Assembly (NCBI RefSeq): GCF_014083985.1
Contig: NZ_CP046907.1
Location: 4,874,501 to 4,938,500, forward strand
From: Streptomyces sp. SCUT-3
GTDB taxonomy: Bacteria; Actinomycetota; Actinomycetes; Streptomycetales; Streptomycetaceae
Direction of reading: 5' to 3'
DNA: 64,000 bases
Made by a program: the position numbers and the translations under genes. Below the pieces are notes generated by a model. The model saw nothing but the letters and a program-made list of their open reading frames with translations, did not search any database and was not told where the DNA came from. This document shows positions 1 to 64,000 of the stretch, one piece after another. The stretch's first letter is position 1, and every line of letters begins with the position of its first letter.

Positions 1-2
1 CC

Positions 3-119
3 GAGGGCGGCAGCGGCGGCGGGCTGGTCGTCGCCGAGGGCACCCCGGAGCAGGTCGCCGCGGTCCCGGCCAGCCACACCGGCAAGTTCCTGCGGGAGAT
101 CCTCGCCCCGGAGGTCTGA
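3..119 (+). CDS. uvrA: UvrA excinuclease ATPase subunit, C-terminal end (partial)
   Basis: The window opens inside this gene; only the last 38 codons and the TGA are visible. The tail contains [11 protein letters not shown] followed by [11 protein letters not shown], the typical C-terminus of UvrA, the ATP-dependent damage-recognition subunit of nucleotide excision repair. A UvrC gene follows 570 bp downstream on the same strand, which supports the call. Nothing can be said about the start or the ATPase and zinc domains, which lie outside the window. Confidence 0.85.
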
Positions 120-255
120 GGGAGGGCGGCACCGCCCGCCCGTTCCCCGCCCCGTACCGCTCCGGCGGCCGCTTCGGGCAGGCGGCCGCCGGGGCGGCGA
201 AGCCCTCGCATAGGGTCGACAGCAGGTACCGCACACACCCGAAGGACCACCTGCG

Positions 256-678
256 ATGAACGACACCGCCCCCGCCGGACCCCGCCGCCGCACCGTGCTG
301 TGCGGAGCAGCCCTGGCCGGCGCCGCCGGCCTCGGCCTGACCGCCTGCGGCTCCGGGAGCGGCTCGGACGCGCTGCCCGCCCGCCCGGTGGAGCTCGGCC
401 CCGCCTCCGACGTCCCTGTCGGCGAGGCCAAGCTCTACCGGGACAAGAGGATCCTCGTCGCGCGCACCGCCGAGGACGAGTACAAGGCGTTCAGCGCCGT
501 GTGCACCCACCAGGGCTGCCCCCTGGACGAGATCAGGGACGGGCTGGCGAACTGCCCCTGCCACCGCAGCCTGTTCGACCCCGCCACCGGCAGGGTCGAA
601 CAGGGGCCGGCGGTCGACCCCCTGCCGTCGGTCCCCGTCCGCGTGGAGAACGGCAGGCTTGTCGCAGGCAGTCAGTAG
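256..678 (+). CDS. Rieske (2Fe-2S) lipoprotein with Tat-type signal
   Basis: 140 residues. The N-terminus carries a twin-arginine-like RRR-T-V-L stretch, a hydrophobic Ala/Gly segment and a lipobox LTAC with Cys31, so it is probably exported folded and lipid-anchored outside the membrane. The Rieske ligands are complete: C83-T-H85 and C100-P-C102-H103, with C88 and C102 placed to form the usual disulphide. It should bind a 2Fe-2S cluster and carry electrons; the partner is unknown. It lies between uvrA and uvrC, and its stop is 10 bp before the uvrC ATG, so it may be cotranscribed with uvrC. Start is ATG with AAGGA about 10 nt upstream. Confidence 0.88.
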
Positions 679-688
679 GGTTGGGGCC

Positions 689-2704
689 ATGGCCGACCCT
701 TCGAGCTACCGACCCGCGCCGGGGCAGATCCCGGACTCGCCCGGGGTGTACAAGTTCCGCGACGCCCACGGCCGCGTCGTCTACGTGGGCAAGGCCAAGA
801 GCCTGCGCCAGCGGCTCTCGTCGTACTTCCAGGACGTCGCCGGCCTGCACCCGCGCACCCGCACCATGGTCACCACGGCCGCCTCGGTGGAGTGGACGGT
901 GGTCGGCACCGAGGTCGAGGCGCTCCAGCTGGAGTACTCCTGGATCAAGGAGTTCGACCCGCGGTTCAACGTCAAGTACCGCGACGACAAGAGCTACCCC
1001 TCCCTGGCGGTCACCATGGGCGAGGAGTTCCCCCGCGTCCAGGTGATGCGGGGGCCGAAGAAGAAGGGCGTGCGCTACTTCGGCCCCTACGCCCACGCCT
1101 GGGCCATCCGCGAGACCGTCGACCTGCTGCTGCGGGTCTTCCCCGTGCGCACCTGCTCCAACGGCGTCTTCAAGCGCGCCGCCCAGGTCGGCAGGCCCTG
1201 CCTGCTCGGCTACATCGACAAGTGCTCCGCCCCCTGCGTGGGCCGGGTCACCCCCGCCGAGCACCGCGAACTCGCCGAGGAGTTCTGCGACTTCATGGCC
1301 GGTCGCACCGGCGCCTACCTGCGCCGCCTGGAACAGGCCATGAAGGACGCGGCGGCGGACATGGAGTACGAGAGGGCGGCCCGCCTCAGGGACGACATCG
1401 AGGCCCTCAAGCGCGCCATGGAGAAGAACGCGGTGGTCCTGGCCGACGCCACCGACGCCGACCTGATCGCCCTGGCCGAGGACGAGCTCGAGGCCGCCGT
1501 GCAGATATTCCACGTCCGCGGCGGCCGGGTGCGCGGCCAGCGCGGCTGGGTCACCGACAAGGTCGAGGCCGTCGACACCGCGGGCCTGGTCGAGCACGCC
1601 CTCCAGCAGCTCTACGGCGAGGAGAGCGGCGAGGCCGTGCCCCGGGAGGTGCTCGTGCCGGCCCTGCCCGACCCCGTCGCACCGCTCGCCCAGTGGCTCG
1701 GAGAGCGCCGCGGCTCCCGGGTCGACCTGCGCATACCGCAGCGCGGCGACAAGAAGGACCTGATGGACACGGTCCGCCGCAACGCCGAGCAGGCCCTGGC
1801 CCTGCACAAGACGAAGCGGGCCTCCGACCTGACCACCCGCTCCCGCGCACTGGAGGAGATCGCCGAGGCGCTCGGGCTGGACTCCGCCCCGCTGCGCATC
1901 GAGTGCTTCGACATCTCCCACCTGCAGGGCGACGACGTGGTCGCCTCCATGGTCGTCTTCGAGGACGGCCTGCCCCGCAAGGGCGAGTACCGCCGGTTCC
2001 AGATCAAGGGCTTCGCCGGGCAGGACGACGTCCGCTCGATGCACGAGGTGGTCTCCCGGCGCTTCCGCCGCTACCTGAGCGAGCGGCAGCGCACGGGCGA
2101 GTGGGAGCCCCCCGCGGAGGACGCGGCGGCCGACGGTGCGGCGGCCGACGGCGCGCCCGAACCGGCCGGCGGGCCCCTGGACCCCGAGACCGGCAGGCCC
2201 CGCCGCTTCGCCTACCCGCCGCAACTGGTCGTCGTCGACGGCGGGCAGCCGCAGGTCGCCGCCGCGAAACGGGCCCTGGACGAGCTGGGCGTCGACGACG
2301 TCGCGCTGTGCGGCCTGGCCAAGCGGCTGGAGGAGGTGTGGCTGCCCGGCGAGGACGACCCCGTCGTCCTGCCGCGCACCAGCGAGGGCCTGTACCTGCT
2401 GCAGCGCGTGCGGGACGAGGCGCACCGGTTCGCCATCTCCTACCAGCGCTCCAAGCGCTCCAAGTCCATGACGGCGGGCCCCCTGGACGCCGTCCCCGGC
2501 CTGGGCGAGACCCGCCGCCGGGCCCTGCTCAAGCACTTCGGCTCGCTCAAGCGCCTGCGCGGCGCGACGATCGAGCAGATCTGCGAGGTGCCCGGGGTGG
2601 GCCGGACCACCGCCGAGGCCGTCGCCGCGGCCCTGGCCGGATCCGCACCGGCGGCTCCAGCCGTGAACACCGCCACGGGCGAGATCATCGAGGAAGAACA
2701 GTGA
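689..2704 (+). CDS. uvrC: Excinuclease ABC subunit C
   Basis: 671 residues, normal for the family. UvrC makes both incisions around a lesion bound by UvrB in nucleotide excision repair. Visible domains: GIY-YIG nuclease (G19-V-Y, V31-Y-V-G; about residues 16-95), UVR motif that contacts UvrB (about 222-245), RNase H-like endonuclease domain beginning near the [10 protein letters not shown] motif (about 403), and a tandem helix-hairpin-helix at the C-terminus (about 600-650). A short acidic Ala-rich insert (about 470-500) precedes [11 protein letters not shown] chose ATG 689 (MADPSS) over an upstream TTG at 659 because MADPSS is the usual streptomycete N-terminus. The stop overlaps the GTG of rapZ. 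Confidence 0.97.
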
Positions 2705-3618
2705 CCACCGGCACGGAAGGTGATGGAGAGAACGTGAGCACCGCCGAGACCGGCGAGGCCATCCCCGAACTGGTGATCATCTCGGGGATGTCCGGCGCCG
2801 GACGCAGTACCGCGGCCAAGTGCCTGGAGGACCTGGGCTGGTTCGTCGTGGACAACCTGCCGCCCGCCCTGATCCCCACCATGGTCGACCTGGGGGCCCG
2901 TTCCCAGGGCAACGTCGCCCGCATCGCGGTCGTCGTCGACGTGCGCGGCCGCCGGTTCTTCGACAACCTGCGCGACTCGCTGGCCGACCTGGCTGCCAAG
3001 GGGGTCCGGCGCCGGACCCTCTTCCTGGAGGCGTCCGACGACGCCCTGGTGCGCCGCTTCGAGAGCGTGCGCCGCCCGCACCCGCTGCAGGGCGACGGCC
3101 GGATCGTGGACGGCATCGCCAAGGAGCGCGACCTGCTGCGCGAGCTGCGCGGCGAGGCCGACCTGGTCGTCGACACCTCCAACCTGAACGTGCACGAACT
3201 GCGCGCCAAGATGTCCGCCCAGTTCGCGGGCGAGGAGGAGCCCGAGCTGCGGGCCACCGTGATGTCCTTCGGCTACAAGTACGGCCTGCCGGTCGACGCC
3301 GACCTCGTGATCGACTGCCGCTTCCTCCCCAACCCGCACTGGGTCCCCGAGCTGCGCCCCTTCACCGGGCTCAACGAGCAGGTCTCGGACTACGTCTTCG
3401 AGCAGCCCGGCGCGAAGGAGTTCCTCGACGGCTACGCCGAGCTGCTGCGGATCGTCGAGGCCGGGTACCGGCGCGAGGGCAAGCGCTACGTCACGGTCGC
3501 GGTCGGCTGCACCGGCGGCAAGCACCGCAGTGTGGCGATGTCGGAGAAGCTCGCCAGGCGCATGGCGGCGGACGGGGTGGAGACCGTGGTCGTCCACCGC
3601 GACATGGGGCGGGAGTGA
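2701..3618 (+). CDS. rapZ: RapZ-type nucleotide-binding protein
   Basis: About 305 residues. RapZ (YvcJ family) has an N-terminal P-loop domain and a C-terminal domain that binds RNA or metabolites; in E. coli it controls GlmS synthesis through small RNAs, while its role in actinobacteria is less clear. Visible: P-loop GMSGAGRST (Arg where Lys is common), VVDNLPP, the HPL-x-DGRIVDGI segment and the terminal [10 protein letters not shown] and VVHRDMGRE motifs. GTG 2701 overlaps the uvrC stop by 4 bp; GTG 2734 has a stronger GGAGAG ribosome site and is a real alternative, giving a protein 11 residues shorter. First of the rapZ-yvcK-whiA trio, all joined by overlaps. Confidence 0.95.
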
Positions 3619-4646
3619 GGGGACAGGTAGGCCGCCTGACGCGGCTGGTCGGGGGCCGGGCCCGCGGGGGCCGGCCGAAGGGGGTCCAGCCGAAGGTCGT
3701 GGCGCTCGGCGGCGGCCACGGGCTGTCCGCCTCCCTGGCGGCGCTGCGCCGGATCACCGGCGACCTGACCGCCGTGGTCACCGTCGCGGACGACGGCGGC
3801 TCCAGCGGCCGCCTCCGCGACGAGCTGGGGGTGCTGCCCCCCGGCGACCTGCGCAAGGCGCTGGCCGCGCTGTGCGGGGACGACGAGTGGGGCCGCACCT
3901 GGGCGCGGGTGATCCAGCACCGCTTCGCCGGCCGCGGGGACCTCAACGGCCACGCGGTGGGGAACCTGCTGATCGTCGCGCTGTGGGAGCAGCTGGGCGA
4001 CCCGGTGGCGGCCCTGGAGTGGGTCGGCCGGCTCCTCGGCGCGCACGGCCGGGTCCTGCCGATGTCCGCGGTCCCGCTGGAGATCGAGGCGACGGTGCGC
4101 GGCCACGACCCGCGGTCCCCGCAGAAGGTCTCGACGGTCCGAGGGCAGGCCACGGTCGCGGCCACCCCGGGCACCGTGGAGGAGATCCGGCTGCTGCCGC
4201 AGGACCCTCCGGCGGTGCCGGAGGCGGTCGCGGCCGTGCTGGAGGCGGACTGGGTGGTGCTCGGCCCCGGCTCGTGGTTCACCAGCGTCCTGCCCCACCT
4301 GCTGGTGCCCGAACTGATGGCCGCCCTGACCGAGACCAAGGCCCGGAAGGTCCTCGCGCTCAACCTCGCGCCGCAACCCGGTGAGACGGAAGGGTTCTCC
4401 CCGCAGCGTCATTTGGAGGTTTTGGCCGGACACGCCCCTAAACTCGCCCTGGACGTGGTGCTGGCCGACGAAGCCGCCGTGCACGACCGGGAGAGCCTCG
4501 CAACGGCTGCGGGCCGGTTGTCCGGTGCGGTGGAACTGGCCCCGGTCGCCTGCCCGTCGGGAGCCCCCCGACACGACCCGGAGCTGCTGGCGGCCGCGTA
4601 CGACCGGATTTTTCGGATGCATGGAAGGATCGGCCCATGGCGATGA
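3615..4646 (+). CDS. yvcK: YvcK-family UDP-GlcNAc-binding regulator (gluconeogenesis factor)
   Basis: 343 residues. YvcK/CofD-like proteins bind UDP-sugars and link carbon metabolism to cell-wall synthesis; in B. subtilis and mycobacteria they are needed on gluconeogenic substrates. Visible: the glycine-rich start [50 protein letters not shown] and [11 protein letters not shown], all typical. The GTG start overlaps the rapZ stop (GTGA) and the stop lies 10 bp inside whiA, so translation is probably coupled. The basic N-terminal extension of about 25 residues before the glycine-rich motif is common in streptomycetes. Confidence 0.94.
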
Positions 4647-5614
4647 CGCCAGCGGTGAAGGACGAAATCAGCCGGCTGCCCGTCACCCGGACCTGCTGCC
4701 GCAAGTCGGAGGTCTCGGCGATCCTTCGGTTCGCGGGTGGCCTCCACCTGGTGAGCGGGCGCATCGTGATCGAGGCGGAGCTGGACACCGGGATCGCGGC
4801 CCGCAGGGTCCGCAAGGACATCCTGGAGATCTTCGGCCACCCCTCGGACCTGGTGGTGATGGCCCCCGGAGGGCTGCGGCGCGGCAGCCGCTACGTGGTG
4901 CGGGTGGTCGCCGGCGGAGAGCAGCTGGCCCGGCAGACCGGTCTGGTGGACGGCCGCGGCCGCCCGATCCGCGGCCTGCCCCCGCAGGTGGTCTCGGGGG
5001 CCACCTGCGACGCGGAGGCCGCCTGGCGGGGCGCGTTCCTGGCGCACGGCTCGCTCACCGAGCCCGGCCGCTCCTCCTCCCTGGAGGTCACCTGCCCCGG
5101 CCCGGAGGCGGCCCTGGCCCTGGTCGGCGCGGCCCGCCGCCTGGGCATCGCGGCCAAGGCCCGCGAGGTGCGCGGGGTGGACCGCGTGGTGGTCCGCGAC
5201 GGCGACGCCATCGGCGCGCTGCTGACCCGGCTGGGCGCCCACGAGTCGGTGCTCGCCTGGGAGGAGCGCCGCATGCGCCGCGAGGTGCGGGCCACGGCCA
5301 ACCGCCTGGCCAACTTCGACGACGCCAACCTGCGCCGCTCGGCCCGCGCGGCGGTCGCGGCCGGCGCCCGGGTGCAGCGGGCCCTGGAGATCCTCGGCGA
5401 CGACGTCCCCGAGCACCTGGCGGCGGCCGGGCGGCTGCGGATGGACCACAAGCAGGCGTCCCTGGAGGAGCTGGGCTCCCTCGCCGACCCGCCGCTGACC
5501 AAGGACGCGGTGGCCGGCCGGATCCGGCGCCTCCTGGCGATGGCCGACAAGCGCGCCGCCGACCTGGGCGTGCCGGGGACGGAGTCCAGCCTCACCGAGG
5601 AGATGGTGGGCTGA
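4637..5614 (+). CDS. whiA: Sporulation transcription factor WhiA
   Basis: 325 residues. WhiA works with WhiB to switch on septation genes (such as ftsZ) during sporulation in Streptomyces. The N-terminal two-thirds is the degenerate LAGLIDADG-homing-endonuclease fold; the C-terminal third (about residues 225-315) is the helix-turn-helix that binds GACAC-type sites, seen here as [17 protein letters not shown]. The protein is very close to the S. coelicolor sequence as I remember it, including [21 protein letters not shown] at the N-terminus. It overlaps yvcK by 10 bp and is followed at once by a strong hairpin, so it ends the operon. Confidence 0.97.
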
Positions 5615-5617
5615 CGG

Positions 5618-5655
5618 CCGCCGGGGGCGGGGCGGTTTCGCGCCGCCCCCGGCGG
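5618..5655 (+). terminator. Terminator-like hairpin after whiA
   Basis: A perfect 13-bp inverted repeat, CCGCCGGGGGCGG paired with CCGCCCCCGGCGG, starting 4 bp after the whiA stop. The 12-nt loop contains TTTCG. There is no U-tract, as is usual for streptomycete terminators. It would end the uvrC-rapZ-yvcK-whiA transcript. Confidence 0.7.
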
Positions 5656-5688
5656 GGCATGCGGGAACCGCTGGAGGGCCGTCCATGA

Positions 5689-6822
<1,134 letters not shown>

Positions 6823-6859
6823 CACGTATCGTCACCGTCCGGACGGCATGATGCGACGA

Positions 6860-6903
6860 GGACGGGGCCCGAACGACGCGAAGGCGCCGTCCGGGCCCCG
6901 TCC
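6860..6903 (+). terminator. Hairpin between gap and pgk
   Basis: Perfect 12-bp arms GGACGGGGCCCG and CGGGCCCCGTCC separated by 20 nt, in the 108-bp gap between two genes of the same pathway. It may be a partial terminator or an mRNA-processing element that lets gap be expressed above pgk-tpiA. No U-tract. Confidence 0.55.
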
Positions 6904-6930
6904 CTTGCACAACCAAGGAGTAGCTCAAGC

Positions 6931-8133
6931 ATGAAGACGATCGACGACCTGCAGGTCGCCGGCAAGCGGGTCTTCGTCCGCGCGGACCTCAACGTCCCGC
7001 TCGCGGACGGGGAGATCACCGACGACGGCCGCATCCGGGCCGCCGTGCCCACCATCGCGAAGCTGGCCGGGGCCGACGCCAAGGTGATCGTGGCCTCCCA
7101 CCTGGGCCGCCCCAAGGGCGCCCCCGACCCGCAGTTCTCCCTCGCCCCGGTGGCCCGGCGGCTGGGCGAACTGCTGGGCGAGGACGTGGCCTTCGCCACC
7201 GACACCGTCGGCGAGTCCGCCCGCGGGGCCGTGGCCGGCCTCGCCGACGGCGGCGTGGTCCTCCTGGAGAACCTGCGCTTCAACGCGGGCGAGACCGCCA
7301 AGGACGACGCCGAGCGCGGCGCCTTCGCCGACGAGCTCGCCTCCCTCGCCGACCTCTACGTCGGCGACGGCTTCGGGGCCGTGCACCGCAAGCACGCCTC
7401 GGTCTACGACCTCCCGGCCCGCCTGCCGCACGCGGCCGGGGGCCTGATCGCCACCGAGGTCGGGGTGCTCAGGAAGCTCACCGAGGACGTCGCGCGGCCC
7501 TACGCGGTCGTGCTCGGCGGGTCCAAGGTCTCCGACAAGCTCGGCGTCATCGACCACCTGATGGAGCGGGCCGACCGCATCCTGATCGGCGGCGGCATGG
7601 CGTACACCTTCCTCAAGGCCCAGGGCCACGGGATCGGCAGGTCGCTCCTCCAGGAGGACCAGATCCCGGCCGTCCTGGAGTACCTGGAGCGGGCGAAGGC
7701 CAAGGGTGTGGAGTTCGTCCTGCCGGTGGACGTGGTGGGCGCCCCCGAGTTCCCGGACCTCAAGACCAAGGCCCCGGCGAACCCGTCCACGGTCGACGCC
7801 GCGGACATCCCGGCGGACATGCTGGGCCTGGACATCGGCCCGCGGACCTGCGAGCTGTACGCCTCGAAGCTCGCCGACGCGGCCACCGTCTTCTGGAACG
7901 GGCCCATGGGCGTCTTCGAGCACCCCGACTACGCGGAGGGCACCCGGGCGGTCGCGCAGGCGCTCGCCGACAGCTCCGCGTTCACCGTCGTAGGCGGCGG
8001 CGACTCCGCCGCCGCCGTGCGCACGCTCGGCTTCGACGAGGCCGCGTTCGGCCACATCTCGACCGGCGGCGGCGCCAGCCTCGAGTACCTCGAGGGCAAG
8101 ACGCTCCCCGGCCTTGCCGCACTGGAGGACTGA
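6931..8133 (+). CDS. pgk: Phosphoglycerate kinase
   Basis: 400 residues, normal length. Transfers the acyl-phosphate of 1,3-bisphosphoglycerate to ADP, making ATP and 3-phosphoglycerate in the cytosol. Visible: the substrate loops RADLNVP and SHLGRPKG, LLENLRF, GDGFGAVHR, GGSKVSDKL, the nucleotide-binding NGPMGVFE and the C-terminal GGGDSAAAV followed by ISTGGGASLE. ATG start with AAGGAG about 12 nt upstream. tpiA follows after 9 bp, so the two are cotranscribed. Confidence 0.97.
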   Translation: MKTIDDLQVAGKRVFVRADLNVPLADGEITDDGRIRAAVPTIAKLAGADAKVIVASHLGRPKGAPDPQFSLAPVARRLGELLGEDVAFATDTVGESARGAVAGLADGGVVLLENLRFNAGETAKDDAERGAFADELASLADLYVGDGFGAVHRKHASVYDLPARLPHAAGGLIATEVGVLRKLTEDVARPYAVVLGGSKVSDKLGVIDHLMERADRILIGGGMAYTFLKAQGHGIGRSLLQEDQIPAVLEYLERAKAKGVEFVLPVDVVGAPEFPDLKTKAPANPSTVDAADIPADMLGLDIGPRTCELYASKLADAATVFWNGPMGVFEHPDYAEGTRAVAQALADSSAFTVVGGGDSAAAVRTLGFDEAAFGHISTGGGASLEYLEGKTLPGLAALED

Positions 8134-8142
8134 AGAACCGTC

Positions 8143-8922
8143 ATGACCACCACCCGCACCCCGCTGATGGCGGGCAACTGGAAGATGAACCTCAACCACC
8201 TCGAGGCCATCGCCCACGTCCAGAAGCTCGCCTTCGCGCTCACCGACAAGGACCATGACGCCGTCGAGGTCGCGGTCCTGCCGCCCTTCACCGACCTGCG
8301 GTCGGTGCAGACGCTGGTCGACGGCGACAGGCTGAGGATCAAGTACGGCGCCCAGGACGTCTCGCAGCACGACGCGGGCGCCTACACCGGCGAGGTCTCC
8401 GGCCCGATGCTGGCCAAGCTCAAGTGCACCTACGCGGCGATCGGCCACAGCGAGCGCCGCCAGTACCACGGCGAGGACGAGAAGATCGTCAACGCCAAGG
8501 TCAAGGCCGCCTTCCGCAACGGCATCGTGCCGATCCTGTGCGTCGGCGAGGGCCTGGACGTGCGCAGGGCCGGCGAGCAGGTGCCCTTCACCCTCGCCCA
8601 GGTCGACGGCGCGCTCGAGGGCGTTCCGGCCGAGCAGGCCGCGACGATCGTGATCGCCTACGAGCCGGTTTGGGCCATCGGCACCGGCGAGGTCGCCACG
8701 CCCGAGGACGCGCAGGAGGTCTGCGGCGCGATCCGCGCCCGGCTGGCCGAGCTGTACGGCCAGGAGGTGGCCCAGCAGGTGCGCGTCCTCTACGGCGGCT
8801 CCGTCAAGGGCTCCAACGCGCCGGGCATCATGGCGCAGCCCGACGTCGACGGTGCCCTGGTCGGCGGCGCCGCACTGGACGCCGACGACTTCGTGAAGAT
8901 CGTCCGCTACCGCGAGCAGTAG
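8143..8922 (+). CDS. tpiA: Triosephosphate isomerase
   Basis: 259 residues. Interconverts dihydroxyacetone phosphate and glyceraldehyde 3-phosphate. Catalytic residues are in place: K14 in GNWKMN, H102 in GHSERRQ and E174 in [10 protein letters not shown]; the phosphate-binding YGGSVKGSN is near the C-terminus. It starts 9 bp after the pgk stop, indicating a shared transcript. secG follows after 131 bp. Confidence 0.97.
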
Positions 8923-9053
8923 GCCGACGGCCCGTTCGCGTCGTAGTCTGTCGGGGGCCGGGAACCAGCACCGCGCTGGCCGCCCGGCCCCCGCGTCGTA
9001 CCCGTCGTACGTCCTCGAAGCAGCGTTCCGCACACCAGAGAGTTGGTCCGGCA

Positions 9054-9290
9054 GTGGTCCTCGGTTTCTCCATCGCCCTCGTCGTCTTCAGCCTGCTGCT
9101 GATGCTGCTGGTGCTGATGCACAAGGGGAAGGGCGGCGGTCTGTCCGACATGTTCGGAGGCGGCATGCAGTCCTCCGTGGGCGGTTCGTCCGTCGCGGAG
9201 CGCAACCTCGACCGGATCACGATCGTGATCGGTCTGATCTGGTTCGCGATCATCGTCGTGCTCGGGCTGCTGCTGAAGTTCCAGAGCTGA
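9054..9290 (+). CDS. secG: Preprotein translocase subunit SecG
   Basis: 78 residues. Small membrane subunit of SecYEG. Two hydrophobic helices (about residues 2-21 and 52-73) flank a conserved cytoplasmic loop with HKGKGGGLSDMFGGG and SVAERNLDRIT, the SecG signature. GTG 9054 gives exactly the family N-terminus (VVLGFSIAL). SecG following tpiA is the usual order in streptomycetes. Confidence 0.95.
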   Translation: MVLGFSIALVVFSLLLMLLVLMHKGKGGGLSDMFGGGMQSSVGGSSVAERNLDRITIVIGLIWFAIIVVLGLLLKFQS

Positions 9291-9296
9291 CCGCGG

Positions 9297-9317
9297 GGCG
9301 GGGAGGCGTTCCCCGCC
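9297..9317 (+). terminator. Short hairpin after secG
   Basis: 8-bp arms GGCGGGGA and TCCCCGCC with a 5-nt loop, 6 bp after the secG stop. A plausible but modest terminator. Confidence 0.4.
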
Positions 9318-9471
9318 GCCGCTGTTCCCCTGCGCGGGACGAAAGCTGACGCCCCGTCGGTGCCGCGGCTTATCATGAAACGGCGTCGCGCCGGAGACGG
9401 CCACTGGCCATTCCATAAGGTCTCCGTAAACTATGACGACCGCGCAGCACCATCACGCAGGGAGTTACACC

Positions 9472-9807
9472 GTGGCAAGTGGCAACGCGATCCGTGGAAG
9501 CCGGGTCGGTGCGGGGCCCATGGGAGAAGCAGAACGGGGCGAATCGGCACCCCGGCTGCGGATCTCCTTCTGGTGCTCGAACGGGCACGAGACCCAGCCG
9601 AGTTTCGCATCCGACGCGCAGGTGCCCGACACCTGGGACTGTCCCCGTTGCGGGTTCCCGGCCGGCCAGGACCGGAACAACCCGCCGGACCCGCCGCGCA
9701 CCGAGCCGTACAAGACGCACCTGGCGTACGTGCGCGAGCGGCGCAGCGACGCCGACGGCGAGGCCATCCTCGCCGAGGCCCTGGCCAAGCTCCGGGGCGA
9801 GATCTGA
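9472..9807 (+). CDS. RbpA-family RNA polymerase-binding protein
   Basis: 111 residues. RbpA-type proteins bind the principal sigma factor and RNA polymerase core and stabilise the open complex in actinobacteria. The zinc-binding core is visible as C35, H39, C57 and C60 (FWCSNGHE and WDCPRCG), followed by a basic C-terminal helix with YVRERRS. The N-terminus ASGNAIRGSRVGAGPMGEAE suits the sigma-interacting tail. It resembles the paralogue usually found beside secG more than the classical RbpA. GTG 9472 has GGGAG 8 nt upstream; an ATG at 9433 would add 13 residues and has no clear ribosome site. Confidence 0.85.
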   Translation: MASGNAIRGSRVGAGPMGEAERGESAPRLRISFWCSNGHETQPSFASDAQVPDTWDCPRCGFPAGQDRNNPPDPPRTEPYKTHLAYVRERRSDADGEAILAEALAKLRGEI

Positions 9808-9884
9808 GGTCCGGCCGGCGGACCGGCCGCGGAACGGGGCGGGCGGGACGGGCGGGCCTCCGGGGGCCTTCCGGGCAAGTCCGT

Positions 9885-9935
9885 ACGGCGACGGCCCGGT
9901 GCGGTGGAGAACCCACCGCACCGGGCCGTCGCCGT
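9885..9935. terminator. Bidirectional terminator between rbpA-like gene and pgl
   Basis: A perfect 23-bp inverted repeat (arms 9885-9907 and 9913-9935, 5-nt loop AGAAC) between two convergent genes. Symmetric, so it can end both transcripts. Confidence 0.8.
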
Positions 9936-9958
9936 TCCCGCACCGTCCCCGGGGGCGG

Positions 9959-10762
9959 TCAGACGAGCAGCGCGGGGCGCACGGAGTCCGGGAGGTGCGC
10001 GGCGGCCGGCCGGTCCAGCAGCCACAGGGTCCGCTCGCTCCCGCGGGCGCCCGCGGCCGGGGCCTGGAGCTCGCCCGCCCCCGACAGGGCCAGGCCCACC
10101 GCCCCCGCCTTGTCCTCGCCCGCGGCCAGCAGCCACACCTCGCGGGCGGCCCGGATCGCGGGCAGGGTCAGCGAGACGCGGGTCGGCGGCGGCTTGGGCG
10201 CCCCGTGCACCCCGACGACGTACCGCTCGGTCTCGCGCACCCCCGGGTGCTCCGGGAAGAGCGACGCCACGTGGGTGTCCGGGCCCACGCCCAGCAGCAG
10301 CACGTCGAACGCCGGCACCGGGCCGGCCGGGGCGCCCGCCCCGGCACCGGCCCGGGCGGCCTCGGCCAGCTCCGCTGCGTAGGACTCGGCCGCCGCCTCC
10401 GGGTCGTCGCCGAACCTCCCGCCGGAGGCCGGCATCGGGTGGACCCGGGCCGGGTCCACCCCGACCGCGTCCAGCAGGGCCCGCCGGGCCTGGACCTCGT
10501 TGCGCTCGGGGTCGCCCTCGGGCAGGAAGCGCTCGTCGCCCCACCACAGGTCCAGCCGGGACCAGTCGACGGCGTCCCGGGCCGGGGACTGCGCGACGGC
10601 GGCGAGCAGGGCGTTGCCGTTGCGCCCGCCGGTGAGCACCGCCGAGGCGGTGCCGCGGGCGGCCTGGGCGTCCACCAGGCGGGTGATCAGCCGGGCCGCG
10701 GCGGCCCGGGCCATCAGCTCCTTGTCGTGGTGGACGACGATCGAGGTGGCGGGGTCGGTCAT
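9959..10762 (-). CDS. pgl: 6-phosphogluconolactonase
   Basis: 267 residues, DevB/Pgl type. Hydrolyses 6-phosphogluconolactone in the oxidative pentose-phosphate pathway. Visible: VLTGGRNG, the WWGDERFLPEGDPERN signature, HPMPASGG, LLLGVGPDTHVASLFPEH and RVSLTLPAI. The usual GPDGH loop reads GPDTH here, a mild variation. The ATG overlaps the opcA stop by 4 bp. Last gene of the tkt-tal-zwf-opcA-pgl operon; a 23-bp hairpin follows. Confidence 0.95.
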   Translation of the reverse strand: MTDPATSIVVHHDKELMARAAAARLITRLVDAQAARGTASAVLTGGRNGNALLAAVAQSPARDAVDWSRLDLWWGDERFLPEGDPERNEVQARRALLDAVGVDPARVHPMPASGGRFGDDPEAAAESYAAELAEAARAGAGAGAPAGPVPAFDVLLLGVGPDTHVASLFPEHPGVRETERYVVGVHGAPKPPPTRVSLTLPAIRAAREVWLLAAGEDKAGAVGLALSGAGELQAPAAGARGSERTLWLLDRPAAAHLPDSVRPALLV

Positions 10763-11952
10763 TTGGTGCTCCGCTTCGGGTTGGCGGACCGGTCGGGCGC
10801 CTGCCTGCGCCCCGCGGCCTTCTTCGCGGACGTTCCCCGGGCGGTGCGGCTCCCGGCCGCCCCCGCGCCCCCGGCGCCCTCGGGGGCCTCCTCGGCCTCC
10901 TCCGGTCCCGGAGCCCGTGCGGGCTCCGGTGCCTGCGCGGCCTCCGGTGCCTGCGCGGCCTGCGCGGGCTCCGGTGTCTCCGCGGTCCCGACGCCGTCCC
11001 CGCCGTGCGGACGCTCCTCGGTCAGGCCCTTGGACAGGCGGTGCACGCCGAACTTCACCGCCGCCGCGTACGCCTCGTCCGGGTCGAGCCGGCGCAGTTC
11101 CTCGGCGATCAGCTCCGAGGTGCTGCGGCGGTGGAGCGCCACGTGCCGGTCCGGCTGGCCGGGCATGGCCAGCTTCGCCAGCGAGCCGTCCGCCCGGTCC
11201 AGGCAGATCTCGCCGTCCTCGGTGTGCAGGCGCACCGCGGTCAGACCGGGGCCCTCGGAGACCTTCCGCTCCACCGGCACGCCCAGGCGCTCGGCCAGCC
11301 ACAGGGCCAGCAGTTCGTTGCTGGGGTTGTACGCCTCGCCCTCGACCGTCGCGCCCGTGATCCGCGAGTGCCGCTGGTCCAGGGCCGCGGCCAGCACGCT
11401 GCGCCACGGGGTGATCCGGGTCCAGGCCAGGTCGGTGTCGCCGGGGGAGTAGGAGTCGGCGCGCAGCCCGAGGTTCTCCACCGGGTCCTCGGTCGCCGCG
11501 GCGTCGGTGATGCGCCGGGCGGCGAGCTGGCCCAGCAGGTCCTGGGAGGGGTTGTCGGGGGCGTCCTCGGGCCACCAGACCACGACGGGCGCGTCGGGCA
11601 GGAGCAGCGGCAGCACCACCGAGTGGGCGTGGTGGGCCAGCTCGCCGTGCAGCCGCAGCAGCACGGTCTCGCCGGTACCAGTGTCGCCGCCGACGCGGAC
11701 CTCGGCGTCGAGGCGGGCCATGGCCCGGTCGCGCGGCGAGCGCCCGTGCCGCTTGATGATGACCAGCGTGCGCGCGGGGTGCTCCTTGGACGCCTCGCTG
11801 GCCGCCTTGAGCGCGTCGTAGTGGTTGCCCTCGTCGGTGACGATGACCAGGGTGAGCACCATGCCGACGGCCGGGATGCCCGAGGCCCTGCGGGCCTTCA
11901 CCAGCGCGGAGTTGATCCGTCCGGACGTGGTGTCCGTGAGGTCGATGTTCAT
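10759..11952 (-). CDS. opcA: Glucose-6-phosphate dehydrogenase assembly protein OpcA
   Basis: 397 residues. OpcA is needed for full activity of glucose-6-phosphate dehydrogenase (Zwf). The conserved body is about residues 1-310: MNIDLTDTTSGRI, VIVTDEGNHYDAL, HPARTLVIIKR, VVWWPEDAP and TDLAWTRITPWRS. The final ~85 residues are low-complexity Ala/Pro/Glu turning strongly basic (GTSAKKAAGRRQ), probably disordered. Overlaps both zwf and pgl by 4 bp, so translation of the three is coupled. Confidence 0.95.
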   Translation of the reverse strand: MNIDLTDTTSGRINSALVKARRASGIPAVGMVLTLVIVTDEGNHYDALKAASEASKEHPARTLVIIKRHGRSPRDRAMARLDAEVRVGGDTGTGETVLLRLHGELAHHAHSVVLPLLLPDAPVVVWWPEDAPDNPSQDLLGQLAARRITDAAATEDPVENLGLRADSYSPGDTDLAWTRITPWRSVLAAALDQRHSRITGATVEGEAYNPSNELLALWLAERLGVPVERKVSEGPGLTAVRLHTEDGEICLDRADGSLAKLAMPGQPDRHVALHRRSTSELIAEELRRLDPDEAYAAAVKFGVHRLSKGLTEERPHGGDGVGTAETPEPAQAAQAPEAAQAPEPARAPGPEEAEEAPEGAGGAGAAGSRTARGTSAKKAAGRRQAPDRSANPKRSTK

Positions 11953-13472
11953 GGCCGGCGCCAGCTCCTGCCGTCTCGTGCGAGCATCTCGTCCGCGGCC
12001 GCCGGGCCCCAGGTGCCCGCCGTGTAGGGCTCGGGGCTGCCGTGCCGCTCCCAGTGGTCCTCGATCGGGTCGAGGATCCTCCAGGACTCCTCGACCTCCT
12101 GGTGGCGGGGGAAGAGGTTGGCGTCACCGAGCAGCACGTCGAGGATGAGGCGCTCGTACGCCTCGGGGCTGGACTCGGTGAAGGACTCGCCGTAGGCGAA
12201 GTCCATGGACACGTCGCGCACCTCCATCGAGGTGCCGGGCACCTTGGAGCCGAAGCGGACGGTGACGCCCTCGTCCGGCTGCACCCGGATGACCAGCGCG
12301 TTCTGGCCCAGCTCCTGGGTGTCGGTGGTGTCGAAGGGGGAGTAGGGGGCCCGCTGGAAGACCACCGCGATCTCGGTGACCCGCCGCCCCAGCCGCTTGC
12401 CGGTGCGCAGGTAGAAGGGGACCCCCGCCCAGCGGCGGTTGTCGATCTCCAGCTTTATGGCGGCGTAGGTGTCGGTCCCCGAGTTCGGGTCGATGCCCTC
12501 CTCCTCCAGGTAGCCGCACACCTCCTCGCCGCCCTGCCAGCCGTGCGTGTACTGGCCGCGCACGGTGTGGGCCCCCAGGTCGGCGGGGATCTTGACCGAG
12601 CGCAGCACCTTCAGCTTCTCGGTGACCAGGGAGTCGGCGTCGAAGGCGACGGGCTCCTCCATGGCGGTGAGGGCGAGCAGCTGCAGCAGGTGGTTCTGGA
12701 TGACGTCGCGGGCGGCGCCGATGCCGTCGTAGTAGCCGGCCCGGCCGCCGATGCCGATGTCCTCGGCCATGGTGATCTGCACGTGGTCGACGTAGGAGCG
12801 GTTCCACAGGGGCTCGAACATCGTGTTGGCGAAGCGCAGCGCCAGGATGTTCTGGACCGTCTCCTTGCCCAGGTAGTGGTCGATCCGGAAGACCTCGTTG
12901 GCCGGGAAGACCTCGTGGACGACCTGGTTGAGGTCCTGGGCGCTGGCCAGGTCGTGGCCGAACGGCTTCTCGATGACGGCGCGCCGCCAGGACCCGTCGC
13001 GCCCCTCGGAGAGTCCGTGCTTCTTCAGCTGCCGCACCACGGTGGGGAAGAACTTCGGGGGGACGGACAGGTAGAAGGCGAAGTTGCCGCCGGTGCCGCG
13101 CGCCTTGTCCAGCTCCTCGATGGTGGTGCGCAGGGTGTCGAACGCCTCGTCGTCGCCGAACTCGCCGGGGACGAAGCGGAACCCCTCGGCCAGCTGCTGC
13201 CACACCTCCTCCCGGAAGGGGGTGCGGGCGTGGTCCCGTACGGCGTCGTGGACGACCTGGGCGAAGTCCTCCTGCTCCCAGTCGCGGCGGGCGAACCCGA
13301 CGAGCGAGAAGCCCGGCGGGAGCAGACCGCGATTGGCGAGGTCGTAGACGGCGGGCATCAGCTTTTTCCGTGACAAATCGCCCGTGACGCCGAAGATCAC
13401 CAGGCCGGAGGGTCCCGCGATGCGCGGCAGCCTCCGGTCCTGGGCGTCACGCAGCGGGTTCGTGCTGCTCAA
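11949..13472 (-). CDS. zwf: Glucose-6-phosphate dehydrogenase
   Basis: 507 residues. Oxidises glucose 6-phosphate to 6-phosphogluconolactone with NADP+ (or NAD+). Rossmann motif IFGVTGDLSRKKL, the active-site RIDHYLGKE and the C-terminal SSPEAYERLILDVLLGD are intact. TTG 13472 is chosen over a GTG at 13487 because GGAGGAAG lies just upstream of the TTG and the protein then begins SSTNPLRD, as in relatives. Coupled to opcA by a 4-bp overlap; 88 bp separate it from tal. Confidence 0.96.
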   Translation of the reverse strand: MSSTNPLRDAQDRRLPRIAGPSGLVIFGVTGDLSRKKLMPAVYDLANRGLLPPGFSLVGFARRDWEQEDFAQVVHDAVRDHARTPFREEVWQQLAEGFRFVPGEFGDDEAFDTLRTTIEELDKARGTGGNFAFYLSVPPKFFPTVVRQLKKHGLSEGRDGSWRRAVIEKPFGHDLASAQDLNQVVHEVFPANEVFRIDHYLGKETVQNILALRFANTMFEPLWNRSYVDHVQITMAEDIGIGGRAGYYDGIGAARDVIQNHLLQLLALTAMEEPVAFDADSLVTEKLKVLRSVKIPADLGAHTVRGQYTHGWQGGEEVCGYLEEEGIDPNSGTDTYAAIKLEIDNRRWAGVPFYLRTGKRLGRRVTEIAVVFQRAPYSPFDTTDTQELGQNALVIRVQPDEGVTVRFGSKVPGTSMEVRDVSMDFAYGESFTESSPEAYERLILDVLLGDANLFPRHQEVEESWRILDPIEDHWERHGSPEPYTAGTWGPAAADEMLARDGRSWRRP

Positions 13473-13560
13473 GGGTTCTTCCTCCACTGCGCGGATGATC
13501 CGGTGGGTGTCCGGTGCGCCGGCGGCCGCGGGGTGGCGGCCGCCGGCGCGTCGGTCGCGC

Positions 13561-14679
13561 TCAGGACTTCTCGGGGGCGAGGCGCTTCAGCTCCGCCTCG
13601 GTGGACTTCAGAAGGTCGTTCCAGGACGCCTCGAACTTCTCCACGCCCTCGACCTCGAGGAGCCGGACGACGTCGTCGTAGTCGACGCCGACGGCGGCCA
13701 GGGCGTCCAGGTCGGCCCTGGCCTGCTCGTAGGTGCCGCGCACGGTGTCCCCGGTGACCTCGCCGTGGTCGGCGGTGGCCTCCAGGGTGGCCTCCGGCAT
13801 GGTGTTGACGGTGCCCGGGGCGACCAGATCGGTCACGTACAGGGTGTCCTTGTACGCCGGGTCCTTCACACCGGTGGAGGCCCACAGCGGGCGCTGCTTC
13901 TTCGCGCCGGCCTTCTCCAGGGCCGCCCAGCGGTCGGAGGAGAAGACCTCCTCGTAGACCTGGTAGGCCAGACGGGCGTTGGCCAGCGCGGCCCGGCCCT
14001 TGAGGGCCTTCGCCTCGTCCGAGCCGATCTTCTCCAGCCGCTTGTCGATCTCGGTGTCCACCCGGGAGACGAAGAACGAGGCGACCGACTCGATCTCCGA
14101 CAGGTCCAGGCCCCGCTCCTTGGCCTTCTCCAGGCCGGACAGGTAGGCGTCCGTCACGGCGCGGTAGCGCTCGAGGGAGAAGATCAGTGTGACGTTGACA
14201 CTGATGCCCAGGCCGATCACCTCGGTGATCGCCGGCAGCCCGGCCTCGGTGGCCGGAATCTTGATCAGCGTGTTCGGCCGGTCGACGAGCCAGGCCAGCT
14301 GCTTGGCCTCGGCCACGGTCGGCTCGGTGCTGTGCGCCAGCCGCGGGTCGACCTCGATGGAGACCCGGCCGTCGCGGCCGTCGGTGGCGTCGAAGACCGG
14401 GCGCAGGACGTCGGCCGCGTCGCGCACGTCGGCGGTGGTGATCATGCGCACCGCCTCCTCGACCGTCACGCCCCGCACGGCGAGGTCGCGCAGCTGCCGC
14501 TCGTAGCCGTCGCCGCCGGAAATGGCCTTCTGGAAGATCGACGGGTTGGTGGTCACGCCCACGACGTGGCTGTCGTCGATCAGCTCGGCGAGGTTGCCCG
14601 AGGTGATCCGCCTGCGGGACAGGTCGTCCAGCCAGATCGCCACACCCTCGTCGGACAGGCGCTTGAGTGCGTCAGTCAT
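13561..14679 (-). CDS. tal: Transaldolase
   Basis: 372 residues, the long actinobacterial type. Transfers a dihydroxyacetone unit between sedoheptulose 7-phosphate and glyceraldehyde 3-phosphate via a Schiff base on K140 in the LIKIPAT motif. Also visible: [13 protein letters not shown] and [16 protein letters not shown] 14679 gives the family start [21 protein letters not shown] lies 11 nt upstream, rather far, with an out-of-frame ATG directly behind it that opens only a four-codon reading frame. Lies between tkt and zwf in the operon. Confidence 0.95.
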
Positions 14680-14708
14680 AGGTGTTGCATCTCCTCCTGG
14701 TAGTCGGG

Positions 14709-16811
14709 TCAGCGCGAGGCCGCGGCGATCGACTCGCGGGCGGCGGCCACGACCGCCTCCGTGGTCAGGCCGAACTTCTCGAAGAGCACCTTGTAGTCGG
14801 CGGAGGCACCGAAGTGCTCGAGGCTGACGATGCGGCCGGCGTCGCCCACGAAGCGGTGCCAGGTCAGGCCGATGCCGGCCTCCACGGCGACCCGGGCCTT
14901 CACGCTCGGCGGCAGCACGCTGTCGCGGTACGCCTGGTCCTGCTCGTCGAACCACTCCACGGACGGCATCGAGACCACGCGGGTGGGCACGCCCTCGGCC
15001 TGGAGGACCTGCCGGGCCTCCACCGCCGTCTGGACCTCGGAACCGGTGGCGACGATCACGACCTGCGGCTGCCCGCCATCGGCCTCGGCCAAAACATATC
15101 CGCCCCGGGCGGTGCCCTCGGCGGGGGCGAACTCGCCGGACTCGCGGTCCCACACCGGCAGGTTCTGCCGGGTCAGGGCCAGGCCGTGCGGGCCGGTGCC
15201 GGGGACCGAGTGGCGCTCGAGGATCGTGCGCCAGGCCACGGCGGTCTCGTTGGCGTCGCCCGGGCGGACGATGTTCAGGCCCGGGATGGCGCGCAGGCTC
15301 GCCAGGTGCTCGACCGGCTGGTGGGTCGGGCCGTCCTCGCCCAGGCCGATGGAGTCGTGGGTCCACACGTAGGTGACCGGCAGCTGCATCAGCGCGGCGA
15401 GCCGGACGGCGGGCCGCATGTAGTCGGAGAACACCAGGAAGGTGCCGCCGTACACGCGGGTGTTGCCGTGCAGCGCGATGCCGTTCATGGCCGCGCCCAT
15501 GGCGTGCTCGCGGATGCCGAAGTGGACGGTGCGCCCGTACGGGTCCGCCTCCGGCAGCGGGTTGCCCTCCGGCAGGAAGGAGGAGCCCGCGTCGATGGTG
15601 GTGTTGTTGGAGCCCGCCAGGTCGGCGGAGCCGCCCCACAGCTCCGGGACCACCGCGCCGAGGCCCTTGAGGATCTCGCCGGACGCCTTGCGGGTGGCCA
15701 CGTCCTTGCCGGCCGGGAAGACCGGGACGGCCTTCTCCCAGCCCTCGGGCAGGTTGCCGGCCTCGATGCGGTCGAACTCGGCGGCGCGCTCCGGATTGGC
15801 CGCGCGCCACTCCTCCGTCCGCTTGTTCCACTCCGCGCGCGCCTCGCGGCCGCGGGCGACGGCGGCCCGGGTGTGCGCCAGGACCTCCTCGGCCACCTCG
15901 AAGTGCTTCTCCGGGTCGAAGCCGAGGACCTTCTTGGTGGCGGCGACCTCCTCCTCGCCCAGCGCCGAGCCGTGCGAGGCCTCGGTGTTCTGGGCGTGGG
16001 GGGCCGGCCAGGCGATGATCGTGCGGGCCGCGATGATCGAGGGCCGCGAGGTCTCGGCCTGCGCCGCGCGGAAGGCGTCGTACAGGGCCTGCACGTCGAA
16101 GTCGCCGTTCGGGGCCTGCTCGATGCGCTGGACGTGCCACCCGTAGGCCTCGTACCGCAGGAGCACGTCCTCGCTCAGGGCGGTCTCGGTGTCGCCCTCG
16201 ATCGAGATGTGGTTGTCGTCGTACAGCGCGATCAGGTTGCCGAGCTTCTGGTGCCCGGCCAGCGAGGACGCCTCCGCGGAGATGCCCTCCTCGATGTCGC
16301 CGTCGGAGACGATCGCCCAGATCGTGTGGTCGAACGGGGAGGTGCCCGGCGCGGCGTCGGGGTCGAACAGGCCGCGCTCGTAGCGGGCGGCCATCGCCAT
16401 GCCCACGGCGTTGGCGATGCCCTGGCCCAGCGGGCCGGTGGTGGTCTCGACGCCGACGGTGTGGCCGTGCTCCGGGTGGCCGGGCGTGCGCGAGCCCCAG
16501 GTGCGGAAGGACTTGAGGTCGTCCAGTTCCAGTCCGTAGCCGGCCAGGAAGAGCTGGACGTACAGGGTCAGGCTGGTGTGGCCGGGGGAGAGGACGAAGC
16601 GGTCCCGGCCCGTCCAGCCGGGGTCCGACGGGTCGTGGCGCATCAGCTTCTGGAACAGCAGGTAGGCGGCCGGCGCCAGGCTCATGGCCGTACCCGGGTG
16701 GCCGTTTCCGACCTTCTGTACGGAATCCATGGCCAGGACCCGCGCGGTGTCGACTGCCCGCTTGTCCAGTTCGGTCCACTCGAGGGAGGTGGTGGTCGGC
16801 TCGGTGCTCAC
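14709..16811 (-). CDS. tkt: Transketolase
   Basis: 700 residues. Thiamine-diphosphate enzyme moving two-carbon ketol units in the non-oxidative pentose-phosphate pathway. Visible: [38 protein letters not shown], the ThDP/Mg motif with SDGDIEEG and [18 protein letters not shown] and [19 protein letters not shown] 16811 (VSTEPTTT) matches relatives; an ATG 24 bp upstream would add eight residues. First gene of the operon; its promoter must lie in the 454-bp gap before ctaB. Confidence 0.96.
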
Positions 16812-17265
16812 CCTGGTCAGGGCTCCTTCCCACATCTCGGACGCCGGTGACGGAGTGCCTACCGGGCGATGTCGAGCCTACCGGTGCAGAGGCGGGCGGC
16901 CTTGCGCGTCCACGGGCGCGGAGAGCGACGGAACCGTGACGGGGGGCCGCCGGGGGATCCGTGCGCCGGACGCCGTCCCCCGCGTCCGGCCGGGGCCGCG
17001 GAAGGGCACAACGTCCCGGTTCCCCTGTGCATTCCGCCACATGCCCCGCAGCCGCCCCGCCACACGCCCCGGGGCCGCCCCGGGGCCCGGCCCCGCGTTC
17101 CCGCCCCCGTCCGCGGTCCGGCGCGGCGGGCGGCGGGCACCGACACGGGTGACCCCGCGAGGGGCCGGTCATTCCCAAGGTCTAGAGTGGCGTGGTACGC
17201 GCAAGACCCGCCGGGGACCGCTGCCAGGCCCCGGTTCTTGCTGGACTTTCTCTACAGGGGTGCTC
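16812..17265. other. Divergent intergenic region tkt / ctaB
   Basis: 454 bp without a convincing gene; possible reading frames here are arginine/proline-rich and look like shadows. It must hold promoters for both flanking genes. Candidates by eye: TAGAGT at 17183-17188 as a -10 for ctaB, and TAGGCT on the minus strand near 16877-16882 for tkt; neither has a convincing -35. Confidence 0.5.
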
Positions 17266-18207
17266 GTGACGGCCGTCGAATCGCGACCTGCAGGGGTCAT
17301 CGGAACGGGCACCGCGCGCCGGCCGTTCGGGGCCCGTGCGAAGGGGTTCGTGGCGCTGACGAAGCCACGGATCATCGAACTGCTGCTCATCACCACCATT
17401 CCGGTGATGTTCCTCGCCGCGCAGGGGGTTCCCGACCTGTGGCTGGTCTTGGCCACGGTCGTCGGCGGCTACCTCTCCGCGGGCGGCGCCAATGCGCTGA
17501 ACATGTACATCGACCGCGACATCGACGCGCTGATGCACCGCACCGAGCAGCGTCCGCTGGTCACCGGACTGATCACCCCGCGCGAGTGCCTGGCCTTCGG
17601 CATCGGCCTGGGCGTGGTCTCCACCGCGTGGTTCGCGCTCCTGGTCAACCCGCTGTCCGCGGCGCTGTCCCTGGGCGCCTTCCTGTTCTACGTGGTCGTC
17701 TACACGATGATCCTCAAGCGGCGCACCGCCCAGAACATCGTCTGGGGCGGCATCGCCGGCTGCCTGCCGGTCTTCATCGGCTGGTCCGCGGTGACGAACT
17801 CCCTGTCCTGGGCCGCGGTGATCCTCTTCCTGGTCGTCTTCTTCTGGACCCCGCCGCACTACTGGCCGCTGTCGATGAAGGTCAAGGACGACTACGCCCG
17901 CGTCGGCGTGCCGATGCTCCCGGTGGTCGCCTCCAACACCGTCGTCGCCCGGCAGATCGTGATCTACAGCTGGATCATGGTCGGCGTCTCGCTGCTGCTG
18001 TGGCCGCTGGGCTACACCGGCTGGTTCTACCCGGCCGTGGCGATCGGCGCCGGCGCCGTCTGGCTCAAGGAGGCCCACGGCCTCCAGCGCCGCGCGAAGG
18101 CGGGCGTGACGGGCGCCAAGCTGAAGGAGATGAAGCTCTTCCACTGGTCGATCACCTACGTCTCGCTGCTCTTCCTGGCCGTGGCGATCGACCCCTTCCT
18201 GCGGTAG
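17266..18207 (+). CDS. ctaB: Protohaem IX farnesyltransferase (haem O synthase)
   Basis: 313 residues. UbiA-family membrane enzyme that adds farnesyl to haem B, giving haem O for cytochrome c oxidase. The prenyl-diphosphate motif is N79-xxx-D83-xxx-D87 (NMYIDRDID); the second aspartate motif is around [15 protein letters not shown]. About nine hydrophobic segments follow the [11 protein letters not shown] opening. GTG 17266 with AGGGG five bases upstream gives the family N-terminus TAVESRPAG. ctaA (haem A synthase) is 550 bp away on the other strand. Confidence 0.96.
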
Positions 18208-18225
18208 GCGGGACCGGACCCGCGA

Positions 18226-18269
18226 CGACGGGCGGTCCGCGTGGGCAACACCACGCGGACCGCCCGTCG
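18226..18269 (+). terminator. Terminator of ctaB
   Basis: Perfect 19-bp arms (18226-18244 and 18251-18269) with a 6-nt loop, 19 bp after the ctaB stop. Very stable and free of a U-tract. Confidence 0.8.
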
Positions 18270-18303
18270 CCTGTTCGAGTACCCGCCGGTAGCATCGGTG
18301 GCC

Positions 18304-18651
18304 ATGGAGACCAAGCAGGCTGAGGAGACCGGCCGGGACGCCCGCGCCGAGAAGAAGGCCAAGCGCCTCGCCCACCAGATCGACGCCTTCGCCAAGGGGC
18401 ACGGCGGTGGCGCGGAGGGCCAGCTGGCGCACATCGGCCGGGGCGTCACACGCGTCGCCCTGGTCGGCAGCAACGGCGAGTGGGGCAACCTGGTGGCCCC
18501 CTCGTACGAGATCGCGCAGCGCGCCGTGGAGATCGCCGGCATCACCGTGCACGAGGATTTCGGCGGGGAGATGGCGGCCAGGGTGCGCACCGGCCGCTAC
18601 GAGTGGTCGCGCATGGCCGGCATCCAGGTGGGCGGCCCGTCCAACGACTGA
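18304..18651 (+). CDS. Conserved streptomycete hypothetical protein
   Basis: 115 residues; function unknown. The first 35 residues are charged (Lys/Glu/Ala-rich, likely helical); the rest contains RVALVGSNGEWGNLV, a predicted helix SYEIAQRAVEIAG and ends RMAGIQVGGPSND. No signal peptide, membrane segment or catalytic motif is evident. ATG 18304 is chosen because an in-frame GTG at 18241 would begin inside the ctaB terminator. Proteins like this are, as I recall, commonly found next to ctaB in streptomycetes. Followed by a 52-bp perfect palindrome. Confidence 0.75.
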   Translation: METKQAEETGRDARAEKKAKRLAHQIDAFAKGHGGGAEGQLAHIGRGVTRVALVGSNGEWGNLVAPSYEIAQRAVEIAGITVHEDFGGEMAARVRTGRYEWSRMAGIQVGGPSND

Positions 18652-18689
18652 CCCGGACGGGGCCCGGACGGGGCCGGACGGGAAGAGGA

Positions 18690-18741
18690 CGAAGGCCCCG
18701 GCGGCCGGCTGCGGATCCGCAGCCGGCCGCCGGGGCCTTCG
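18690..18741. terminator. 52-bp perfect palindrome, bidirectional terminator
   Basis: Every base from 18690 to 18741 pairs about the centre GGA/TCC with no unpaired loop. It lies between the convergent hypothetical gene and ctaA (stops at 18651 and 18755) and should fold into a long hairpin on either strand. Confidence 0.8.
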
Positions 18742-18754
18742 AGTGTTCCCGGGC

Positions 18755-19747
18755 TCAGACGCCCGCCGGCACCGGGGCCTGCTGCTCCGGCGCCTCCGGC
18801 TCCCCGGACGCCTCCCCGGCCGCCGGGAGCTCCGGGTGCTCCCGCAGGGACAGCGCCACCCGCAGCACGGCGATCCACACCAGGCACGAGCCGAGCATGT
18901 GGGCGCCGACGACCAGCTCGGGCAGCCCGGTGAAGTACTGCACGTAGCCGATCGCGCCCTGGGCCACCAGGACGACCAGCAGGTCCCTGGTGCGGGCCCG
19001 GGGGGCCGCCGGGGCGCCGACCGCGCGCAGGACGAACCACAGCGCCACCGACAGGCCCAGCACGAGGAAGACGAAGTCGACGTGCAGCTGGGTGATCTTC
19101 TCCCAGTCGATCGGGATGCGGTGCACCCTGTTCGCGTCGCCCGCGTGCGGGCCCGCGCCGGTCACCACGGTGCCCAGCACGGTCAGCACGCCGGTCGCCC
19201 CCACCAGCAGCCACGCCAGCTGCCGCACCGGCCGCGGGGCCAGGCCGCGGGCCGGGCCGTCGCCCTCGCGGGAGCGGTGCCACATCACCGTCGCCACCGT
19301 CAGCAGCGCGGTCGACAGCAGGAAGTGGGCGCTGACGATGTAGGGGTTCAGCCCGGTCAGCACGGTGATCCCGCCGACGATCCCGTTGGCCGCGATGAGC
19401 CAGAACTGGTACCAGCCCAGCCGGGTCAGGCTGTGCCGCCAGGGGGCGCGGGAGCGCGCGGCGACGATCGCCAGGCCCACGAACGCGCACAGCACGTAGG
19501 TCAGCAGGCGGTTGCCGAACTCGATGACGCCGTGCACGCCCATCTCGGCGGTCGGGGCCAGGCTGTCGGCGGTGCACCTGGGCCAGGTCGGGCAGCCCAG
19601 GCCGGATTCGGTCAGCCGCACGGCGCCGCCGGTGACGACGATGAGCACGGCCATCACCACCGTGGCCAGTGCGGCACCCCGCACGAACCTCGCGGAGGGC
19701 TGCCAGCGGCGGGCGATCAGTTCGAGGGGATTGAGCGTGTTCGGCAC
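18755..19747 (-). CDS. ctaA: Haem A synthase (COX15/CtaA family)
   Basis: 330 residues with eight hydrophobic segments. Oxidises the C8 methyl of haem O to the formyl group of haem A. Visible: VTGGAVRLTESGLGCPTWP with the conserved Cys, IEFGNRLLTYV with Glu and the first His region, AHFLLS, the GTVVTGAGPHAGD repeat of the first half, and QLHVDFVF and VVGAHMLGS with further histidines. The tail after residue 308 is Pro/Glu-rich. GTG 19747 gives MPNTLNPLELIA; its ribosome site is weak. Confidence 0.94.
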   Translation of the reverse strand: MPNTLNPLELIARRWQPSARFVRGAALATVVMAVLIVVTGGAVRLTESGLGCPTWPRCTADSLAPTAEMGVHGVIEFGNRLLTYVLCAFVGLAIVAARSRAPWRHSLTRLGWYQFWLIAANGIVGGITVLTGLNPYIVSAHFLLSTALLTVATVMWHRSREGDGPARGLAPRPVRQLAWLLVGATGVLTVLGTVVTGAGPHAGDANRVHRIPIDWEKITQLHVDFVFLVLGLSVALWFVLRAVGAPAAPRARTRDLLVVLVAQGAIGYVQYFTGLPELVVGAHMLGSCLVWIAVLRVALSLREHPELPAAGEASGEPEAPEQQAPVPAGV

Positions 19748-19808
19748 ACGACCATCGTAAGCGGGTGCTTGTGCATCCGTTCACGAGGGGTCGGGCGCCG
19801 GCCCCCGC

Positions 19809-20579
19809 CTACTCCCACTTGAAGAAGCGGGCCGCGGCCCCCAGGCCCAGCACCGCCCACACCGCCAGGATCCCCAGCTGCTGCCACGGCACCCCCGCGC
19901 CGTCCTGCAGCACGTCCCGCAGCCCCTCGGAGAGGGCCGAGATCGGCAGCAGCCCCAGCACGGCGGCCGCCCCGTCGGGGAAGCGGTCCAGCGGCACGAC
20001 CACCCCGCCGCCGATCAGCAGCAGCAGGAAGACCAGGTTGGCGGCGGCCAGCGTCGCCTCCGCCCGGAGGGTTCCGGCCATCAGCAGGCCCAGTCCGGAG
20101 AAGGCCGCGGTGCCCAGCAGCAGCAGGGCCGCCACGGTGAGCGGGCTGCCCTGCGGGGACCAGCCCAGCGCGAGGGCGATCACCGTCAGCAGCGTCACCT
20201 GCAGGGCCTCGGTGAGCAGCACCGCCCCGGTCTTGGCGGTCATCAGGGCCCAGCGCGGCAGGGGGGAGGCGCCCAGCCGCTTCAGCACGCCGTAGCGGCG
20301 CTCGAAACCGGTGGCGATGGCCTGCCCGGTGAAGGCCGTGGACATCACCGCCAGGGCCAGGACGCCCGGGGCGAGGAAGTCCACCCGGGACCCGGTCCCG
20401 GTGTCCACCACCGGGACCGAGGAGAACAGCACCAGCAGCAGCGCGGGGATGACCACCGTCAGCAGCAGCTGCTCGCCGTTGCGCAGCAGGATCCTGGTCT
20501 CGAAGGCGGTCTGCGCCGCGATCATCCGGCCGATCGGGGCCGCGCCCGGCCGGGGGGTGAAAGTGCCCGTGGCGGTCAT
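19809..20579 (-). CDS. ABC-2 type transporter permease
   Basis: 256 residues with about six hydrophobic segments; ABC-2 exporter membrane subunit. The N-terminal FETRILLRNGEQLLLTVV and the segments FLAPGVLALAVMSTAFTGQAIA and YGVLKRLGASPLPR are typical of drug- or lipid-export permeases. ATG 20579 overlaps the stop of the ATPase gene by 4 bp, so the two form one transporter. The substrate is unknown. Streptomycetes usually carry this pair between ctaA and the suf operon. Confidence 0.9.
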   Translation of the reverse strand: MTATGTFTPRPGAAPIGRMIAAQTAFETRILLRNGEQLLLTVVIPALLLVLFSSVPVVDTGTGSRVDFLAPGVLALAVMSTAFTGQAIATGFERRYGVLKRLGASPLPRWALMTAKTGAVLLTEALQVTLLTVIALALGWSPQGSPLTVAALLLLGTAAFSGLGLLMAGTLRAEATLAAANLVFLLLLIGGGVVVPLDRFPDGAAAVLGLLPISALSEGLRDVLQDGAGVPWQQLGILAVWAVLGLGAAARFFKWE

Positions 20580-21502
20580 GCGCGCAGCTCCTTGCCGGTC
20601 AGGTCCAGGAAGACGTCCTCCAGGGTGCGCCGCTCCACCGCGATGCGCTCGGGCATCACGCTGTGCTGGGCGCACCAGGAGGTGACGGTGGCCAGCATCT
20701 GCGGGTTCACCTCCCCCTCCACGCGGTAGTTGCCGGGGCCGGTCTCGCTCGCGGCCGAGCCGGGGGGCAGGGCCTTGAGCAGCGAGTCCAGGTCCAGGCC
20801 CGGCCGGCCGGAGAACCGCAGGGTGTCCTCGGCGCCGCCGCGGCACAGCTCCTCGGGGCTGCCGTGGGCGATGACCCGGCCGCCGTCGATGATGGCCACG
20901 TCGTCGGCCAGCTCCTCGGCCTCCTGCATGGAGTGCGTGGTCAGCACCACGGTGACGCCGTCGGCGCGCAGCTCGCGCACCAGCTCCCAGGTGGCGTGCC
21001 GGGCCTGCGGGTCCAGTCCGGCGGTGGGCTCGTCGAGGAAGACCAGCTCGGGGCGGCCGACGACCGCCATGGCCAGGGAGAGCCGCTGCTGCTGGCCGCC
21101 GGACAGCCGCCGGTAGGGGGTGCGGCCGCACGAGCCCAGGCCCAGCCGCTCGACCAGCAACGCGGGGTCGACGGGGTGGGCGTGCAGCTTCGCGGTGTGC
21201 CGCAGCATCTCCTCGGCGCGCGCGCTCGAGTAAATGCCGCCGGACTGGAGCATCACGCCGATCCGGGGCCGCAGCCGCCCGGCGTCGGCGACCGGGTCCA
21301 GGCCCAGGACGCGCACGGTGCCGGCGTCGGGGCGCCGGTAGCCCTCGCAGGTCTCGATCGTGGTGGTCTTGCCCGCGCCGTTGGGGCCGAGCACGGCGGT
21401 GAGGGTGCCGCGGGCGACCTGCAGGTCGAGCCCGTCGACGGCGGTTTTCGCGCCGTACCGTTTGACCAGGCCGACGACCTCGACCGCGGGTGAGTTCTGC
21501 AT
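20576..21502 (-). CDS. ABC transporter ATP-binding protein (exporter type)
   Basis: 308 residues. Walker A GPNGAGKT at 39-46, signature LSGGQ at 133-137, Walker B LVFLDEP at 153-159 and the H-loop LTTHSMQEAE are intact. The DrrA/ABC-2-like C-terminal extension ends VERRTLEDVFLDLTGKELR, typical of exporters with separate permeases. ATG 21502 is chosen over an upstream in-frame start because the extension has no conserved features. Divergent from sufR, with 180 bp between them holding an iron-box-like element. Confidence 0.92.
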   Translation of the reverse strand: MQNSPAVEVVGLVKRYGAKTAVDGLDLQVARGTLTAVLGPNGAGKTTTIETCEGYRRPDAGTVRVLGLDPVADAGRLRPRIGVMLQSGGIYSSARAEEMLRHTAKLHAHPVDPALLVERLGLGSCGRTPYRRLSGGQQQRLSLAMAVVGRPELVFLDEPTAGLDPQARHATWELVRELRADGVTVVLTTHSMQEAEELADDVAIIDGGRVIAHGSPEELCRGGAEDTLRFSGRPGLDLDSLLKALPPGSAASETGPGNYRVEGEVNPQMLATVTSWCAQHSVMPERIAVERRTLEDVFLDLTGKELRA

Positions 21503-21592
21503 GTCCCGGAGTCTACGAAGCCCGGCGGGCCTCGCGGGCGAGCGGGGCCGACGGAAGGCGCGCGCCACGTGCCCGCCGGCAAACCCCCCGGT

Positions 21593-21611
21593 CAAGGTTA
21601 GGTCTGCCTTA
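21593..21611 (+). promoter_or_regulatory. Iron-box-like site (DmdR/IdeR type)
   Basis: CAAGGTTAGGTCTGCCTTA matches about 13 of 19 positions of the DtxR-family iron box TTAGGTTAGGCTCACCTAA. It lies 91 bp upstream of the ABC ATPase start and 72 bp upstream of sufR, so either unit could be its target. Matched by eye against a consensus recalled from memory. Confidence 0.45.
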
Positions 21612-21646
21612 GTGACGGAATCCACCGGGGGTGAGGCGGACCTCGC

Positions 21647-21676
21647 TTGTCCGTCCCCGGTGAATTACGCAACAAT
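21647..21676 (+). promoter_or_regulatory. Promoter of the sufR-suf operon (probably leaderless)
   Basis: TTGTCC at 21647-21652 and AACAAT at 21671-21676 are separated by 18 bp. A transcript starting about 7 bp further on would begin at the sufR GTG (21683), i.e. with no leader. The SufR-type operator overlaps the -10. Confidence 0.5.
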
Positions 21677-21683
21677 GGTGTTG
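21670..21683. promoter_or_regulatory. SufR operator palindrome
   Basis: CAAC-AATGGT-GTTG is an exact CAAC-N6-GTTG palindrome, the form I recall being reported for SufR of Streptomyces avermitilis. It covers the putative -10 and the first base of the sufR start codon, so bound SufR would block transcription of its own operon. Confidence 0.65.
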
Positions 21684-22405
21684 TGAAAAACGCCGACGAG
21701 GTTCTCGAGGAAGGGCGAGGCACCCGCAACCGGGTGGCCCGCTCGATTCTCGACCACGGCCCGTCGACGGCGGCGGACCTGGCCGAACGGCTCGACCTGA
21801 CGGCCGCCGCGGTCCGCCGGCACCTCGACGCGCTGGTGGCCGAGGGGATCGTCGAACCCCGCGAGAAGCGGGTCTACGGCAACCGCGGCCGGGGCCGCCC
21901 GGCGAAGGTGTTCGCGCTGACCGACTGCGGGCGCGACGCCTTCTACCAGGCCTACGACCAGCTCGCCGCCGACGCCCTGCGCTGGATCGCGCAGTCCGCC
22001 GGCGGGGGCGGCACGGGGCAGGCGGCGGTCGCCGCCTTCGCCCGCGCCCGGGTCGCCGCCCAGGCGGAGCGCTACCGCCCCGCCGTGGAGGCGGCAGCCC
22101 CGCAGGACCGGGCCAGAGCTCTCGCCGAGGCGCTGACCGCGGACGGGTACGCTGCCACGGCGCGCAGCGCTCCCGGTTCCCAGGGCCAGCAGCTCTGCCA
22201 GCACCACTGCCCGGTGGCGCACGCCGCCGAGCAGTTCCCGCAGCTGTGCGAGGCGGAGACCGAGGTCTTCTCCAGCCTGCTGGGGACCCACGTCCAGCGT
22301 CTGGCCACGATCGCCCACGGCGACGGGGTGTGCACGACGTTCGTTCCGCAGTCGATCGACCGCGATCCATCATCTGCAAGTACGGCCGGGAGGAACCCCG
22401 CATGA
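21683..22405 (+). CDS. sufR: SufR-type Fe-S transcriptional repressor
   Basis: 240 residues. Winged helix-turn-helix at the N-terminus (about 10-75: [47 protein letters not shown]). The C-terminal half carries C172, C176 and C189 (CQHHC then C after 12 residues), placed to hold an Fe-S cluster. By analogy with SufR it represses the operon when the cluster is present and releases it when Fe-S supply fails. GTG 21683 is preferred because the operator and -10 lie directly before it. The stop overlaps the sufB ATG (ATGA). Confidence 0.9.
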
Positions 22406-23814
22406 CCACGACCGCTCACCCGGAGCTCGAGGGTCTGGGCAAGTACGAGTACGGCTGGGCCGACCCCGACGTCGCGGGTGCCAGCGCCCAGCGCGGTCTG
22501 TCCGAGGCCGTCGTCCGTGACATCTCGTCGAAGAAGTCCGAGCCGGAGTGGATGCTGAAGACGCGGTTGAAGGGCCTGCGGCTGTTCGACAAGAAGCCCA
22601 TGCCGACCTGGGGCTCGGACCTGTCGGGCATCGACTTCGACAACATCAAGTACTTCGTGCGGTCCACCGAGAAGCAGGCCGAGTCCTGGGAGGACCTGCC
22701 CGAGGACATCAAGAACACCTACGACAAGCTGGGCATCCCGGAGGCGGAGAAGCAGCGCCTGGTCGCCGGTGTCGCCGCCCAGTACGAGTCGGAGGTCGTC
22801 TACCACCAGATCCGCGAGGACCTGGAGGAGCAGGGCGTGCTGTTCCTGGACACCGACACCGCGCTCAAGGAGCACCCGGAGCTCTTCCAGGAGTACTTCG
22901 GCACGGTCATCCCGGCCGGCGACAACAAGTTCGCCGCGCTGAACACCGCCGTGTGGTCCGGCGGCTCCTTCATCTACGTGCCGCCGGGCGTGCACGTGGA
23001 CATCCCGCTCCAGGCCTACTTCCGGATCAACACCGAGAACATGGGCCAGTTCGAGCGGACCCTGATCATCGTCGACGAGGGCGCCTACGTGCACTACGTC
23101 GAGGGCTGCACCGCGCCGATCTACTCCTCCGACTCGCTGCACTCGGCGGTCGTGGAGATCATCGTCAAGAAGAACGCGCGCTGCCGCTACACGACCATCC
23201 AGAACTGGTCGAACAACGTCTACAACCTGGTGACCAAGCGCGCCGTGGCCTACGAGGGCGCCACCATGGAGTGGGTCGACGGCAACATCGGCTCCAAGGT
23301 GACCATGAAGTACCCGGCCATCTACCTGATGGGCGAGCACGCCACCGGCGAGACCCTGTCCATCGCCTTCTCCGGCGAGGGCCAGCACCAGGACGCCGGC
23401 GCCAAGATGGTCCACATGGCGCCGAACACCAAGTCCAACATCGTCTCCAAGTCGGTGGCGCGCGGCGGCGGCCGCACCTCCTACCGCGGGCTGCTGGAGA
23501 TCGCCGAGGGCGCCCACGGCTCCAAGTCCAACGTGCTGTGCGACGCGCTGCTGGTGGACACGATCTCCCGCTCGGACACCTACCCCTACATCGACGTCCG
23601 CGAGGACGACGTGTCCATGGGCCACGAGGCGACGGTCTCCAAGGTCAGCGAGGACCAGCTCTTCTACCTGATGTCCCGCGGCCTGAGCGAGGACGAGGCC
23701 ATGGCCATGATCGTGCGCGGCTTCGTCGAGCCGATCGCCCGCGAGCTCCCCATGGAGTACGCCCTGGAGCTCAACCGGCTGATCGAGCTCCAGATGGAGG
23801 GGGCCGTCGGCTGA
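22402..23814 (+). CDS. sufB: Fe-S cluster assembly protein SufB
   Basis: 470 residues, full length. Scaffold subunit of SufBC2D, on which Fe-S clusters are built. Visible: [49 protein letters not shown] with its conserved Cys, [14 protein letters not shown], the [17 protein letters not shown] stretch and the C-terminal [21 protein letters not shown]. The intein often found in mycobacterial sufB is absent: the reading frame is continuous through the usual insertion region. GGGAGGA ribosome site; overlaps sufR by 4 bp. Confidence 0.97.
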
Positions 23815-23874
23815 CGCCGCACCCCGCCCGACGAACCCGTACCGCTGAACCAGGAAGCGAGCACTACGACAGCC

Positions 23875-25098
23875 ATGGCTGCTGACGTCAACACCCCGGC
23901 GGGCTCCACCACCGCCGGCTCGGTCCAGGTGGGCACCGCAGGAGCGGGCGCCCCCCTGGCCGGCCCCGGTACCGGCCGCACCCAGCCGATCGACGCGCGG
24001 GTCAGCGCGATCGCGTCCTACGACGTGGCCGACTTCCCCGTGCCGCACGGCCGCGAGGAGGAGTGGCGCTTCACCCCGCTGGAGCGCCTGCGCGGCCTGC
24101 ACGACGGCACCGCCGCCGCGACCGGCGGCGTCAAGGTCGCGGTGGAGGCCCCCGAGGGTGTCACCGTCGAGACCGTGGACCGCGACGACCCGCGCCTGGG
24201 CCGCTCCGGCAAGCCCGTCGACCGGGTCGCCGCCCAGGCGTACTCCTCCTTCGAGAAGGCCACCGTCGTCTCGGTCGCCAAGGACACGGTGCTGACCGGG
24301 CCGGTCCGCGTCGCCGTCCACGGCGAGGGCGGCACGGCCTTCGCCCACCTGCTGGTCGAGGTCGGCGCCTTCGCCGAGGCCGTCGTCGTCCTGGACCACA
24401 CCGGCGGCGCCGTCCTGGCCGCCAACGTCGAGTACGTCCTCGGCGACGGCGCGAAGCTGACCGTGGTCTCCGTGCAGGACTGGGACGACACCGCCGTCCA
24501 CGCCGCCCAGCACAACGCCCTGGTCGGCCGCGACGCGAAGTTCAAGTCCGTGGTCGTCACCTTCGGCGGCGACCTGGTCCGCCTGCAGCCGCGCGTGCGC
24601 TACGCGGCCCCCGGCGGCGAGGCCGAGCTGTACGGCCTGTACTTCACCGACGACGGCCAGCACCACGAGCACCGCCTCACCGTCGACCACGACACCCCGC
24701 ACTGCCGCAGCAACGTCGCCTACAAGGGCGCGCTGCAGGGCGAGGGCGCCCACGCGGTGTGGATCGGCGACGTCCTCATCCGCGCCGCCGCCGAGGGCAC
24801 CGACACCTACGAGCTCAACCGCAACCTCGTCCTGTCCGACGGGGCGCGGGTCGACTCGGTCCCCAACCTGGAGATCGAGACCGGCGAGATCGTCGGCGCC
24901 GGCCACGCCAGCGCCACCGGCCGCTTCGACGACGAGCAGCTGTTCTACCTGATGTCCCGCGGCGTCCCCGCCGAGGAGGCCCGCCGCCTGGTCGTGCGCG
25001 GCTTCTTCGCCGAACTGCTCCAGCAGATCGGGATCCCCGAGGTCGAGGAGCGCCTGCTCGCCAAGGTCGACGCGGAACTGGAGGCGTCCGTCGCATGA
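23875..25098 (+). CDS. sufD: Fe-S cluster assembly protein SufD
   Basis: 407 residues. Partner of SufB in the SufBC2D scaffold. Visible: DVADFPVPHGREEEWRFTPL, VAAQAYSSFEKA, YFTDDGQHHEHRLTVDHDTPHCRSNVAYKG and the shared SufB/D C-terminal FYLMSRGVPAEEARRLVVRGFFAEL, with the conserved His and Cys of the SufB-SufD interface. The AGGA before the ATG is about 19 nt away, unusually far, so coupling to sufB 60 bp upstream may matter. The stop overlaps the ferredoxin ATG. Confidence 0.95.
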   Translation: MAADVNTPAGSTTAGSVQVGTAGAGAPLAGPGTGRTQPIDARVSAIASYDVADFPVPHGREEEWRFTPLERLRGLHDGTAAATGGVKVAVEAPEGVTVETVDRDDPRLGRSGKPVDRVAAQAYSSFEKATVVSVAKDTVLTGPVRVAVHGEGGTAFAHLLVEVGAFAEAVVVLDHTGGAVLAANVEYVLGDGAKLTVVSVQDWDDTAVHAAQHNALVGRDAKFKSVVVTFGGDLVRLQPRVRYAAPGGEAELYGLYFTDDGQHHEHRLTVDHDTPHCRSNVAYKGALQGEGAHAVWIGDVLIRAAAEGTDTYELNRNLVLSDGARVDSVPNLEIETGEIVGAGHASATGRFDDEQLFYLMSRGVPAEEARRLVVRGFFAELLQQIGIPEVEERLLAKVDAELEASVA

Positions 25099-25421
25099 GT
25101 GAATCCGGCTTCGTCCGCGCCTGCTCCCTGAGCGAGCTCGAGGACGACACCCCCAAGCGGGTCGAGATCGGGTCCGTCCCGGTCTCCCTCGTGCGCACGC
25201 AGGGCGAGGTGTTCGCGATCAACGACATCTGCTCGCACGCGAACGTCTCCCTCTCTGAGGGCGAGGTGGAGGACTGCGCCATCGAGTGCTGGCTGCACGG
25301 CTCCCGCTTCGACCTGCGCACCGGCAAGCCGTCCGGCCCGCCGGCCGTGCGCCCCGTCCCCGTCTACCCCGTCAAGATCGAAGGGGACGAGGTCCTCGTC
25401 TCCGTCACCCAGGAGTCCTGA
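25095..25421 (+). CDS. Rieske-type ferredoxin in the suf operon
   Basis: 108 residues, no signal peptide. Rieske ligands C46-S-H48 and C65-W-L-H68 bind a 2Fe-2S cluster; the fold is that of dioxygenase-type Rieske ferredoxins. It overlaps sufD by 4 bp and lies 7 bp before sufC, so it is part of the SUF transcript. Its likely job is to supply electrons for cluster or sulfane reduction, but that is inference from position only; it is often mis-annotated as an aromatic-dioxygenase ferredoxin. Confidence 0.92.
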   Translation: MSESGFVRACSLSELEDDTPKRVEIGSVPVSLVRTQGEVFAINDICSHANVSLSEGEVEDCAIECWLHGSRFDLRTGKPSGPPAVRPVPVYPVKIEGDEVLVSVTQES

Positions 25422-25428
25422 GCACCCC

Positions 25429-26193
25429 ATGGCAACGCTTGAGATCCACGACCTGCACGTCTCCGTCGAGGCCGAGAACGGCCCCCGGGAGATCCTGCGA
25501 GGCGTCGACCTGACCGTGAAGCAGGGCGAGACCCACGCCATCATGGGGCCCAACGGCTCCGGCAAGTCCACCCTGGCCTACTCGCTGGCCGGCCACCCCA
25601 AGTACACGGTCACCGGCGGCACCGTCACCCTCGACGGCGAGGACGTCCTGGCGATGTCCGTCGACGAGCGGGCCCGCGCCGGCCTCTTCCTGGCCATGCA
25701 GTACCCGGTCGAGGTCCCCGGCGTCTCGGTCTCCAACTTCCTGCGCACCTCCGCCACCGCCGTGCGCGGCGAGGCCCCGAAGCTGCGCACCTGGGTCAAG
25801 GAGGTCAAGGAGGCCATGGCGCGCCTCCAGATGGACCCGGCCTTCGCCGAGCGCAACGTCAACGAGGGCTTCTCCGGCGGTGAGAAGAAGCGGCACGAGA
25901 TCCTCCAGCTGGAGCTCCTCAAGCCGAAGATCGCCGTCCTTGACGAGACCGACTCCGGCCTGGACGTCGACGCCCTGCGCGTCGTCTCCGAGGGCGTCAA
26001 CCGGGTCCGGGAGACCGGGGAGGTCGGCACCCTGCTGATCACCCACTACACGCGCATCCTGCGCTACATCAAGCCCGACCACGTGCACGTGTTCGCGGCC
26101 GGCCGCATCGCCGAGTCCGGCGGCCCGGAGCTGGCCGACAAGCTCGAGGCCGAGGGCTACGAGTCGTACGTGAAGGGTGGCGCTTCCGCGTGA
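25429..26193 (+). CDS. sufC: Fe-S cluster assembly ATPase SufC
   Basis: 254 residues. ABC-type ATPase driving SufBC2D. Walker A GPNGSGKST at residues 40-48, signature FSGGEKKRHEI, Walker B IAVLDETDSGLD with the SufC-specific DETDSGLD, and ITHYTRILRYI with the H-loop His. ATG start follows the ferredoxin by 7 bp; the stop overlaps the sufS GTG by 4 bp. Confidence 0.97.
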   Translation: MATLEIHDLHVSVEAENGPREILRGVDLTVKQGETHAIMGPNGSGKSTLAYSLAGHPKYTVTGGTVTLDGEDVLAMSVDERARAGLFLAMQYPVEVPGVSVSNFLRTSATAVRGEAPKLRTWVKEVKEAMARLQMDPAFAERNVNEGFSGGEKKRHEILQLELLKPKIAVLDETDSGLDVDALRVVSEGVNRVRETGEVGTLLITHYTRILRYIKPDHVHVFAAGRIAESGGPELADKLEAEGYESYVKGGASA

Positions 26194-27458
26194 CACAGCT
26201 GCCGGGCCTCCTCCCGGGCCTCCTCGACACCGAGGCGATCCGCAAGGACTTCCCCGTCCTGGACCGCCAGGTCCACGAAGGACACAAGCTCGTCTACCTG
26301 GACAACGCGGCGACCTCCCAGAAGCCCCGCCAGGTGCTCGACGCACTGAACGAGTACTACGAGCGCCACAACGCCAACGTCCACCGCGGTGTCCACGTGC
26401 TCGCGGAGGAGGCCACGGCGCTGTACGAGGGCGCGCGCGACAAGGTCGCCGCGTTCGTCAACGCCCCCAGCCGCGACGAGGTGATCTTCACGAAGAACGC
26501 CTCCGAGTCGCTGAACCTCGTGGCCAACATGCTCGGCTGGGCGGACGAGCCGTACCGGGTCGACCGGGACACCGAGATCGTCATCACCGAGATGGAGCAC
26601 CACTCCAACATCGTTCCGTGGCAGCTGCTGGCGCAGCGCACCGGCGCGCAGCTGAAGTGGTTCGGCCTGACCGACGAGGGCAGGCTCGACCTGTCCGAGA
26701 TCGACCGCGTCATCACCGAGCGGACCAAGGTCGTCTCCTTCACCCTGGTCTCCAACATCATGGGCACCGTCAACCCGGTCGAGCAGATCGTGCGGCGGGC
26801 CCAGGAGGTCGGCGCCCTGGTGGTGGTCGACGCCTCCCAGGCCGCCCCGCACATGGTGCTGGACGTCCAGGCGCTGCAGGCCGACTTCGTGGCCTTCACC
26901 GGCCACAAGATGTGCGGGCCGACCGGCATCGGCGTGCTGTGGGGCCGCCAGGAGCTGCTGGAGGACCTGCCGCCCTTCCTCGGCGGCGGCGAGATGATCG
27001 AGACCGTCTCGATGAGCTCCTCCACCTACGCCCCGGCGCCGCACAAGTTCGAGGCCGGCACCCCGCCGATCGCCCAGGCGGTCGGGCTGGGCGCGGCCGT
27101 GGACTACCTGACGTCGATCGGCATGGAGCGCATCGCCCGCCACGAGCACGCGATCACCGAGTACGCGGTGCGGCGCCTGAAGGAGGTGCCCGACCTGCGG
27201 ATCATCGGACCGGCCACGGCCGAGGACCGCGGCGCGGCGATCTCCTTCACCCTCGGCGACATCCACCCGCACGACGTGGGCCAGGTCCTCGACGAGCAGG
27301 GCATCGCCGTGCGCGTCGGGCACCACTGCGCCCGGCCGGTCTGCCTGCGCTACGGCATCCCGGCCACCACGCGGGCGTCGTTCTACCTGTACTCCACGCC
27401 CGCCGAGGTCGACGCGCTCGTCGACGGCCTCGAGCACGTGCGGAATTTCTTCGGGTGA
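26190..27458 (+). CDS. sufS: Cysteine desulfurase SufS
   Basis: 422 residues. Group II PLP-dependent desulfurase; takes sulfur from cysteine as a persulfide. PLP lysine K240 in FTGHKMCGPTGIG; persulfide-carrying C380 in GHHCARPVC, on the ordered lobe with the short extension typical of group II enzymes. Also YLDNAATSQKP and EMEHHSNIVPW. GTG start overlaps sufC (GTGA). SufU, 19 bp downstream, is its expected sulfur acceptor. Confidence 0.97.
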   Translation: MTQLPGLLPGLLDTEAIRKDFPVLDRQVHEGHKLVYLDNAATSQKPRQVLDALNEYYERHNANVHRGVHVLAEEATALYEGARDKVAAFVNAPSRDEVIFTKNASESLNLVANMLGWADEPYRVDRDTEIVITEMEHHSNIVPWQLLAQRTGAQLKWFGLTDEGRLDLSEIDRVITERTKVVSFTLVSNIMGTVNPVEQIVRRAQEVGALVVVDASQAAPHMVLDVQALQADFVAFTGHKMCGPTGIGVLWGRQELLEDLPPFLGGGEMIETVSMSSSTYAPAPHKFEAGTPPIAQAVGLGAAVDYLTSIGMERIARHEHAITEYAVRRLKEVPDLRIIGPATAEDRGAAISFTLGDIHPHDVGQVLDEQGIAVRVGHHCARPVCLRYGIPATTRASFYLYSTPAEVDALVDGLEHVRNFFG

Positions 27459-27477
27459 CGGGGGCGCTGAGGCAACC

Positions 27478-27924
27478 GTGAAGCTGGACTCGATGTACCA
27501 GGACATCATCCTGGACCACTACAAGAACCCCCACGGCAAGGGCCTGCGCGACGGCGACGCCGAGGTGCACCACGTCAACCCCACGTGCGGTGACGAGATC
27601 ACCCTGCGGGTGCGGCTGGACGGCGGGAAGGTCGCCGACGTCAGCTACGAGGGCCAGGGCTGCTCGATCAGCCAGGCCAGCGCCTCGGTACTCAACGAGC
27701 TGCTGGTCGGCCGCGAGCTGGACGACGCCGTGCGGATCCAGGAGGCGTTCCTGGAGCTCATGCAGTCCAAGGGGCAGGCCGAGCCCGACGAGGACGTGCT
27801 GGAGGACGCCGTGGCGTTCGCCGGCGTCTCGAAGTACCCGGCCCGGGTCAAGTGCGCCCTGCTGAGCTGGATGGCGTGGAAGGACGCGACCGCGAAGGCC
27901 CTGTCCGAGAAGGAGACGGCATGA
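27478..27924 (+). CDS. sufU: Sulfur-transfer protein SufU
   Basis: 148 residues. Zinc-containing partner that accepts persulfide sulfur from SufS in Gram-positive bacteria. Zinc/active residues C37 and D39 (NPTCGDE), C62 (GQGCSIS) and C126 (RVKCALL) are present, with the SufU-specific insertion around residues 80-112. GTG start; the stop overlaps the ATG of the next gene by 4 bp. Confidence 0.95.
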   Translation: MKLDSMYQDIILDHYKNPHGKGLRDGDAEVHHVNPTCGDEITLRVRLDGGKVADVSYEGQGCSISQASASVLNELLVGRELDDAVRIQEAFLELMQSKGQAEPDEDVLEDAVAFAGVSKYPARVKCALLSWMAWKDATAKALSEKETA

Positions 27925-28331
27925 CGACCGAGAACACCACGCAGGAGCAGGTCCGCGAGCCGGAGGCGGCAGGCGCGGCCGAGGCGGCGGAGCCCGCCGC
28001 GGCGGCGGCCACCGGCACCTCCGTCGCCACCGAGGAGGAGCTCCGCGAGGCCCTCTACGACGTCGTCGACCCCGAGCTGGGCATCGACGTGGTCAACCTC
28101 GGCCTGGTCTACGGGGTACACATCGACGACTCCAACGTCGCCACCGTCGACATGACGCTGACCTCGGCGGCCTGCCCGCTGACCGACGTCATCGAGGACC
28201 AGGCCCGCTCCGCCACCGACGGCATCGTCGCCGACCTGCGGATCAACTGGGTCTGGATGCCGCCGTGGGGCCCGGACAAGATCACCGACGAGGGCCGCGA
28301 ACAGCTCCGCGCCCTCGGCTTCAACGTCTGA
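27921..28331 (+). CDS. sufT: SufT-type MIP18/DUF59 Fe-S maturation protein
   Basis: 136 residues. After a low-complexity Ala/Glu N-terminus (about 1-38), the DUF59 domain reads ALYDVVDPELGIDVVNLGLVYG and TSAACPLTDVIEDQ, with the conserved Cys, and ends VWMPPWGPDKITDEGREQLRALG. SufT helps mature Fe-S enzymes after assembly. It overlaps sufU by 4 bp and is the last gene of the operon, followed by a 16-bp hairpin. Confidence 0.92.
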   Translation: MTTENTTQEQVREPEAAGAAEAAEPAAAAATGTSVATEEELREALYDVVDPELGIDVVNLGLVYGVHIDDSNVATVDMTLTSAACPLTDVIEDQARSATDGIVADLRINWVWMPPWGPDKITDEGREQLRALGFNV

Positions 28332-28386
28332 GCCCCGGCTCCGGCGCTTCTCCGGGCCGCCGCGAGCCCCGGAACCCCGCTCCACC

Positions 28387-28423
28387 AGGACGCCCCGTGC
28401 ACCCGCCGTGCACGGGGCGTCCT
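28387..28423 (+). terminator. Terminator of the suf operon
   Basis: Perfect 16-bp arms (28387-28402 and 28408-28423) around a CCGCC loop, 55 bp after the sufT stop. Confidence 0.8.
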
Positions 28424-28473
28424 GCCGCACGGGCCCCGCTGTCCCCGCAGGTCTGTCCGGCGCGGCCGCCCGG

Positions 28474-28504
28474 TTGGCACTGCGGGCGGCCGTCCGGCTA
28501 GCGT
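28474..28504 (+). promoter_or_regulatory. Promoter of dapD (leaderless transcript)
   Basis: TTGGCA at 28474-28479 and TAGCGT at 28499-28504, 19 bp apart, resemble a housekeeping promoter. The dapD GTG begins 8 bp after the -10, so the mRNA would start at or near the start codon; no ribosome site is visible. Confidence 0.5.
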
Positions 28505-28511
28505 TCGGTCC

Positions 28512-29501
28512 GTGACCGAGAACTCTGCACCCCGCCCCACCGGCGCCGTTGCCGCCGGGCTCGCCACCGTCGCCGAGGACGGCACGGTCCTGGACACCTG
28601 GTTCCCCGCCCCCGAGCTCGTGGCCGACCCCGGCCCGGCCGGTACCGAGCGGCTCACCGCCGAGCGCGCCGCCGAACTCCTCGGCGAGGCCGCCCCGAAG
28701 GCGCTGGGCCCCGACCCGCGCCGCGGCGTGGAGGTCGTCGCCGTGCGCACCGTCGTCTCCTCCCTGGAGGACAAGCCGCTCGACGCGCACGACGCCTACC
28801 TGCGCCTGCACCTGCTCAGCCACCGCCTGGTGCGCCCGCACGGCCAGAACCTCGACGGCATCTTCGGCCTGCTGGCCAACGTCGCCTGGACCAACCTGGG
28901 CCCGGTGCCGGTCGCCGAGGTCGAGCGGGTGCGGCTCGCCGCCCGTGCCGAGGGCCTGCAGTTGTCGGTGACCAGCATCGACAAGTTCCCGCGGATGACC
29001 GACTACGTCGCCCCGTCCGGCGTGCGGATCGCCGACGCGGACCGCGTCCGGCTCGGCGCCCACCTGGCCTCCGGCACCACCGTGATGCACGAGGGCTTCG
29101 TCAACTTCAACGCCGGGACCCTCGGCTCCTCCATGGTCGAGGGCCGGATCAGCGCGGGCGTCGTCGTCGGCGACGGCAGCGACATCGGCGGCGGCGCCTC
29201 GATCATGGGCACCCTGTCCGGCGGCGGCAAGCAGACCATCTCCATCGGCGAGCGCTGCCTGCTCGGCGCCGAGGCCGGCATCGGCATCTCGCTCGGCGAC
29301 GACTCGATCGTCGAGGCCGGCCTGTACGTCACCGCCGGCACCCGGGTGACCCTGCCCGACGGCCAGGTCGTCAAGGCGCTGGAGCTCTCCGGCGCGAGCA
29401 ACCTGCTCTTCCGCCGCAACTCCACCACCGGCGCGGTCGAGGCGCTGCAGCGCTCCGGCTCCTGGGGCGGCCTGAACGAGGCCCTGCACAGCAACGACTG
29501 A
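28512..29501 (+). CDS. dapD: Tetrahydrodipicolinate N-succinyltransferase
   Basis: 329 residues, the actinobacterial type. Transfers succinyl from succinyl-CoA to tetrahydrodipicolinate in the succinylase route to meso-diaminopimelate and lysine. The C-terminal half is a left-handed beta-helix of hexapeptide repeats: [46 protein letters not shown] and [19 protein letters not shown]. It stands alone between two terminators. GTG start, probably leaderless. Confidence 0.95.
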
Positions 29502-29583
29502 CGGGGGCGGTCGGCCGTCCGCCGTGCTCCCGCCGCGGCCGGCGGCGTTGCGGCCGGCGGCGCCGCGGCGCACGGAGACCGCT

Positions 29584-29631
29584 CACGGCCGGGCGGCCGC
29601 ACCCTTCACGGGGTGCGGCCGCCCGGCCGTG
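29584..29631. terminator. Bidirectional terminator dapD / yihY
   Basis: Perfect 21-bp arms (29584-29604 and 29611-29631) with a TTCACG loop between two convergent genes. Confidence 0.8.
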
Positions 29632-29661
29632 CACGGTGGCGGGCCCGCCACCGCCGGGGCG

Positions 29662-30807
29662 CTACTGCTGCGCCGCCTCCTCCTTCTGCAGGCGGGCGCG
29701 GCGGCGCCGCTTGAGGGAGGCGGGCCACTTGCGGGTGTCGCGGGGCTCGACGTAGGGCTCCTCGTCCTCCGGGAGGCCGCCGACGATGGCGCGTTCCCGG
29801 GCCATCTCGGCGTCGAACTCCAGGCCGAGGAGGATGGCGAGGTTCGACAGCCACAGCCAGATCAGGAAGATGATCACACCTGCGATGGAGCCGTAGGTCT
29901 TGTTGTACGAGCTGAAGTTGCCGACGTAGAGGGCGAAGCCGGCGGAGGCGATCACCCACAGCACCACGGCGAGGAAGCCGCCGGGGCTCAGCCAGCGGAA
30001 ACCGGCGTCGTTCCTGGCGTTCGGAGCCGCCCAGTACAGCACCGCGATCATCAGCACGACCAGCAGCACCAGCACCGGCCACTTGGCGATGGACCAGACG
30101 GTCAGAGCGGCATCGCCCAGGCCGATCATCCCGCCGACCCGCTGGGCGATCCCGCCGGTGAACACCACGATCGCCGCGCTGACGCTAAGCAGGACCATCA
30201 TCAGCAGCGTCACCCCGAGCCGGACCGGCAGTACCTTCCACACCGGCCGGCCCTCGGGGATGTCGTAGACCTCGTTCGCGGCCCGGATGAACCCGGCCAC
30301 ATAGCCGGAGGCCGACCACAGGGCGCCCAGCAGGCCGACGACGGCCAGCAGGCCGCCCGCGCCGCTGCTGTTCTGCAGGTCCTCGACCCCGGTCCTGAGG
30401 ATGTCCTGCGCGCTGCCCGGGGCGAGCTTCTGGAGGTTGTCCAGGATGGTCTTCGTCGCCTTCTCCCCGGCCACGCCCAGCAGGGAGACCAGGACCAGCA
30501 GGGCGGGGAAGATCGACAGGACGCTGTAGTAGGTGAGGGCGGCCGCGCGGTCGGGGAGCCCGTCGTCGAGGAACTCCTTGCCGGTGCGCTTGAGGATCGC
30601 CTTCCACGAGCGGGGCCGCAGGTCGCTCAGCTCGTCGGGGGCCGCCTCCTCCACCTGCCGGTCCGGGCCGGGGCCCGCGCCGGACTCGGGGCCGGGGGCG
30701 GACTCGGGGCCGGACGCGGGCGCGGGCCCGGAGGCGTCCGCAGGGCCGGACGCGGGGTCGGGGCGGTGGGTGCTGCGGCGGTTTTCTCGGTCGTCCGGTG
30801 TCGTCAT
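29662..30807 (-). CDS. YihY/virulence factor BrkB family membrane protein
   Basis: 381 residues. After ~60 disordered residues rich in Pro/Gly/Ser and acidic residues, the YihY domain begins (RTGKEFLDDGLPDRAAALTYYSVLSIFPALLVL) with six hydrophobic helices; hallmark GSIAGVIIFLIWLWLSNLAILLG lies in the last two. The tail is charged and ends KRRRRARLQKEE. The family was once called RNase BN in error; it is a membrane protein of unsettled function. ATG with GAGGAGAG upstream. Confidence 0.9.
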   Translation of the reverse strand: MTTPDDRENRRSTHRPDPASGPADASGPAPASGPESAPGPESGAGPGPDRQVEEAAPDELSDLRPRSWKAILKRTGKEFLDDGLPDRAAALTYYSVLSIFPALLVLVSLLGVAGEKATKTILDNLQKLAPGSAQDILRTGVEDLQNSSGAGGLLAVVGLLGALWSASGYVAGFIRAANEVYDIPEGRPVWKVLPVRLGVTLLMMVLLSVSAAIVVFTGGIAQRVGGMIGLGDAALTVWSIAKWPVLVLLVVLMIAVLYWAAPNARNDAGFRWLSPGGFLAVVLWVIASAGFALYVGNFSSYNKTYGSIAGVIIFLIWLWLSNLAILLGLEFDAEMARERAIVGGLPEDEEPYVEPRDTRKWPASLKRRRRARLQKEEAAQQ

Positions 30808-30966
30808 GGTCCGCTCTCCTCGGGGGCACCCGTCCTCCGGCGCCCTGTTCCGGACGCGTTACCCGAAGTCGGCGGGCCATGCATGGCGGCGCCGCCCGGG
30901 CGGTGGGCCCGGACGGCGCCGGCGGGCCGTCGGCGGACGCGCACGCGCAGCGCGTCGCCGGCGGGG

Positions 30967-31323
30967 TCAGCACTTGTTGCGCACGCCGCCGTAGCGGTCC
31001 CCGGTGAGGGCGATCGCGGAGACGTAGCCGTTCTCCCGGGGCCAGGTGCGGTCGAGCTTGACCCAGATGTTGCTGGTGCGGCCCGCCAGGTTGATGTTCT
31101 TGCCGTAGGTCCAGCAGATGGCCGAGTACGAGCCGTTCGGGGTGACGTAGCTGATCCTGCGGCTGTCGTCGGTGGCCTGCGCGTGGACACCGGTGTGGTA
31201 CCAGGCGGTGACCTCGGTGTTGGCGGCCCGGGCCGGGGCGGCCGCGGCGGCCGGTGCGGCGGCCAGGACCGTGCCCGTGGCGAGGGCGGCGAGGGCTCCG
31301 GCGAGGATCTGACGAGCGTGCAT
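30967..31323 (-). CDS. Small secreted SH3-like protein
   Basis: 118 residues. A clear signal peptide (ILAGALAALATGTVLAAAPAAAA) precedes a mature part of about 85 residues with two Cys (SAICWTYG and terminal NKC) that could form a disulphide. The pattern of short strands and aromatic residues (VTAWYHTGVHAQ, VTPNGSYSAICWTYGKNINLAGRTSNIWVKL) resembles bacterial SH3 domains of secreted cell-wall proteins; no enzymatic motif. CAGGAG ribosome site. A perfect CRP-type palindrome lies 78-93 bp upstream of the start, so it may respond to Crp. Confidence 0.8.
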   Translation of the reverse strand: MHARQILAGALAALATGTVLAAAPAAAAAPARAANTEVTAWYHTGVHAQATDDSRRISYVTPNGSYSAICWTYGKNINLAGRTSNIWVKLDRTWPRENGYVSAIALTGDRYGGVRNKC

Positions 31324-31400
31324 CGTGAACTCCTGGAGTGTCGTGCGGACCGTTCCCCCGGCACACGAATCACAGGGGCCTCCCGTATGACGCGCGAGAA

Positions 31401-31416
31401 TGTGACGTGCGTCACA
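31401..31416. promoter_or_regulatory. CRP-type palindrome TGTGA-N6-TCACA
   Basis: TGTGACGTGCGTCACA fits the CRP consensus exactly and also the GTG-N6-GNCAC form I recall for Streptomyces Crp; pairing extends one base on each side. It overlaps the 3' end of the sigma-factor gene and lies upstream of the SH3-like gene, both on the minus strand. Confidence 0.6.
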
Positions 31417-32098
31417 TCATTGGTCCCTCCGGTTCGATCCGGCCCCGTCCCGTCCTCCTCGGCCGCGGCGTCCCGTGCTGCCGGGGGGTGCGCTGCGGGG
31501 GGACGCGCCGTGCGGACGCGGCGGGGCCTGGGTCAGCGGGGCCGGGGGCGGCCAGTGCGGTGCGCAGCCTGTCCAGGGCGCGGGCGCGTGAGCGGGCCGC
31601 CGTGCCCCGGTGGACGGACAGGATCCCCGCCGCCTGGTCGATGGTGTAGCCGTAGAGGTCGACCAGGACCACCACCGCCGCCTGCCGGGCGGTGAGCCCG
31701 CCGAGCAGCCGCAGCGTCTCCAGCTCGGCGATCCGCTGCTCCACCCCGCCGTCCCAGGAGCCGCCGGGGCCGTGTGCCGGCTCGTGTCCGCGTGCCGGGG
31801 GGAAGCGGCGTTCTCCCGGGCCGGGCGCGGAGGCGCCGACCGGTTCCAGCCTGCTCTCCCGCCGCCAGGTGTCGCGTGCGACGCTCAGCAGCGCGGAGAA
31901 GGCGTAGGCGCAGGGCTCCGGATGGGCCAGGAGCCGGTCGGGCCGGGCCGCCAGCTTGAGGTAGGCGTCGTGGACGATGTCCCCGGCCGTCCCCCGGTGC
32001 CCGGTGAGAGCTGCGGCCCTGCGGTACAGCCGTGCCAGCAGGGCGCAGAAGGCCTCGTCGAAGGCGCGGCCGGGTCCGGTGTCCATGGTGTTGCACAT
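31412..32098 (-). CDS. ECF-like RNA polymerase sigma factor
   Basis: 228 residues. Region 2 is about residues 13-85 (FDEAFCALLARLYRRAAALTG, IVHDAYLKLAARPD, YAFSALLSVARDTWRRESR) and region 4 about 130-190 (LLGGLTARQAAVVVLVDLYGYTIDQAAGILSVHRGTAARS). The final 40 residues are Pro/Arg-rich. No anti-sigma gene is adjacent, so control is unclear. ATG 32098 (MCNTMDTG) has GGGGAG 11 nt upstream; ATG 32086 is an alternative. Target promoters cannot be told from sequence. Confidence 0.8.
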   Translation of the reverse strand: MCNTMDTGPGRAFDEAFCALLARLYRRAAALTGHRGTAGDIVHDAYLKLAARPDRLLAHPEPCAYAFSALLSVARDTWRRESRLEPVGASAPGPGERRFPPARGHEPAHGPGGSWDGGVEQRIAELETLRLLGGLTARQAAVVVLVDLYGYTIDQAAGILSVHRGTAARSRARALDRLRTALAAPGPADPGPAASARRVPPQRTPRQHGTPRPRRTGRGRIEPEGPMM

Positions 32099-32375
32099 GA
32101 TGCGAAAAACTCCCCGTTTCCCCGTGTGGCACGGTTGTGCCGTTGTTGCACGGTTACCCCTTGTGCGGGGCGGCGGTGCGCGGGGGAGGGGGCGGCCGGA
32201 GGCGCGGGCCGGGCGCGGTGCGGCGGACGCGCGCGGAGAGGTGCGCAGCGGCGTGCGAGCACAGGGCGGAAGACGCCGCACCGCCCGTCCTGCGCTGTGC
32301 GCGGTGCGGGCGGTGCGGCGTCCCGGCGTCCCGGCGACGGGGCCTACGGGTGACGGGACTTGCGGGTGGCGGGGC
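32099..32375. other. Intergenic region, sigma factor / nuclease
   Basis: 277 bp upstream of the sigma gene and downstream of the nuclease gene. It holds GGCAC-ggtt-GTGCC and several CGTGC/AACGG elements near the sigma start that might be promoter or operator, and a 16-bp imperfect tandem repeat (GGGGCCTACGGGTGAC-like, 32339-32382) running into the nuclease stop. No gene seen. Confidence 0.4.
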
Positions 32376-34217
32376 CTACGGGCGGATGCGCAGCACCTGG
32401 GGGTCGTGGTCGGACGCCTGGTCGGCGAACTCGGCGTTGACGTGGACGATGTCGTAGTCGTACCGGGAGACCGCACGGCTGACCAGCATGTGGTCCAGCG
32501 CCTGGGAGTTGCCGTTGTAGACGTAGCTGTAGCGCTCGTCCTTCGGCAGGGTGTCGGCCAGGTTCTTCAGGACGTTGCCCTCGGTGAGGGCGTCCATGGC
32601 GGGGGAGAAGGAGAAGTCGTTGAGGTCCCCGGCCACCACGACCTTCGCCCTGCGGTCGACGGCGAGCAGGGAGTCGACGAAGGCGTTGACCGCCTCGGCC
32701 TGCGCGACGCGCTGGGTCTCCGAGGAGCGGGCGGGCGGCTGGAAGCGGCTGTCCAGGCCCTGGTCGCCGCCCTTGGAGTTGAAGTGGTTGGCGACGACGA
32801 AGACCGTCTCGCCGCGGAAGACGAACTCGCCGGCGAGCGGCTTGCGGCTGTCCTCCCACGCGGGGTTCGCCGGGTCGATCCGGCCGGGGGACGCGGACAG
32901 GGCGGCCTTGCCGTCCTCGCCCGCCACGGCCCGCACGGGGGTGGTCGCGTCGCCGCCGGGGGTGTCGGTGAAGGAGACCCGCTCGGGGTTGAACAGGAAG
33001 GCGACGCGGATGTTGCCGCCGGGCTGCCCGCCGTCCCGGTCGTCCTCCGGCGCGATCTCGCGCCAGGAGTAGGACGGCCCGCCGGCGGCGGATATCGCCG
33101 CGGTCAGCTTCTTCAGGGTCTCCTCGCCGGAGACGAGGGAGTCGTTGGTCGGGCCGTTGCCGTCCTGCACCTCCTCCAGGGCGATGATGTCGGGGGAGGC
33201 GAGGTTGTCCACGAGGGCGGAGGCCAGGCGGGAGAACTTGGCCGCCGGCGTCTTCGGGGACAGGTTCTCCACGTTGTAGGTGGCGACGGACAGTTCGTCC
33301 TCGCGCTGGGGGCGCGTGGTCTCGCGCTCGAGGCCGTTGTCCTTCAACTCGCCCATGACGGTGGCCGTGAGGGTGTAGCCGCCGTAGTTGTCGTAGTCGA
33401 GGGGGCCGGCGGTGGTGCCGGTCAGCTCGTCGCCGGCGTCCGCCTGCGGGAACGGCTGCTGCGCGTAGGGGATCAGCGACTCGACCTTGATCCGCCCGCC
33501 GTTGGGGGAGTCGTAGGAGCCGTACAGGGTGCCGCCGCGCTCGGTGCGGTGGCGGTTCGGCTCGGCGGTCACCCACACCTCGCCGTGCGAGGTGGTCGGG
33601 CCGACGACCCGGGCGTCCTGGACCCGGACGGTCATGCCCTCCAGGGACTCGTACAGGTCCAGGGCGTAGGAGCGGGGGCGCAGCGGCAGGTCCTCGATGC
33701 TGCCGTCCCCACCGTCGGCGGCCTGCGGCGCGTAGCGGTTGGGCACGGTGGAGGGCCTGAGGGCGAAGGCCTCGGGCAGGTCGTTGCCGGAGGAGACCAC
33801 GGTCCAGGAGGCGCCGGTCAGTTCGGTCAGCGACTGGCCGCCGCCCGCGGCACCGCCCGGGTAGTACTCGGAGACCTTGCCGGAGACCAGCACCGAGTCG
33901 CCGACGGCCACGGCGGGGGTCTTGGAGCCGGTGAAGACGAACAGGCCCTCGCTGGTGGCCGGGTCGGCGTCCGGGTTCGGGTCCTGGATCCAGAAGCCGC
34001 GGGAGGAGCCGAAGGAGCGCACCGCGGTGACCGTGCCGGGGACCTCCGTCACGGCCTGTCCGTCCAGCGGGGAGAGCCGGGTGCTGCCCTGGATGTCGTG
34101 GACGCGCACCTCGGCGGCGGCCGCGGACTGAGGGACCGCCAGCAGGCCGGCGGCGAGCGCGGCGGTGGTGAGCGCGCCCAGTGCTGCGGGGGTGCGCAGC
34201 GGACGACGACGGATCAC
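32376..34217 (-). CDS. Secreted endonuclease/exonuclease/phosphatase family protein (ExeM/NucH-like)
   Basis: 613 residues. Basic N-terminus and signal peptide (LRTPAALGALTTAALAAGLLAVPQSAAAA), then an OB-fold-like domain (about 40-300: VHDIQGSTRLSPLDGQ, FWIQDPNPDADP) and the EEP nuclease domain from about 305: LSVATYNVENLSP, LEEVQDG, NHFNSKGGDQ, VVAGDLNDF and SDHDPQ supply the metal and catalytic residues. It is probably an extracellular DNase. GTG 34217 is preferred to a start 44 codons upstream because GGGGAGGA sits 5 nt before it and the signal peptide follows at once. Confidence 0.92.
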   Translation of the reverse strand: MIRRRPLRTPAALGALTTAALAAGLLAVPQSAAAAEVRVHDIQGSTRLSPLDGQAVTEVPGTVTAVRSFGSSRGFWIQDPNPDADPATSEGLFVFTGSKTPAVAVGDSVLVSGKVSEYYPGGAAGGGQSLTELTGASWTVVSSGNDLPEAFALRPSTVPNRYAPQAADGGDGSIEDLPLRPRSYALDLYESLEGMTVRVQDARVVGPTTSHGEVWVTAEPNRHRTERGGTLYGSYDSPNGGRIKVESLIPYAQQPFPQADAGDELTGTTAGPLDYDNYGGYTLTATVMGELKDNGLERETTRPQREDELSVATYNVENLSPKTPAAKFSRLASALVDNLASPDIIALEEVQDGNGPTNDSLVSGEETLKKLTAAISAAGGPSYSWREIAPEDDRDGGQPGGNIRVAFLFNPERVSFTDTPGGDATTPVRAVAGEDGKAALSASPGRIDPANPAWEDSRKPLAGEFVFRGETVFVVANHFNSKGGDQGLDSRFQPPARSSETQRVAQAEAVNAFVDSLLAVDRRAKVVVAGDLNDFSFSPAMDALTEGNVLKNLADTLPKDERYSYVYNGNSQALDHMLVSRAVSRYDYDIVHVNAEFADQASDHDPQVLRIRP

Positions 34218-34459
34218 GGGTCCTCCCCGGTGGTGGGATCGGTTGGTGCGGGGCCCTGCCGGGGGAGTTGTAGCGCTCCAGGGTTGCCCGGAAGTGGCCG
34301 CAGGGTTTCTACGCGCGTCAATGTCCTGGGTTGGCGGTGCACCTGTCAAGGCGGGCGGGAGTGATCGGGAACACGCGCCGCGTCGGCCGCACTACGCTGG
34401 GACGCACATCCCGATCCGCGGCGAAGAGCCGCGCTCTGCCGATGAGAAGAGTTCCCGCC

Positions 34460-36106
34460 ATGGCCGCCCCCACACCGACCCTCCCCCCGGTGCGCCTGCT
34501 GCCCGCCGCCCGGCTCGCCGCGGCGGCCCGGGAGACCCCGCTGCTGGACGCCGCCGTCCGCCTGGCCCGCTGGACCCGGACGGAGGGAGGGCGCGCCGTC
34601 GACGACCGCGGCGGCCTCGCACCCGGGGAACGCCGCGCGGCGGCGGCCGAACTGGGCCCGGCCTCCGGCGGCGCCCCGGCCTCCGGCCCGGTGTCCGACG
34701 CCTCCGGCTGCACGGAGGAGGGCGGCCGGGAGGCGCCCGGGGCGCTCGCGGCGGCCGGGGAGCTCGACGAGGCGTGGGACCTGGCCGGGTACCTGGGGCT
34801 GGTCGACGTCGACCCCGGCATCGAGGTCGTCGAGGACCGGCCGGACGACGGGCGGGCGGGCCGGCCGGGCGACGGCGGGACGCGGCCCGCCGGGGGGACG
34901 GTCCGGCGGGGAGGCGGGGGCCGGGCGGTCCCCGGGCCCGCCCTGGAGCAGGCCGAGACCGGCAGCCCCGACGAGGTGCTGTCCCTGTGGCAGGACGCCG
35001 TCGGGTACGTCGTCGCCCGGACCGTCGGCCCTGACCCGCAGGGGCCCGCCGCACCGTCCGGCAGCGCAGTTGGGGGCGCGGCCGGGCACGATCCCGCCTC
35101 CGCGCAGGCGTTCCTGGACGCCGCACTGGAGAACCTCTACGTCATCTCCGCCCTCGAACCGTCCGGCGGACGGCGGGAGGCGGGGGCCGCTCCGACCGGC
35201 CCCCGGCCGCCCGGCGCCCCCGCTCCCGCCGGCACGGCGGACGGCCCCGCGGCGACCGGCCCCGCGGTGGACGGTGTCACGGCGGCAGTCCCCCTGCCGG
35301 TGCTCGCCGCCTCGCTCGTCGTGCCGGACGGCACCGACGAGCCCACGCCCGAGGTGCTGGAGGAGCTCACCTCGGTGATGGCGCGCCTGGACGACCTGTT
35401 CGCGCCCCTCGCGGCCGTCGGCCTGGTCGACCACAGCCCCGCGGGCCCCCGCCACGGCTCGGTCCGCCTCACCCCCCTCGGCGTGTACGCGGTGCGCCGC
35501 CGCCTCCTCGACGCGGGCTACGACGCACCGGCCCTGGGCGACGCGGCGGAGCGGGACGCCGCGGCCCTGCTGACCGTCCTCGCCCGCTACCCCGAGGAGG
35601 CGGCCCGCACCGAGACCGCGCGGTGGCTGGCCCGGCGCTCCCCGGCGGGGGCGGCGGAGCAGCTGCTGGACGCCGCCCGCGGCGACGACCCGCAGGCCCC
35701 GTTGCGCAGGCTGTCCTGCCAGCAGGTGCTCGCGATGCTGGGGCCGGTGGCCGAGCCCGCGGTGCGCGCGGTGCTGGACGACCCGCACCTCGGCGGCCTC
35801 GCCCGGGTCTGGCTCGCCGAGCACGGTGCGGCCGGTGTGCCCGGCCCGACGGAGGAGACGGTGCTGTGGCTGACCGTCGACACCGTCGCCGCGCAACTGG
35901 GCGCGGAGGACGAGCACATGCTGCGGGAACTGGTCCGTGACCTGGTGGTGCGTCACGAGAGCTTCTTCAACGCCGCCTGGCGGGTCGACCACCCGGCCAC
36001 CGCCGAGGTACTGGAGGCGATGGGCCGGCTCCACCCGGACCGGGACGTGGCGAAGGAGGCGCGCAGGGCCGCCTTCCGCGCCCGTTCCCGCCACCGGGCG
36101 CACTGA
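34460..36106 (+). CDS. Conserved streptomycete protein of unknown function
   Basis: 548 residues, no signal peptide or membrane segment. The conserved parts are an N-terminal helical block (LLDAAVRLARWTR), a middle block (LPVLAASLVVPDG, VLEELTSVMARLDDLFAPLAAVGLVD, VRLTPLGVYAVRRRLL) and a C-terminal helical block that may form HEAT-like repeats (LRRLSCQQVLAMLGP, VRAVLDDPHLGGLARVWLAEHG, AAWRVDHPATAEVLEAMGRLHP). These are separated by long Ala/Pro/Gly-rich linkers. Relatives occur widely in Streptomyces but I know of no function. ATG 34460 is one of two nearby starts (other: 34442). Confidence 0.8.
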   Translation: MAAPTPTLPPVRLLPAARLAAAARETPLLDAAVRLARWTRTEGGRAVDDRGGLAPGERRAAAAELGPASGGAPASGPVSDASGCTEEGGREAPGALAAAGELDEAWDLAGYLGLVDVDPGIEVVEDRPDDGRAGRPGDGGTRPAGGTVRRGGGGRAVPGPALEQAETGSPDEVLSLWQDAVGYVVARTVGPDPQGPAAPSGSAVGGAAGHDPASAQAFLDAALENLYVISALEPSGGRREAGAAPTGPRPPGAPAPAGTADGPAATGPAVDGVTAAVPLPVLAASLVVPDGTDEPTPEVLEELTSVMARLDDLFAPLAAVGLVDHSPAGPRHGSVRLTPLGVYAVRRRLLDAGYDAPALGDAAERDAAALLTVLARYPEEAARTETARWLARRSPAGAAEQLLDAARGDDPQAPLRRLSCQQVLAMLGPVAEPAVRAVLDDPHLGGLARVWLAEHGAAGVPGPTEETVLWLTVDTVAAQLGAEDEHMLRELVRDLVVRHESFFNAAWRVDHPATAEVLEAMGRLHPDRDVAKEARRAAFRARSRHRAH

Positions 36107-36110
36107 GCCT

Positions 36111-36146
36111 CCGAGGCCCGGGCCTCCTTCCGGCCCGGGCCCTCGG
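36111..36146 (+). terminator. Terminator after the unknown-function gene
   Basis: CCGAGG-CCCGGGCC pairs with GGCCCGGG-C-CCTCGG around a 7-nt loop, 14 pairs with one bulge, 5 bp after the stop at 36106. Confidence 0.65.
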
Positions 36147-36246
36147 CTCGAACCTCCTGCGGCTGCTCCCCCGCCCGCCCGGCCTGCCCGGCCCGCCCGG
36201 CGGCCGAAACCATCGGCGGCCCGCTGCCTTCCGGACGCGCACGGTT

Positions 36247-36266
36247 CAACCGGTGTTTGCCGGTTG
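36247..36266. promoter_or_regulatory. Operator-like inverted repeat before the PhoX-like gene
   Basis: CAACCGG-TGTTTG-CCGGTTG, perfect 7-bp arms, 70 bp upstream of the PhoX-like start. It may bind a dimeric regulator. It is not a PHO box. Confidence 0.35.
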
Positions 36267-36335
36267 CCGACAGGGTGTGCGCCAGGTTTCCGGCGCAGGA
36301 GCACCTGTGCAGAAGCACCTTTCAGGAGGGCAACC

Positions 36336-37832
36336 ATGCCGCTGTCCCGCAGAGAGCTCGTCCGGGGGTCGGCGATCGCCGGGGCCGGCGTCGCGCTGGC
36401 CGGCAGCGTCGAGGTCCTGGCCACGGCGCCCGGCGCGCTGGCCGCGGACCCGCCGCCGGAGACGGCCGGCGCCCCGGACGGCGGGGACGGGCACGGCGGG
36501 CCGGACGGCGGCAGCGGCCCGCGGCTCGGCCACGGCCCCCTGCTCGACGACCCCGAGGGCGTCCTCGCCCTGCCGGCCGGCTTCTCCTACCGGGTGCTCA
36601 CCCGGGCCGGCGTCACCCGGCTGGAGTCGGGCGAGCCCACGCCCGGCCGGCACGACGGGACGGCCGCCTTCGAGGGCCCCCGCGGCTCGGTGCTGCTGGT
36701 CAACAACCACGAGCTGGGCGGGCCCCGGTCGCGCTGGGAGCACCCGGTGCCCCTGGCCGAGGACCTGGTCTACGACCCCGCGGCCTCGGGCGGGTGCACG
36801 GTCGTGGAGGTCTCCCGGGACGGCCGCGAGGTCCGCGAGCGGGTGGGCATCGCCGGCACCTCCACCAACTGCGCGGGCGGCACGACCCCCTGGGGCACCT
36901 GGCTGACCTGCGAGGAGACCGAGGACCGGGCCGGCACCAACGGCATGACCAAGGACCACGGCTACGTCTTCGAGGTCGACCCGCTCGACCCGCGGGCCAA
37001 CCGCTTCCCGAAGCCGGTCAAGGCCCTGGGGCGTTACGCGCACGAGGCGGTCGTGGTCGACCCCTCGCGCGGCCACCTCTACCTGACCGAGGACGCCTCG
37101 AAGCCCAACGGCCTGCTCTACCGCTGGGACCCCCCGGCCGGCTTCCGCCACGGCCGCGGACGGCTGGCGGCCCTGGCCGACGACGCCGGCCGGCTCCGGG
37201 CGTTCAGGTGCTTCGACTCCGGCGGCCGGTTCGTCGACGACCTCTCCCGGGCGGACCGCACCGGCACCGTCTACGGGGTGGACTGGGTGGACGTGCCCGA
37301 CCGGGACGCCCGCGAGGTCCCGGTGCGCAAGCAGTTCACCGGCGACGAGGTGACCCGGGCCCGCAAGCTGGAGGGCATGTGGTGGGGCGACGGCGGGGTG
37401 TACGTCGTCTCCTCCTACGCCCGCGCCGAGAGCCCGGGGACCCCGCACGACGGCCAGGTTTGGTTCTACGACCCCCGGCGCCGCACCCTCACCCTGAAGG
37501 TCCTGCTCGGCAGCGGTGCGGGGGAGGGGCCGGACGGCCCGGACAACATCACCGTCTCCCCGCACGGGGGCCTGGTCCTGGCCGAGGACGGCGACGGCGC
37601 CCAGCACCTGTTCGGCGCGCTCGCCGACGGCCGCACCTACCCGATCGCCCGCAACCAGGTGAACATCGGCACCGCCGAGGAGCCTCGTTACAGCGAGTTC
37701 GCCGGGGTCGCCTTCTCCCCGGACGGCCGCACCCTGTTCGCCAACATCCAGCAGCCGGGCCTGCTGCTGGCGGTCACCGGCCCCTGGCGCCGTCGCGGCG
37801 CCGGAGGCCGGGGCGCCCCCGGAGGCCGGTGA
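36336..37832 (+). CDS. PhoX-family (DUF839) secreted phosphatase-like protein
   Basis: 498 residues. Twin-arginine signal SRRELVRGSAIAGAGVALAG, so exported folded. The DUF839/PhoX beta-propeller follows from about residue 65: GVLALPAGFSYRVLTR, LLVNNHELG, GGTTPWGTWLTCEET, RYAHEAVVVDP, YLTEDAS, LEGMWWGDGGVYVVSS, DNITVSPHGGLVLAEDG and FANIQQPG. These are the Ca/Fe-binding and active-site loops of PhoX alkaline phosphatases, but substrate is not proven for this subgroup. CAGGAGGG ribosome site. Two terminators follow. Confidence 0.9.
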   Translation: MPLSRRELVRGSAIAGAGVALAGSVEVLATAPGALAADPPPETAGAPDGGDGHGGPDGGSGPRLGHGPLLDDPEGVLALPAGFSYRVLTRAGVTRLESGEPTPGRHDGTAAFEGPRGSVLLVNNHELGGPRSRWEHPVPLAEDLVYDPAASGGCTVVEVSRDGREVRERVGIAGTSTNCAGGTTPWGTWLTCEETEDRAGTNGMTKDHGYVFEVDPLDPRANRFPKPVKALGRYAHEAVVVDPSRGHLYLTEDASKPNGLLYRWDPPAGFRHGRGRLAALADDAGRLRAFRCFDSGGRFVDDLSRADRTGTVYGVDWVDVPDRDAREVPVRKQFTGDEVTRARKLEGMWWGDGGVYVVSSYARAESPGTPHDGQVWFYDPRRRTLTLKVLLGSGAGEGPDGPDNITVSPHGGLVLAEDGDGAQHLFGALADGRTYPIARNQVNIGTAEEPRYSEFAGVAFSPDGRTLFANIQQPGLLLAVTGPWRRRGAGGRGAPGGR

Positions 37833-37869
37833 GCCCGGCCCACCGGGGCGCCCGTCCGACGGCGCGACG

Positions 37870-37921
37870 GCCGTGCGGCCCGCGTCAGGAGGCGTGAGAG
37901 AGAGGACGCGGGCCGCACGGC
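37870..37921. terminator. First of two terminators, PhoX-like / subtilisin
   Basis: Perfect 17-bp arms (37870-37886 and 37905-37921) with an 18-nt purine-rich loop, 38 bp after the PhoX-like stop. Confidence 0.7.
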
Positions 37922-37932
37922 GGTTCGACGGG

Positions 37933-37974
37933 GCCGGGCGGTCCGCGGACGCCGTTGTCCGCGGGCCGCCCGGC
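37933..37974. terminator. Second terminator, serving the subtilisin gene
   Basis: 18-bp arms (37933-37950 and 37957-37974) with one G-U pair and a 6-nt loop, 8 bp beyond the minus-strand subtilisin stop. Confidence 0.7.
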
Positions 37975-37981
37975 GGGCGGG

Positions 37982-39142
37982 TCAGAGGCCGGACTTGAAC
38001 AGCAGGCGGTTGGGCGTGCCGCTGTAGTTGCCGCTGATCACGTAGGTGGTGGAGTTGTTGACGATCCAGCTGTTGACGGTCGAGGAGGAGGCGTCGCCGT
38101 AGTTCGCCTTGTACAGCGCGGCGACACCGGCGACGTGCGGGGAGGCCATCGAGGTGCCGCTCATCGCGGTGGCGCCGCCGCCCATGCGGGCGGAGGTGAT
38201 GGACACGCCGGGGGCGTAGAGGTCCGTGCAGCTGCCGTAGTTGCTGAACGACGCCTTGCGGTCGCCGCTGTCGGAGGCGGCCACGCTCAGGGCGCCCGGG
38301 GCGCTCGCCGGGGAGTAGTTGCAGGCGTCCTGGTTGTCGTTGCCGGCCGCGACGGACAGGTGCACGCCGGAGTTGGCCAGGTTGGTGGCCGCGTTGTTCA
38401 CCGCGGAGGAGTAGCCGCCGCCCAGTGAGGCGTTGGCCACCGCGGGCTTCACCGCGTTCTGCCGCACCCAGTCGAAGCCGGCGATGATGCCCGAGTAGGA
38501 GCCGCTGCCCTGGCAGTCGAGCACCTTCACGCCGCGCAGCGCCACGCCCTTGGCGACGCCGTGGGTGCTGCCGCCGACGGTGCCGCCGACGTGGGTGCCG
38601 TGCCCGTTGCAGTCCTGGCCGTTGCCGCCGAAGGCGTCGAAGACGTTGCGGGCGCGGCCGCCGAACTCGGAGTGGTAGGTGTCCAGGCCGGTGTCGATGA
38701 TGTAGGCCGTCACCCCCGCGCCGTTGCGGTTGTAGGTGTAGCTGCCGCTCAGCGGCAGGTTGCGCTGGTCGATCCGGTCCAGGCCCCAGGTGGCGCTGTA
38801 CTGGGTGGCCGAGGCGGTGACCTTCTGGTCCTCCTCGATGGCCAGGACGGCGGAGTCGCGCTGCAGCGACTTCAGCTGGCCGTCCGTCAGCTTCGCGGCG
38901 AAGCCGTTGAGCACCTCGGAGTAGACGTGGCGGGGCGAGAGGTCCTTCGCCTCCGTCAGGTCCTCGGCCTCCACGCCGGACTTGAGGGTGACGATGTAGT
39001 TGCCCTTCACGGCCTGGCCGGCCTCGGCCTTCTGGACCGCGACGACCGGGGTGGCGGCCTCGGCGGCGGACGCCGTGCCGGCGGCCGGTATCAGGGCCGT
39101 CGGGGCGGCCAGGAGCAGGGCTGCGATCCGGAAACGCTTCAT
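37982..39142 (-). CDS. Secreted S8 family serine peptidase (proteinase K-like) with I9 propeptide
   Basis: 386 residues. Signal peptide (IAALLLAAPTALIPAAGTASA), inhibitor I9 propeptide (about 48-108: NYIVTLKSG, FAAKLTDGQLKSL), then the subtilisin domain. Catalytic triad D150 (IIDTGLD), H181 (NGHGTHVGG) and S331 (SGTSMASPHVAG); oxyanion N269. ATG 39142 gives a compact signal peptide, although the ribosome site is weak. Divergent from the LuxR regulator 488 bp away. Confidence 0.95.
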   Translation of the reverse strand: MKRFRIAALLLAAPTALIPAAGTASAAEAATPVVAVQKAEAGQAVKGNYIVTLKSGVEAEDLTEAKDLSPRHVYSEVLNGFAAKLTDGQLKSLQRDSAVLAIEEDQKVTASATQYSATWGLDRIDQRNLPLSGSYTYNRNGAGVTAYIIDTGLDTYHSEFGGRARNVFDAFGGNGQDCNGHGTHVGGTVGGSTHGVAKGVALRGVKVLDCQGSGSYSGIIAGFDWVRQNAVKPAVANASLGGGYSSAVNNAATNLANSGVHLSVAAGNDNQDACNYSPASAPGALSVAASDSGDRKASFSNYGSCTDLYAPGVSITSARMGGGATAMSGTSMASPHVAGVAALYKANYGDASSSTVNSWIVNNSTTYVISGNYSGTPNRLLFKSGL

Positions 39143-39630
39143 CGTGGGGACGAACCTTTCGTGGGGTGCCGGACGCCCGGGCGGTACCGGGCGCCCGGTT
39201 CTGCGGGGGCAGGAGGGGGCTGTGCAGGGCGGGCGCCGCCGCGTGCGGGCAGCCCTCCCGGACACCGGTCGAAGGACCGGTGCCGGGACCTGCGGGTGGG
39301 GACGGACAACGGTCCGGACGCCTGGTGGCGCACACGCCCCTGGCGGGAGCACGCGGACCTGGCGGGAACACGCGGACCGGGGGACCGCACGCGTGCCTCG
39401 CGATGCACGCGCGGGTCCGGTGCCCCGGTCGCGACCGGCGTGTGGGGGCTTCCGCGGCAGGACCGCCGGGCGCCACCGGGACGGGACGAAAAGCTAACGC
39501 CGGTAACAGGTTCGCGGGAGGCCTTGGCCATGGCCGGATCGGGCGTGGCCGATCGCGGTCAGCGCCTCGGCCGTACGGCCGGGGTTCAATCACTGGAAAA
39601 CCGCAGTGCGCCGAACGTATGGTCTGGCAC
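39143..39630. other. Divergent intergenic region subtilisin / luxR
   Basis: 488 bp with no convincing gene. It contains CACCGGTC-GAAG-GACCGGTG (39262-39281, perfect 8-bp arms, operator-like), a 19-bp tandem repeat (39341-39378) and TATGGT at 39618-39623, a possible -10 directly before the luxR ATG. An open frame on the minus strand (39139-39531) is arginine/proline-rich and overlaps the subtilisin start; I do not regard it as a gene. Confidence 0.5.
39341..39378 (+). repeat. 19-bp tandem repeat, two copies
   Basis: TGGCGGGAGCACGCGGACC is followed directly by a copy differing only by G to A at the ninth base. In the subtilisin/luxR intergenic region; might be a binding array or simple slippage. 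Confidence 0.6.
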
Positions 39631-40734
39631 ATGCCTGCCGAGCAGGGCCGTCCCGCTGACGGCCCCTCCGACCAGCGAGGAGGGCCGCCGGTGTCCGGCG
39701 GACCGCCCCGCGGAGAAGCGCCCCGCGGAGAAGCGCCCCGCGGAGAAGCACCCCGGGACGACACGGCCCGCGAGGAGGCCGGGGCGCAGGCGCGCGCCGT
39801 CTACGCCGCAGCGGTGCGGCGGGCCGGGAACCCGCGCGGGGGAAGGGAGTTCGCGGTACCCGACGGGACGTCGGCCCGGGTGCGCGACTGGCTGGCCGAG
39901 CACCGGCTGATCGGCGCCGACGGCACCGCGCTCAGCTCCCCCGAGCGGGCGCTGCGGACGCTGCTGGGCGACCAGGAGCGGCAACTGCGTTCGGCGGTCG
40001 CACTGCTGGAGCAGAACATCCACGCGCTCGACGACGTCGTCGGCCTGCTCGCCCTGAACCGGCTGGGCGGCCGGGAGGCCGTGCACGTGGAGTTCTTCGA
40101 GGACCGGGGCCGGCTGCGCAAGCGGCTCGAGGACGTCGACGCGCTCAGCCGCGAGGAGTACCTGGCCATGCGCAGCTCCTTCCCGGAGCCGGAGGTCCTC
40201 GACGCGAGCCTGGGGGCCGACCTGGAGATGCTGGGGCGCGGGGTCGATCTGAGGATGCTGGTCTCCGCCGGCGCCGTGCGGCGGCCGGGCGCGGCCCGCT
40301 ACCTGGGCACGCTCGCCGAGGCCGGGGCCGAGGTCCGCGTCACGGCCTCCCTGCCGCTCTACCTGAGCGTCGTCGACCGCTCCCTGACCGTCATGTCGCT
40401 GGAGGGGGACGCGCACGGCTCCGGCGGCGACGTGATCCTGCACAGCCACCTGGTGGCCACGTGCTTCACGCGCGTCTTCGAGCACAACTGGGCCGCCGCG
40501 CGCCCGTACCCGGTCCGCGCCGGCCCGGCGGACGCGGACGGGGAGTACTCGCCGCAGGAGCGCGAGGTGCTCACCCTCCTCGCCACCGGGGCCAAGGACG
40601 AGAGCATCGCCCGCCGGCTCGGCTGCTCCGAGCGGACGCTGCGGCGGATGCTGACCCAGTTGATGGAGAAACTGGGCGCGGAGAGCCGCTTCGAGGCCGG
40701 GGTCCGCGCCGCCGGCCTGGGACTCGTCGACTGA
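39631..40734 (+). CDS. LuxR-type regulator with PLD-like middle region
   Basis: 367 residues. The C-terminal HTH (about 305-367: YSPQEREVLTLLATGAKDE, IARRLGCSERTLRRMLTQLMEKL) is LuxR-like. The middle (about 195-290: LEMLGRGVDLRMLVSAG, GAEVRVTASLPLYLSVVDRSLTVM) resembles the phospholipase D-like sensor region of streptomycete LuxR proteins with a TrmB-like N-terminal part (LLEQNIHALDDVVGLLAL). No receiver domain, so not a two-component regulator. The first 40 residues include a three-copy GEAPR repeat. ATG 39631 or 39619. Divergent from the subtilisin gene, a possible target. Confidence 0.8.
   Translation: MPAEQGRPADGPSDQRGGPPVSGGPPRGEAPRGEAPRGEAPRDDTAREEAGAQARAVYAAAVRRAGNPRGGREFAVPDGTSARVRDWLAEHRLIGADGTALSSPERALRTLLGDQERQLRSAVALLEQNIHALDDVVGLLALNRLGGREAVHVEFFEDRGRLRKRLEDVDALSREEYLAMRSSFPEPEVLDASLGADLEMLGRGVDLRMLVSAGAVRRPGAARYLGTLAEAGAEVRVTASLPLYLSVVDRSLTVMSLEGDAHGSGGDVILHSHLVATCFTRVFEHNWAAARPYPVRAGPADADGEYSPQEREVLTLLATGAKDESIARRLGCSERTLRRMLTQLMEKLGAESRFEAGVRAAGLGLVD
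39706..39750 (+). repeat. 15-bp tandem repeat, three copies, inside luxR
   Basis: CCCCGCGGAGAAGCG three times, the last differing in its final base. Encodes R-G-E-A-P repeats near the N-terminus of the regulator; in frame, so copy-number change would not break the gene. Confidence 0.8.
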
Positions 40735-40839
40735 CGCCCGCCCGCCGTCGGGACCGGGCCCGAGAGAGCCGCTTCGAGGCCGGGGTCCGCGCCGCCGGCC
40801 TGGGACTCGTCGACTGACGCCCGCCCGCCGTCGGGACCG
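40681..40839 (+). repeat. Exact 76-bp direct repeat of the luxR 3' end
   Basis: Bases 40681-40756 are repeated without a mismatch at 40764-40839, separated by 7 bp. The unit covers the last 17 codons of the luxR gene, its TGA and 22 bp of downstream sequence. The second copy lies outside the gene. Identity implies a recent duplication or an assembly artefact. Confidence 0.95.
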
Positions 40840-40940
40840 ATCCCGTGCCCGGGCCCGTACCGGGGCCCGCGCCCGCGTCCGGACCCGACGCGGCCCGGGA
40901 CGCCACCGCGCCCCGGGCCGCCGCACCGGTCCGGCGGGGG

Positions 40941-42194
40941 CTACAGCGCCGCGCCGCCGGGTTTGACCATGCCCCGCACGGTGCGGGCGTCGACGAACTC
41001 GCCCAGGGCGGTCATGTCCCACTCCCCGGAGAACTGCCGGACGAGCTTGCACATCAGCACGCCGGTGCGCGGCTCGGCGTTGGTCAGGTCGAAGCGGACC
41101 AGTTCCTCGCCGGTCGCCGCGTCGAACAGGCGGCAGTAGGCCTTGGCGACGTCGGTGAACCTCTGGCCGGAGAAGGAGTTGACGGTGAAGACCAGACCGG
41201 TGGCCTCGGCGGGGAGCCGGCCGAGGTCGACGCTGATCACCTCGTCGTCCCCGGCGCCCTCACCGGTGAGGTTGTCGCCGGAGTGCTGGATCGCGCCGCC
41301 GAGGATGGACAGCTTGCCGAAGTAGGCGTTGCCCAGCGACTTGCGCCGTGCGTCGTAGGCGATGACCGAGGCGTCCAGGTCGATGTTCTTGCCCCGGTAC
41401 GCCGGCTCCCAGCCCAGTCCCATGCGGACGGTGCTGAGCACCGGCCTGCCGCCCTTGACCAGGGAGACGGTCTGGTTCTTCTGCAGGCTGACCCGGCCCT
41501 TGTCCAGGTTGACCTTGCCCCCGACCGCGGGGGCTGCGGGCGCCGCGGGGGCCGCGGGGGCCGCGGGAGGAGGCGGCGGCCCGAACCCGGTGGGCGGCGC
41601 GGGCGGTGCGGGTGCCTGCGGGGCGGGCGGTGCCTGCGGGGCGGACGGCGCCTGGGGCGCGGGCGGAGCCTGCGGGGCGGCGGGGGCGGAGGGCTCCTCG
41701 ACGTTCACCCCGAAGTCGGTGGCGATGCCGCCCAGGCCGTTCGCGTACCCCTGGCCGACCGCGCGCACCTTCCAGGCCCCGGCCCGGCGGTACACCTCGA
41801 CGACCACCAGCGCGGTCTCGGTGCCGAGCCGGGGCGGGGTGAAGGTGGCGAGGACGCTCCCGTCGTCGGCGTTGCGCACGGTCGCGGTCGGTTCCGTGCC
41901 GGCGAAGGTGGCGCCCGGGGCGTCCAGGCTCGCCGTGACCACGACCTTGTCGATGTCGGCGGGCACGGCCGCGGTGTCCACCACGATCGCGTCGGGCGAG
42001 GCGCCCGCGCCGGCCCGGTGGCTCACACCGGGGCCGGCCGGCTGGTTGTAGAAGACGAAGTCGTCGTCGGAGCGGACCTTGCCGGCGGGGGTGAGGAGGA
42101 GGCCCGAGACGTCCAGCCGCTGCGGGGCGGTGACGTCCACCACCACCCTGGGAACGGGGAGCGGGAGGTTCGAGCCCGGTGTCATCCGGTTCAT
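40941..42194 (-). CDS. TerD-family stress protein with two TerD domains
   Basis: 417 residues, cytosolic. Two calcium-binding TerD-type domains (about 5-165 and 228-410) are joined by a ~60-residue Pro/Ala linker of PAPQAP-like repeats. The second domain is classical: LVKGGRPVLSTVRMGLGWEP, NIDLDASVIAYD, HSGDNLTGEGAGDDEVISVDL. The first is shorter and diverged (DDDFVFYNQP, SPDAIVVDTAAVPADIDKVVV). TerD proteins are linked to tellurite/oxidative stress and, in Streptomyces, to differentiation. No other ter genes nearby. ATG 42194 or 42185; both have weak ribosome sites. Confidence 0.9.
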   Translation of the reverse strand: MNRMTPGSNLPLPVPRVVVDVTAPQRLDVSGLLLTPAGKVRSDDDFVFYNQPAGPGVSHRAGAGASPDAIVVDTAAVPADIDKVVVTASLDAPGATFAGTEPTATVRNADDGSVLATFTPPRLGTETALVVVEVYRRAGAWKVRAVGQGYANGLGGIATDFGVNVEEPSAPAAPQAPPAPQAPSAPQAPPAPQAPAPPAPPTGFGPPPPPAAPAAPAAPAAPAVGGKVNLDKGRVSLQKNQTVSLVKGGRPVLSTVRMGLGWEPAYRGKNIDLDASVIAYDARRKSLGNAYFGKLSILGGAIQHSGDNLTGEGAGDDEVISVDLGRLPAEATGLVFTVNSFSGQRFTDVAKAYCRLFDAATGEELVRFDLTNAEPRTGVLMCKLVRQFSGEWDMTALGEFVDARTVRGMVKPGGAAL

Positions 42195-42307
42195 GCAACC
42201 GGTAACGACCGGCTCCGCTTTGCGGTTCCATTACCGCGAGCCGGCCCCGCCGCTGCCCCCGCCGCTGCCCCGCCACTCGGCCCGCCGCGGCCCCCGCCGC
42301 GCGCCCG

Positions 42308-43273
42308 TCAGGGCCCGGACCGGCCGCCGGCACCGCCGCCCGCCCAGCCCTCGTAGGAGGACCAGGCCTGCAGGGTGCGGCGGCTCTCGAAGCGCCGGAG
42401 CTCCCCGGTGACCGGATCGGTGAACTCCACCACGTCGGCCAGCAGCTGCAGGGGGCGGCCGAAGTCGTCCGGCGCGGGGTCGGTGACGACGGGGTAGACG
42501 GGATCCCCCAGCAGGGGGACCCCGAGGCTGCTCATGTGCAGGCGCAGCTGGTGGGTGCGGCCGGTCAGGGGCAGCAGGCGGTAGCGGCCGAGCCCGCCGC
42601 GCCGCTCGGCCAGTTCGATCCGGCTCTCGCTGTTGGGCGGGCCGGGGACCTCCCGGGCGGCGATGACGCCGCGCTCCTTGACGATCCGGCTGCGCACCGT
42701 GCACGGCAGGACCAGGCCGGGGGCGAACGGGGCGACGGCCTGGTACTCCTTGCGGACCCGCCGCTCCTGGAAGAGCATCTGGTAGGCGCGGCGGTGCTCG
42801 GGCCGCACGACGAACATGGCCAGCCCGGCGGTGAGCCGGTCCAGGCGGTGCGCGGGGCTGAGCTCCGGGATCCGCAGGTCGCGGCGGAGCCGCGCCAGGG
42901 CCGTCTCGGCGACGTGGCTGCCGCGGGGCGTGGTCGCCAGGAAGTGCGGCTTGTCCACGACCACCAGGTTCTCGTCGTGGTGCAGGACGTCGAGGGAGAA
43001 CGGAACGGGCACCTCGTCGGGCAGGTCGCGGTGGAACCAGACGAACGCCCCGGGCACGAAGGGGGCGTCGGGGGCCACCGGCCCGTCGGTGCCGACGATC
43101 CGGCGTTCGCGCAGCATGGCGTCGATCGTCCCGGGGCCCGCCGCGGGCAGCCGGTCGACGAGGTGGTCGCGGACCGTCGTCCAGGGGCCGCCGGGGGGCA
43201 GCCTCAGCCGTACCGGGTCCACTCCGTCCCGCTGCGGCAGGGGCGCGGGCGGAACCTTGGGCTTGCGTCTCAT
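42308..43273 (-). CDS. RluA-type RNA pseudouridine synthase
   Basis: 321 residues. Catalytic D145 in the HRLDRLTAG motif; also LVVVDKPHFLATTP, RKEYQAV, PLTGRTHQLRLHMSSLG and LLGDPVYP, all RluA-family. The N-terminal ~80 residues resemble the S4-like part (TIDAMLRERRIV). It isomerises uridine in rRNA or tRNA; the position cannot be predicted. ATG 43273 with a weak ribosome site. Confidence 0.93.
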   Translation of the reverse strand: MRRKPKVPPAPLPQRDGVDPVRLRLPPGGPWTTVRDHLVDRLPAAGPGTIDAMLRERRIVGTDGPVAPDAPFVPGAFVWFHRDLPDEVPVPFSLDVLHHDENLVVVDKPHFLATTPRGSHVAETALARLRRDLRIPELSPAHRLDRLTAGLAMFVVRPEHRRAYQMLFQERRVRKEYQAVAPFAPGLVLPCTVRSRIVKERGVIAAREVPGPPNSESRIELAERRGGLGRYRLLPLTGRTHQLRLHMSSLGVPLLGDPVYPVVTDPAPDDFGRPLQLLADVVEFTDPVTGELRRFESRRTLQAWSSYEGWAGGGAGGRSGP

Positions 43274-43453
43274 CGGGACCAGCGTAGGAGGCGCCGCTCC
43301 GGCTCCGCGGCCAGGGACGGGCCCCGGCCCGCGGAACCCGCTCCGGCGGAGCCCGCCCCGGCCGACGGCCCCGGGCCGGACCTGTCCTACTCGGGCCGGA
43401 TCTGCCCTGCCCTGCCCGGCCCGGTCCGGGGCCGTCCGGTCGGCCGCGGGTGG

Positions 43454-44224
43454 TCAGTCCACGGGTTTCCAGGTGCCGCAGGCAGTGGTCGAGAACGAGC
43501 CGTCGGTGGCCCGGACGGTCACGGTGAGGGGCCCGTCCGGGGTGCGGCCGCTCGCCGTGACCGGCCCGCTGTCGAGGACGGCCCCGGAGGCGTCCCTGCG
43601 CTCCCAGCGGCAGTCCCGGCTCCGGTTCCCGGTGCGGTAGGTGCCGGGGACGATCAGGGAGGAGTCGCCCGGGGCCGGTTCGCCGATCTCGAACTCGCCG
43701 TCGGCGTACCAGCGTTCGTAGACGCCGTTGAGGGCGTTCACCACGGTGTCGGCCCACCGGGGGCACAGGTCGCTTGCGCCGGCCCGCAACAGGGCCCTCC
43801 GGTCGGCGTCCGGCCTGTGGACCTCCGTCAGCCACTGGCCCCGGCTGCGGGTTTCGTCGCCGTCCCGGGACGCGAGCGTGTCGCACACCTGGTGCACGTA
43901 CGCGGCGGGGGAGGCGTACCCGGCTCCCGCCGTCCAGCCCTTCTGCCCGGCGAGGGCGTTCAGCCGGCCCTCCGGCGAGTCCGGGGGAGGACTGCTGCCG
44001 CGCCCCGGCGCGGTACCGCCGCTGCCGCCGCCCGTGTCACCGCCGCTGCCGCCGTCGTGTCCCGGCGCGGAGGTGGACGGTCCGGAGGCGGACGGCGCGG
44101 AGGTGGAGGGCGCGGAGGCCGAAGAGTCCGGCGGCCGTGGCCCGTCCTTCCCGCCGTCCGAGCAGCCGGTCACCAGTATCAGCCCCGCCGCCGCGGCGGC
44201 CCCTGTCGTCTGCAGACGTCCCAT
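43454..44224 (-). CDS. Putative lipoprotein of unknown function
   Basis: 256 residues. Lipobox LVTGC at about residue 22 after a short hydrophobic stretch; then ~75 residues of Ser/Pro/Gly-rich linker, then a domain of about 160 residues with conserved-looking Cys (HQVCDTL, SDLCPRW, RDCRWERR, TTACGTW) that may form two disulphides. No enzyme motif. Divergent from the beta-helix protein. I do not recognise the family. Confidence 0.75.
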   Translation of the reverse strand: MGRLQTTGAAAAAGLILVTGCSDGGKDGPRPPDSSASAPSTSAPSASGPSTSAPGHDGGSGGDTGGGSGGTAPGRGSSPPPDSPEGRLNALAGQKGWTAGAGYASPAAYVHQVCDTLASRDGDETRSRGQWLTEVHRPDADRRALLRAGASDLCPRWADTVVNALNGVYERWYADGEFEIGEPAPGDSSLIVPGTYRTGNRSRDCRWERRDASGAVLDSGPVTASGRTPDGPLTVTVRATDGSFSTTACGTWKPVD

Positions 44225-44507
44225 GACGCGAGACTTGCACCATTGCGGGCACCGGAAACACATTCCTGCCGTACCGGGGGAGTTGACGGCGAGTACCGGC
44301 CGGCTGCGGGCGCGGGCGCGCGGTTCCCGGAAAGAGGGAATCTTCCGCGACCGCGGCCGAAACGTTATCCGGCGTCGGTAGACTCCGCGGACCGTGGGCC
44401 CGGCCCCTTCCGGGGGCCGGCGGCAACAGGCGAACAGGGAACGGAAGTACAGGGAACGGACCGAGTACCGCCCGGCCCACGGGCAGCTCACGAGAGAGGC
44501 AATCACC

Positions 44508-45719
44508 GTGTCGCGCAGGCGCAGACGTGGACGTCACCGCCGCCCCCGTACGCTCTCGCTCACCGCGGTCGCCGTGGTGGCCTCGGCCGCCGCGGGCGTG
44601 TACCTCACCGCCTCGCCCCGGGACGCCGGTGCGGCCGAGACCACGGTCGTCGTCTCCCCCGACGGGGACGACGCCAACACCGGCAGCGTGGGCTTCCCGT
44701 TCAGGACCCTGGAGAAGGCGCTCTCCGTGGCCCGGCCCGGCACCACCGTCCGGGTCCGCGGGGGCACGTACCGCCCGTCGGAGACGCTCAGGAGCAGCGT
44801 CGACGGCAGCCCGGAGCAGCGGATCACCGTCGTCCCCCACGGTTCGGAGGACGTCAGGGTCGACGGCTCCGCGCTGCCGGACGGGGCGTCGCTGCTGGAG
44901 CTGTCGGCGGACTACTGGACGGTCTCCGGCATCGAGTTCCGCAACGCCCCCGGCCGGGGCGTGGTGTGCACCTCCTGCACCGGCGGCCTCTTCGAGGACC
45001 TGGCCGTGCACGACAACGGCGGCAACGGGTTCACCCTGCGCGGCCACGGCACCGACGACAACCTGGTGCGGAACCTGGACTCCTACGGCAACCACGACGA
45101 CGCCACCGGCGGCCGGCGCGCGGACGGCATCGCCTTCACCTCGGGGTCGGGCACGGGCAACCGGATCACCGGGGCGCGGGTGTTCGACAACTCCGACGAC
45201 GGTGTCGACCTGTGGATGTGGGCCGACCCGGTGACGGTCGAGCGCACCTGGGCGTTCGGCAACGGCAAGGACCGCTGGGGCATCCCCGGCTTCGAGGGCG
45301 AGGGCAACGGCTTCAGGCTCGGGGGCGGCGACCCGGCCCCGTCCGCGGCGCACGTGGTCAACGACTCGGCCGCCTGGGACAACGCCCTGCACGGGTTCAC
45401 CGAGAGCGGCAACACCGGTGGACTGCTGCTCGCCCGCACCACCGCCTACGCCAACGGCGCCCGCGGCTACTACTTCCCCACCTCCGCGACCCGCCTGGTG
45501 GAGAACCTCGCGGTCGCCAACACCGCCGGCAAGGCGACCACGGGCGACGCGGTCCTCTCGCAGGGCAACAACTGGGACGAGGGCGTCGGCACCCCGGCCT
45601 TCGCCGGCACCGACGCCACCGCGGTCCGCGGCCCCAGGGCCGCCGACGGCTCCCTGCCCGACACGGGTTTCCTGCGGACCGACGGCGAGGAGGCCATCGG
45701 GGTGACCGGGGGACTGTGA
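44508..45719 (+). CDS. Secreted PL9-like right-handed beta-helix protein
   Basis: 403 residues. Signal anchor (LSLTAVAVVASAAAGVYLTA), then VVVSPDGDDANTGSVGFPFRTLEKAL, the opening of pectate-lyase-like beta-helices. The PL9 calcium site is reproduced with exact spacing: D206, D230, D231, D234, equivalent to D209, D233, D234, D237 of Pel9A. The position of its catalytic K273 is R270 here (GNGFRLGG), so lyase activity is uncertain. GTG 44508 with AGAGAGG upstream; a longer reading would put non-signal sequence in front. Confidence 0.85.
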   Translation: MSRRRRRGRHRRPRTLSLTAVAVVASAAAGVYLTASPRDAGAAETTVVVSPDGDDANTGSVGFPFRTLEKALSVARPGTTVRVRGGTYRPSETLRSSVDGSPEQRITVVPHGSEDVRVDGSALPDGASLLELSADYWTVSGIEFRNAPGRGVVCTSCTGGLFEDLAVHDNGGNGFTLRGHGTDDNLVRNLDSYGNHDDATGGRRADGIAFTSGSGTGNRITGARVFDNSDDGVDLWMWADPVTVERTWAFGNGKDRWGIPGFEGEGNGFRLGGGDPAPSAAHVVNDSAAWDNALHGFTESGNTGGLLLARTTAYANGARGYYFPTSATRLVENLAVANTAGKATTGDAVLSQGNNWDEGVGTPAFAGTDATAVRGPRAADGSLPDTGFLRTDGEEAIGVTGGL

Positions 45720-45789
45720 GGCGTCCCCGCCGTGCGCGAGCGGCCGTCCGGCAATCCCCGGCAATCCCCGGCACGGACGGTAGCGGACG

Positions 45790-45846
45790 CGGGAACGCCG
45801 CGGCCCCGCGGTGACCGCTGGTCACCGCGGGGCCGCGGCGTTCCCG
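45790..45846. terminator. Bidirectional terminator, PL9-like / ectD
   Basis: Perfect 27-bp arms (45790-45816 and 45820-45846) with a 3-nt loop, between convergent genes. The longest perfect stem-loop in the window. Confidence 0.85.
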
Positions 45847-45872
45847 GAGCCGTCGGACGGCGCCGGCCGTCC

Positions 45873-45917
45873 GTGCCCGGCCCGGGGCCGTGCCCGGCCC
45901 GGGGCCGTGCCCGGCCT
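45873..45917 (+). repeat. 17-bp tandem repeat
   Basis: GTGCCCGGCCCGGGGCC repeated 2.6 times directly after the ectD stop. Simple G+C repeat, no known role. Confidence 0.8.
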
Positions 45918-46825
45918 CAGGCCTTGCGGCTGACGGGGGTGAAGTCGCGGGCGCCGATGAACTCGGGCCTGCGCACAGGGGCGGCGAAGGGTTCGACCGC
46001 GGCGTTCTCGACGCTGTTGAAGACGATGAAGACGTTGCTGCGCGGGTAGGGCGTGATGTTGTCGCCGGAGCCGTGCATGGCGTTGCAGTCGAACATCGTG
46101 GCCGAGCCGGCGGGGCCGGTGAACAGGCGGATGCCGTGGGCGTCGGCCATCCTCGTCAGGGCCTCGTCGGAGGGGGTGCCGGCGTCCTGCATCTGCAGGG
46201 ACTTCTTGTAGTTGTCCCGGGGGGTCTCGCCCGCGCAGCCGACGAAGGTCCTGTGGGAGCCCGGCATGATCATCAGCCCGCCGTTGGTGGGCAGGTTCTC
46301 GGTCAGCGCGATGGAGATCGAGACGGTGCGCATGCGGGGCAGGCCGTCCTCGGCGTGCCAGGTCTCGAAGTCGGAGTGCCAGTAGAAGCCGCTGGCGCCG
46401 AAACCGGGCTTGACGTTGACGCGGCTCTGGTGGACGTAGACGTCGGAGCCGAGGATCTGCCGGGCGCGGTCGAGGACGCGGGGGTCGCTGACCAGCTCGG
46501 CGAAGACCTCGCTGACCTTGTGGATCTCGAAGATCGAGCGGATCGACTCGGACTTGGGCTCCACGACGGAGCGCTCGTCGGCCCGCATGACGGGGTCGGC
46601 GCACAGGCGGTCGAGCTCGGCCTTGTAGCGGGCGACCTCGTCGGGGGCGAGGAGCCGGTCGACGGTGAGGAAGCCGTCGTGCTCGAAGCCGGCCAGGTCC
46701 TCCGGGGAGACGGGGCCGGGGGTGCCCGGGGCGGACCAGACGACCGGGTCCTGTCGGGCGGTCAGCACCTCGCTCGTGCCACGGGTGGGATACAGGTCCG
46801 CGATGCGTTCGGGTGCCGTGGTCAT
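45917..46825 (-). CDS. ectD: Ectoine hydroxylase
   Basis: 302 residues. Non-haem iron, 2-oxoglutarate-dependent dioxygenase making 5-hydroxyectoine. Iron ligands H150 and D152 (FYWHSDFETWH) and H251 (NAMHGSGDN) match those of known EctD enzymes. GGAGAGGA before the ATG. Last gene of ectABCD, read on the minus strand after ectC (83-bp gap). Confidence 0.97.
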   Translation of the reverse strand: MTTAPERIADLYPTRGTSEVLTARQDPVVWSAPGTPGPVSPEDLAGFEHDGFLTVDRLLAPDEVARYKAELDRLCADPVMRADERSVVEPKSESIRSIFEIHKVSEVFAELVSDPRVLDRARQILGSDVYVHQSRVNVKPGFGASGFYWHSDFETWHAEDGLPRMRTVSISIALTENLPTNGGLMIMPGSHRTFVGCAGETPRDNYKKSLQMQDAGTPSDEALTRMADAHGIRLFTGPAGSATMFDCNAMHGSGDNITPYPRSNVFIVFNSVENAAVEPFAAPVRRPEFIGARDFTPVSRKA

Positions 46826-46908
46826 GAGGGTGTCCTCTCCTTCTTGCTGATGACGGGAGTCTGCGGGGCCGGGGCCCCGGCCGGCCCGGCCGGGGCCCCC
46901 GGGCGCAG

Positions 46909-47358
46909 TCAGGCGGAGGCGGCCTCCGCGGCGTGCGCCGCAGCGGCCTCGGCCCGCTCGGGAAGGGGCTCGGTCAGCAGGGGGTACACGCCGTTCTCGT
47001 CGTGGACCTCGCGGCCGGTGACCGGGGGGTTGAACACGCAGACGAAGCGCAGGTCCGTCTTGGGCCGCATCGTGTGCTTCTCGTGGCCGTCGAGCAGGTA
47101 CATGGTGCCGGGGGAGATCCAGTGCTTCTCGCCGGTCTCGTCGTTGGTCAGCTCCCCCTCGCCCTCGACGCACAGCACCGCCTCGTAGTGGTTGGCGTAC
47201 CACATGGAGGTCTCGGTGCCCGCGTACATCACCGTCTCGTGCAGGGAGAAGCCCACGCCCTCCTTTGCCAGGACGATGCGCTTGCTGCGCCAGGTGCCGG
47301 TCTCGGCGGTCACGTCGCGGTCGGTGCCCTCGATGTCCTTGAAGGAACGAACGATCAC
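46909..47358 (-). CDS. ectC: Ectoine synthase
   Basis: 149 residues, cupin fold. Cyclises N-gamma-acetyl-diaminobutyrate to ectoine. Visible: [68 protein letters not shown] with metal-binding His, and [20 protein letters not shown]. The terminal ~15 residues are Ala/Glu-rich. GTG 47358 gives the family N-terminus. Confidence 0.97.
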
Positions 47359-47442
47359 GTTTGATGCACTGCCTTTCTGTGGCTCTCTGTGGTTGCGTCT
47401 GCCCGCCGTGCCGGGAGGAATGCCCGGCCGGACGGTGCCCGG

Positions 47443-48711
47443 TCAGACGGTGTCGCGGACGGCGCGGGTCAGGATGCGCAGGCCCTCGTCGAGCTCCTCG
47501 GGGGTGGTGGTCAGCGCGGGCAGGAGCTTGACGACCTCGCTCTCGGGACCGGAGGTCTCGATCAGCAGGCCGAGTTCGAAGGCGCGGGCGCTCACCTTGG
47601 CGGCGCGGGCCTTGTCGGCGAACTCCAGGCCCCAGACCAGGCCGCGGCCGCGGTGCTCGACGACCTCGGAGCTGTGCTCGGCGGCGATGGTGCGCAGCGC
47701 CTGCTCGACCTGCTCGCCGCGGGCCAGGGTCTGCTTCTCCATCTGCCCGTCGGCCCAGTAGGTGTCCAGGGCGGCGGTGGCGGTGACGAAGGCGGGGTTG
47801 TTGCCGCGGAAGGTGCCGTTGTGCTCGCCCGGCTCCCACAGGTCCAGCTCCGGCTTGAACAGGGTCAGCGACATGGGCATGCCGTACCCGCCGATGGACT
47901 TCGACAGGGTGACGATGTCCGGGGTGATGCCGGCCTCCTCGAAGGAGAAGAACGGCCCGGTGCGGCCGCAGCCCATCTGGATGTCGTCGACGATGAGCAG
48001 CATGTCGCGGCGCTCGCACAGGTCGGCCAGGGCGCGCAGCCACTCCGGGCGGGCGACGTTGATGCCGCCCTCGCCCTGGACGGTCTCCACGATCACCGCG
48101 GCCGGGTGGTTCAGGCCGGAGCCGGAGTCCTCCAGCAGCCGCTCGAACCACAGGAAGTCCGGGACCTTGCCGTCGAAGTAGTTGTCGAACGGCATGGGGG
48201 TGCCGTGGACCAGCGGGATGCCGGCGCCGGCCCGCTTGAAGGCGTTGCCGGTCACCGCCAGCGAGCCCAGCGACATGCCGTGGAAGGCGTTGGTGAACGA
48301 GACGATCGACTCGCGCCCCTTGGCCTTGCGGGCGAGCTTGAGCGCGGCCTCGACGGCGTTGGTGCCCGTGGGGCCGGGGAACATCACCTTGTAGTCGAGG
48401 TCGCGGGGCTTGAGGATCACCTCGTCGAAGGACTCCAGGAACGCGCGCTTGGCCGTGGTGGACATGTCCAGGCCGTGGGTGACGCCGTCGTGCTCGAGGT
48501 AGTCCAGCAGGGCCCGTTTCAGGACCGGGTTGTTGTGCCCGTAGTTCAGGGCCCCGGCGCCGGAGAAGAAGTCCAGGTAGACGTGGCCGTCCTCGTCGAA
48601 CATGCGGCTGCCCTGCGCGCGGTCGAACACGGCCGGCCAGCTGCGGCAGTAGCTGCGCACCTCGGACTCGAGGGTTTCGAAGACGGCGGTCGCGGGCGGG
48701 GTGATGGTCAC
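47443..48711 (-). CDS. ectB: Diaminobutyrate-2-oxoglutarate transaminase
   Basis: 422 residues, class III aminotransferase. Makes L-2,4-diaminobutyrate from aspartate semialdehyde. PLP lysine K271 (TLSKSIGGYG); also FFSGAGALNYGHNNP, FPGPTGTNAVEAALKLAR, VETVQGEGGINVA and DDIQMGCGRTG. GTG 48711 with AAGGAG upstream matches VTITPPATAVFETLESEV of relatives. Confidence 0.97.
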   Translation of the reverse strand: MTITPPATAVFETLESEVRSYCRSWPAVFDRAQGSRMFDEDGHVYLDFFSGAGALNYGHNNPVLKRALLDYLEHDGVTHGLDMSTTAKRAFLESFDEVILKPRDLDYKVMFPGPTGTNAVEAALKLARKAKGRESIVSFTNAFHGMSLGSLAVTGNAFKRAGAGIPLVHGTPMPFDNYFDGKVPDFLWFERLLEDSGSGLNHPAAVIVETVQGEGGINVARPEWLRALADLCERRDMLLIVDDIQMGCGRTGPFFSFEEAGITPDIVTLSKSIGGYGMPMSLTLFKPELDLWEPGEHNGTFRGNNPAFVTATAALDTYWADGQMEKQTLARGEQVEQALRTIAAEHSSEVVEHRGRGLVWGLEFADKARAAKVSARAFELGLLIETSGPESEVVKLLPALTTTPEELDEGLRILTRAVRDTV

Positions 48712-48881
48712 AGCCGGTGCACTCCTTGGGTGAGAGGGGTCGTGCGGATTCGTCGTACGGAGGGGCGTCGCGTGCGCGGCGGCGGTCCGGGCGTGGGCCG
48801 TCCGGGTGCCGGGCGCGCGGCGGTGCGGCGGCGGGCCGCAGGGGAGGCGGCCGCCGTGCCGGTGGTCTCGGGGGCCGGGCG

Positions 48882-49424
48882 TCAGTCCCGGGCGAGCGGC
48901 CCGATGCGGTACAGCACCTCGGGCTCGTGCTCGTCGGGGAACAGCCCGCCGTGGAACAGCACCTCGCGCTCCACGGCGGCGCGGTGGCGCTCGCCGAAGG
49001 AGGTGAAGAGCCGGTTGGAGGCGGTGTTGTCGGGGGAGATGGTGGTCTCCACCTGCCGCACGCCGTGGGGGCGCAGCCGCTCGGCCAGCGCGTCGAGCAT
49101 CGCGGCGGCCAGGCCCCGGCCGCGCTGCGAGTCGTCGACGGCGACCTGCCAGACGACCAGGGTGTCCGGCCGCTCCGGGCGGATGTAGCCGGTGGTGAAG
49201 CCGACCGGCTCGCCGTCCGCCCCGCGCACCACGACGGAGGTCCGGGCGAAGTCCCGGCACCACAGCAGGTAGGCGTAGGAGGAGTTCAGGTCCAGTGCCC
49301 CGGAGTCGCGGGCGATCCGCCAGATCGCGGCTCCGTCCTCCACCCGGGGCCGGTCCAGCTTCGGTTCCGTGTCCGTTCCGTCTGCATGGCGATCGTGTGC
49401 GAGTTCAGCTTGTGCGGCGGTCAT
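48882..49424 (-). CDS. ectA: L-2,4-diaminobutyrate N-acetyltransferase
   Basis: 180 residues, GNAT fold. Acetylates diaminobutyrate, second step of ectoine synthesis. Visible: PRVEDGAAIWRIARDSGALDLNSSYAYLLWCRDF, acetyl-CoA loop VDDSQRGRGLAAAML and TTISPDNTASNRLFTSF. ATG 49424 is chosen over a start 57 bp upstream, which lies in A+T-rich promoter-like DNA. First gene of the operon; salt or osmotic control is expected from other streptomycetes. Confidence 0.95.
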   Translation of the reverse strand: MTAAQAELAHDRHADGTDTEPKLDRPRVEDGAAIWRIARDSGALDLNSSYAYLLWCRDFARTSVVVRGADGEPVGFTTGYIRPERPDTLVVWQVAVDDSQRGRGLAAAMLDALAERLRPHGVRQVETTISPDNTASNRLFTSFGERHRAAVEREVLFHGGLFPDEHEPEVLYRIGPLARD

Positions 49425-49548
49425 GCGTAATGAACTTACCCAGCAAAAAAAGAGAATGCATCGGGGAAAGCCCTTTCGCAAAAAGCGGGGAAGTGTTATC
49501 GCGCGGGCGTGTGCGGCTGCGCGGAACGGCTCACCGACGGGCTTTTTG

Positions 49549-49564
49549 CCCGGATATATCCGGG
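49549..49564. promoter_or_regulatory. Palindrome CCCGGATATATCCGGG upstream of ectA
   Basis: Exact 16-bp palindrome with an ATATAT centre, 125 bp upstream of ectA; operator-like. Confidence 0.4.
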
Positions 49565-49670
49565 TGCAACGGGCCCCCTGTTGTGTGCGTCACAGTTGCG
49601 TAACGTCCACAAAATCTTCCCTGTTTAGGGCCTCGGATGCTGGGCATAAGATTTACGGGAGAATGCCCTC

Positions 49671-49687
49671 GAATTCACGGTGAATTC
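49671..49687. promoter_or_regulatory. A+T-rich palindrome GAATTCAC-G-GTGAATTC
   Basis: Exact 8-bp arms around one G. It lies next to the TAA stop of the minus-strand frameshifted gene and about 250 bp upstream of ectA. Could be an operator; too short and A+T-rich to be one of the terminators typical here. Confidence 0.4.
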
Positions 49688-49688
49688 A

Positions 49689-50653
49689 TTAGTGGAAATC
49701 ACCGCGAACGGACACGTCCCCGGCCGGCCCGCCGCCCTCGGCGGAATAGGAGTCGCCCCCGGCGTCCCGCTCGCCCGCGGCGTGCTCGTACTGCACCGCG
49801 AACACGTGCTCGCCCTCCGGCACCCGTGCCCCCTCCGCGAGGACGAACCGGAAGACCAGCTCCCCGCCCTCCTCGAGCACCGAGGTGCGGAAGTCCCCGC
49901 CGGGCAGCGAGGTCCACGAGCCGGGCCGCCCGACCCCCTCGGTCAGCGCTATGCGCACCGTGACGGTCAGCTCGTCCATGGGCTCCCGGGTCTTGAGCGT
50001 GACGTCGCTCTGCGCCCAGTAGTCGTTGCTCTGCGGGTCCACCGCACCGTCCGACCACAGATAACCGTCCTCGACCCGGTTTCCGGAGGCGGCCCGGGGG
50101 AAGTCCCGGCGATGGAGGTCTTCGGAGCGGGCGAGGAGGAGGCGGGAGGTGTCGTCGTGCGTTCCCGGGCGGGCCGCCCGGCCGCGTCGCCGGCGTCCTT
50201 CCCGCTGCTGCCGCCGCCGTCCGTCCGCTCCGGCCCGGAGGACGAGGACGAGGGCGAGGGACGCGGTGCGGAGGGGGACGGGGCCGGCGGGAGCGCCGCG
50301 GGCGCCGTCGGCCCGGCCGTCCCGGCCACCGTTTGCGGAGGCCCGGCCGCGTTGTCCGTCAGCGCCACCGTCAGCCCGCCGACGCCCAGCACGCCCACGA
50401 TCCCGCTCGCGGCCCCGGCCGTGCGCATCCACGGCGGCAGGACCACCCCGGCGGGCAGCAGCGGGCCCCGGAAGCGCCGCGTGCGCCGCGTGCGCCGGGG
50501 GCGGGAGGACGGGCCCGCGGCCGCCGCCTCCTCCTCCGCCCGCGCCGGCGTCCGCTCGCCGCCGGGCCGGTGCTCCTCCGCGCCCGGACGCAGTTCCCCG
50601 TGCAGGTCCCGCGGCTCGCCCGCGGAGTCCGGACGCTGCTCGTGGCCGCCCAT
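49689..50653 (-). pseudogene. Membrane-anchored protein of unknown function, one frameshift
   Basis: Starting at ATG 50653 (AGGAAGGA upstream) the protein runs MGGHEQRPDSAGEP, a basic stretch RRTRRTRR, a membrane segment (GAASGIVGVLGVGGLTVAL) and a Pro/Ser linker. The expected C-terminal domain (VEDGYLWSDGAVDPQSNDYW, ALTEGVGRPGSWTSLPGGDF, EGEHVFAVQYEHAAGERDA) continues in another frame to TAA 49689. One missing base, perhaps in the G5 run at 50096-50100, explains this; length 965 is one short of a multiple of three. As I recall it, streptomycetes carry both parts as one protein. Mutation and sequencing error are equally possible. Confidence 0.7.
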
Positions 50654-50934
50654 CAACCGATCCTTCCTGCCTGGCCCGCGGCCGTCCGGCGGGGCCGGTG
50701 CCCGCCCGGGGGAGCCGTCACCGGGATCCCGGCCGCCGTCCGGTCCTGCGCCGTCCGGTTCCGTGCCGCCCGGTCCTGCGTCCTCCGGTCCTGCGCCGCC
50801 ACCGGGGTGTCGGCGGCCGGGGTCCTTGCGCCGTCCCCGCCGCCGGGCAGCAGGCGGGCCGGACGCGCCGGTCCCGCGCGGCGGGCCCCGGAGAAGCTGC
50901 GGAACCCGGCAGCGGCGGCATCGTCGGTGGACAC
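50653..50934 (-). CDS. Possible small basic protein upstream of the frameshifted gene
   Basis: 93 residues from GTG 50934, with GGAGAGG 12 nt upstream. Its TGA overlaps the ATG of the next gene (TGATG), suggesting coupling, and third codon positions are about 90% G or C. Against it: the sequence is Arg/Ala/Pro-rich, with tandem DRTAQ/DRRTQ-like repeats (about 50730-50795), and I recognise no family. A speculative call. Confidence 0.35.
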   Translation of the reverse strand: MSTDDAAAAGFRSFSGARRAGPARPARLLPGGGDGARTPAADTPVAAQDRRTQDRAARNRTAQDRTAAGIPVTAPPGGHRPRRTAAGQAGRIG

Positions 50935-51167
50935 GACCAAGGGTGACCTCTCCTGCCTGGGTGCGCACCGGCGCGCCAGGTGCCCGGCGGACGGAGTGGG
51001 TGAGCGTAGCAGCGCCCCGAGGCTCCGGAGAAGTTCCGGCCCCCGAACCGGCGCGGACGGCAACACGGCTCTCCCGCCCGGGAGTTGACCCCGGCGGGAG
51101 GGGGAAGCATTCGCGCGCCCCGGCCCCGCCCTCCACTACGCGCCGCGGGCGGCGGCCGGGCCTGCGC
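50935..51167. other. Intergenic region
   Basis: 233 bp between the aminotransferase stop and the small putative gene. On the minus strand TACGCT near 51005-51010 could be a -10, with GGAACTT about 20 bp further upstream instead of a normal -35. No gene seen. Confidence 0.35.
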
Positions 51168-52310
51168 CTACGCCGACGCGGCCGTCCACGCCGCCTCCGC
51201 GGCGGCCCCGGCCGCGTCGGCGTCGGCGGGCAGGCCGAGGGACGACGAGGCCGCGGCCAGGGAGTCGAGGACCCGCGCCACGGTCCCGAAGGAGGCGTCG
51301 CGGCCGTAGTGGTTGACCCGGACCATTTCCGCGGCCAGGGCCCCTCCGCCCGCCGCCAGCGGCAGCGCGGTCCGTCCGCCGGGCGCGGCGGACAGGGCCG
51401 CGGACACCAGCTCCCGGGCGTCCGCCCCGGCCGGGACGCGCAGCGTGGTGGCGACCGGCGCCGCGTACCGGGCCTCGGCCACCCAGGGGCTCAGCGCCCG
51501 CCCGTCCGGCGCGCCCTGCGCCATGGCGAGGACCCCGGCACGGGTCGCGGCGGCCGCCGCCCGGTGCCGGGCGATCACCGCCTCCAGGCCCTCCTCCTCG
51601 ATCCGCTCCGCGCACGCGCCGAGGGCGAGCATCTCCAACTGCGCCGGGGCGTGCGGCAGGACGGTGCGGCCCGCGTCGATCCAGCGCTCCTTCCAGTCCA
51701 GCAGGGACAGGTAGGAGCGGCGCGGGGCCCGCGGGTTGGCGCGGATCCGCTCCCAGGCGCGCTCGCTCACCGACACCGCCGAGACCCCTGCCGGGCCGCC
51801 CATGGCCTTCTGCGCGCCGACGACGCACAGGTCGACCCCCCACGCGTCGGTCTCCAGCGGCTCGGCCGCCACGGAGGCGACCGCGTCCAGCATCAGCAGC
51901 GCACCGTGCCCGCGGACCACCTCGGCGATCGCGGCCACGGGGTTGGTGTTGCCGGTGGCCGCCTCGGCGTGGACCAGGGAGACCAGCTCGGTCCGCGGGT
52001 GCTCGGCCAGCGCCTGCGCGATCCGCTCGGGGGTCACCCCGGTGTCGTAGGGCACCTCGACGTCGACGACCTCGGCCCCGCAGTCGCGCAGCCAGCCGCC
52101 GAAGGTCTGCCCGTACGGGCCGGTGACCACGTTCAGCGCGGTCGAGCCGGGACGGGCGGCGCCGCGGATGCAGCCCTCGAGCGGCAGCAGCGCCTCGCCC
52201 TGCATGACGATCACGTCGCCGGCGGTCCGCAGCACGGAGGCGACCTGCCGCTCGACGGCGGCGAAGCGCTCGGCGGTGAGCGGTTCGAGGTCCAGGAGGG
52301 GGTGGGTCAC
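51168..52310 (-). CDS. Class V (alanine-glyoxylate type) aminotransferase
   Basis: 380 residues. PLP-dependent; Schiff-base lysine K168 (VVGAQKAMGGPAG) and D142 (LMLDAVASVAA) that binds the pyridine nitrogen. Also VVTGPYGQTFGGW and VHAEAATGNTNPV. Relatives include serine-pyruvate and alanine-glyoxylate aminotransferases; the substrate is not certain. GTG 52310 with GAGGAGAG upstream. Divergent from the amidohydrolase gene. Confidence 0.9.
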   Translation of the reverse strand: MTHPLLDLEPLTAERFAAVERQVASVLRTAGDVIVMQGEALLPLEGCIRGAARPGSTALNVVTGPYGQTFGGWLRDCGAEVVDVEVPYDTGVTPERIAQALAEHPRTELVSLVHAEAATGNTNPVAAIAEVVRGHGALLMLDAVASVAAEPLETDAWGVDLCVVGAQKAMGGPAGVSAVSVSERAWERIRANPRAPRRSYLSLLDWKERWIDAGRTVLPHAPAQLEMLALGACAERIEEEGLEAVIARHRAAAAATRAGVLAMAQGAPDGRALSPWVAEARYAAPVATTLRVPAGADARELVSAALSAAPGGRTALPLAAGGGALAAEMVRVNHYGRDASFGTVARVLDSLAAASSSLGLPADADAAGAAAEAAWTAASA

Positions 52311-52331
52311 GGGGGCGGCTCTCCTCGGGAC

Positions 52332-52376
52332 GGTGCGGACGGTGCGGGCGGTGCGGGTGGCGCGGACGGTGCGGGC
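52332..52376 (+). repeat. 9-bp tandem repeat, five copies
   Basis: GGTGCGGRN-type units in the leader between the aminotransferase and amidohydrolase genes. Simple repeat; may be length-variable between strains. Confidence 0.8.
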
Positions 52377-52504
52377 CGACGCGGCGGCCCCGGCGAGCGT
52401 ACCCCGCGGCCCGGGGGACGCCTGTGGCCGCCCGAGGCCGCTCCTCGGGGCCGCTCCCCGGGGCCGTCTCGGAGCGGCGGGAGGGGACGCCTAGCATGCG
52501 GGGC

Positions 52505-53596
52505 ATGACCGATGACGTGGTGCTGCACATCGATGGACCGGTGCTGGTCGGACCGGAGGACGTCCGGGACGGGCTGTGGGTGGTCGGGGGGCGGGTGACC
52601 TTCGAGCGGCCGAACGGCGCGGGGGACGTGCGCACCGTGCGCGGCTGGGCGCTGCCCGGGTTGGTCGACGCCCACTGCCACGTGGGCCTGGACGCCCACG
52701 GCGCGGTGGACGCGGAGACCGCGGAGAAGCAGGCGCTGACCGACCGCGACGCGGGCGCGCTGCTGCTGCGCGACGCCGGTTCGCCCTCCGACACCCGCTG
52801 GGTGGACGACCGGGAGGACCTGCCGAGGATCGTCCGGGCCGGGCGGCACATCGCCCGCACCCGCCGCTACATCCGCAACTACGCGCACGAGATCGAACCG
52901 GAGGACCTGGCCCGCTGCACCGCGGCCGAGGCCCGGCGGGGGGACGGCTGGGTCAAGCTCGTCGGCGACTGGATCGACCGCGAGCAGGGCGACCTGGCGG
53001 CCTGCTGGCCGCGGGAGGCGCTGGTGGAGGCGATCGCCGCGGCGCACCGGGAGGGCGCGCGGGTGACGGCGCACTGCTTCGCCGAGGAGTCGCTGCGGGA
53101 CCTGGTCGAGGCCGGGATCGACTGCATCGAGCACGCCACCGGGCTGACCGAGGAGACGATCCCGCTGTTCGCCGAGCGGCAGGTGGCGATCGTCCCGACC
53201 CTGGTCAACATCGCCACCTTCCCGTCCCTGGCGGAGGGCGGCCAGGAGAGGTTCCCGCGCTGGGCCGACCACATGCGGCGCCTGCACGAGCGCCGCTACG
53301 ACACGGTGCGGGCCGCGTACGACGCCGGGGTCCCGGTGTACGTGGGCACCGACGCCGGCGGGTCGCTGGCGCACGGCCTGGTCGCGCAGGAGGTGGCCGA
53401 ACTGGTCGCGGCCGGCATCCCGGCGCTCGACGCGCTCTCGGCGACGGCCTGGGGCGCGAGGCAGTGGCTGGGGCGGCCCGGGCTCACCGAGGGAGCCCCG
53501 GCCGACCTGGTGGTCTACGAGCAGGACCCGCGCGAGGACGTGCGGGTCCTGGCGGCCCCGCAGCGGATCGTGCTGCGCGGGCGGGTGGTCGGCTAG
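52505..53596 (+). CDS. Amidohydrolase family protein
   Basis: 363 residues. TIM-barrel metallohydrolase with H57-x-H59 (VDAHCHVG), K151 (GWVKLVGDW), H190 (TAHCF), H210 (IEHATG) and D283 (GTDAGGS), the complete binuclear site set. Resembles imidazolonepropionase/prolidase-like amidohydrolases; substrate unknown. ATG 52505; TAGCAT at 52492-52497 could be a -10 for a nearly leaderless transcript. ATG 52496 is an alternative start. Confidence 0.92.
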   Translation: MTDDVVLHIDGPVLVGPEDVRDGLWVVGGRVTFERPNGAGDVRTVRGWALPGLVDAHCHVGLDAHGAVDAETAEKQALTDRDAGALLLRDAGSPSDTRWVDDREDLPRIVRAGRHIARTRRYIRNYAHEIEPEDLARCTAAEARRGDGWVKLVGDWIDREQGDLAACWPREALVEAIAAAHREGARVTAHCFAEESLRDLVEAGIDCIEHATGLTEETIPLFAERQVAIVPTLVNIATFPSLAEGGQERFPRWADHMRRLHERRYDTVRAAYDAGVPVYVGTDAGGSLAHGLVAQEVAELVAAGIPALDALSATAWGARQWLGRPGLTEGAPADLVVYEQDPREDVRVLAAPQRIVLRGRVVG

Positions 53597-53677
53597 ACCT
53601 GTCGGGCCGGCCGTGGGACTGCTCCGTGTCCGGGCCGCCGAAGTGGGCACGGGGCAGGGTGATCCGACAGGTGCCGA

Positions 53678-53703
53678 GTGGGAACGGCGGCGGCCGTTCC
53701 CAC
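53678..53703 (+). terminator. Hairpin after the amidohydrolase gene
   Basis: Perfect 11-bp arms GTGGGAACGGC and GCCGTTCCCAC with a GGCG loop, 82 bp after the stop. Confidence 0.6.
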
Positions 53704-53772
53704 CGGTCGGCGACGGCCGCTGCGTGAAGTCGTTGGCCGGCAACTTTGGTTGTGCGGTCCGACCCTGTTGTT

Positions 53773-53802
53773 CCGGGTAGCCGGGTAGCCGGGTAGCCGG
53801 GT
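53773..53802 (+). repeat. 8-bp tandem repeat CCGGGTAG, 3.75 copies
   Basis: CCGGGTAG three times plus CCGGGT. Simple repeat; possible slippage site. Confidence 0.85.
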
Positions 53803-54069
53803 CGGCGGGGGCGGGCACGGTCGGAGCTGCCGTTGCCGACCGGCGCGCCTTTCCGACCCAGGATCGGGGATCCGTCGATTCATGCCAATTTCGGCCATGG
53901 AAAGACGATTTGACCATGCCGCGGATCAGGATTCCACTGCAGGTCGCCCCCTCGGCGCTGTGAGATCCGGCCAAACCGGATTCGGTGCTTCTTTGCGGGT
54001 GTATTGACGGGTGCTGCGCCCCTGGCAGCGATTGGCGTGTCCATGATGAAAAAATCTGCGAGGTGACGT

Positions 54070-55068
54070 ATGTCAGGTACTCGTCATAGATGCATGCTCG
54101 TCGTCGGTGCGGTCCTCGCCCTGGTCCTCGCGCCCTCGACGGCCCAGGCCGCCGAGGTGCGGTCGCCGGGCGCCTCGGTCTCGCACGCGGTCGAGACCGT
54201 CGGCGTGAACAGCGTCGAGGAGTACTGGACTCCCGAGCGCATGGCCTCGGCCATACCCGTCAAGGCGTCGGACGGCCTTTCCCGGGGCGCGGCGGCCAAG
54301 ACCCGGACACCCGCACCGGAGGAGCCGGTCGGCCCTCCGACCACGGGGGCCGAGCCCGTCACGGGTACGGCCGAGGGCAGTGGGGAGATCGGCGCGGCAG
54401 TGACCGCGACCCAGGTCGTGGGCAAGGTCTTCTTCACCGGCTCGGACGGTCTCAACTACGTCTGCTCCGGCTCCGCGGTCAACAGCGCGAACAAGAACAT
54501 GGTGTTCACCGCCGGGCACTGCGTCCACGGCGGCCCCGGCAAGTCCTGGTCCACGAACTGGCAGTTCGTGCCCGGCTACAGCTACGGCAGCCGGCCCTAC
54601 GGAACCTGGAGCGCCGAGACGCTCGTCTCGTTCAACGGATGGACCGGCAACGGCAACTTCGGCTACGACGTCGGCATCGTGATCATGGCTCCGAACTCGT
54701 CCGGAACAGAACTGGTCAACGCCGTCGGCGGCCTGGGAATCCAGTGGAACCAGAGTAAATCGCGGTTCATGACAGCCATGGGCTACCCGGCGTCCGGCAG
54801 CTTCGACGGTCAGCAACAGCGCTACTGCCAGGCCAACACTTCCCAGCTGAACCTGTTCGTCACCGACCAGATCAAGATGGCCTGCAACATGACCGGCGGT
54901 TCCAGCGGCGGCCCCTGGATCTACGGCAAGGACGACAACGTCTACTACAGCGGCTACGTCAACGGCGTGAACAGCAACGTCAACAGCGCGACCAGCCCCA
55001 CCGAGATGCGGTCCCCCTACTTCGCCACCTGGGTCGGGGACGCGTACAACAAGTACTCTGCGTACTGA
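54070..55068 (+). CDS. Secreted trypsin-like serine peptidase
   Basis: 332 residues. Signal peptide (MLVVGAVLALVLAPSTAQA) and a ~90-residue propeptide-like region, then a chymotrypsin-fold domain with H150 (FTAGHC), D200 (GYDVGIV) and S279 (GGSSGGP); C132/C151 and C253/C272 probably form disulphides. GGSSGGPW fits the V8/glutamyl-endopeptidase-like group; specificity unknown. ATG 54070 with GAGGTGA. The small lipoprotein gene follows after 33 bp. Confidence 0.92.
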   Translation: MSGTRHRCMLVVGAVLALVLAPSTAQAAEVRSPGASVSHAVETVGVNSVEEYWTPERMASAIPVKASDGLSRGAAAKTRTPAPEEPVGPPTTGAEPVTGTAEGSGEIGAAVTATQVVGKVFFTGSDGLNYVCSGSAVNSANKNMVFTAGHCVHGGPGKSWSTNWQFVPGYSYGSRPYGTWSAETLVSFNGWTGNGNFGYDVGIVIMAPNSSGTELVNAVGGLGIQWNQSKSRFMTAMGYPASGSFDGQQQRYCQANTSQLNLFVTDQIKMACNMTGGSSGGPWIYGKDDNVYYSGYVNGVNSNVNSATSPTEMRSPYFATWVGDAYNKYSAY

Positions 55069-55101
55069 CCGGTTCCACTGTCCGGAAGGCGGTGCGGCTT
55101 C

Positions 55102-55392
55102 ATGGCGGATCCCACGCGTGCCGGGCTGTGCGTCGCCGTGCTGGTCCTCGCGAGCGCGTTGGCCGGCTGCGCGGCCGACGGAGCCCCGGGTGGTCCGGCC
55201 GCTCCCTCGGGTGATTCGGGGAAGAGTTCCGGTCGGGAGACGCCGTGCCCGGCCGTCCCCTCGCCCTCCGGCCCGTCCCGGGGCGCGGAGCCGACCCCGG
55301 GAGCCCCGGGGGACAGCCGTGAGCACTCCCTCGCCCCGGGGGACGACTGCATCATCGAAAGCGGAATCCCCACCATGCCCGTGCAGCCCTGA
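55102..55392 (+). CDS. Small lipoprotein, unknown function
   Basis: 96 residues. Lipobox LAGC at residues 20-23 after a hydrophobic signal; the mature part is a Pro/Ser/Gly-rich disordered stretch ending SLAPGDDCIIESGIPTMPVQP. It begins 33 bp after the trypsin-like gene, so the two are probably cotranscribed; whether the lipoprotein acts with the protease is unknown. Ribosome site GGAAGG about 12 nt upstream. Confidence 0.75.
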   Translation: MADPTRAGLCVAVLVLASALAGCAADGAPGGPAAPSGDSGKSSGRETPCPAVPSPSGPSRGAEPTPGAPGDSREHSLAPGDDCIIESGIPTMPVQP

Positions 55393-55405
55393 GAGGCCGT
55401 AAGGA

Positions 55406-55431
55406 CCCGTGCCGCCCGCGGGCGGCACGGG
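55406..55431 (+). terminator. Terminator of the protease-lipoprotein unit
   Basis: Perfect 26-bp palindrome (13-bp arms CCCGTGCCGCCCG) without a loop, 14 bp after the stop; T5 follows 9 bp later. Confidence 0.7.
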
Positions 55432-55444
55432 CGGCACAGGTTTT

Positions 55445-55486
55445 TGGTCCGGTGGTACGGGCGGACCCGCCCGTACCACCGGACCA
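55445..55486. repeat. Inverted repeat, 20-bp arms
   Basis: Perfect arms 55445-55464 and 55467-55486 with a 2-bp spacer. Either a second terminator or an operator; orientation not determined. Confidence 0.7.
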
Positions 55487-55726
55487 GTGCCTGACGGGGG
55501 ATCATGCACCGGGCCCGTCCCTGCGGACGGCGAAGGCGGCGCGCCGGTTCTCGAAAACACCCCATTCGCACGTGAAGGCGAAACTCACTCTTTGGAGTGA
55601 AGAAACCCTCTGCGGTCAAACGATGACCGTCAGTACGTAAATATTGCGGAGTCGTTGTCGTCGGCGGCCGCGCGGTCCCCGTGCGCGGCGCCGGCGATCC
55701 GTGTTCCTCAGTGGGGGTTTCCTACG

Positions 55727-56848
55727 TTGTACAAGAACGTTTTCGGCGTGCTCACCGCAGGCGCCCTGGTCTTCGTGCCCGTGTCCCCGGCGCACGCGGC
55801 CGGCTCCGAGGGAGCCGCCGGCAAGGCGTCCGCGTCCACGCTGCAGGCGGACCTGGACGTCGAACTGCTCAACAAGGGGATCCAGGTCCCGCTGGACGTC
55901 TCGCTCAACAGGGTCGACGCGCCCGAGACCTCCGCCAACAGCCTGCTGAAGGCCGAGGTGCAGGGCATGCACCGGGGCGGCACCTTCACCATGGTCAGCG
56001 CGAAGGTCGCCACCACCCGCGCCACCGCCGAGAAGGGCGTGTCCGAGGGGTACTCCAACCTGGTCGACGCCAAGGTGCACCTGCCGGGCCTGCCCCTCAC
56101 GCCGCTGCTGAGGATCAAGGAGGCCACCTCCACGGCGACCTGTGAAACGGGCGGGAAGCCGAAGGCCTCCGCCAACCTCCTCGGCGACGTGGTCGTCCTG
56201 GGCAAGAAGGTCTCGCTGAGCACCGCCGGACCCACCACGGTGGACGTGCCGGGCGTCGGAAAGGTCGTGCTGGAGCTGTCGAAGACCTCCACCACCACCG
56301 ACACCGCCGCCGCCTCGGCGCTGGAACTGAACGTGGACGTCGACCCGCTCGAGCTCAACATCGCCGAGGTCACCGGCAAGGTCGCCCTCGTCACGGCCTC
56401 CTGCAAGACCGGTGGCGGCTCCACCGGCGGCACGACGGGCGGCTCGACGGGCGGCACCGGCGGCTCCACCGGGGGCAGCGGCGGCTCGACGGGCTCCACC
56501 GGGGGCAGCGGCGGCTCGACGGGCTCCACCGGCGGCAACGGCGGTTCGACCGGGGGCTCCACCGGAGGCAGCGGCGGTTCGACCGGCGGCTCCGACGCGG
56601 GCACCACCACCGGTGGCTCCACCGGTGGTGACTCGGGCGGCGACACCGGCTCCAAGACCTCCGGCGGCTCCTCCGGCGGCAACGAGCCCGGCCCGCAGAC
56701 CGGCGACGGCCCCGGCGGCAACCTCGCCGAGACCGGCAGCAGCTCCGGCACGCCCTACGTGGCGGCCGGTGCGGGCGCCCTGGTCGTCGCAGGCGGCGCG
56801 GCCCTGTACCTGGTCCGCCGCCGCAAGGGCGCGCAGGCCGACGCCTGA
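55727..56848 (+). CDS. Cell-wall-anchored protein with LAETG sortase motif
   Basis: 373 residues. TTG 55727 (GGGGG upstream) yields a compact signal peptide (YKNVFGVLTAGALVFVPVSPAHA). The body (about 30-225) is a beta-rich domain of unknown function with one Cys pair. Then a ~75-residue Gly/Ser/Thr stalk of GGSTGG-type repeats, the sorting motif LAETG, a hydrophobic helix and RRRKG at the end: a class E sortase substrate. In S. coelicolor SCO1860, as I recall, is a SrtE substrate in this position beside the cob genes. Confidence 0.85.
   Translation: MYKNVFGVLTAGALVFVPVSPAHAAGSEGAAGKASASTLQADLDVELLNKGIQVPLDVSLNRVDAPETSANSLLKAEVQGMHRGGTFTMVSAKVATTRATAEKGVSEGYSNLVDAKVHLPGLPLTPLLRIKEATSTATCETGGKPKASANLLGDVVVLGKKVSLSTAGPTTVDVPGVGKVVLELSKTSTTTDTAAASALELNVDVDPLELNIAEVTGKVALVTASCKTGGGSTGGTTGGSTGGTGGSTGGSGGSTGSTGGSGGSTGSTGGNGGSTGGSTGGSGGSTGGSDAGTTTGGSTGGDSGGDTGSKTSGGSSGGNEPGPQTGDGPGGNLAETGSSSGTPYVAAGAGALVVAGGAALYLVRRRKGAQADA
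56409..56640 (+). repeat. Gly-Ser/Thr-coding repeat tract
   Basis: Degenerate repeats of GGC-GGC-TCC-ACC-type codons encoding GGSTGG/GGSTGS units; stalk of the wall-anchored protein. In-frame length variation would be tolerated. Confidence 0.85.
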
Positions 56849-56866
56849 CCGGGCGCCCTCCCTGCG

Positions 56867-56907
56867 CGGCGGGGGCGGGGCGGGGTCTTCCCGTCCCGCC
56901 CCCGCCG
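56867..56907. terminator. Bidirectional terminator, sortase substrate / cobC
   Basis: 13-bp arms CGGCGGGGGCGGG and CCCGCCCCCGCCG with a 15-nt loop between convergent genes. Confidence 0.7.
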
Positions 56908-56947
56908 TACTTCCAGGCCCCGGCCCAGGCCCCGGCCGGTCAGCCGG

Positions 56948-58096
56948 TCAGCCGGCCGTCCGTTCGTCCGTACGGCCGGACGTGCGGCGCGTCTGCGCCA
57001 GCACCTCGGACAGTGCCCGCACGAACCGCTCGCAGGTCGGGACGTCCCGCACCGCCAGGCGCAGCCAGTCCGGCCCCAGCCCGGGGAAGGTGTCGCCCCG
57101 GCGGACGGCGAAGCCGCGCTCGCGCAGCAGCGTGCGCACCCGCGCGGCGCCGTCCGTGCGCACCAGCACGAACGAGGCGGCCGGTGTCCCGTGCACCTCC
57201 ACCCCCGGCAGGCCGCCGAGCAGACCGAGCAGGTGCTCCCGGTCCGCGGCCGTGCGCCGCGCGGCCTCCTCGGCCTCGGCCAGTGCCGACGGTTCGCAGC
57301 AGGCGGCCGCGGCGGCCAGCGCCGGGGCCGAGACCGGCCACAGCGGCTGCGACCGCTCCAGCCCGGCGATCACGTCCGGGGCGGCGAGCACGTAGCCGAT
57401 CCGCAGCCCGGCCAGCCCCCAGGTCTTGGTGAGGCTGCGCAGCACCACCAGTCCCGGGACCCGGTCCACCGCGTCCGCGAGGGACTCCGGCTCGCCGGGC
57501 ACCGCGTCCATGAACGCCTCGTCCACCACCAGGGTCCGCCCCGGCCGGGCCAGGGCGGCCACCGCCCCGGCCGGGTGCAGCACGGAGGTCGGGTTGGTGG
57601 GGTTGCCGACGACGACCAGGTCCGCGTGCTCCGGCACGGACCGCGGGTCGAGCCGGAAGCCGTCCCCCGGTTCCAGCAGCACCCGCTCCACCGCGTGGCC
57701 CGCGTCGCGCAGGGCCGCCTCCGGCTCGGTGAACTGCGGGTGCACCACGACCGCGTGCCGCGGGCGCAGGGTGCGGGCCAGCAGGACGAACGCCTCCGCG
57801 GCGCCCGCCGTCAGCAGCACCCGGTCCGGGGCCAGGCCGTGCCGCCGGGCCACGGCCGCCCGGGCCTCCCGGCCGTCCGGGTAGGCGGCCAGGGAGTCCA
57901 GCGTCGCCGCGATCCGCTCCTTCAGCCAGCGCGGCGGGGTGCCCGCGCGGACGTTGACCGCGAGGTCGACCAGCCCCTCGCCGACCTCCGCGTCGCCGTG
58001 GTGCCGCAGGTCGGGCCCGCCGGGGGCGTCGGGCCCGACCGGGCGGGGGGCGGTGGGGCGGACGGCCGGGTCAGTGGGCGTGTGCATGGCTTCCAT
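56948..58096 (-). CDS. cobC: Threonine-phosphate decarboxylase-like aminotransferase (CobC)
   Basis: 382 residues. PLP-dependent fold type I; Schiff-base K224 (RSLTKTWGLAG), substrate/PLP residues in VGNPTNPTS and VVDEAFMDAV. In cobalamin synthesis such enzymes decarboxylate L-threonine phosphate to aminopropanol phosphate. Histidinol-phosphate aminotransferase-like relatives make the exact reaction an inference, but the gene closes a cob operon. ATG 58096; ATG 58087 is preceded by GGAAG and is the other option. Overlaps the end of cbiX. Confidence 0.88.
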   Translation of the reverse strand: MEAMHTPTDPAVRPTAPRPVGPDAPGGPDLRHHGDAEVGEGLVDLAVNVRAGTPPRWLKERIAATLDSLAAYPDGREARAAVARRHGLAPDRVLLTAGAAEAFVLLARTLRPRHAVVVHPQFTEPEAALRDAGHAVERVLLEPGDGFRLDPRSVPEHADLVVVGNPTNPTSVLHPAGAVAALARPGRTLVVDEAFMDAVPGEPESLADAVDRVPGLVVLRSLTKTWGLAGLRIGYVLAAPDVIAGLERSQPLWPVSAPALAAAAACCEPSALAEAEEAARRTAADREHLLGLLGGLPGVEVHGTPAASFVLVRTDGAARVRTLLRERGFAVRRGDTFPGLGPDWLRLAVRDVPTCERFVRALSEVLAQTRRTSGRTDERTAG

Positions 58097-59021
58097 GGTG
58101 ATGGTGGTGGTGGCCGTGGCCCCCGGCGGGGTCGTCCGGGTGGTGGTGCGGCTGCTGCGGGGCCCCCACCTTGTCCTCGAAGCCGGGCAGGGAGATCCGG
58201 TAGACGCACGAGTCGCAGTTCATCCGCAGGTCGCCCTCGATCGCCTCGCGGTACCGCTCCATGACCAGCCCCGCGAGTTCCGGCGTCGCCCCCATCACGT
58301 CGGCGCAGCGCACGTCCAGCTCCGGGTGCGCGTCCGCCCACTCCCCGGCCTGCGCGCGCACCCGGTCCGGCAGGATGCCGGTGAACAGGAAGTACGGCAG
58401 GACGACGATCCGCTCTGCCCCCAGCCTGCGGCAGCGCTCCAGCCCCGCCGGCACGTCCGGCGCGGCCAGCGAGACGAACGCGGTCTCCACGCCGGCCAGG
58501 CCCCGGCCCTCCCACAGCAGCCGTGCCGCCTTGTGCACCTCGGAGTTGGCGTCCGGGTCGGTGGAGCCGCGGCCCACCAGCAGCACCGTGGTGCCTGCCC
58601 GGTCCGCGCCGTCCAGGGCCTCGTCGAGCCTGCGCTCCAGCACGCTCAGCAGCGCCGGGTGCGGGCCGAGGGGGCGGCCGTAGGTGTAGGTGATCCCGGG
58701 GTGGCGCTGCTTCTCGCGGGCCAGCGCGGCGGGGATGTCGCCCTTGGCGTGCCCGGCGGAGACCAGGACCAGCGGCACCGCGGCGAACGAGCGCACCCCG
58801 CGCTCCACCAGCTCGGCCACGGCCTCGGCCAGCGGCGGCGGGGACAGCTCGATGAAGCCGCCCCCGACGGGCAGCTCCGGCTCGGCCCGGCCCAGCTCCG
58901 CGACGAACGAGCGGAACGCCTCGGCCCCCGCCTCGTCGCGGGTGCCGTGTCCGACGAGCAGCAGGGCGGGCGGGGTGCCACCGGAGGGGGCGGCGGTGGA
59001 CGGACGGGAGGGGGAGGTCAC
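58071..59021 (-). CDS. cbiX: Sirohydrochlorin cobaltochelatase CbiX
   Basis: 316 residues, long type with two chelatase halves. Inserts Co2+ into sirohydrochlorin. H25 (LVGHGTRD) and H91 (SAGHAKGDIP) are likely catalytic/metal residues. The C-terminus carries MNCDSC (267-272), reported to bind an Fe-S cluster in long CbiX proteins, then a His-rich tail of 14 histidines in the last 25 residues, probably a cobalt store. GTG overlaps cobH (GTGA); the tail overlaps the cobC start by 26 bp. Confidence 0.93.
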   Translation of the reverse strand: MTSPSRPSTAAPSGGTPPALLLVGHGTRDEAGAEAFRSFVAELGRAEPELPVGGGFIELSPPPLAEAVAELVERGVRSFAAVPLVLVSAGHAKGDIPAALAREKQRHPGITYTYGRPLGPHPALLSVLERRLDEALDGADRAGTTVLLVGRGSTDPDANSEVHKAARLLWEGRGLAGVETAFVSLAAPDVPAGLERCRRLGAERIVVLPYFLFTGILPDRVRAQAGEWADAHPELDVRCADVMGATPELAGLVMERYREAIEGDLRMNCDSCVYRISLPGFEDKVGAPQQPHHHPDDPAGGHGHHHHHHGSHAHAH

Positions 59022-59614
59022 TGGTTCTCCTCGGTGCGGTCGGGGGCGGAGGTGTACAGCAGGGCGTTGAGGGCGGCGGCGGCCACGGCCGAACCGCCCT
59101 TCTCGGAGACGTTGCTGACGGCGGGCAGCCCGGAGGCGCGCAGCGCCGCCTTGCTCTCGGCGGCGCCGACGAAGCCGACCGGCAGGCCGATCACCAGCGC
59201 GGGCGCGGCGTCGATGCGCAGCAGCTCCTCCAGGGCGGTCGGCGCGCAGCCGACCACCCACAGCGCGCCGGGGCCCACCTGCTCGAAGGCCAGGCGCACC
59301 GCGTGCGCCGAGCGGGTCAGCCCGGGGCCGGCCTTCGCTTCGGACAGCCGGCACACCGCCCGCCGGGCGGTGATGCCGGAGGCGACCATCTCCACGTCCG
59401 CGACCACCGGCGCCCCGGCGTGCAGGGCGGCGTGGGCGGCCGTCAGGGACGCCTCGTCGCAGACCAGGTCGGTGGCGTACTCCAGGTCCGCGCTGGAGTG
59501 GATCACCCGCTCGACGACCGCCCGGGTCAGCGGCGGCAGGTGCGAGGTGTCCAGCCGGGAGCGCAGGATCCGGTACGACTCCTGCTCGATGGGGTGGACC
59601 GTGGCCCGGGTCAC
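59018..59614 (-). CDS. cobH: Precorrin-8X methylmutase
   Basis: 198 residues. Moves the C11 methyl to C12 in precorrin-8X, giving hydrogenobyrinate. H39 in RVIHSSADLEY corresponds to the catalytic His; also DVEMVASGI, GCAPTALEELL and GLPVGFVGAAESK. GTG 59614 overlaps the cobJ stop by 4 bp; its own stop overlaps cbiX. Confidence 0.95.
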   Translation of the reverse strand: MTRATVHPIEQESYRILRSRLDTSHLPPLTRAVVERVIHSSADLEYATDLVCDEASLTAAHAALHAGAPVVADVEMVASGITARRAVCRLSEAKAGPGLTRSAHAVRLAFEQVGPGALWVVGCAPTALEELLRIDAAPALVIGLPVGFVGAAESKAALRASGLPAVSNVSEKGGSAVAAAALNALLYTSAPDRTEENQ

Positions 59615-61368
59615 TGCTCGCCTCCTGCGGTTCCTGAGGTTCCCGCGGTTCCCGCGGTCTGCCAGCGGTAGCCGCGCGGGGTGACCATGCGGCCGGCCAC
59701 GTTGCGGGTGGCGGTGTTGCCCACCACCACGACCGTCACCATGTCCACCTGCTCCACGTCGAGGGCGGCCAGCGTGGTGACGCAGCTGCGCTCGTCGGCG
59801 CGGGTCGCCGCGTGCACGATCCCCACCGGGGTGGTGGGGGAGCGGTGCCCGGCGAGGATGTCCAGGGCCTTCGGCAGCTGCCAGTGCCGGCCGCGGCTGC
59901 GCGGGTTGTAGAAGGTGACGACCATGTCGGACTCGGCCGCGGCCCGCACCCGCCGCTCGATCACCTCCCACGGGGTGTGCAGGTCGGACAGGCTGATCGA
60001 CACGTGGTCGTGGCCCAGCGGCGCGCCCAGGATCGCGGCGGCGGCCAGCGCCGCGGTCACCCCGGGCACGCCGGCCACGTCGATGTCGTCGGATGCCTCG
60101 GCCAGTGCGGGGGAGGCCATCGCGTAGACCCCGGCGTCACCGCTGCCGATCAGCGCCACGGCGTGCCCGGCGCGGGCCTCGGCGACGGCCGTGCGGGCCC
60201 GCTCCTCCTCCGCGCCCAGGCCGCTCTCCAGCACCCGGGTGCCCGGCCGCAGCAGGTCGCGCACCTGGTCCACGTACTGGTCCAGGCCGACCACGACCGA
60301 GGCGCGGCGCAGTTCCTCGCGGGCCCGCGGGGTCAGCAGGTCGCGGGCGCCGGGGCCCAGGCCGACCACGGCCAGCCGTCCCCGCGGCCGCCTGCGGGCC
60401 ACCGCCGCGGTGCACATCGCCGGACGGCCTTCGGGCGCCGACTTCCGCTTCGGGACGATCAGTTCGCCGCCGGGCGCGCCGGCCAGCGCCGCCGCCTCGG
60501 CCACGCTGGGGGTGCCCACGGCGGCCAGCGGCGCCTCGGACGGGTTGGGCACCTCGACGGCCGCCAGGACTTCGGCGGGGTGCGTGACCAGCGGTACGCC
60601 GAGGCGGGCCGAGGCCTCGACCAGCCCGGCCTCGTCGGCCTTGGCGTCCACGGTGGCCAGTGCGGCGACCGAGCGCGGGGACAGCCCGGCGTCGGCGAGG
60701 GTGCGGGTGATCAGTTCCAGCACCTCCTCGGTGCCGGCGCCGCGGCTCGCGCCCACCCCGACGACCAGCGTCGGCGGCCGCAGCACGGCGGTGCGGCCCT
60801 CCCCGGGGACCTCCCGGTCGGTCACGCGCAGGGTGAACGCGGCACCGTCGGCGGTGGCGCCGCCGGCGGCGGGGGAGACGTTCGGCGGCAGGGCGGGCAG
60901 CGGGTGGACGGCGTCCGCGTCGAGGCGGACCGGAGCGCCGTCCAGGACGGCGCGGCCGACCGCGGCCACCGCGCCCTCCACCGGCCACCCCAGGGTGTCC
61001 AGCCCGGGGACGTCGACCGCGTCGGTGGCCGTGGTGACCACCGGGGCGCAGCCGAGCACGTCGGCGACCTGCCGCGTCAGCTCGTTGGCGCCGCCGCCGT
61101 GGCCGCCGACGAGGGCGACCGCGTGCCGCAGCGCCTCGTCCACGCACACCACGCCGGGGTCGGCGGCCTTGTCGGTCAGCAGCGGCGCGACCAGGCGGAC
61201 GGCCGCCCCGGTGGCGAGGAAGCACACCAGCCCCTCGCACTCGGCGAACGCGCGGGCCACGGCCTCGCGCACCGGTCCCTCGTAGACGCGGCACCGGCCG
61301 GGCCAGGCGGCGGTCAGCCGCTCACCGGCGATGCTGCCTGCCGCGGTGGCGGCGATCAGGCCGATCAA
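59611..61368 (-). CDS. cobJ: Fused CbiG hydrolase and CobJ precorrin-3B C17-methyltransferase
   Basis: 585 residues. CbiG-like part (about 1-320: LIGLIAATAAGS, CEGLVCFLATGAAVRLVAPLL, VVGVGASRGAGTEEVLELI, GVPLVTHPAEVLAAV) would open the ring-A lactone; CobJ part (about 350-585: LAVVGLGPGARDLLTPRA, GSGDAGVYAMASP, VVTFYNPRSRGRHWQLPKALDIL) methylates C17 during ring contraction. TTG 61368 with GGAGCAGACCA upstream; it overlaps the cobL stop (TTGA). The fusion is common in actinobacteria. Confidence 0.93.
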   Translation of the reverse strand: MIGLIAATAAGSIAGERLTAAWPGRCRVYEGPVREAVARAFAECEGLVCFLATGAAVRLVAPLLTDKAADPGVVCVDEALRHAVALVGGHGGGANELTRQVADVLGCAPVVTTATDAVDVPGLDTLGWPVEGAVAAVGRAVLDGAPVRLDADAVHPLPALPPNVSPAAGGATADGAAFTLRVTDREVPGEGRTAVLRPPTLVVGVGASRGAGTEEVLELITRTLADAGLSPRSVAALATVDAKADEAGLVEASARLGVPLVTHPAEVLAAVEVPNPSEAPLAAVGTPSVAEAAALAGAPGGELIVPKRKSAPEGRPAMCTAAVARRRPRGRLAVVGLGPGARDLLTPRAREELRRASVVVGLDQYVDQVRDLLRPGTRVLESGLGAEEERARTAVAEARAGHAVALIGSGDAGVYAMASPALAEASDDIDVAGVPGVTAALAAAAILGAPLGHDHVSISLSDLHTPWEVIERRVRAAAESDMVVTFYNPRSRGRHWQLPKALDILAGHRSPTTPVGIVHAATRADERSCVTTLAALDVEQVDMVTVVVVGNTATRNVAGRMVTPRGYRWQTAGTAGTSGTAGGEQ

Positions 61369-62703
61369 TGGTCTGCTCCTTCGGCGGACGACGGCCCGGG
61401 GGAAGCCCCCGGACCGGGTTCGGGGGAAACCCCCGGTGAGGATTCGGGGACGGTGCCCCACAGGACGAAGACGGGATTGCCGGCGGCGAGCCGGGTCACG
61501 TCGCCCGGCAGCGGCGCCAGCCGGGAGGACTGCAGCAGGACACCGTCCGTGCGCAGCCCCTGCGCGGCCAGGGCGCCGCGCACCGCGGGCACCCGGTCCA
61601 GCGCGGCCAGGGTCACCACCACGCACCGCCGCGCCCGGCGGGCGCAGGCGGTGACGATCCCCGGCAGGCCGGCCCCGCCGCCGCCGACGAAGACCGCGTC
61701 CGGGTCCGGCAGGTCCTCCAGCGCCTCCGGCGCGGCGCCGTGCACGACCTGCACGTCCACGCCGTGCGCGGCGGCGTTGGCGCGCACCCGCTCCGCGCCG
61801 TCGGCGGTCCGCTCCACGGCGACCGCGGCGGCGCCCAGCCGGGCGCACTCCACGGCCACCGAGCCGGAACCGGCGCCGACGTCCCACACCAGGTCGCCGG
61901 TGCGCGGGCCCAGCCGGGCCAGGGCCAGGGCCCGCACCTCGTACTTGGTGACCATCGAGTCCCGGTGCTCGAACGCCTCCTCCGGCAGCGCCCAGCCGGC
62001 GGGGGCCGACGGGGATCCGGCCGGCCCGGCCACGCGGCGAGCCCCGGACTCGGCAGGCCGCCGCGGGTCCAGGCACAGCACGACGCTCACCTGCGGCGGC
62101 CAGTTGCGCCCGGCCGCCTCGGCGGGGGTCAGCCGCTCGACGGCCTCCTCGCCGGTGCCCAGCGCCGAGGCGACGACCAGCACCCGCTCGGCCCCGGCCC
62201 GGTGCAGGGCGGCGCCCAGCTCGGCGGGCCCGGCCCCCGGACCGGTGAGGACGGCGGCCTTCGGATGCGCGCGGCAGACGTTCACCGCGGTGCGCGGGTC
62301 GCGCCCGTGGGCGCTGACCACGACCGCGTCGTCCCAGGACAGGCCCAGGCGGGCGAAGGCCACCGCGACCGACGGCGAGGACGGGTGGACCTCCAGCGCG
62401 TCCGCGCCGAACCGCTCGGCCAGTGCCCGGGTGATCCCGAAGAACCCCGGGTCGCCCGAGGCCAGCACACCACCGGGCCGTCGCCCGACTCCCGGTGGGC
62501 GGCGACGGCGTCCAGCGCCGGGGCGAGGGGGCCGAGCACGACGCGCCGAACCGCGGGCGGCAGCGGCGCGGCGTCCAGGTGGCGGCGGGCGCCGACCACC
62601 AGCGCGGCGTCCGCCAGCGCCGCCGCGGCCCGGCCGGCAGCCCGGACGGGCCGGTGCCGGTGCCGGTGCCGGTGCCGGTGCCGGTGCCGATGACGGTGAT
62701 CAC
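61365..62703 (-). pseudogene. cobL: Precorrin-6Y C5,15-methyltransferase CobL, two frameshifts
   Basis: CobL fuses a C5-methyltransferase (CbiE) and a C15-methyltransferase/decarboxylase (CbiT). From GTG 62703 the protein starts VITVIG followed by six Thr-Gly units. It shifts frame near 62625-62650 (next AALADAALVVGARRHLD) and again at about 62465-62470 (GPVV then LASGDPGFFGITRAL). Each shift equals one missing base; total length 1339 is two short of a multiple of three. Everything downstream is intact, including the CbiT SAM motif WDVGAGSGSVAVE and VFVGGGG. The open frame left from 62468 lacks most of CbiE. Sequencing error is likely, real decay possible. Confidence 0.82.
62651..62688 (+). 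repeat. Hexanucleotide tandem repeat CCGGTG, six copies
   Basis: Encodes the Thr-Gly run at the N-terminus of cobL on the minus strand. Whole-unit changes stay in frame. It lies just upstream of the first frameshift. Confidence 0.9.
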
Positions 62704-62797
62704 GCGGCCGGCCTCCGCACCCGGCCCCGGAAGCGCGCCCGGGCCCGCACCCGCACCGGCGGGCGGCCCGCGCCGGACGCGCCCGCGCCGGGCCGGC

Positions 62798-63730
62798 TCA
62801 CGCCGTGCCCCCGGCGCCCCCGGTGCTACCGGCGCCGCCCGACGACGCCTGCCGCAGCGCACGGCGCGCCGCCGGGTCCGCCCTGCGGAAACCGTGGAAG
62901 TGCCCCGGGTGGTACAGGTGCGAACGGGTCCCCGAGGCGCCCAGCGCCGGGCCGACCAGGAACAGCGTGTGCTTCCACAGCTTGTGCTCCTTGACGGTCG
63001 CCTCCAGCGTGCCCACCGTGCAGCGCAGCACCAGCTCCTCCGGCCAGGTCGCCTGGTAGGCGACGACCACGGGGGTGTCCTCGCCGTAGCCGCCCTCCAG
63101 CAGCTCGGAGGCCAGCTGCCCCGAGCGCGCCGCGGACAGGAAGACCGCCATGGTGGTGCCGTGCCGGGCGAACTCGCGGACCTCCTCGCCCTCCGGCATC
63201 GGCGTCTTGCCGCCGCCCAGGCGGGTGAGGATCACCGACTGCGCGACCTCCGGGACCGTCAGCTCGCGCTGCGCGATCGCCGCGACGGCGGAGAAGGAGG
63301 AGACGCCGGGCACGATCTCCACCTCGACGCCCAGCTCGGCGCACCGCTCCAGCTGCTCCTGGGTGCCGCCCCACAGGGCCGGGTCGCCCGAGTGGATGCG
63401 GGCGACCCGCAGTCCCTCGGCCGCCGCCCGCTCGTACACCACGAGCACGTCCTCCAGCGACATCGTCGCCGAGTCCATGACCTGCGCGTCCTCGCGGGCG
63501 TGCTGCAGCACCTCCTCCTGCACCAGGCTCGCCGCCCAGATCACGACGTCGGCCTCGGCGATGGCGCGCGCCGCGCGGAAGGTCAGCAGGTCGGCGGCGC
63601 CGGGACCGGCCCCGACGATCGTCACCTTCCCCCGGCCCGAGGTCCCGGCGGTGCCGTCCGTGCCGCCCGCGGCGTCCGTACGGGCGTCCGTACCGGCGTC
63701 CGTACCGGCGTCCGTCTCCGTGGTGCTCAA
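62798..63730 (-). CDS. cobM: Precorrin-4 C11-methyltransferase
   Basis: 310 residues. SAM-dependent tetrapyrrole methylase acting at C11. After a ~30-residue Thr/Asp/Gly N-terminus: VTIVGAGPGAADLLTFRAARAIAEADVVIWAASLV, ARIHSGDPALWGGTQEQ, VEIVPGVSSFSAVAA, LTRLGGGKTPMPEGEEV and AVFLSAARSGQLASELL. TTG 63730 with GAGGAGG upstream overlaps the cobI stop (TTGA). The C-terminal ~20 residues are Gly/Ala-rich. 94 bp separate it from cobL, the only real gap in the cluster. Confidence 0.94.
   Translation of the reverse strand: MSTTETDAGTDAGTDARTDAAGGTDGTAGTSGRGKVTIVGAGPGAADLLTFRAARAIAEADVVIWAASLVQEEVLQHAREDAQVMDSATMSLEDVLVVYERAAAEGLRVARIHSGDPALWGGTQEQLERCAELGVEVEIVPGVSSFSAVAAIAQRELTVPEVAQSVILTRLGGGKTPMPEGEEVREFARHGTTMAVFLSAARSGQLASELLEGGYGEDTPVVVAYQATWPEELVLRCTVGTLEATVKEHKLWKHTLFLVGPALGASGTRSHLYHPGHFHGFRRADPAARRALRQASSGGAGSTGGAGGTA
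63673..63715 (+). repeat. 12-bp tandem repeat in the 5' end of cobM
   Basis: CGTCCGTACCGG-type units, 3.6 copies, coding Thr-Asp-Ala-Gly repeats in the N-terminus of CobM. In frame. Confidence 0.85.
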
Positions 63731-64000
63731 AGCTTTCCTCCTCGGCCGCCGTCCCGCCGGGCGGGGGCGATCAGTGTCGACAGGTAGGGCAGCGGCCCGT
63801 TCTCCAGGTCGGCGGCGGGCCGGATCGACTCCTCGGGGAGCCCCAGCGAGGAGCCCCACACGGCCCCCTCCAGCCGGCCGGTCGCGCGCAGCGCGTCCAC
63901 GACCTCGGCGGCCTGCCGCCCGAACTTGTAGGCCACGACGGTGCCCGGGCCCTCCAGGGCCTCGCGCAGGGTGTCCGAGCCGGCCGTCACCGGCACCAGC
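63727..64000 (-). CDS. cobI: Precorrin-2 C20-methyltransferase, C-terminal part
   Basis: The gene runs out of the window; only the last ~90 residues are seen. VPVTAGSDTLREAL, GTVVAYKFGRQAAEVV, AVWGSSLGLPEESIRP and PYLSTLIAPARRDGGRGGKL match the end of CobI, which methylates C20 of precorrin-2. Its TGA overlaps the TTG of cobM. It is upstream of all other cob genes here and so is transcribed first among them. Confidence 0.9.
   Translation of the reverse strand, partial: LVPVTAGSDTLREALEGPGTVVAYKFGRQAAEVVDALRATGRLEGAVWGSSLGLPEESIRPAADLENGPLPYLSTLIAPARRDGGRGGKL

Follow-up and report, generated by a model that had tools for sequence, protein, structure and literature searches.

The window, that is, the whole stretch of 64,000 nucleotides analysed here, contains a gene for a PL9-like beta-helix protein which, judging from alignments, is one tip of a lineage in which the PL9 active site has been altered around an intact calcium site. 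Our preferred reading, to which we give a probability of roughly 0.45, is that the protein is a pseudo-lyase, with the PL9 catalytic machinery lost and the calcium site retained, that binds an acidic glycan. A calcium ion in the cleft would dock a carboxylate of an acidic polysaccharide such as pectate or some other polymer of uronates, W238 might serve as a sugar platform, abstraction of the C5 proton by lysine would no longer take place, and the protein would bind or present the glycan instead of cutting it. We infer the calcium binding, the glycan binding and the lack of activity of the window protein.

A PL9-like beta-helix protein

The gene and the putative export signal of its product are located as follows.

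44508..45719, + strand: 403-aa right-handed beta-helix protein, PL9-like (Pel9A-like), with a GTG start (translation, Pfam, phmmer and structural model)
44508..44633, + strand: putative export signal, aa 1-42, with an Arg-rich N-terminus, a hydrophobic stretch and AGA-AE (read from the sequence; pLDDT below 50 at residues 1-41)

The protein is probably secreted. The opposite strand and the other long overlapping frames at the locus were taken as normal for a high-GC genome.

Pfam analysis finds PF22842 (Pel9A-like beta-helix) in the window protein with an E-value of 2.2e-16 and 60.2 bits against a cut-off of 25.2, along with further matches to Beta_helix and DUF1565. In a phmmer search Pel9A (1RU4) aligns with residues 47-393 at an E-value of 1.4e-37, and it is on these two matches that the assignment as a PL9 homologue is based. 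The next solved relative is the Bacteroides rhamnogalacturonan lyase 5OLQ (1.2e-18), and a profile of 11 sequences gives 5.8e-51 for 1RU4 and 8.7e-27 for 5OLQ. The cut-offs of the NCBIfam entries PelN (NF041899, 72.6 bits against 740) and PelX (NF041903, 60.7 bits against 1490) were missed. Because R270 replaces the catalytic base Lys273 of Pel9A, the label of PL9 pectate lyase was withheld and the protein is filed, on its sequence, as PL9-homologous.

The AlphaFold2 model (window protein with ten relatives; pLDDT 80, pTM 0.81) is a right-handed parallel beta-helix in the arrangement of Pel9A. VIA-align places 1RU4 on top (Z 44.9 over 352 residues, rmsd 2.6), with 5OLR and 5OLQ at Z 44.6 and 44.3 and the entry after them at Z 32.5; Foldseek likewise ranks 1RU4 and 5OLR/5OLQ highest. 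Both lists include many other beta-helix proteins and are evidence for fold, not function. The model strands 206-213, 233-238, 269-271 and 297-299 hold or adjoin the key residues, and the model would place T211, W238, R270 and S300 near the calcium cleft.

Calcium site and catalytic position

Alignment with Pel9A locates the residues of the primary calcium site and the position of the base.

45123..45125, + strand: D206, aligned with the Pel9A calcium ligand D209 (multiple alignments)
45195..45200, + strand: D230 and D231, opposite Pel9A D233 and D234 (multiple alignments)
45207..45209, + strand: D234, aligned with Pel9A D237 (multiple alignments)
45315..45317, + strand: R270 (codon AGG), at the position of the Pel9A base K273 (phmmer and multiple alignments)

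The aspartates following D206 lie at offsets of 24, 25 and 28 from it and R270 at an offset of 64, exactly as in residues 209/233/234/237 and K273 of Pel9A. This agreement in spacing, noticed in the original prediction, is not due to chance, since both the phmmer match and the multiple alignments pair the same positions. R270 faces residue 248 of the Pel9A chain, which an offset of 25 turns into K273; the same offset turns chain residues D184/208/209/212 into D209/233/234/237, and by alignment all four aspartates of the primary site (Asp209/233/234/237) are present in the window protein. We take Pel9A D234 to be a calcium ligand. The motif GNGFRLGG stands opposite GNGFKLGG, and no other lysine falls on the K273 column in the window protein, so the predicted placement of R270 at the position of the base stands as well.

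The review PMC10992409 gives K273 as the base and D209, D233 and D237 as calcium ligands, and PMC6627557 describes a lysine in coil 7 as the base. PMC6796002 and PMC4319962 are further sources for Pel9A and the B. thetaiotaomicron lyase. In the window protein this conserved catalytic residue is lost and the fold is kept, which is the pattern of a pseudoenzyme.

Pel9A of Dickeya/Erwinia chrysanthemi (1RU4, PL9), about 30% identical to the window protein, resembles it in fold, in the spacing of the four calcium aspartates and in the GNGF-LGG motif, but K273 is replaced by R270, K214 by T211 and N301 by S300. The B. thetaiotaomicron rhamnogalacturonan lyase (5OLQ/5OLR, PL9) also shares the fold and the pattern of calcium aspartates and has no lysine facing T211; unlike the window protein, it carries Lys at the position of the base and Asn at that of S300.

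A different explanation is that the protein is an active lyase in which Arg270 acts as Bronsted base in place of Lys273, perhaps with another pH optimum or substrate. The gene in the window is intact and retains all four calcium aspartates. The earlier description of arginine as a poor general base is only half right because, as was allowed for at the time, arginine serves as the base of other pectate lyases: Table 4 of PMC10992409 lists it for PDB 2EWE, 2V8K and 1GXO, and a remark in the PL9 paper PMC6627557 suggests that lysine may be a less potent base than arginine. This use of arginine elsewhere counts against a pseudo-lyase. However, the relatives of the window protein and further changed residues in it, both described below, make an arginine base unlikely.

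Relatives of the window protein

Matches to the window protein were found in at least 125 of 394 genomes of the family (E <= 1e-10), in 21 of 394 genomes of the class (E <= 1e-30) and, with E <= 1e-60, in at least 117 of the 392 that belong to the genus of G338, by inference Streptomyces. One scan of genome contigs gave 12 loci, nine of them from close Streptomyces relatives. The window genome has one PL9 gene, and its genus is represented by one genome in the collection. Extraction of sequences was not exhaustive and covered 30 loci and 80 regions of the matches in family genomes and 30 loci of the matches in the genus of G338. From the extracted loci 153 distinct rows were aligned, the window protein and Pel9A included and 12 fragment rows and identical sequences left out.

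Position 270 is occupied by Lys in 121 of these rows, Gln in 17, Thr in seven, Glu in six and Arg in two; arginine is rare at the position of the base. The second Arg row, L133, comes from a sigma-fused protein that lacks two calcium aspartates and stands apart in the tree, at the end of a long branch. Another gene of the window Arg type was seen neither among the sequences extracted from the family (394), class (394) and G338-genus (392) genomes, which are overlapping sets, nor at E <= 1e-128 in 396 relatives that overlap with the other sets.

The closest relatives of the window protein form a sister clade of 16 sequences, 56-61% identical to it, all of which carry Gln at 270. The grouping of the window protein with this clade has an ultrafast bootstrap of 98 and an SH-aLRT of 91 in a tree of 39 rows chosen for diversity with the trait columns removed, and an SH-aLRT of 96 with 65 rows. 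These Gln-type Streptomyces PL9 proteins (S. himastatinicus, S. hygroscopicus and kin; L002-L009, L143 and L146-L152, where L numbers denote loci) share with the window protein T211, W238, R204 and the absence of Lys270, and differ from it in having Gln at 270, S267 instead of N267 and G300 instead of S300. Arginine had been put forward as the possible mark of a clade and an alignment suggested as the check; the idea was rejected because the nearest relatives carry Gln (16/16), and it has no second window-type Arg gene among the extracted sequences on its side. The different replacement of residue 270 on the two sides of one node, Arg on one and Gln on the other, supports a pseudo-lyase.

The sister of the combined group is a Lys-type group, and nested inside it are the Glu rows together with a single Gln row, L073. 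The Thr rows and L133 form a distant group in which the placement of L133 is unsure owing to its long branch. At least eight changes among the five states are needed on the 39-row tree and at least five between Lys and not-Lys, counted without direction. Because the tree needs this many changes, departure from Lys at the position of the base is recurrent. In the open-access literature searched we did not find a PL9 protein with a changed base or an inactive PL9 protein.

Other altered residues

Four further positions, read against Pel9A or against the Lys-type rows, are given here.

45117..45119, + strand: R204, a basic residue two before the first calcium Asp, found in the window protein and 16/16 Gln rows and in 0/121 Lys rows
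45138..45140, + strand: T211, corresponding to Pel9A K214; Lys in 118/121 Lys-type rows, Thr in 16/16 Gln rows
45219..45221, + strand: W238, common to 16/16 Gln rows; in 113 Lys rows Phe 107, Trp 5, Tyr 1
45405..45407, + strand: S300, corresponding to Pel9A N301; Asn in 118/121 Lys-type rows, Gly in 16/16 Gln rows

Among 113 Lys rows K211, N300 and F238 are conserved at 99%, 99% and 95%, respectively. In raw counts uncorrected for kinship, 118 of 121 Lys rows have K211 and 118 have N300, while of the 32 other rows 8 have K211 and 5 have N300. The four calcium aspartates are kept in the window protein and all 16 Gln sequences (17/17), and it is from these same 17 that the equivalents of K214 and N301 are gone, which supports a pseudo-lyase.

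This loss, together with the 16/16 Gln of the sister clade, a residue that is no plausible base, and with the isolated occurrence of the window-type arginine among the sequences extracted (L133 being sigma-fused and without two calcium aspartates), argues against Arg270 as the base. The original prediction had named an inactive binder, a lyase with a shifted pH range and an enzyme for another substrate. These were the right options, but the arginine is not the whole story, since the K214 and N301 equivalents are gone too, and for that reason an active site that has been lost or redesigned seems more likely than a lyase using arginine at a shifted pH.

On supported branches only three independent pairs bear on a coupling between the loss of Lys270 and that of K211/N300, which is not significant, and one Lys-type row carries T211 and G300, contrary to a strict link. 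In 5OLQ both the Lys base and the Asn are present, but in alignments no lysine faces T211, with a 7-residue insert intervening. Because this rhamnogalacturonan lyase has no lysine at that point, K214 of Pel9A may have more to do with substrate than with catalysis. That K214 is not necessarily essential, and that the one Lys-type row exists, counts against a pseudo-lyase.

H196, D198, R204, M237 and W238 are found in the window protein and in 16/16 Gln rows and in fewer than 10% of the Lys rows (D198 and R204 in 0/113, H196 in 5/113). This raises the possibility that the window protein and the Gln clade are neofunctionalised lyases which cut another uronate polymer with a base that has moved elsewhere, such as R204 or H196 beside the calcium site. 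R204, H196 and D198 lie near the first calcium Asp in the sequence, occur in the same 17 sequences and could form a new active site, which speaks against a pseudo-lyase, and the four calcium aspartates have been kept. However, such a relocated base was seen in no homologue or structure, and we regard this explanation as rather unlikely.

Codons, selection and order of events

Codon 270 of the window gene, AGG, differs by a single nucleotide from AAG (Lys) and by two from CAG (Gln). Lys is encoded by AAG in 103 of 119 Lys rows examined and by AAA in the rest, and Gln by CAG in 14 of 16 rows and by CAA in the others. In 16 window genes AGG accounts for 5% of the codons for Arg, as against 6 of 35 in the PL9-like gene, and the argument from this codon for the order of events has modest weight. 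The simplest story would be a common ancestor whose cleft was already altered, followed by two separate replacements of Lys, one by Arg and one by Gln; it is favoured because AGG is one step from AAG and because T211 and W238 are shared. A route from Arg to Gln through CGG is also conceivable.

Median pairwise dN/dS (Nei-Gojobori, without correction for codon bias) is 0.40 in the Gln clade, 0.40 for the Glu rows with L073 and 0.43 for the Thr rows, as compared with 0.25 among Lys pairs more than 80% identical. The groups without Lys thus appear to be constrained, but more loosely than the Lys pairs. Between the window gene and the Gln rows dS is 0.48-0.59 and dN 0.32-0.38, values too uncertain for judging the window branch alone. 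The retention of the four calcium aspartates in all 17 sequences and the constraint on the Gln clade support the reading of the window protein as a pseudo-lyase that binds its ligand.

Genomic setting

The PL9-like gene is flanked by a divergent 350-aa ORF and by ectoine genes on the opposite strand. The ORF (43454-44506, - strand) has a low-complexity stretch, a lipoprotein-like motif (LVTGC) and no Pfam match. The ectoine/hydroxyectoine set (45917-49481, - strand) is convergent with the PL9-like gene and consists of PhyH/EctD-like, ectoine synthase, class-III aminotransferase and GNAT acetyltransferase genes. Farther away, a TerD-domain protein with a long Ala/Pro-rich linker is encoded at 40941-42194 (- strand).

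Neither PL1 (PF00544) nor GH28 (PF00295) has a match in the window genome, and the controls were matched; PL3 (PF03211) gave no match in the window genome and none in the control genomes either. The lack of PL1 and GH28, the ectoine neighbours and the single PL9 gene were counted in favour of a pseudo-lyase. There is a precedent in beetles, where, as PMC6549527 reports, inactive GH28 relatives belong to the pectin-digesting pathway. These too are relatives of a pectinase without activity, as is presumed for the window protein, but they belong to another family, are eukaryotic and had their function tested by gene silencing (PMC6549527).

A genome without PL1 or GH28, and an Arg form found once in its group, would also suit a decaying relic, whose function has been lost in the window genome with the gene still undisrupted. 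However, the full-length frame, the export-like N-terminus and the intact calcium residues do not look like decay, and the sister clade is constrained (dN/dS 0.40), so that a relic seems improbable.

Ten genomes of the Gln clade were checked, and in each a single PL9 gene exceeds the Pfam cut-off; PL1 matches occur in 6 of these 10 and in 8 of 9 Lys- or Glu-type genomes. Four Gln loci (L002, L003, L004 and L008) were scanned. In L002 and L003 the gene immediately upstream is a PL1 gene, in L004 the PL1 gene lies two genes upstream, with a polysaccharide deacetylase gene between, and in L008 the two upstream genes scanned are of other kinds. A pectin setting has thus been retained in part by the Gln form, and the window gene shows none. 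The partial setting argues against complete loss of the pectin link; the PL1 genes of L002, L003 and L004, as a pectin-degrading setting, tell against a pseudo-lyase and are in keeping with a lyase that has relocated its base.

Glu at the position of the base was observed in L010:5857-7164, L025:1417-2640, L027:118-2655, L051:3513-4772, L055:3169-4476 and L058:3332-4639, and Gln outside the sister clade in L073:2979-4295. The Glu copy of L010 lacks one calcium Asp and has a PL3 gene and a Lys-type PL9 nearby. In genomes G138, G312, G376, G171 and G357 the Glu or Gln copy has, by coordinates, two to four PL1 matches no more than 20 kb away. Disrupted copies also occur: the second PL9 copy of L070 (7350-8680) is split over the overlapping frames 7350-8114 and 7481-8680 in a frameshift-like manner, and PL9 copies of G388 and G184, among others, contain an in-frame stop.

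A wider pattern and fusions to sigma factors

We tentatively propose, with somewhat less than even confidence, that in Actinobacteria the PL9 fold has lost its catalytic lysine several times and been put to a new, non-catalytic use, the recognition of acidic polysaccharides. It would be found both in free secreted proteins with most or all of the calcium site, such as the Arg form of the window, the Gln clade and those Glu forms that have pectinase genes nearby, and in membrane-bound ECF sigma factors, where it would be the outer domain of a one-protein pectin sensor. Family-based annotation would label such proteins pectate lyases, and with the base absent this may be wrong for some of them. 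Proteins of this kind that bind without cutting would be natural calcium-dependent binders of pectin or other uronates, usable as probes, and would show a route from lyase to receptor. The natural series of Lys, Arg, Gln, Glu and Thr at one position of one fold offers a test of the base requirement of PL9, and the fused sigma factors a testable route from extracellular polysaccharide to gene expression.

The window protein itself is not such a fusion, as no sigma domain was found in it by Pfam scan (E <= 0.001). Among the distant relatives, ten PL9-like proteins (L083, L085, L086, L106, L107, L110-L113 and L133) are fused to an ECF-type sigma factor. In the open-access literature searched, no ECF sigma factor was found whose outer domain is PL9-like or a beta-helix. 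PMC5826349 describes ECF52 sigma factors with a zinc finger, a membrane segment, a proline-rich stretch and a carbohydrate-binding module, and PMC10766802 mentions that glycosyl hydrolase domains are predicted for some members of ECF52/53. In layout the fusions resemble the ECF52 plan (PMC5826349), and from their sequences they look like membrane-bound one-protein polysaccharide sensors. All ten have sigma-70 region 2 (Sigma70_r2) ahead of a degenerate C-terminal PL9-like helix and an HxxxCxxC motif between the two, and nine have a hydrophobic stretch of 19 residues (mean Kyte-Doolittle >= 1.7) before the helix, the exception being L107. Eight of the ten are without the Lys and without two of the four calcium aspartates, and the remaining two, L083 and L085, keep the Lys and are without two and one of the aspartates, respectively.
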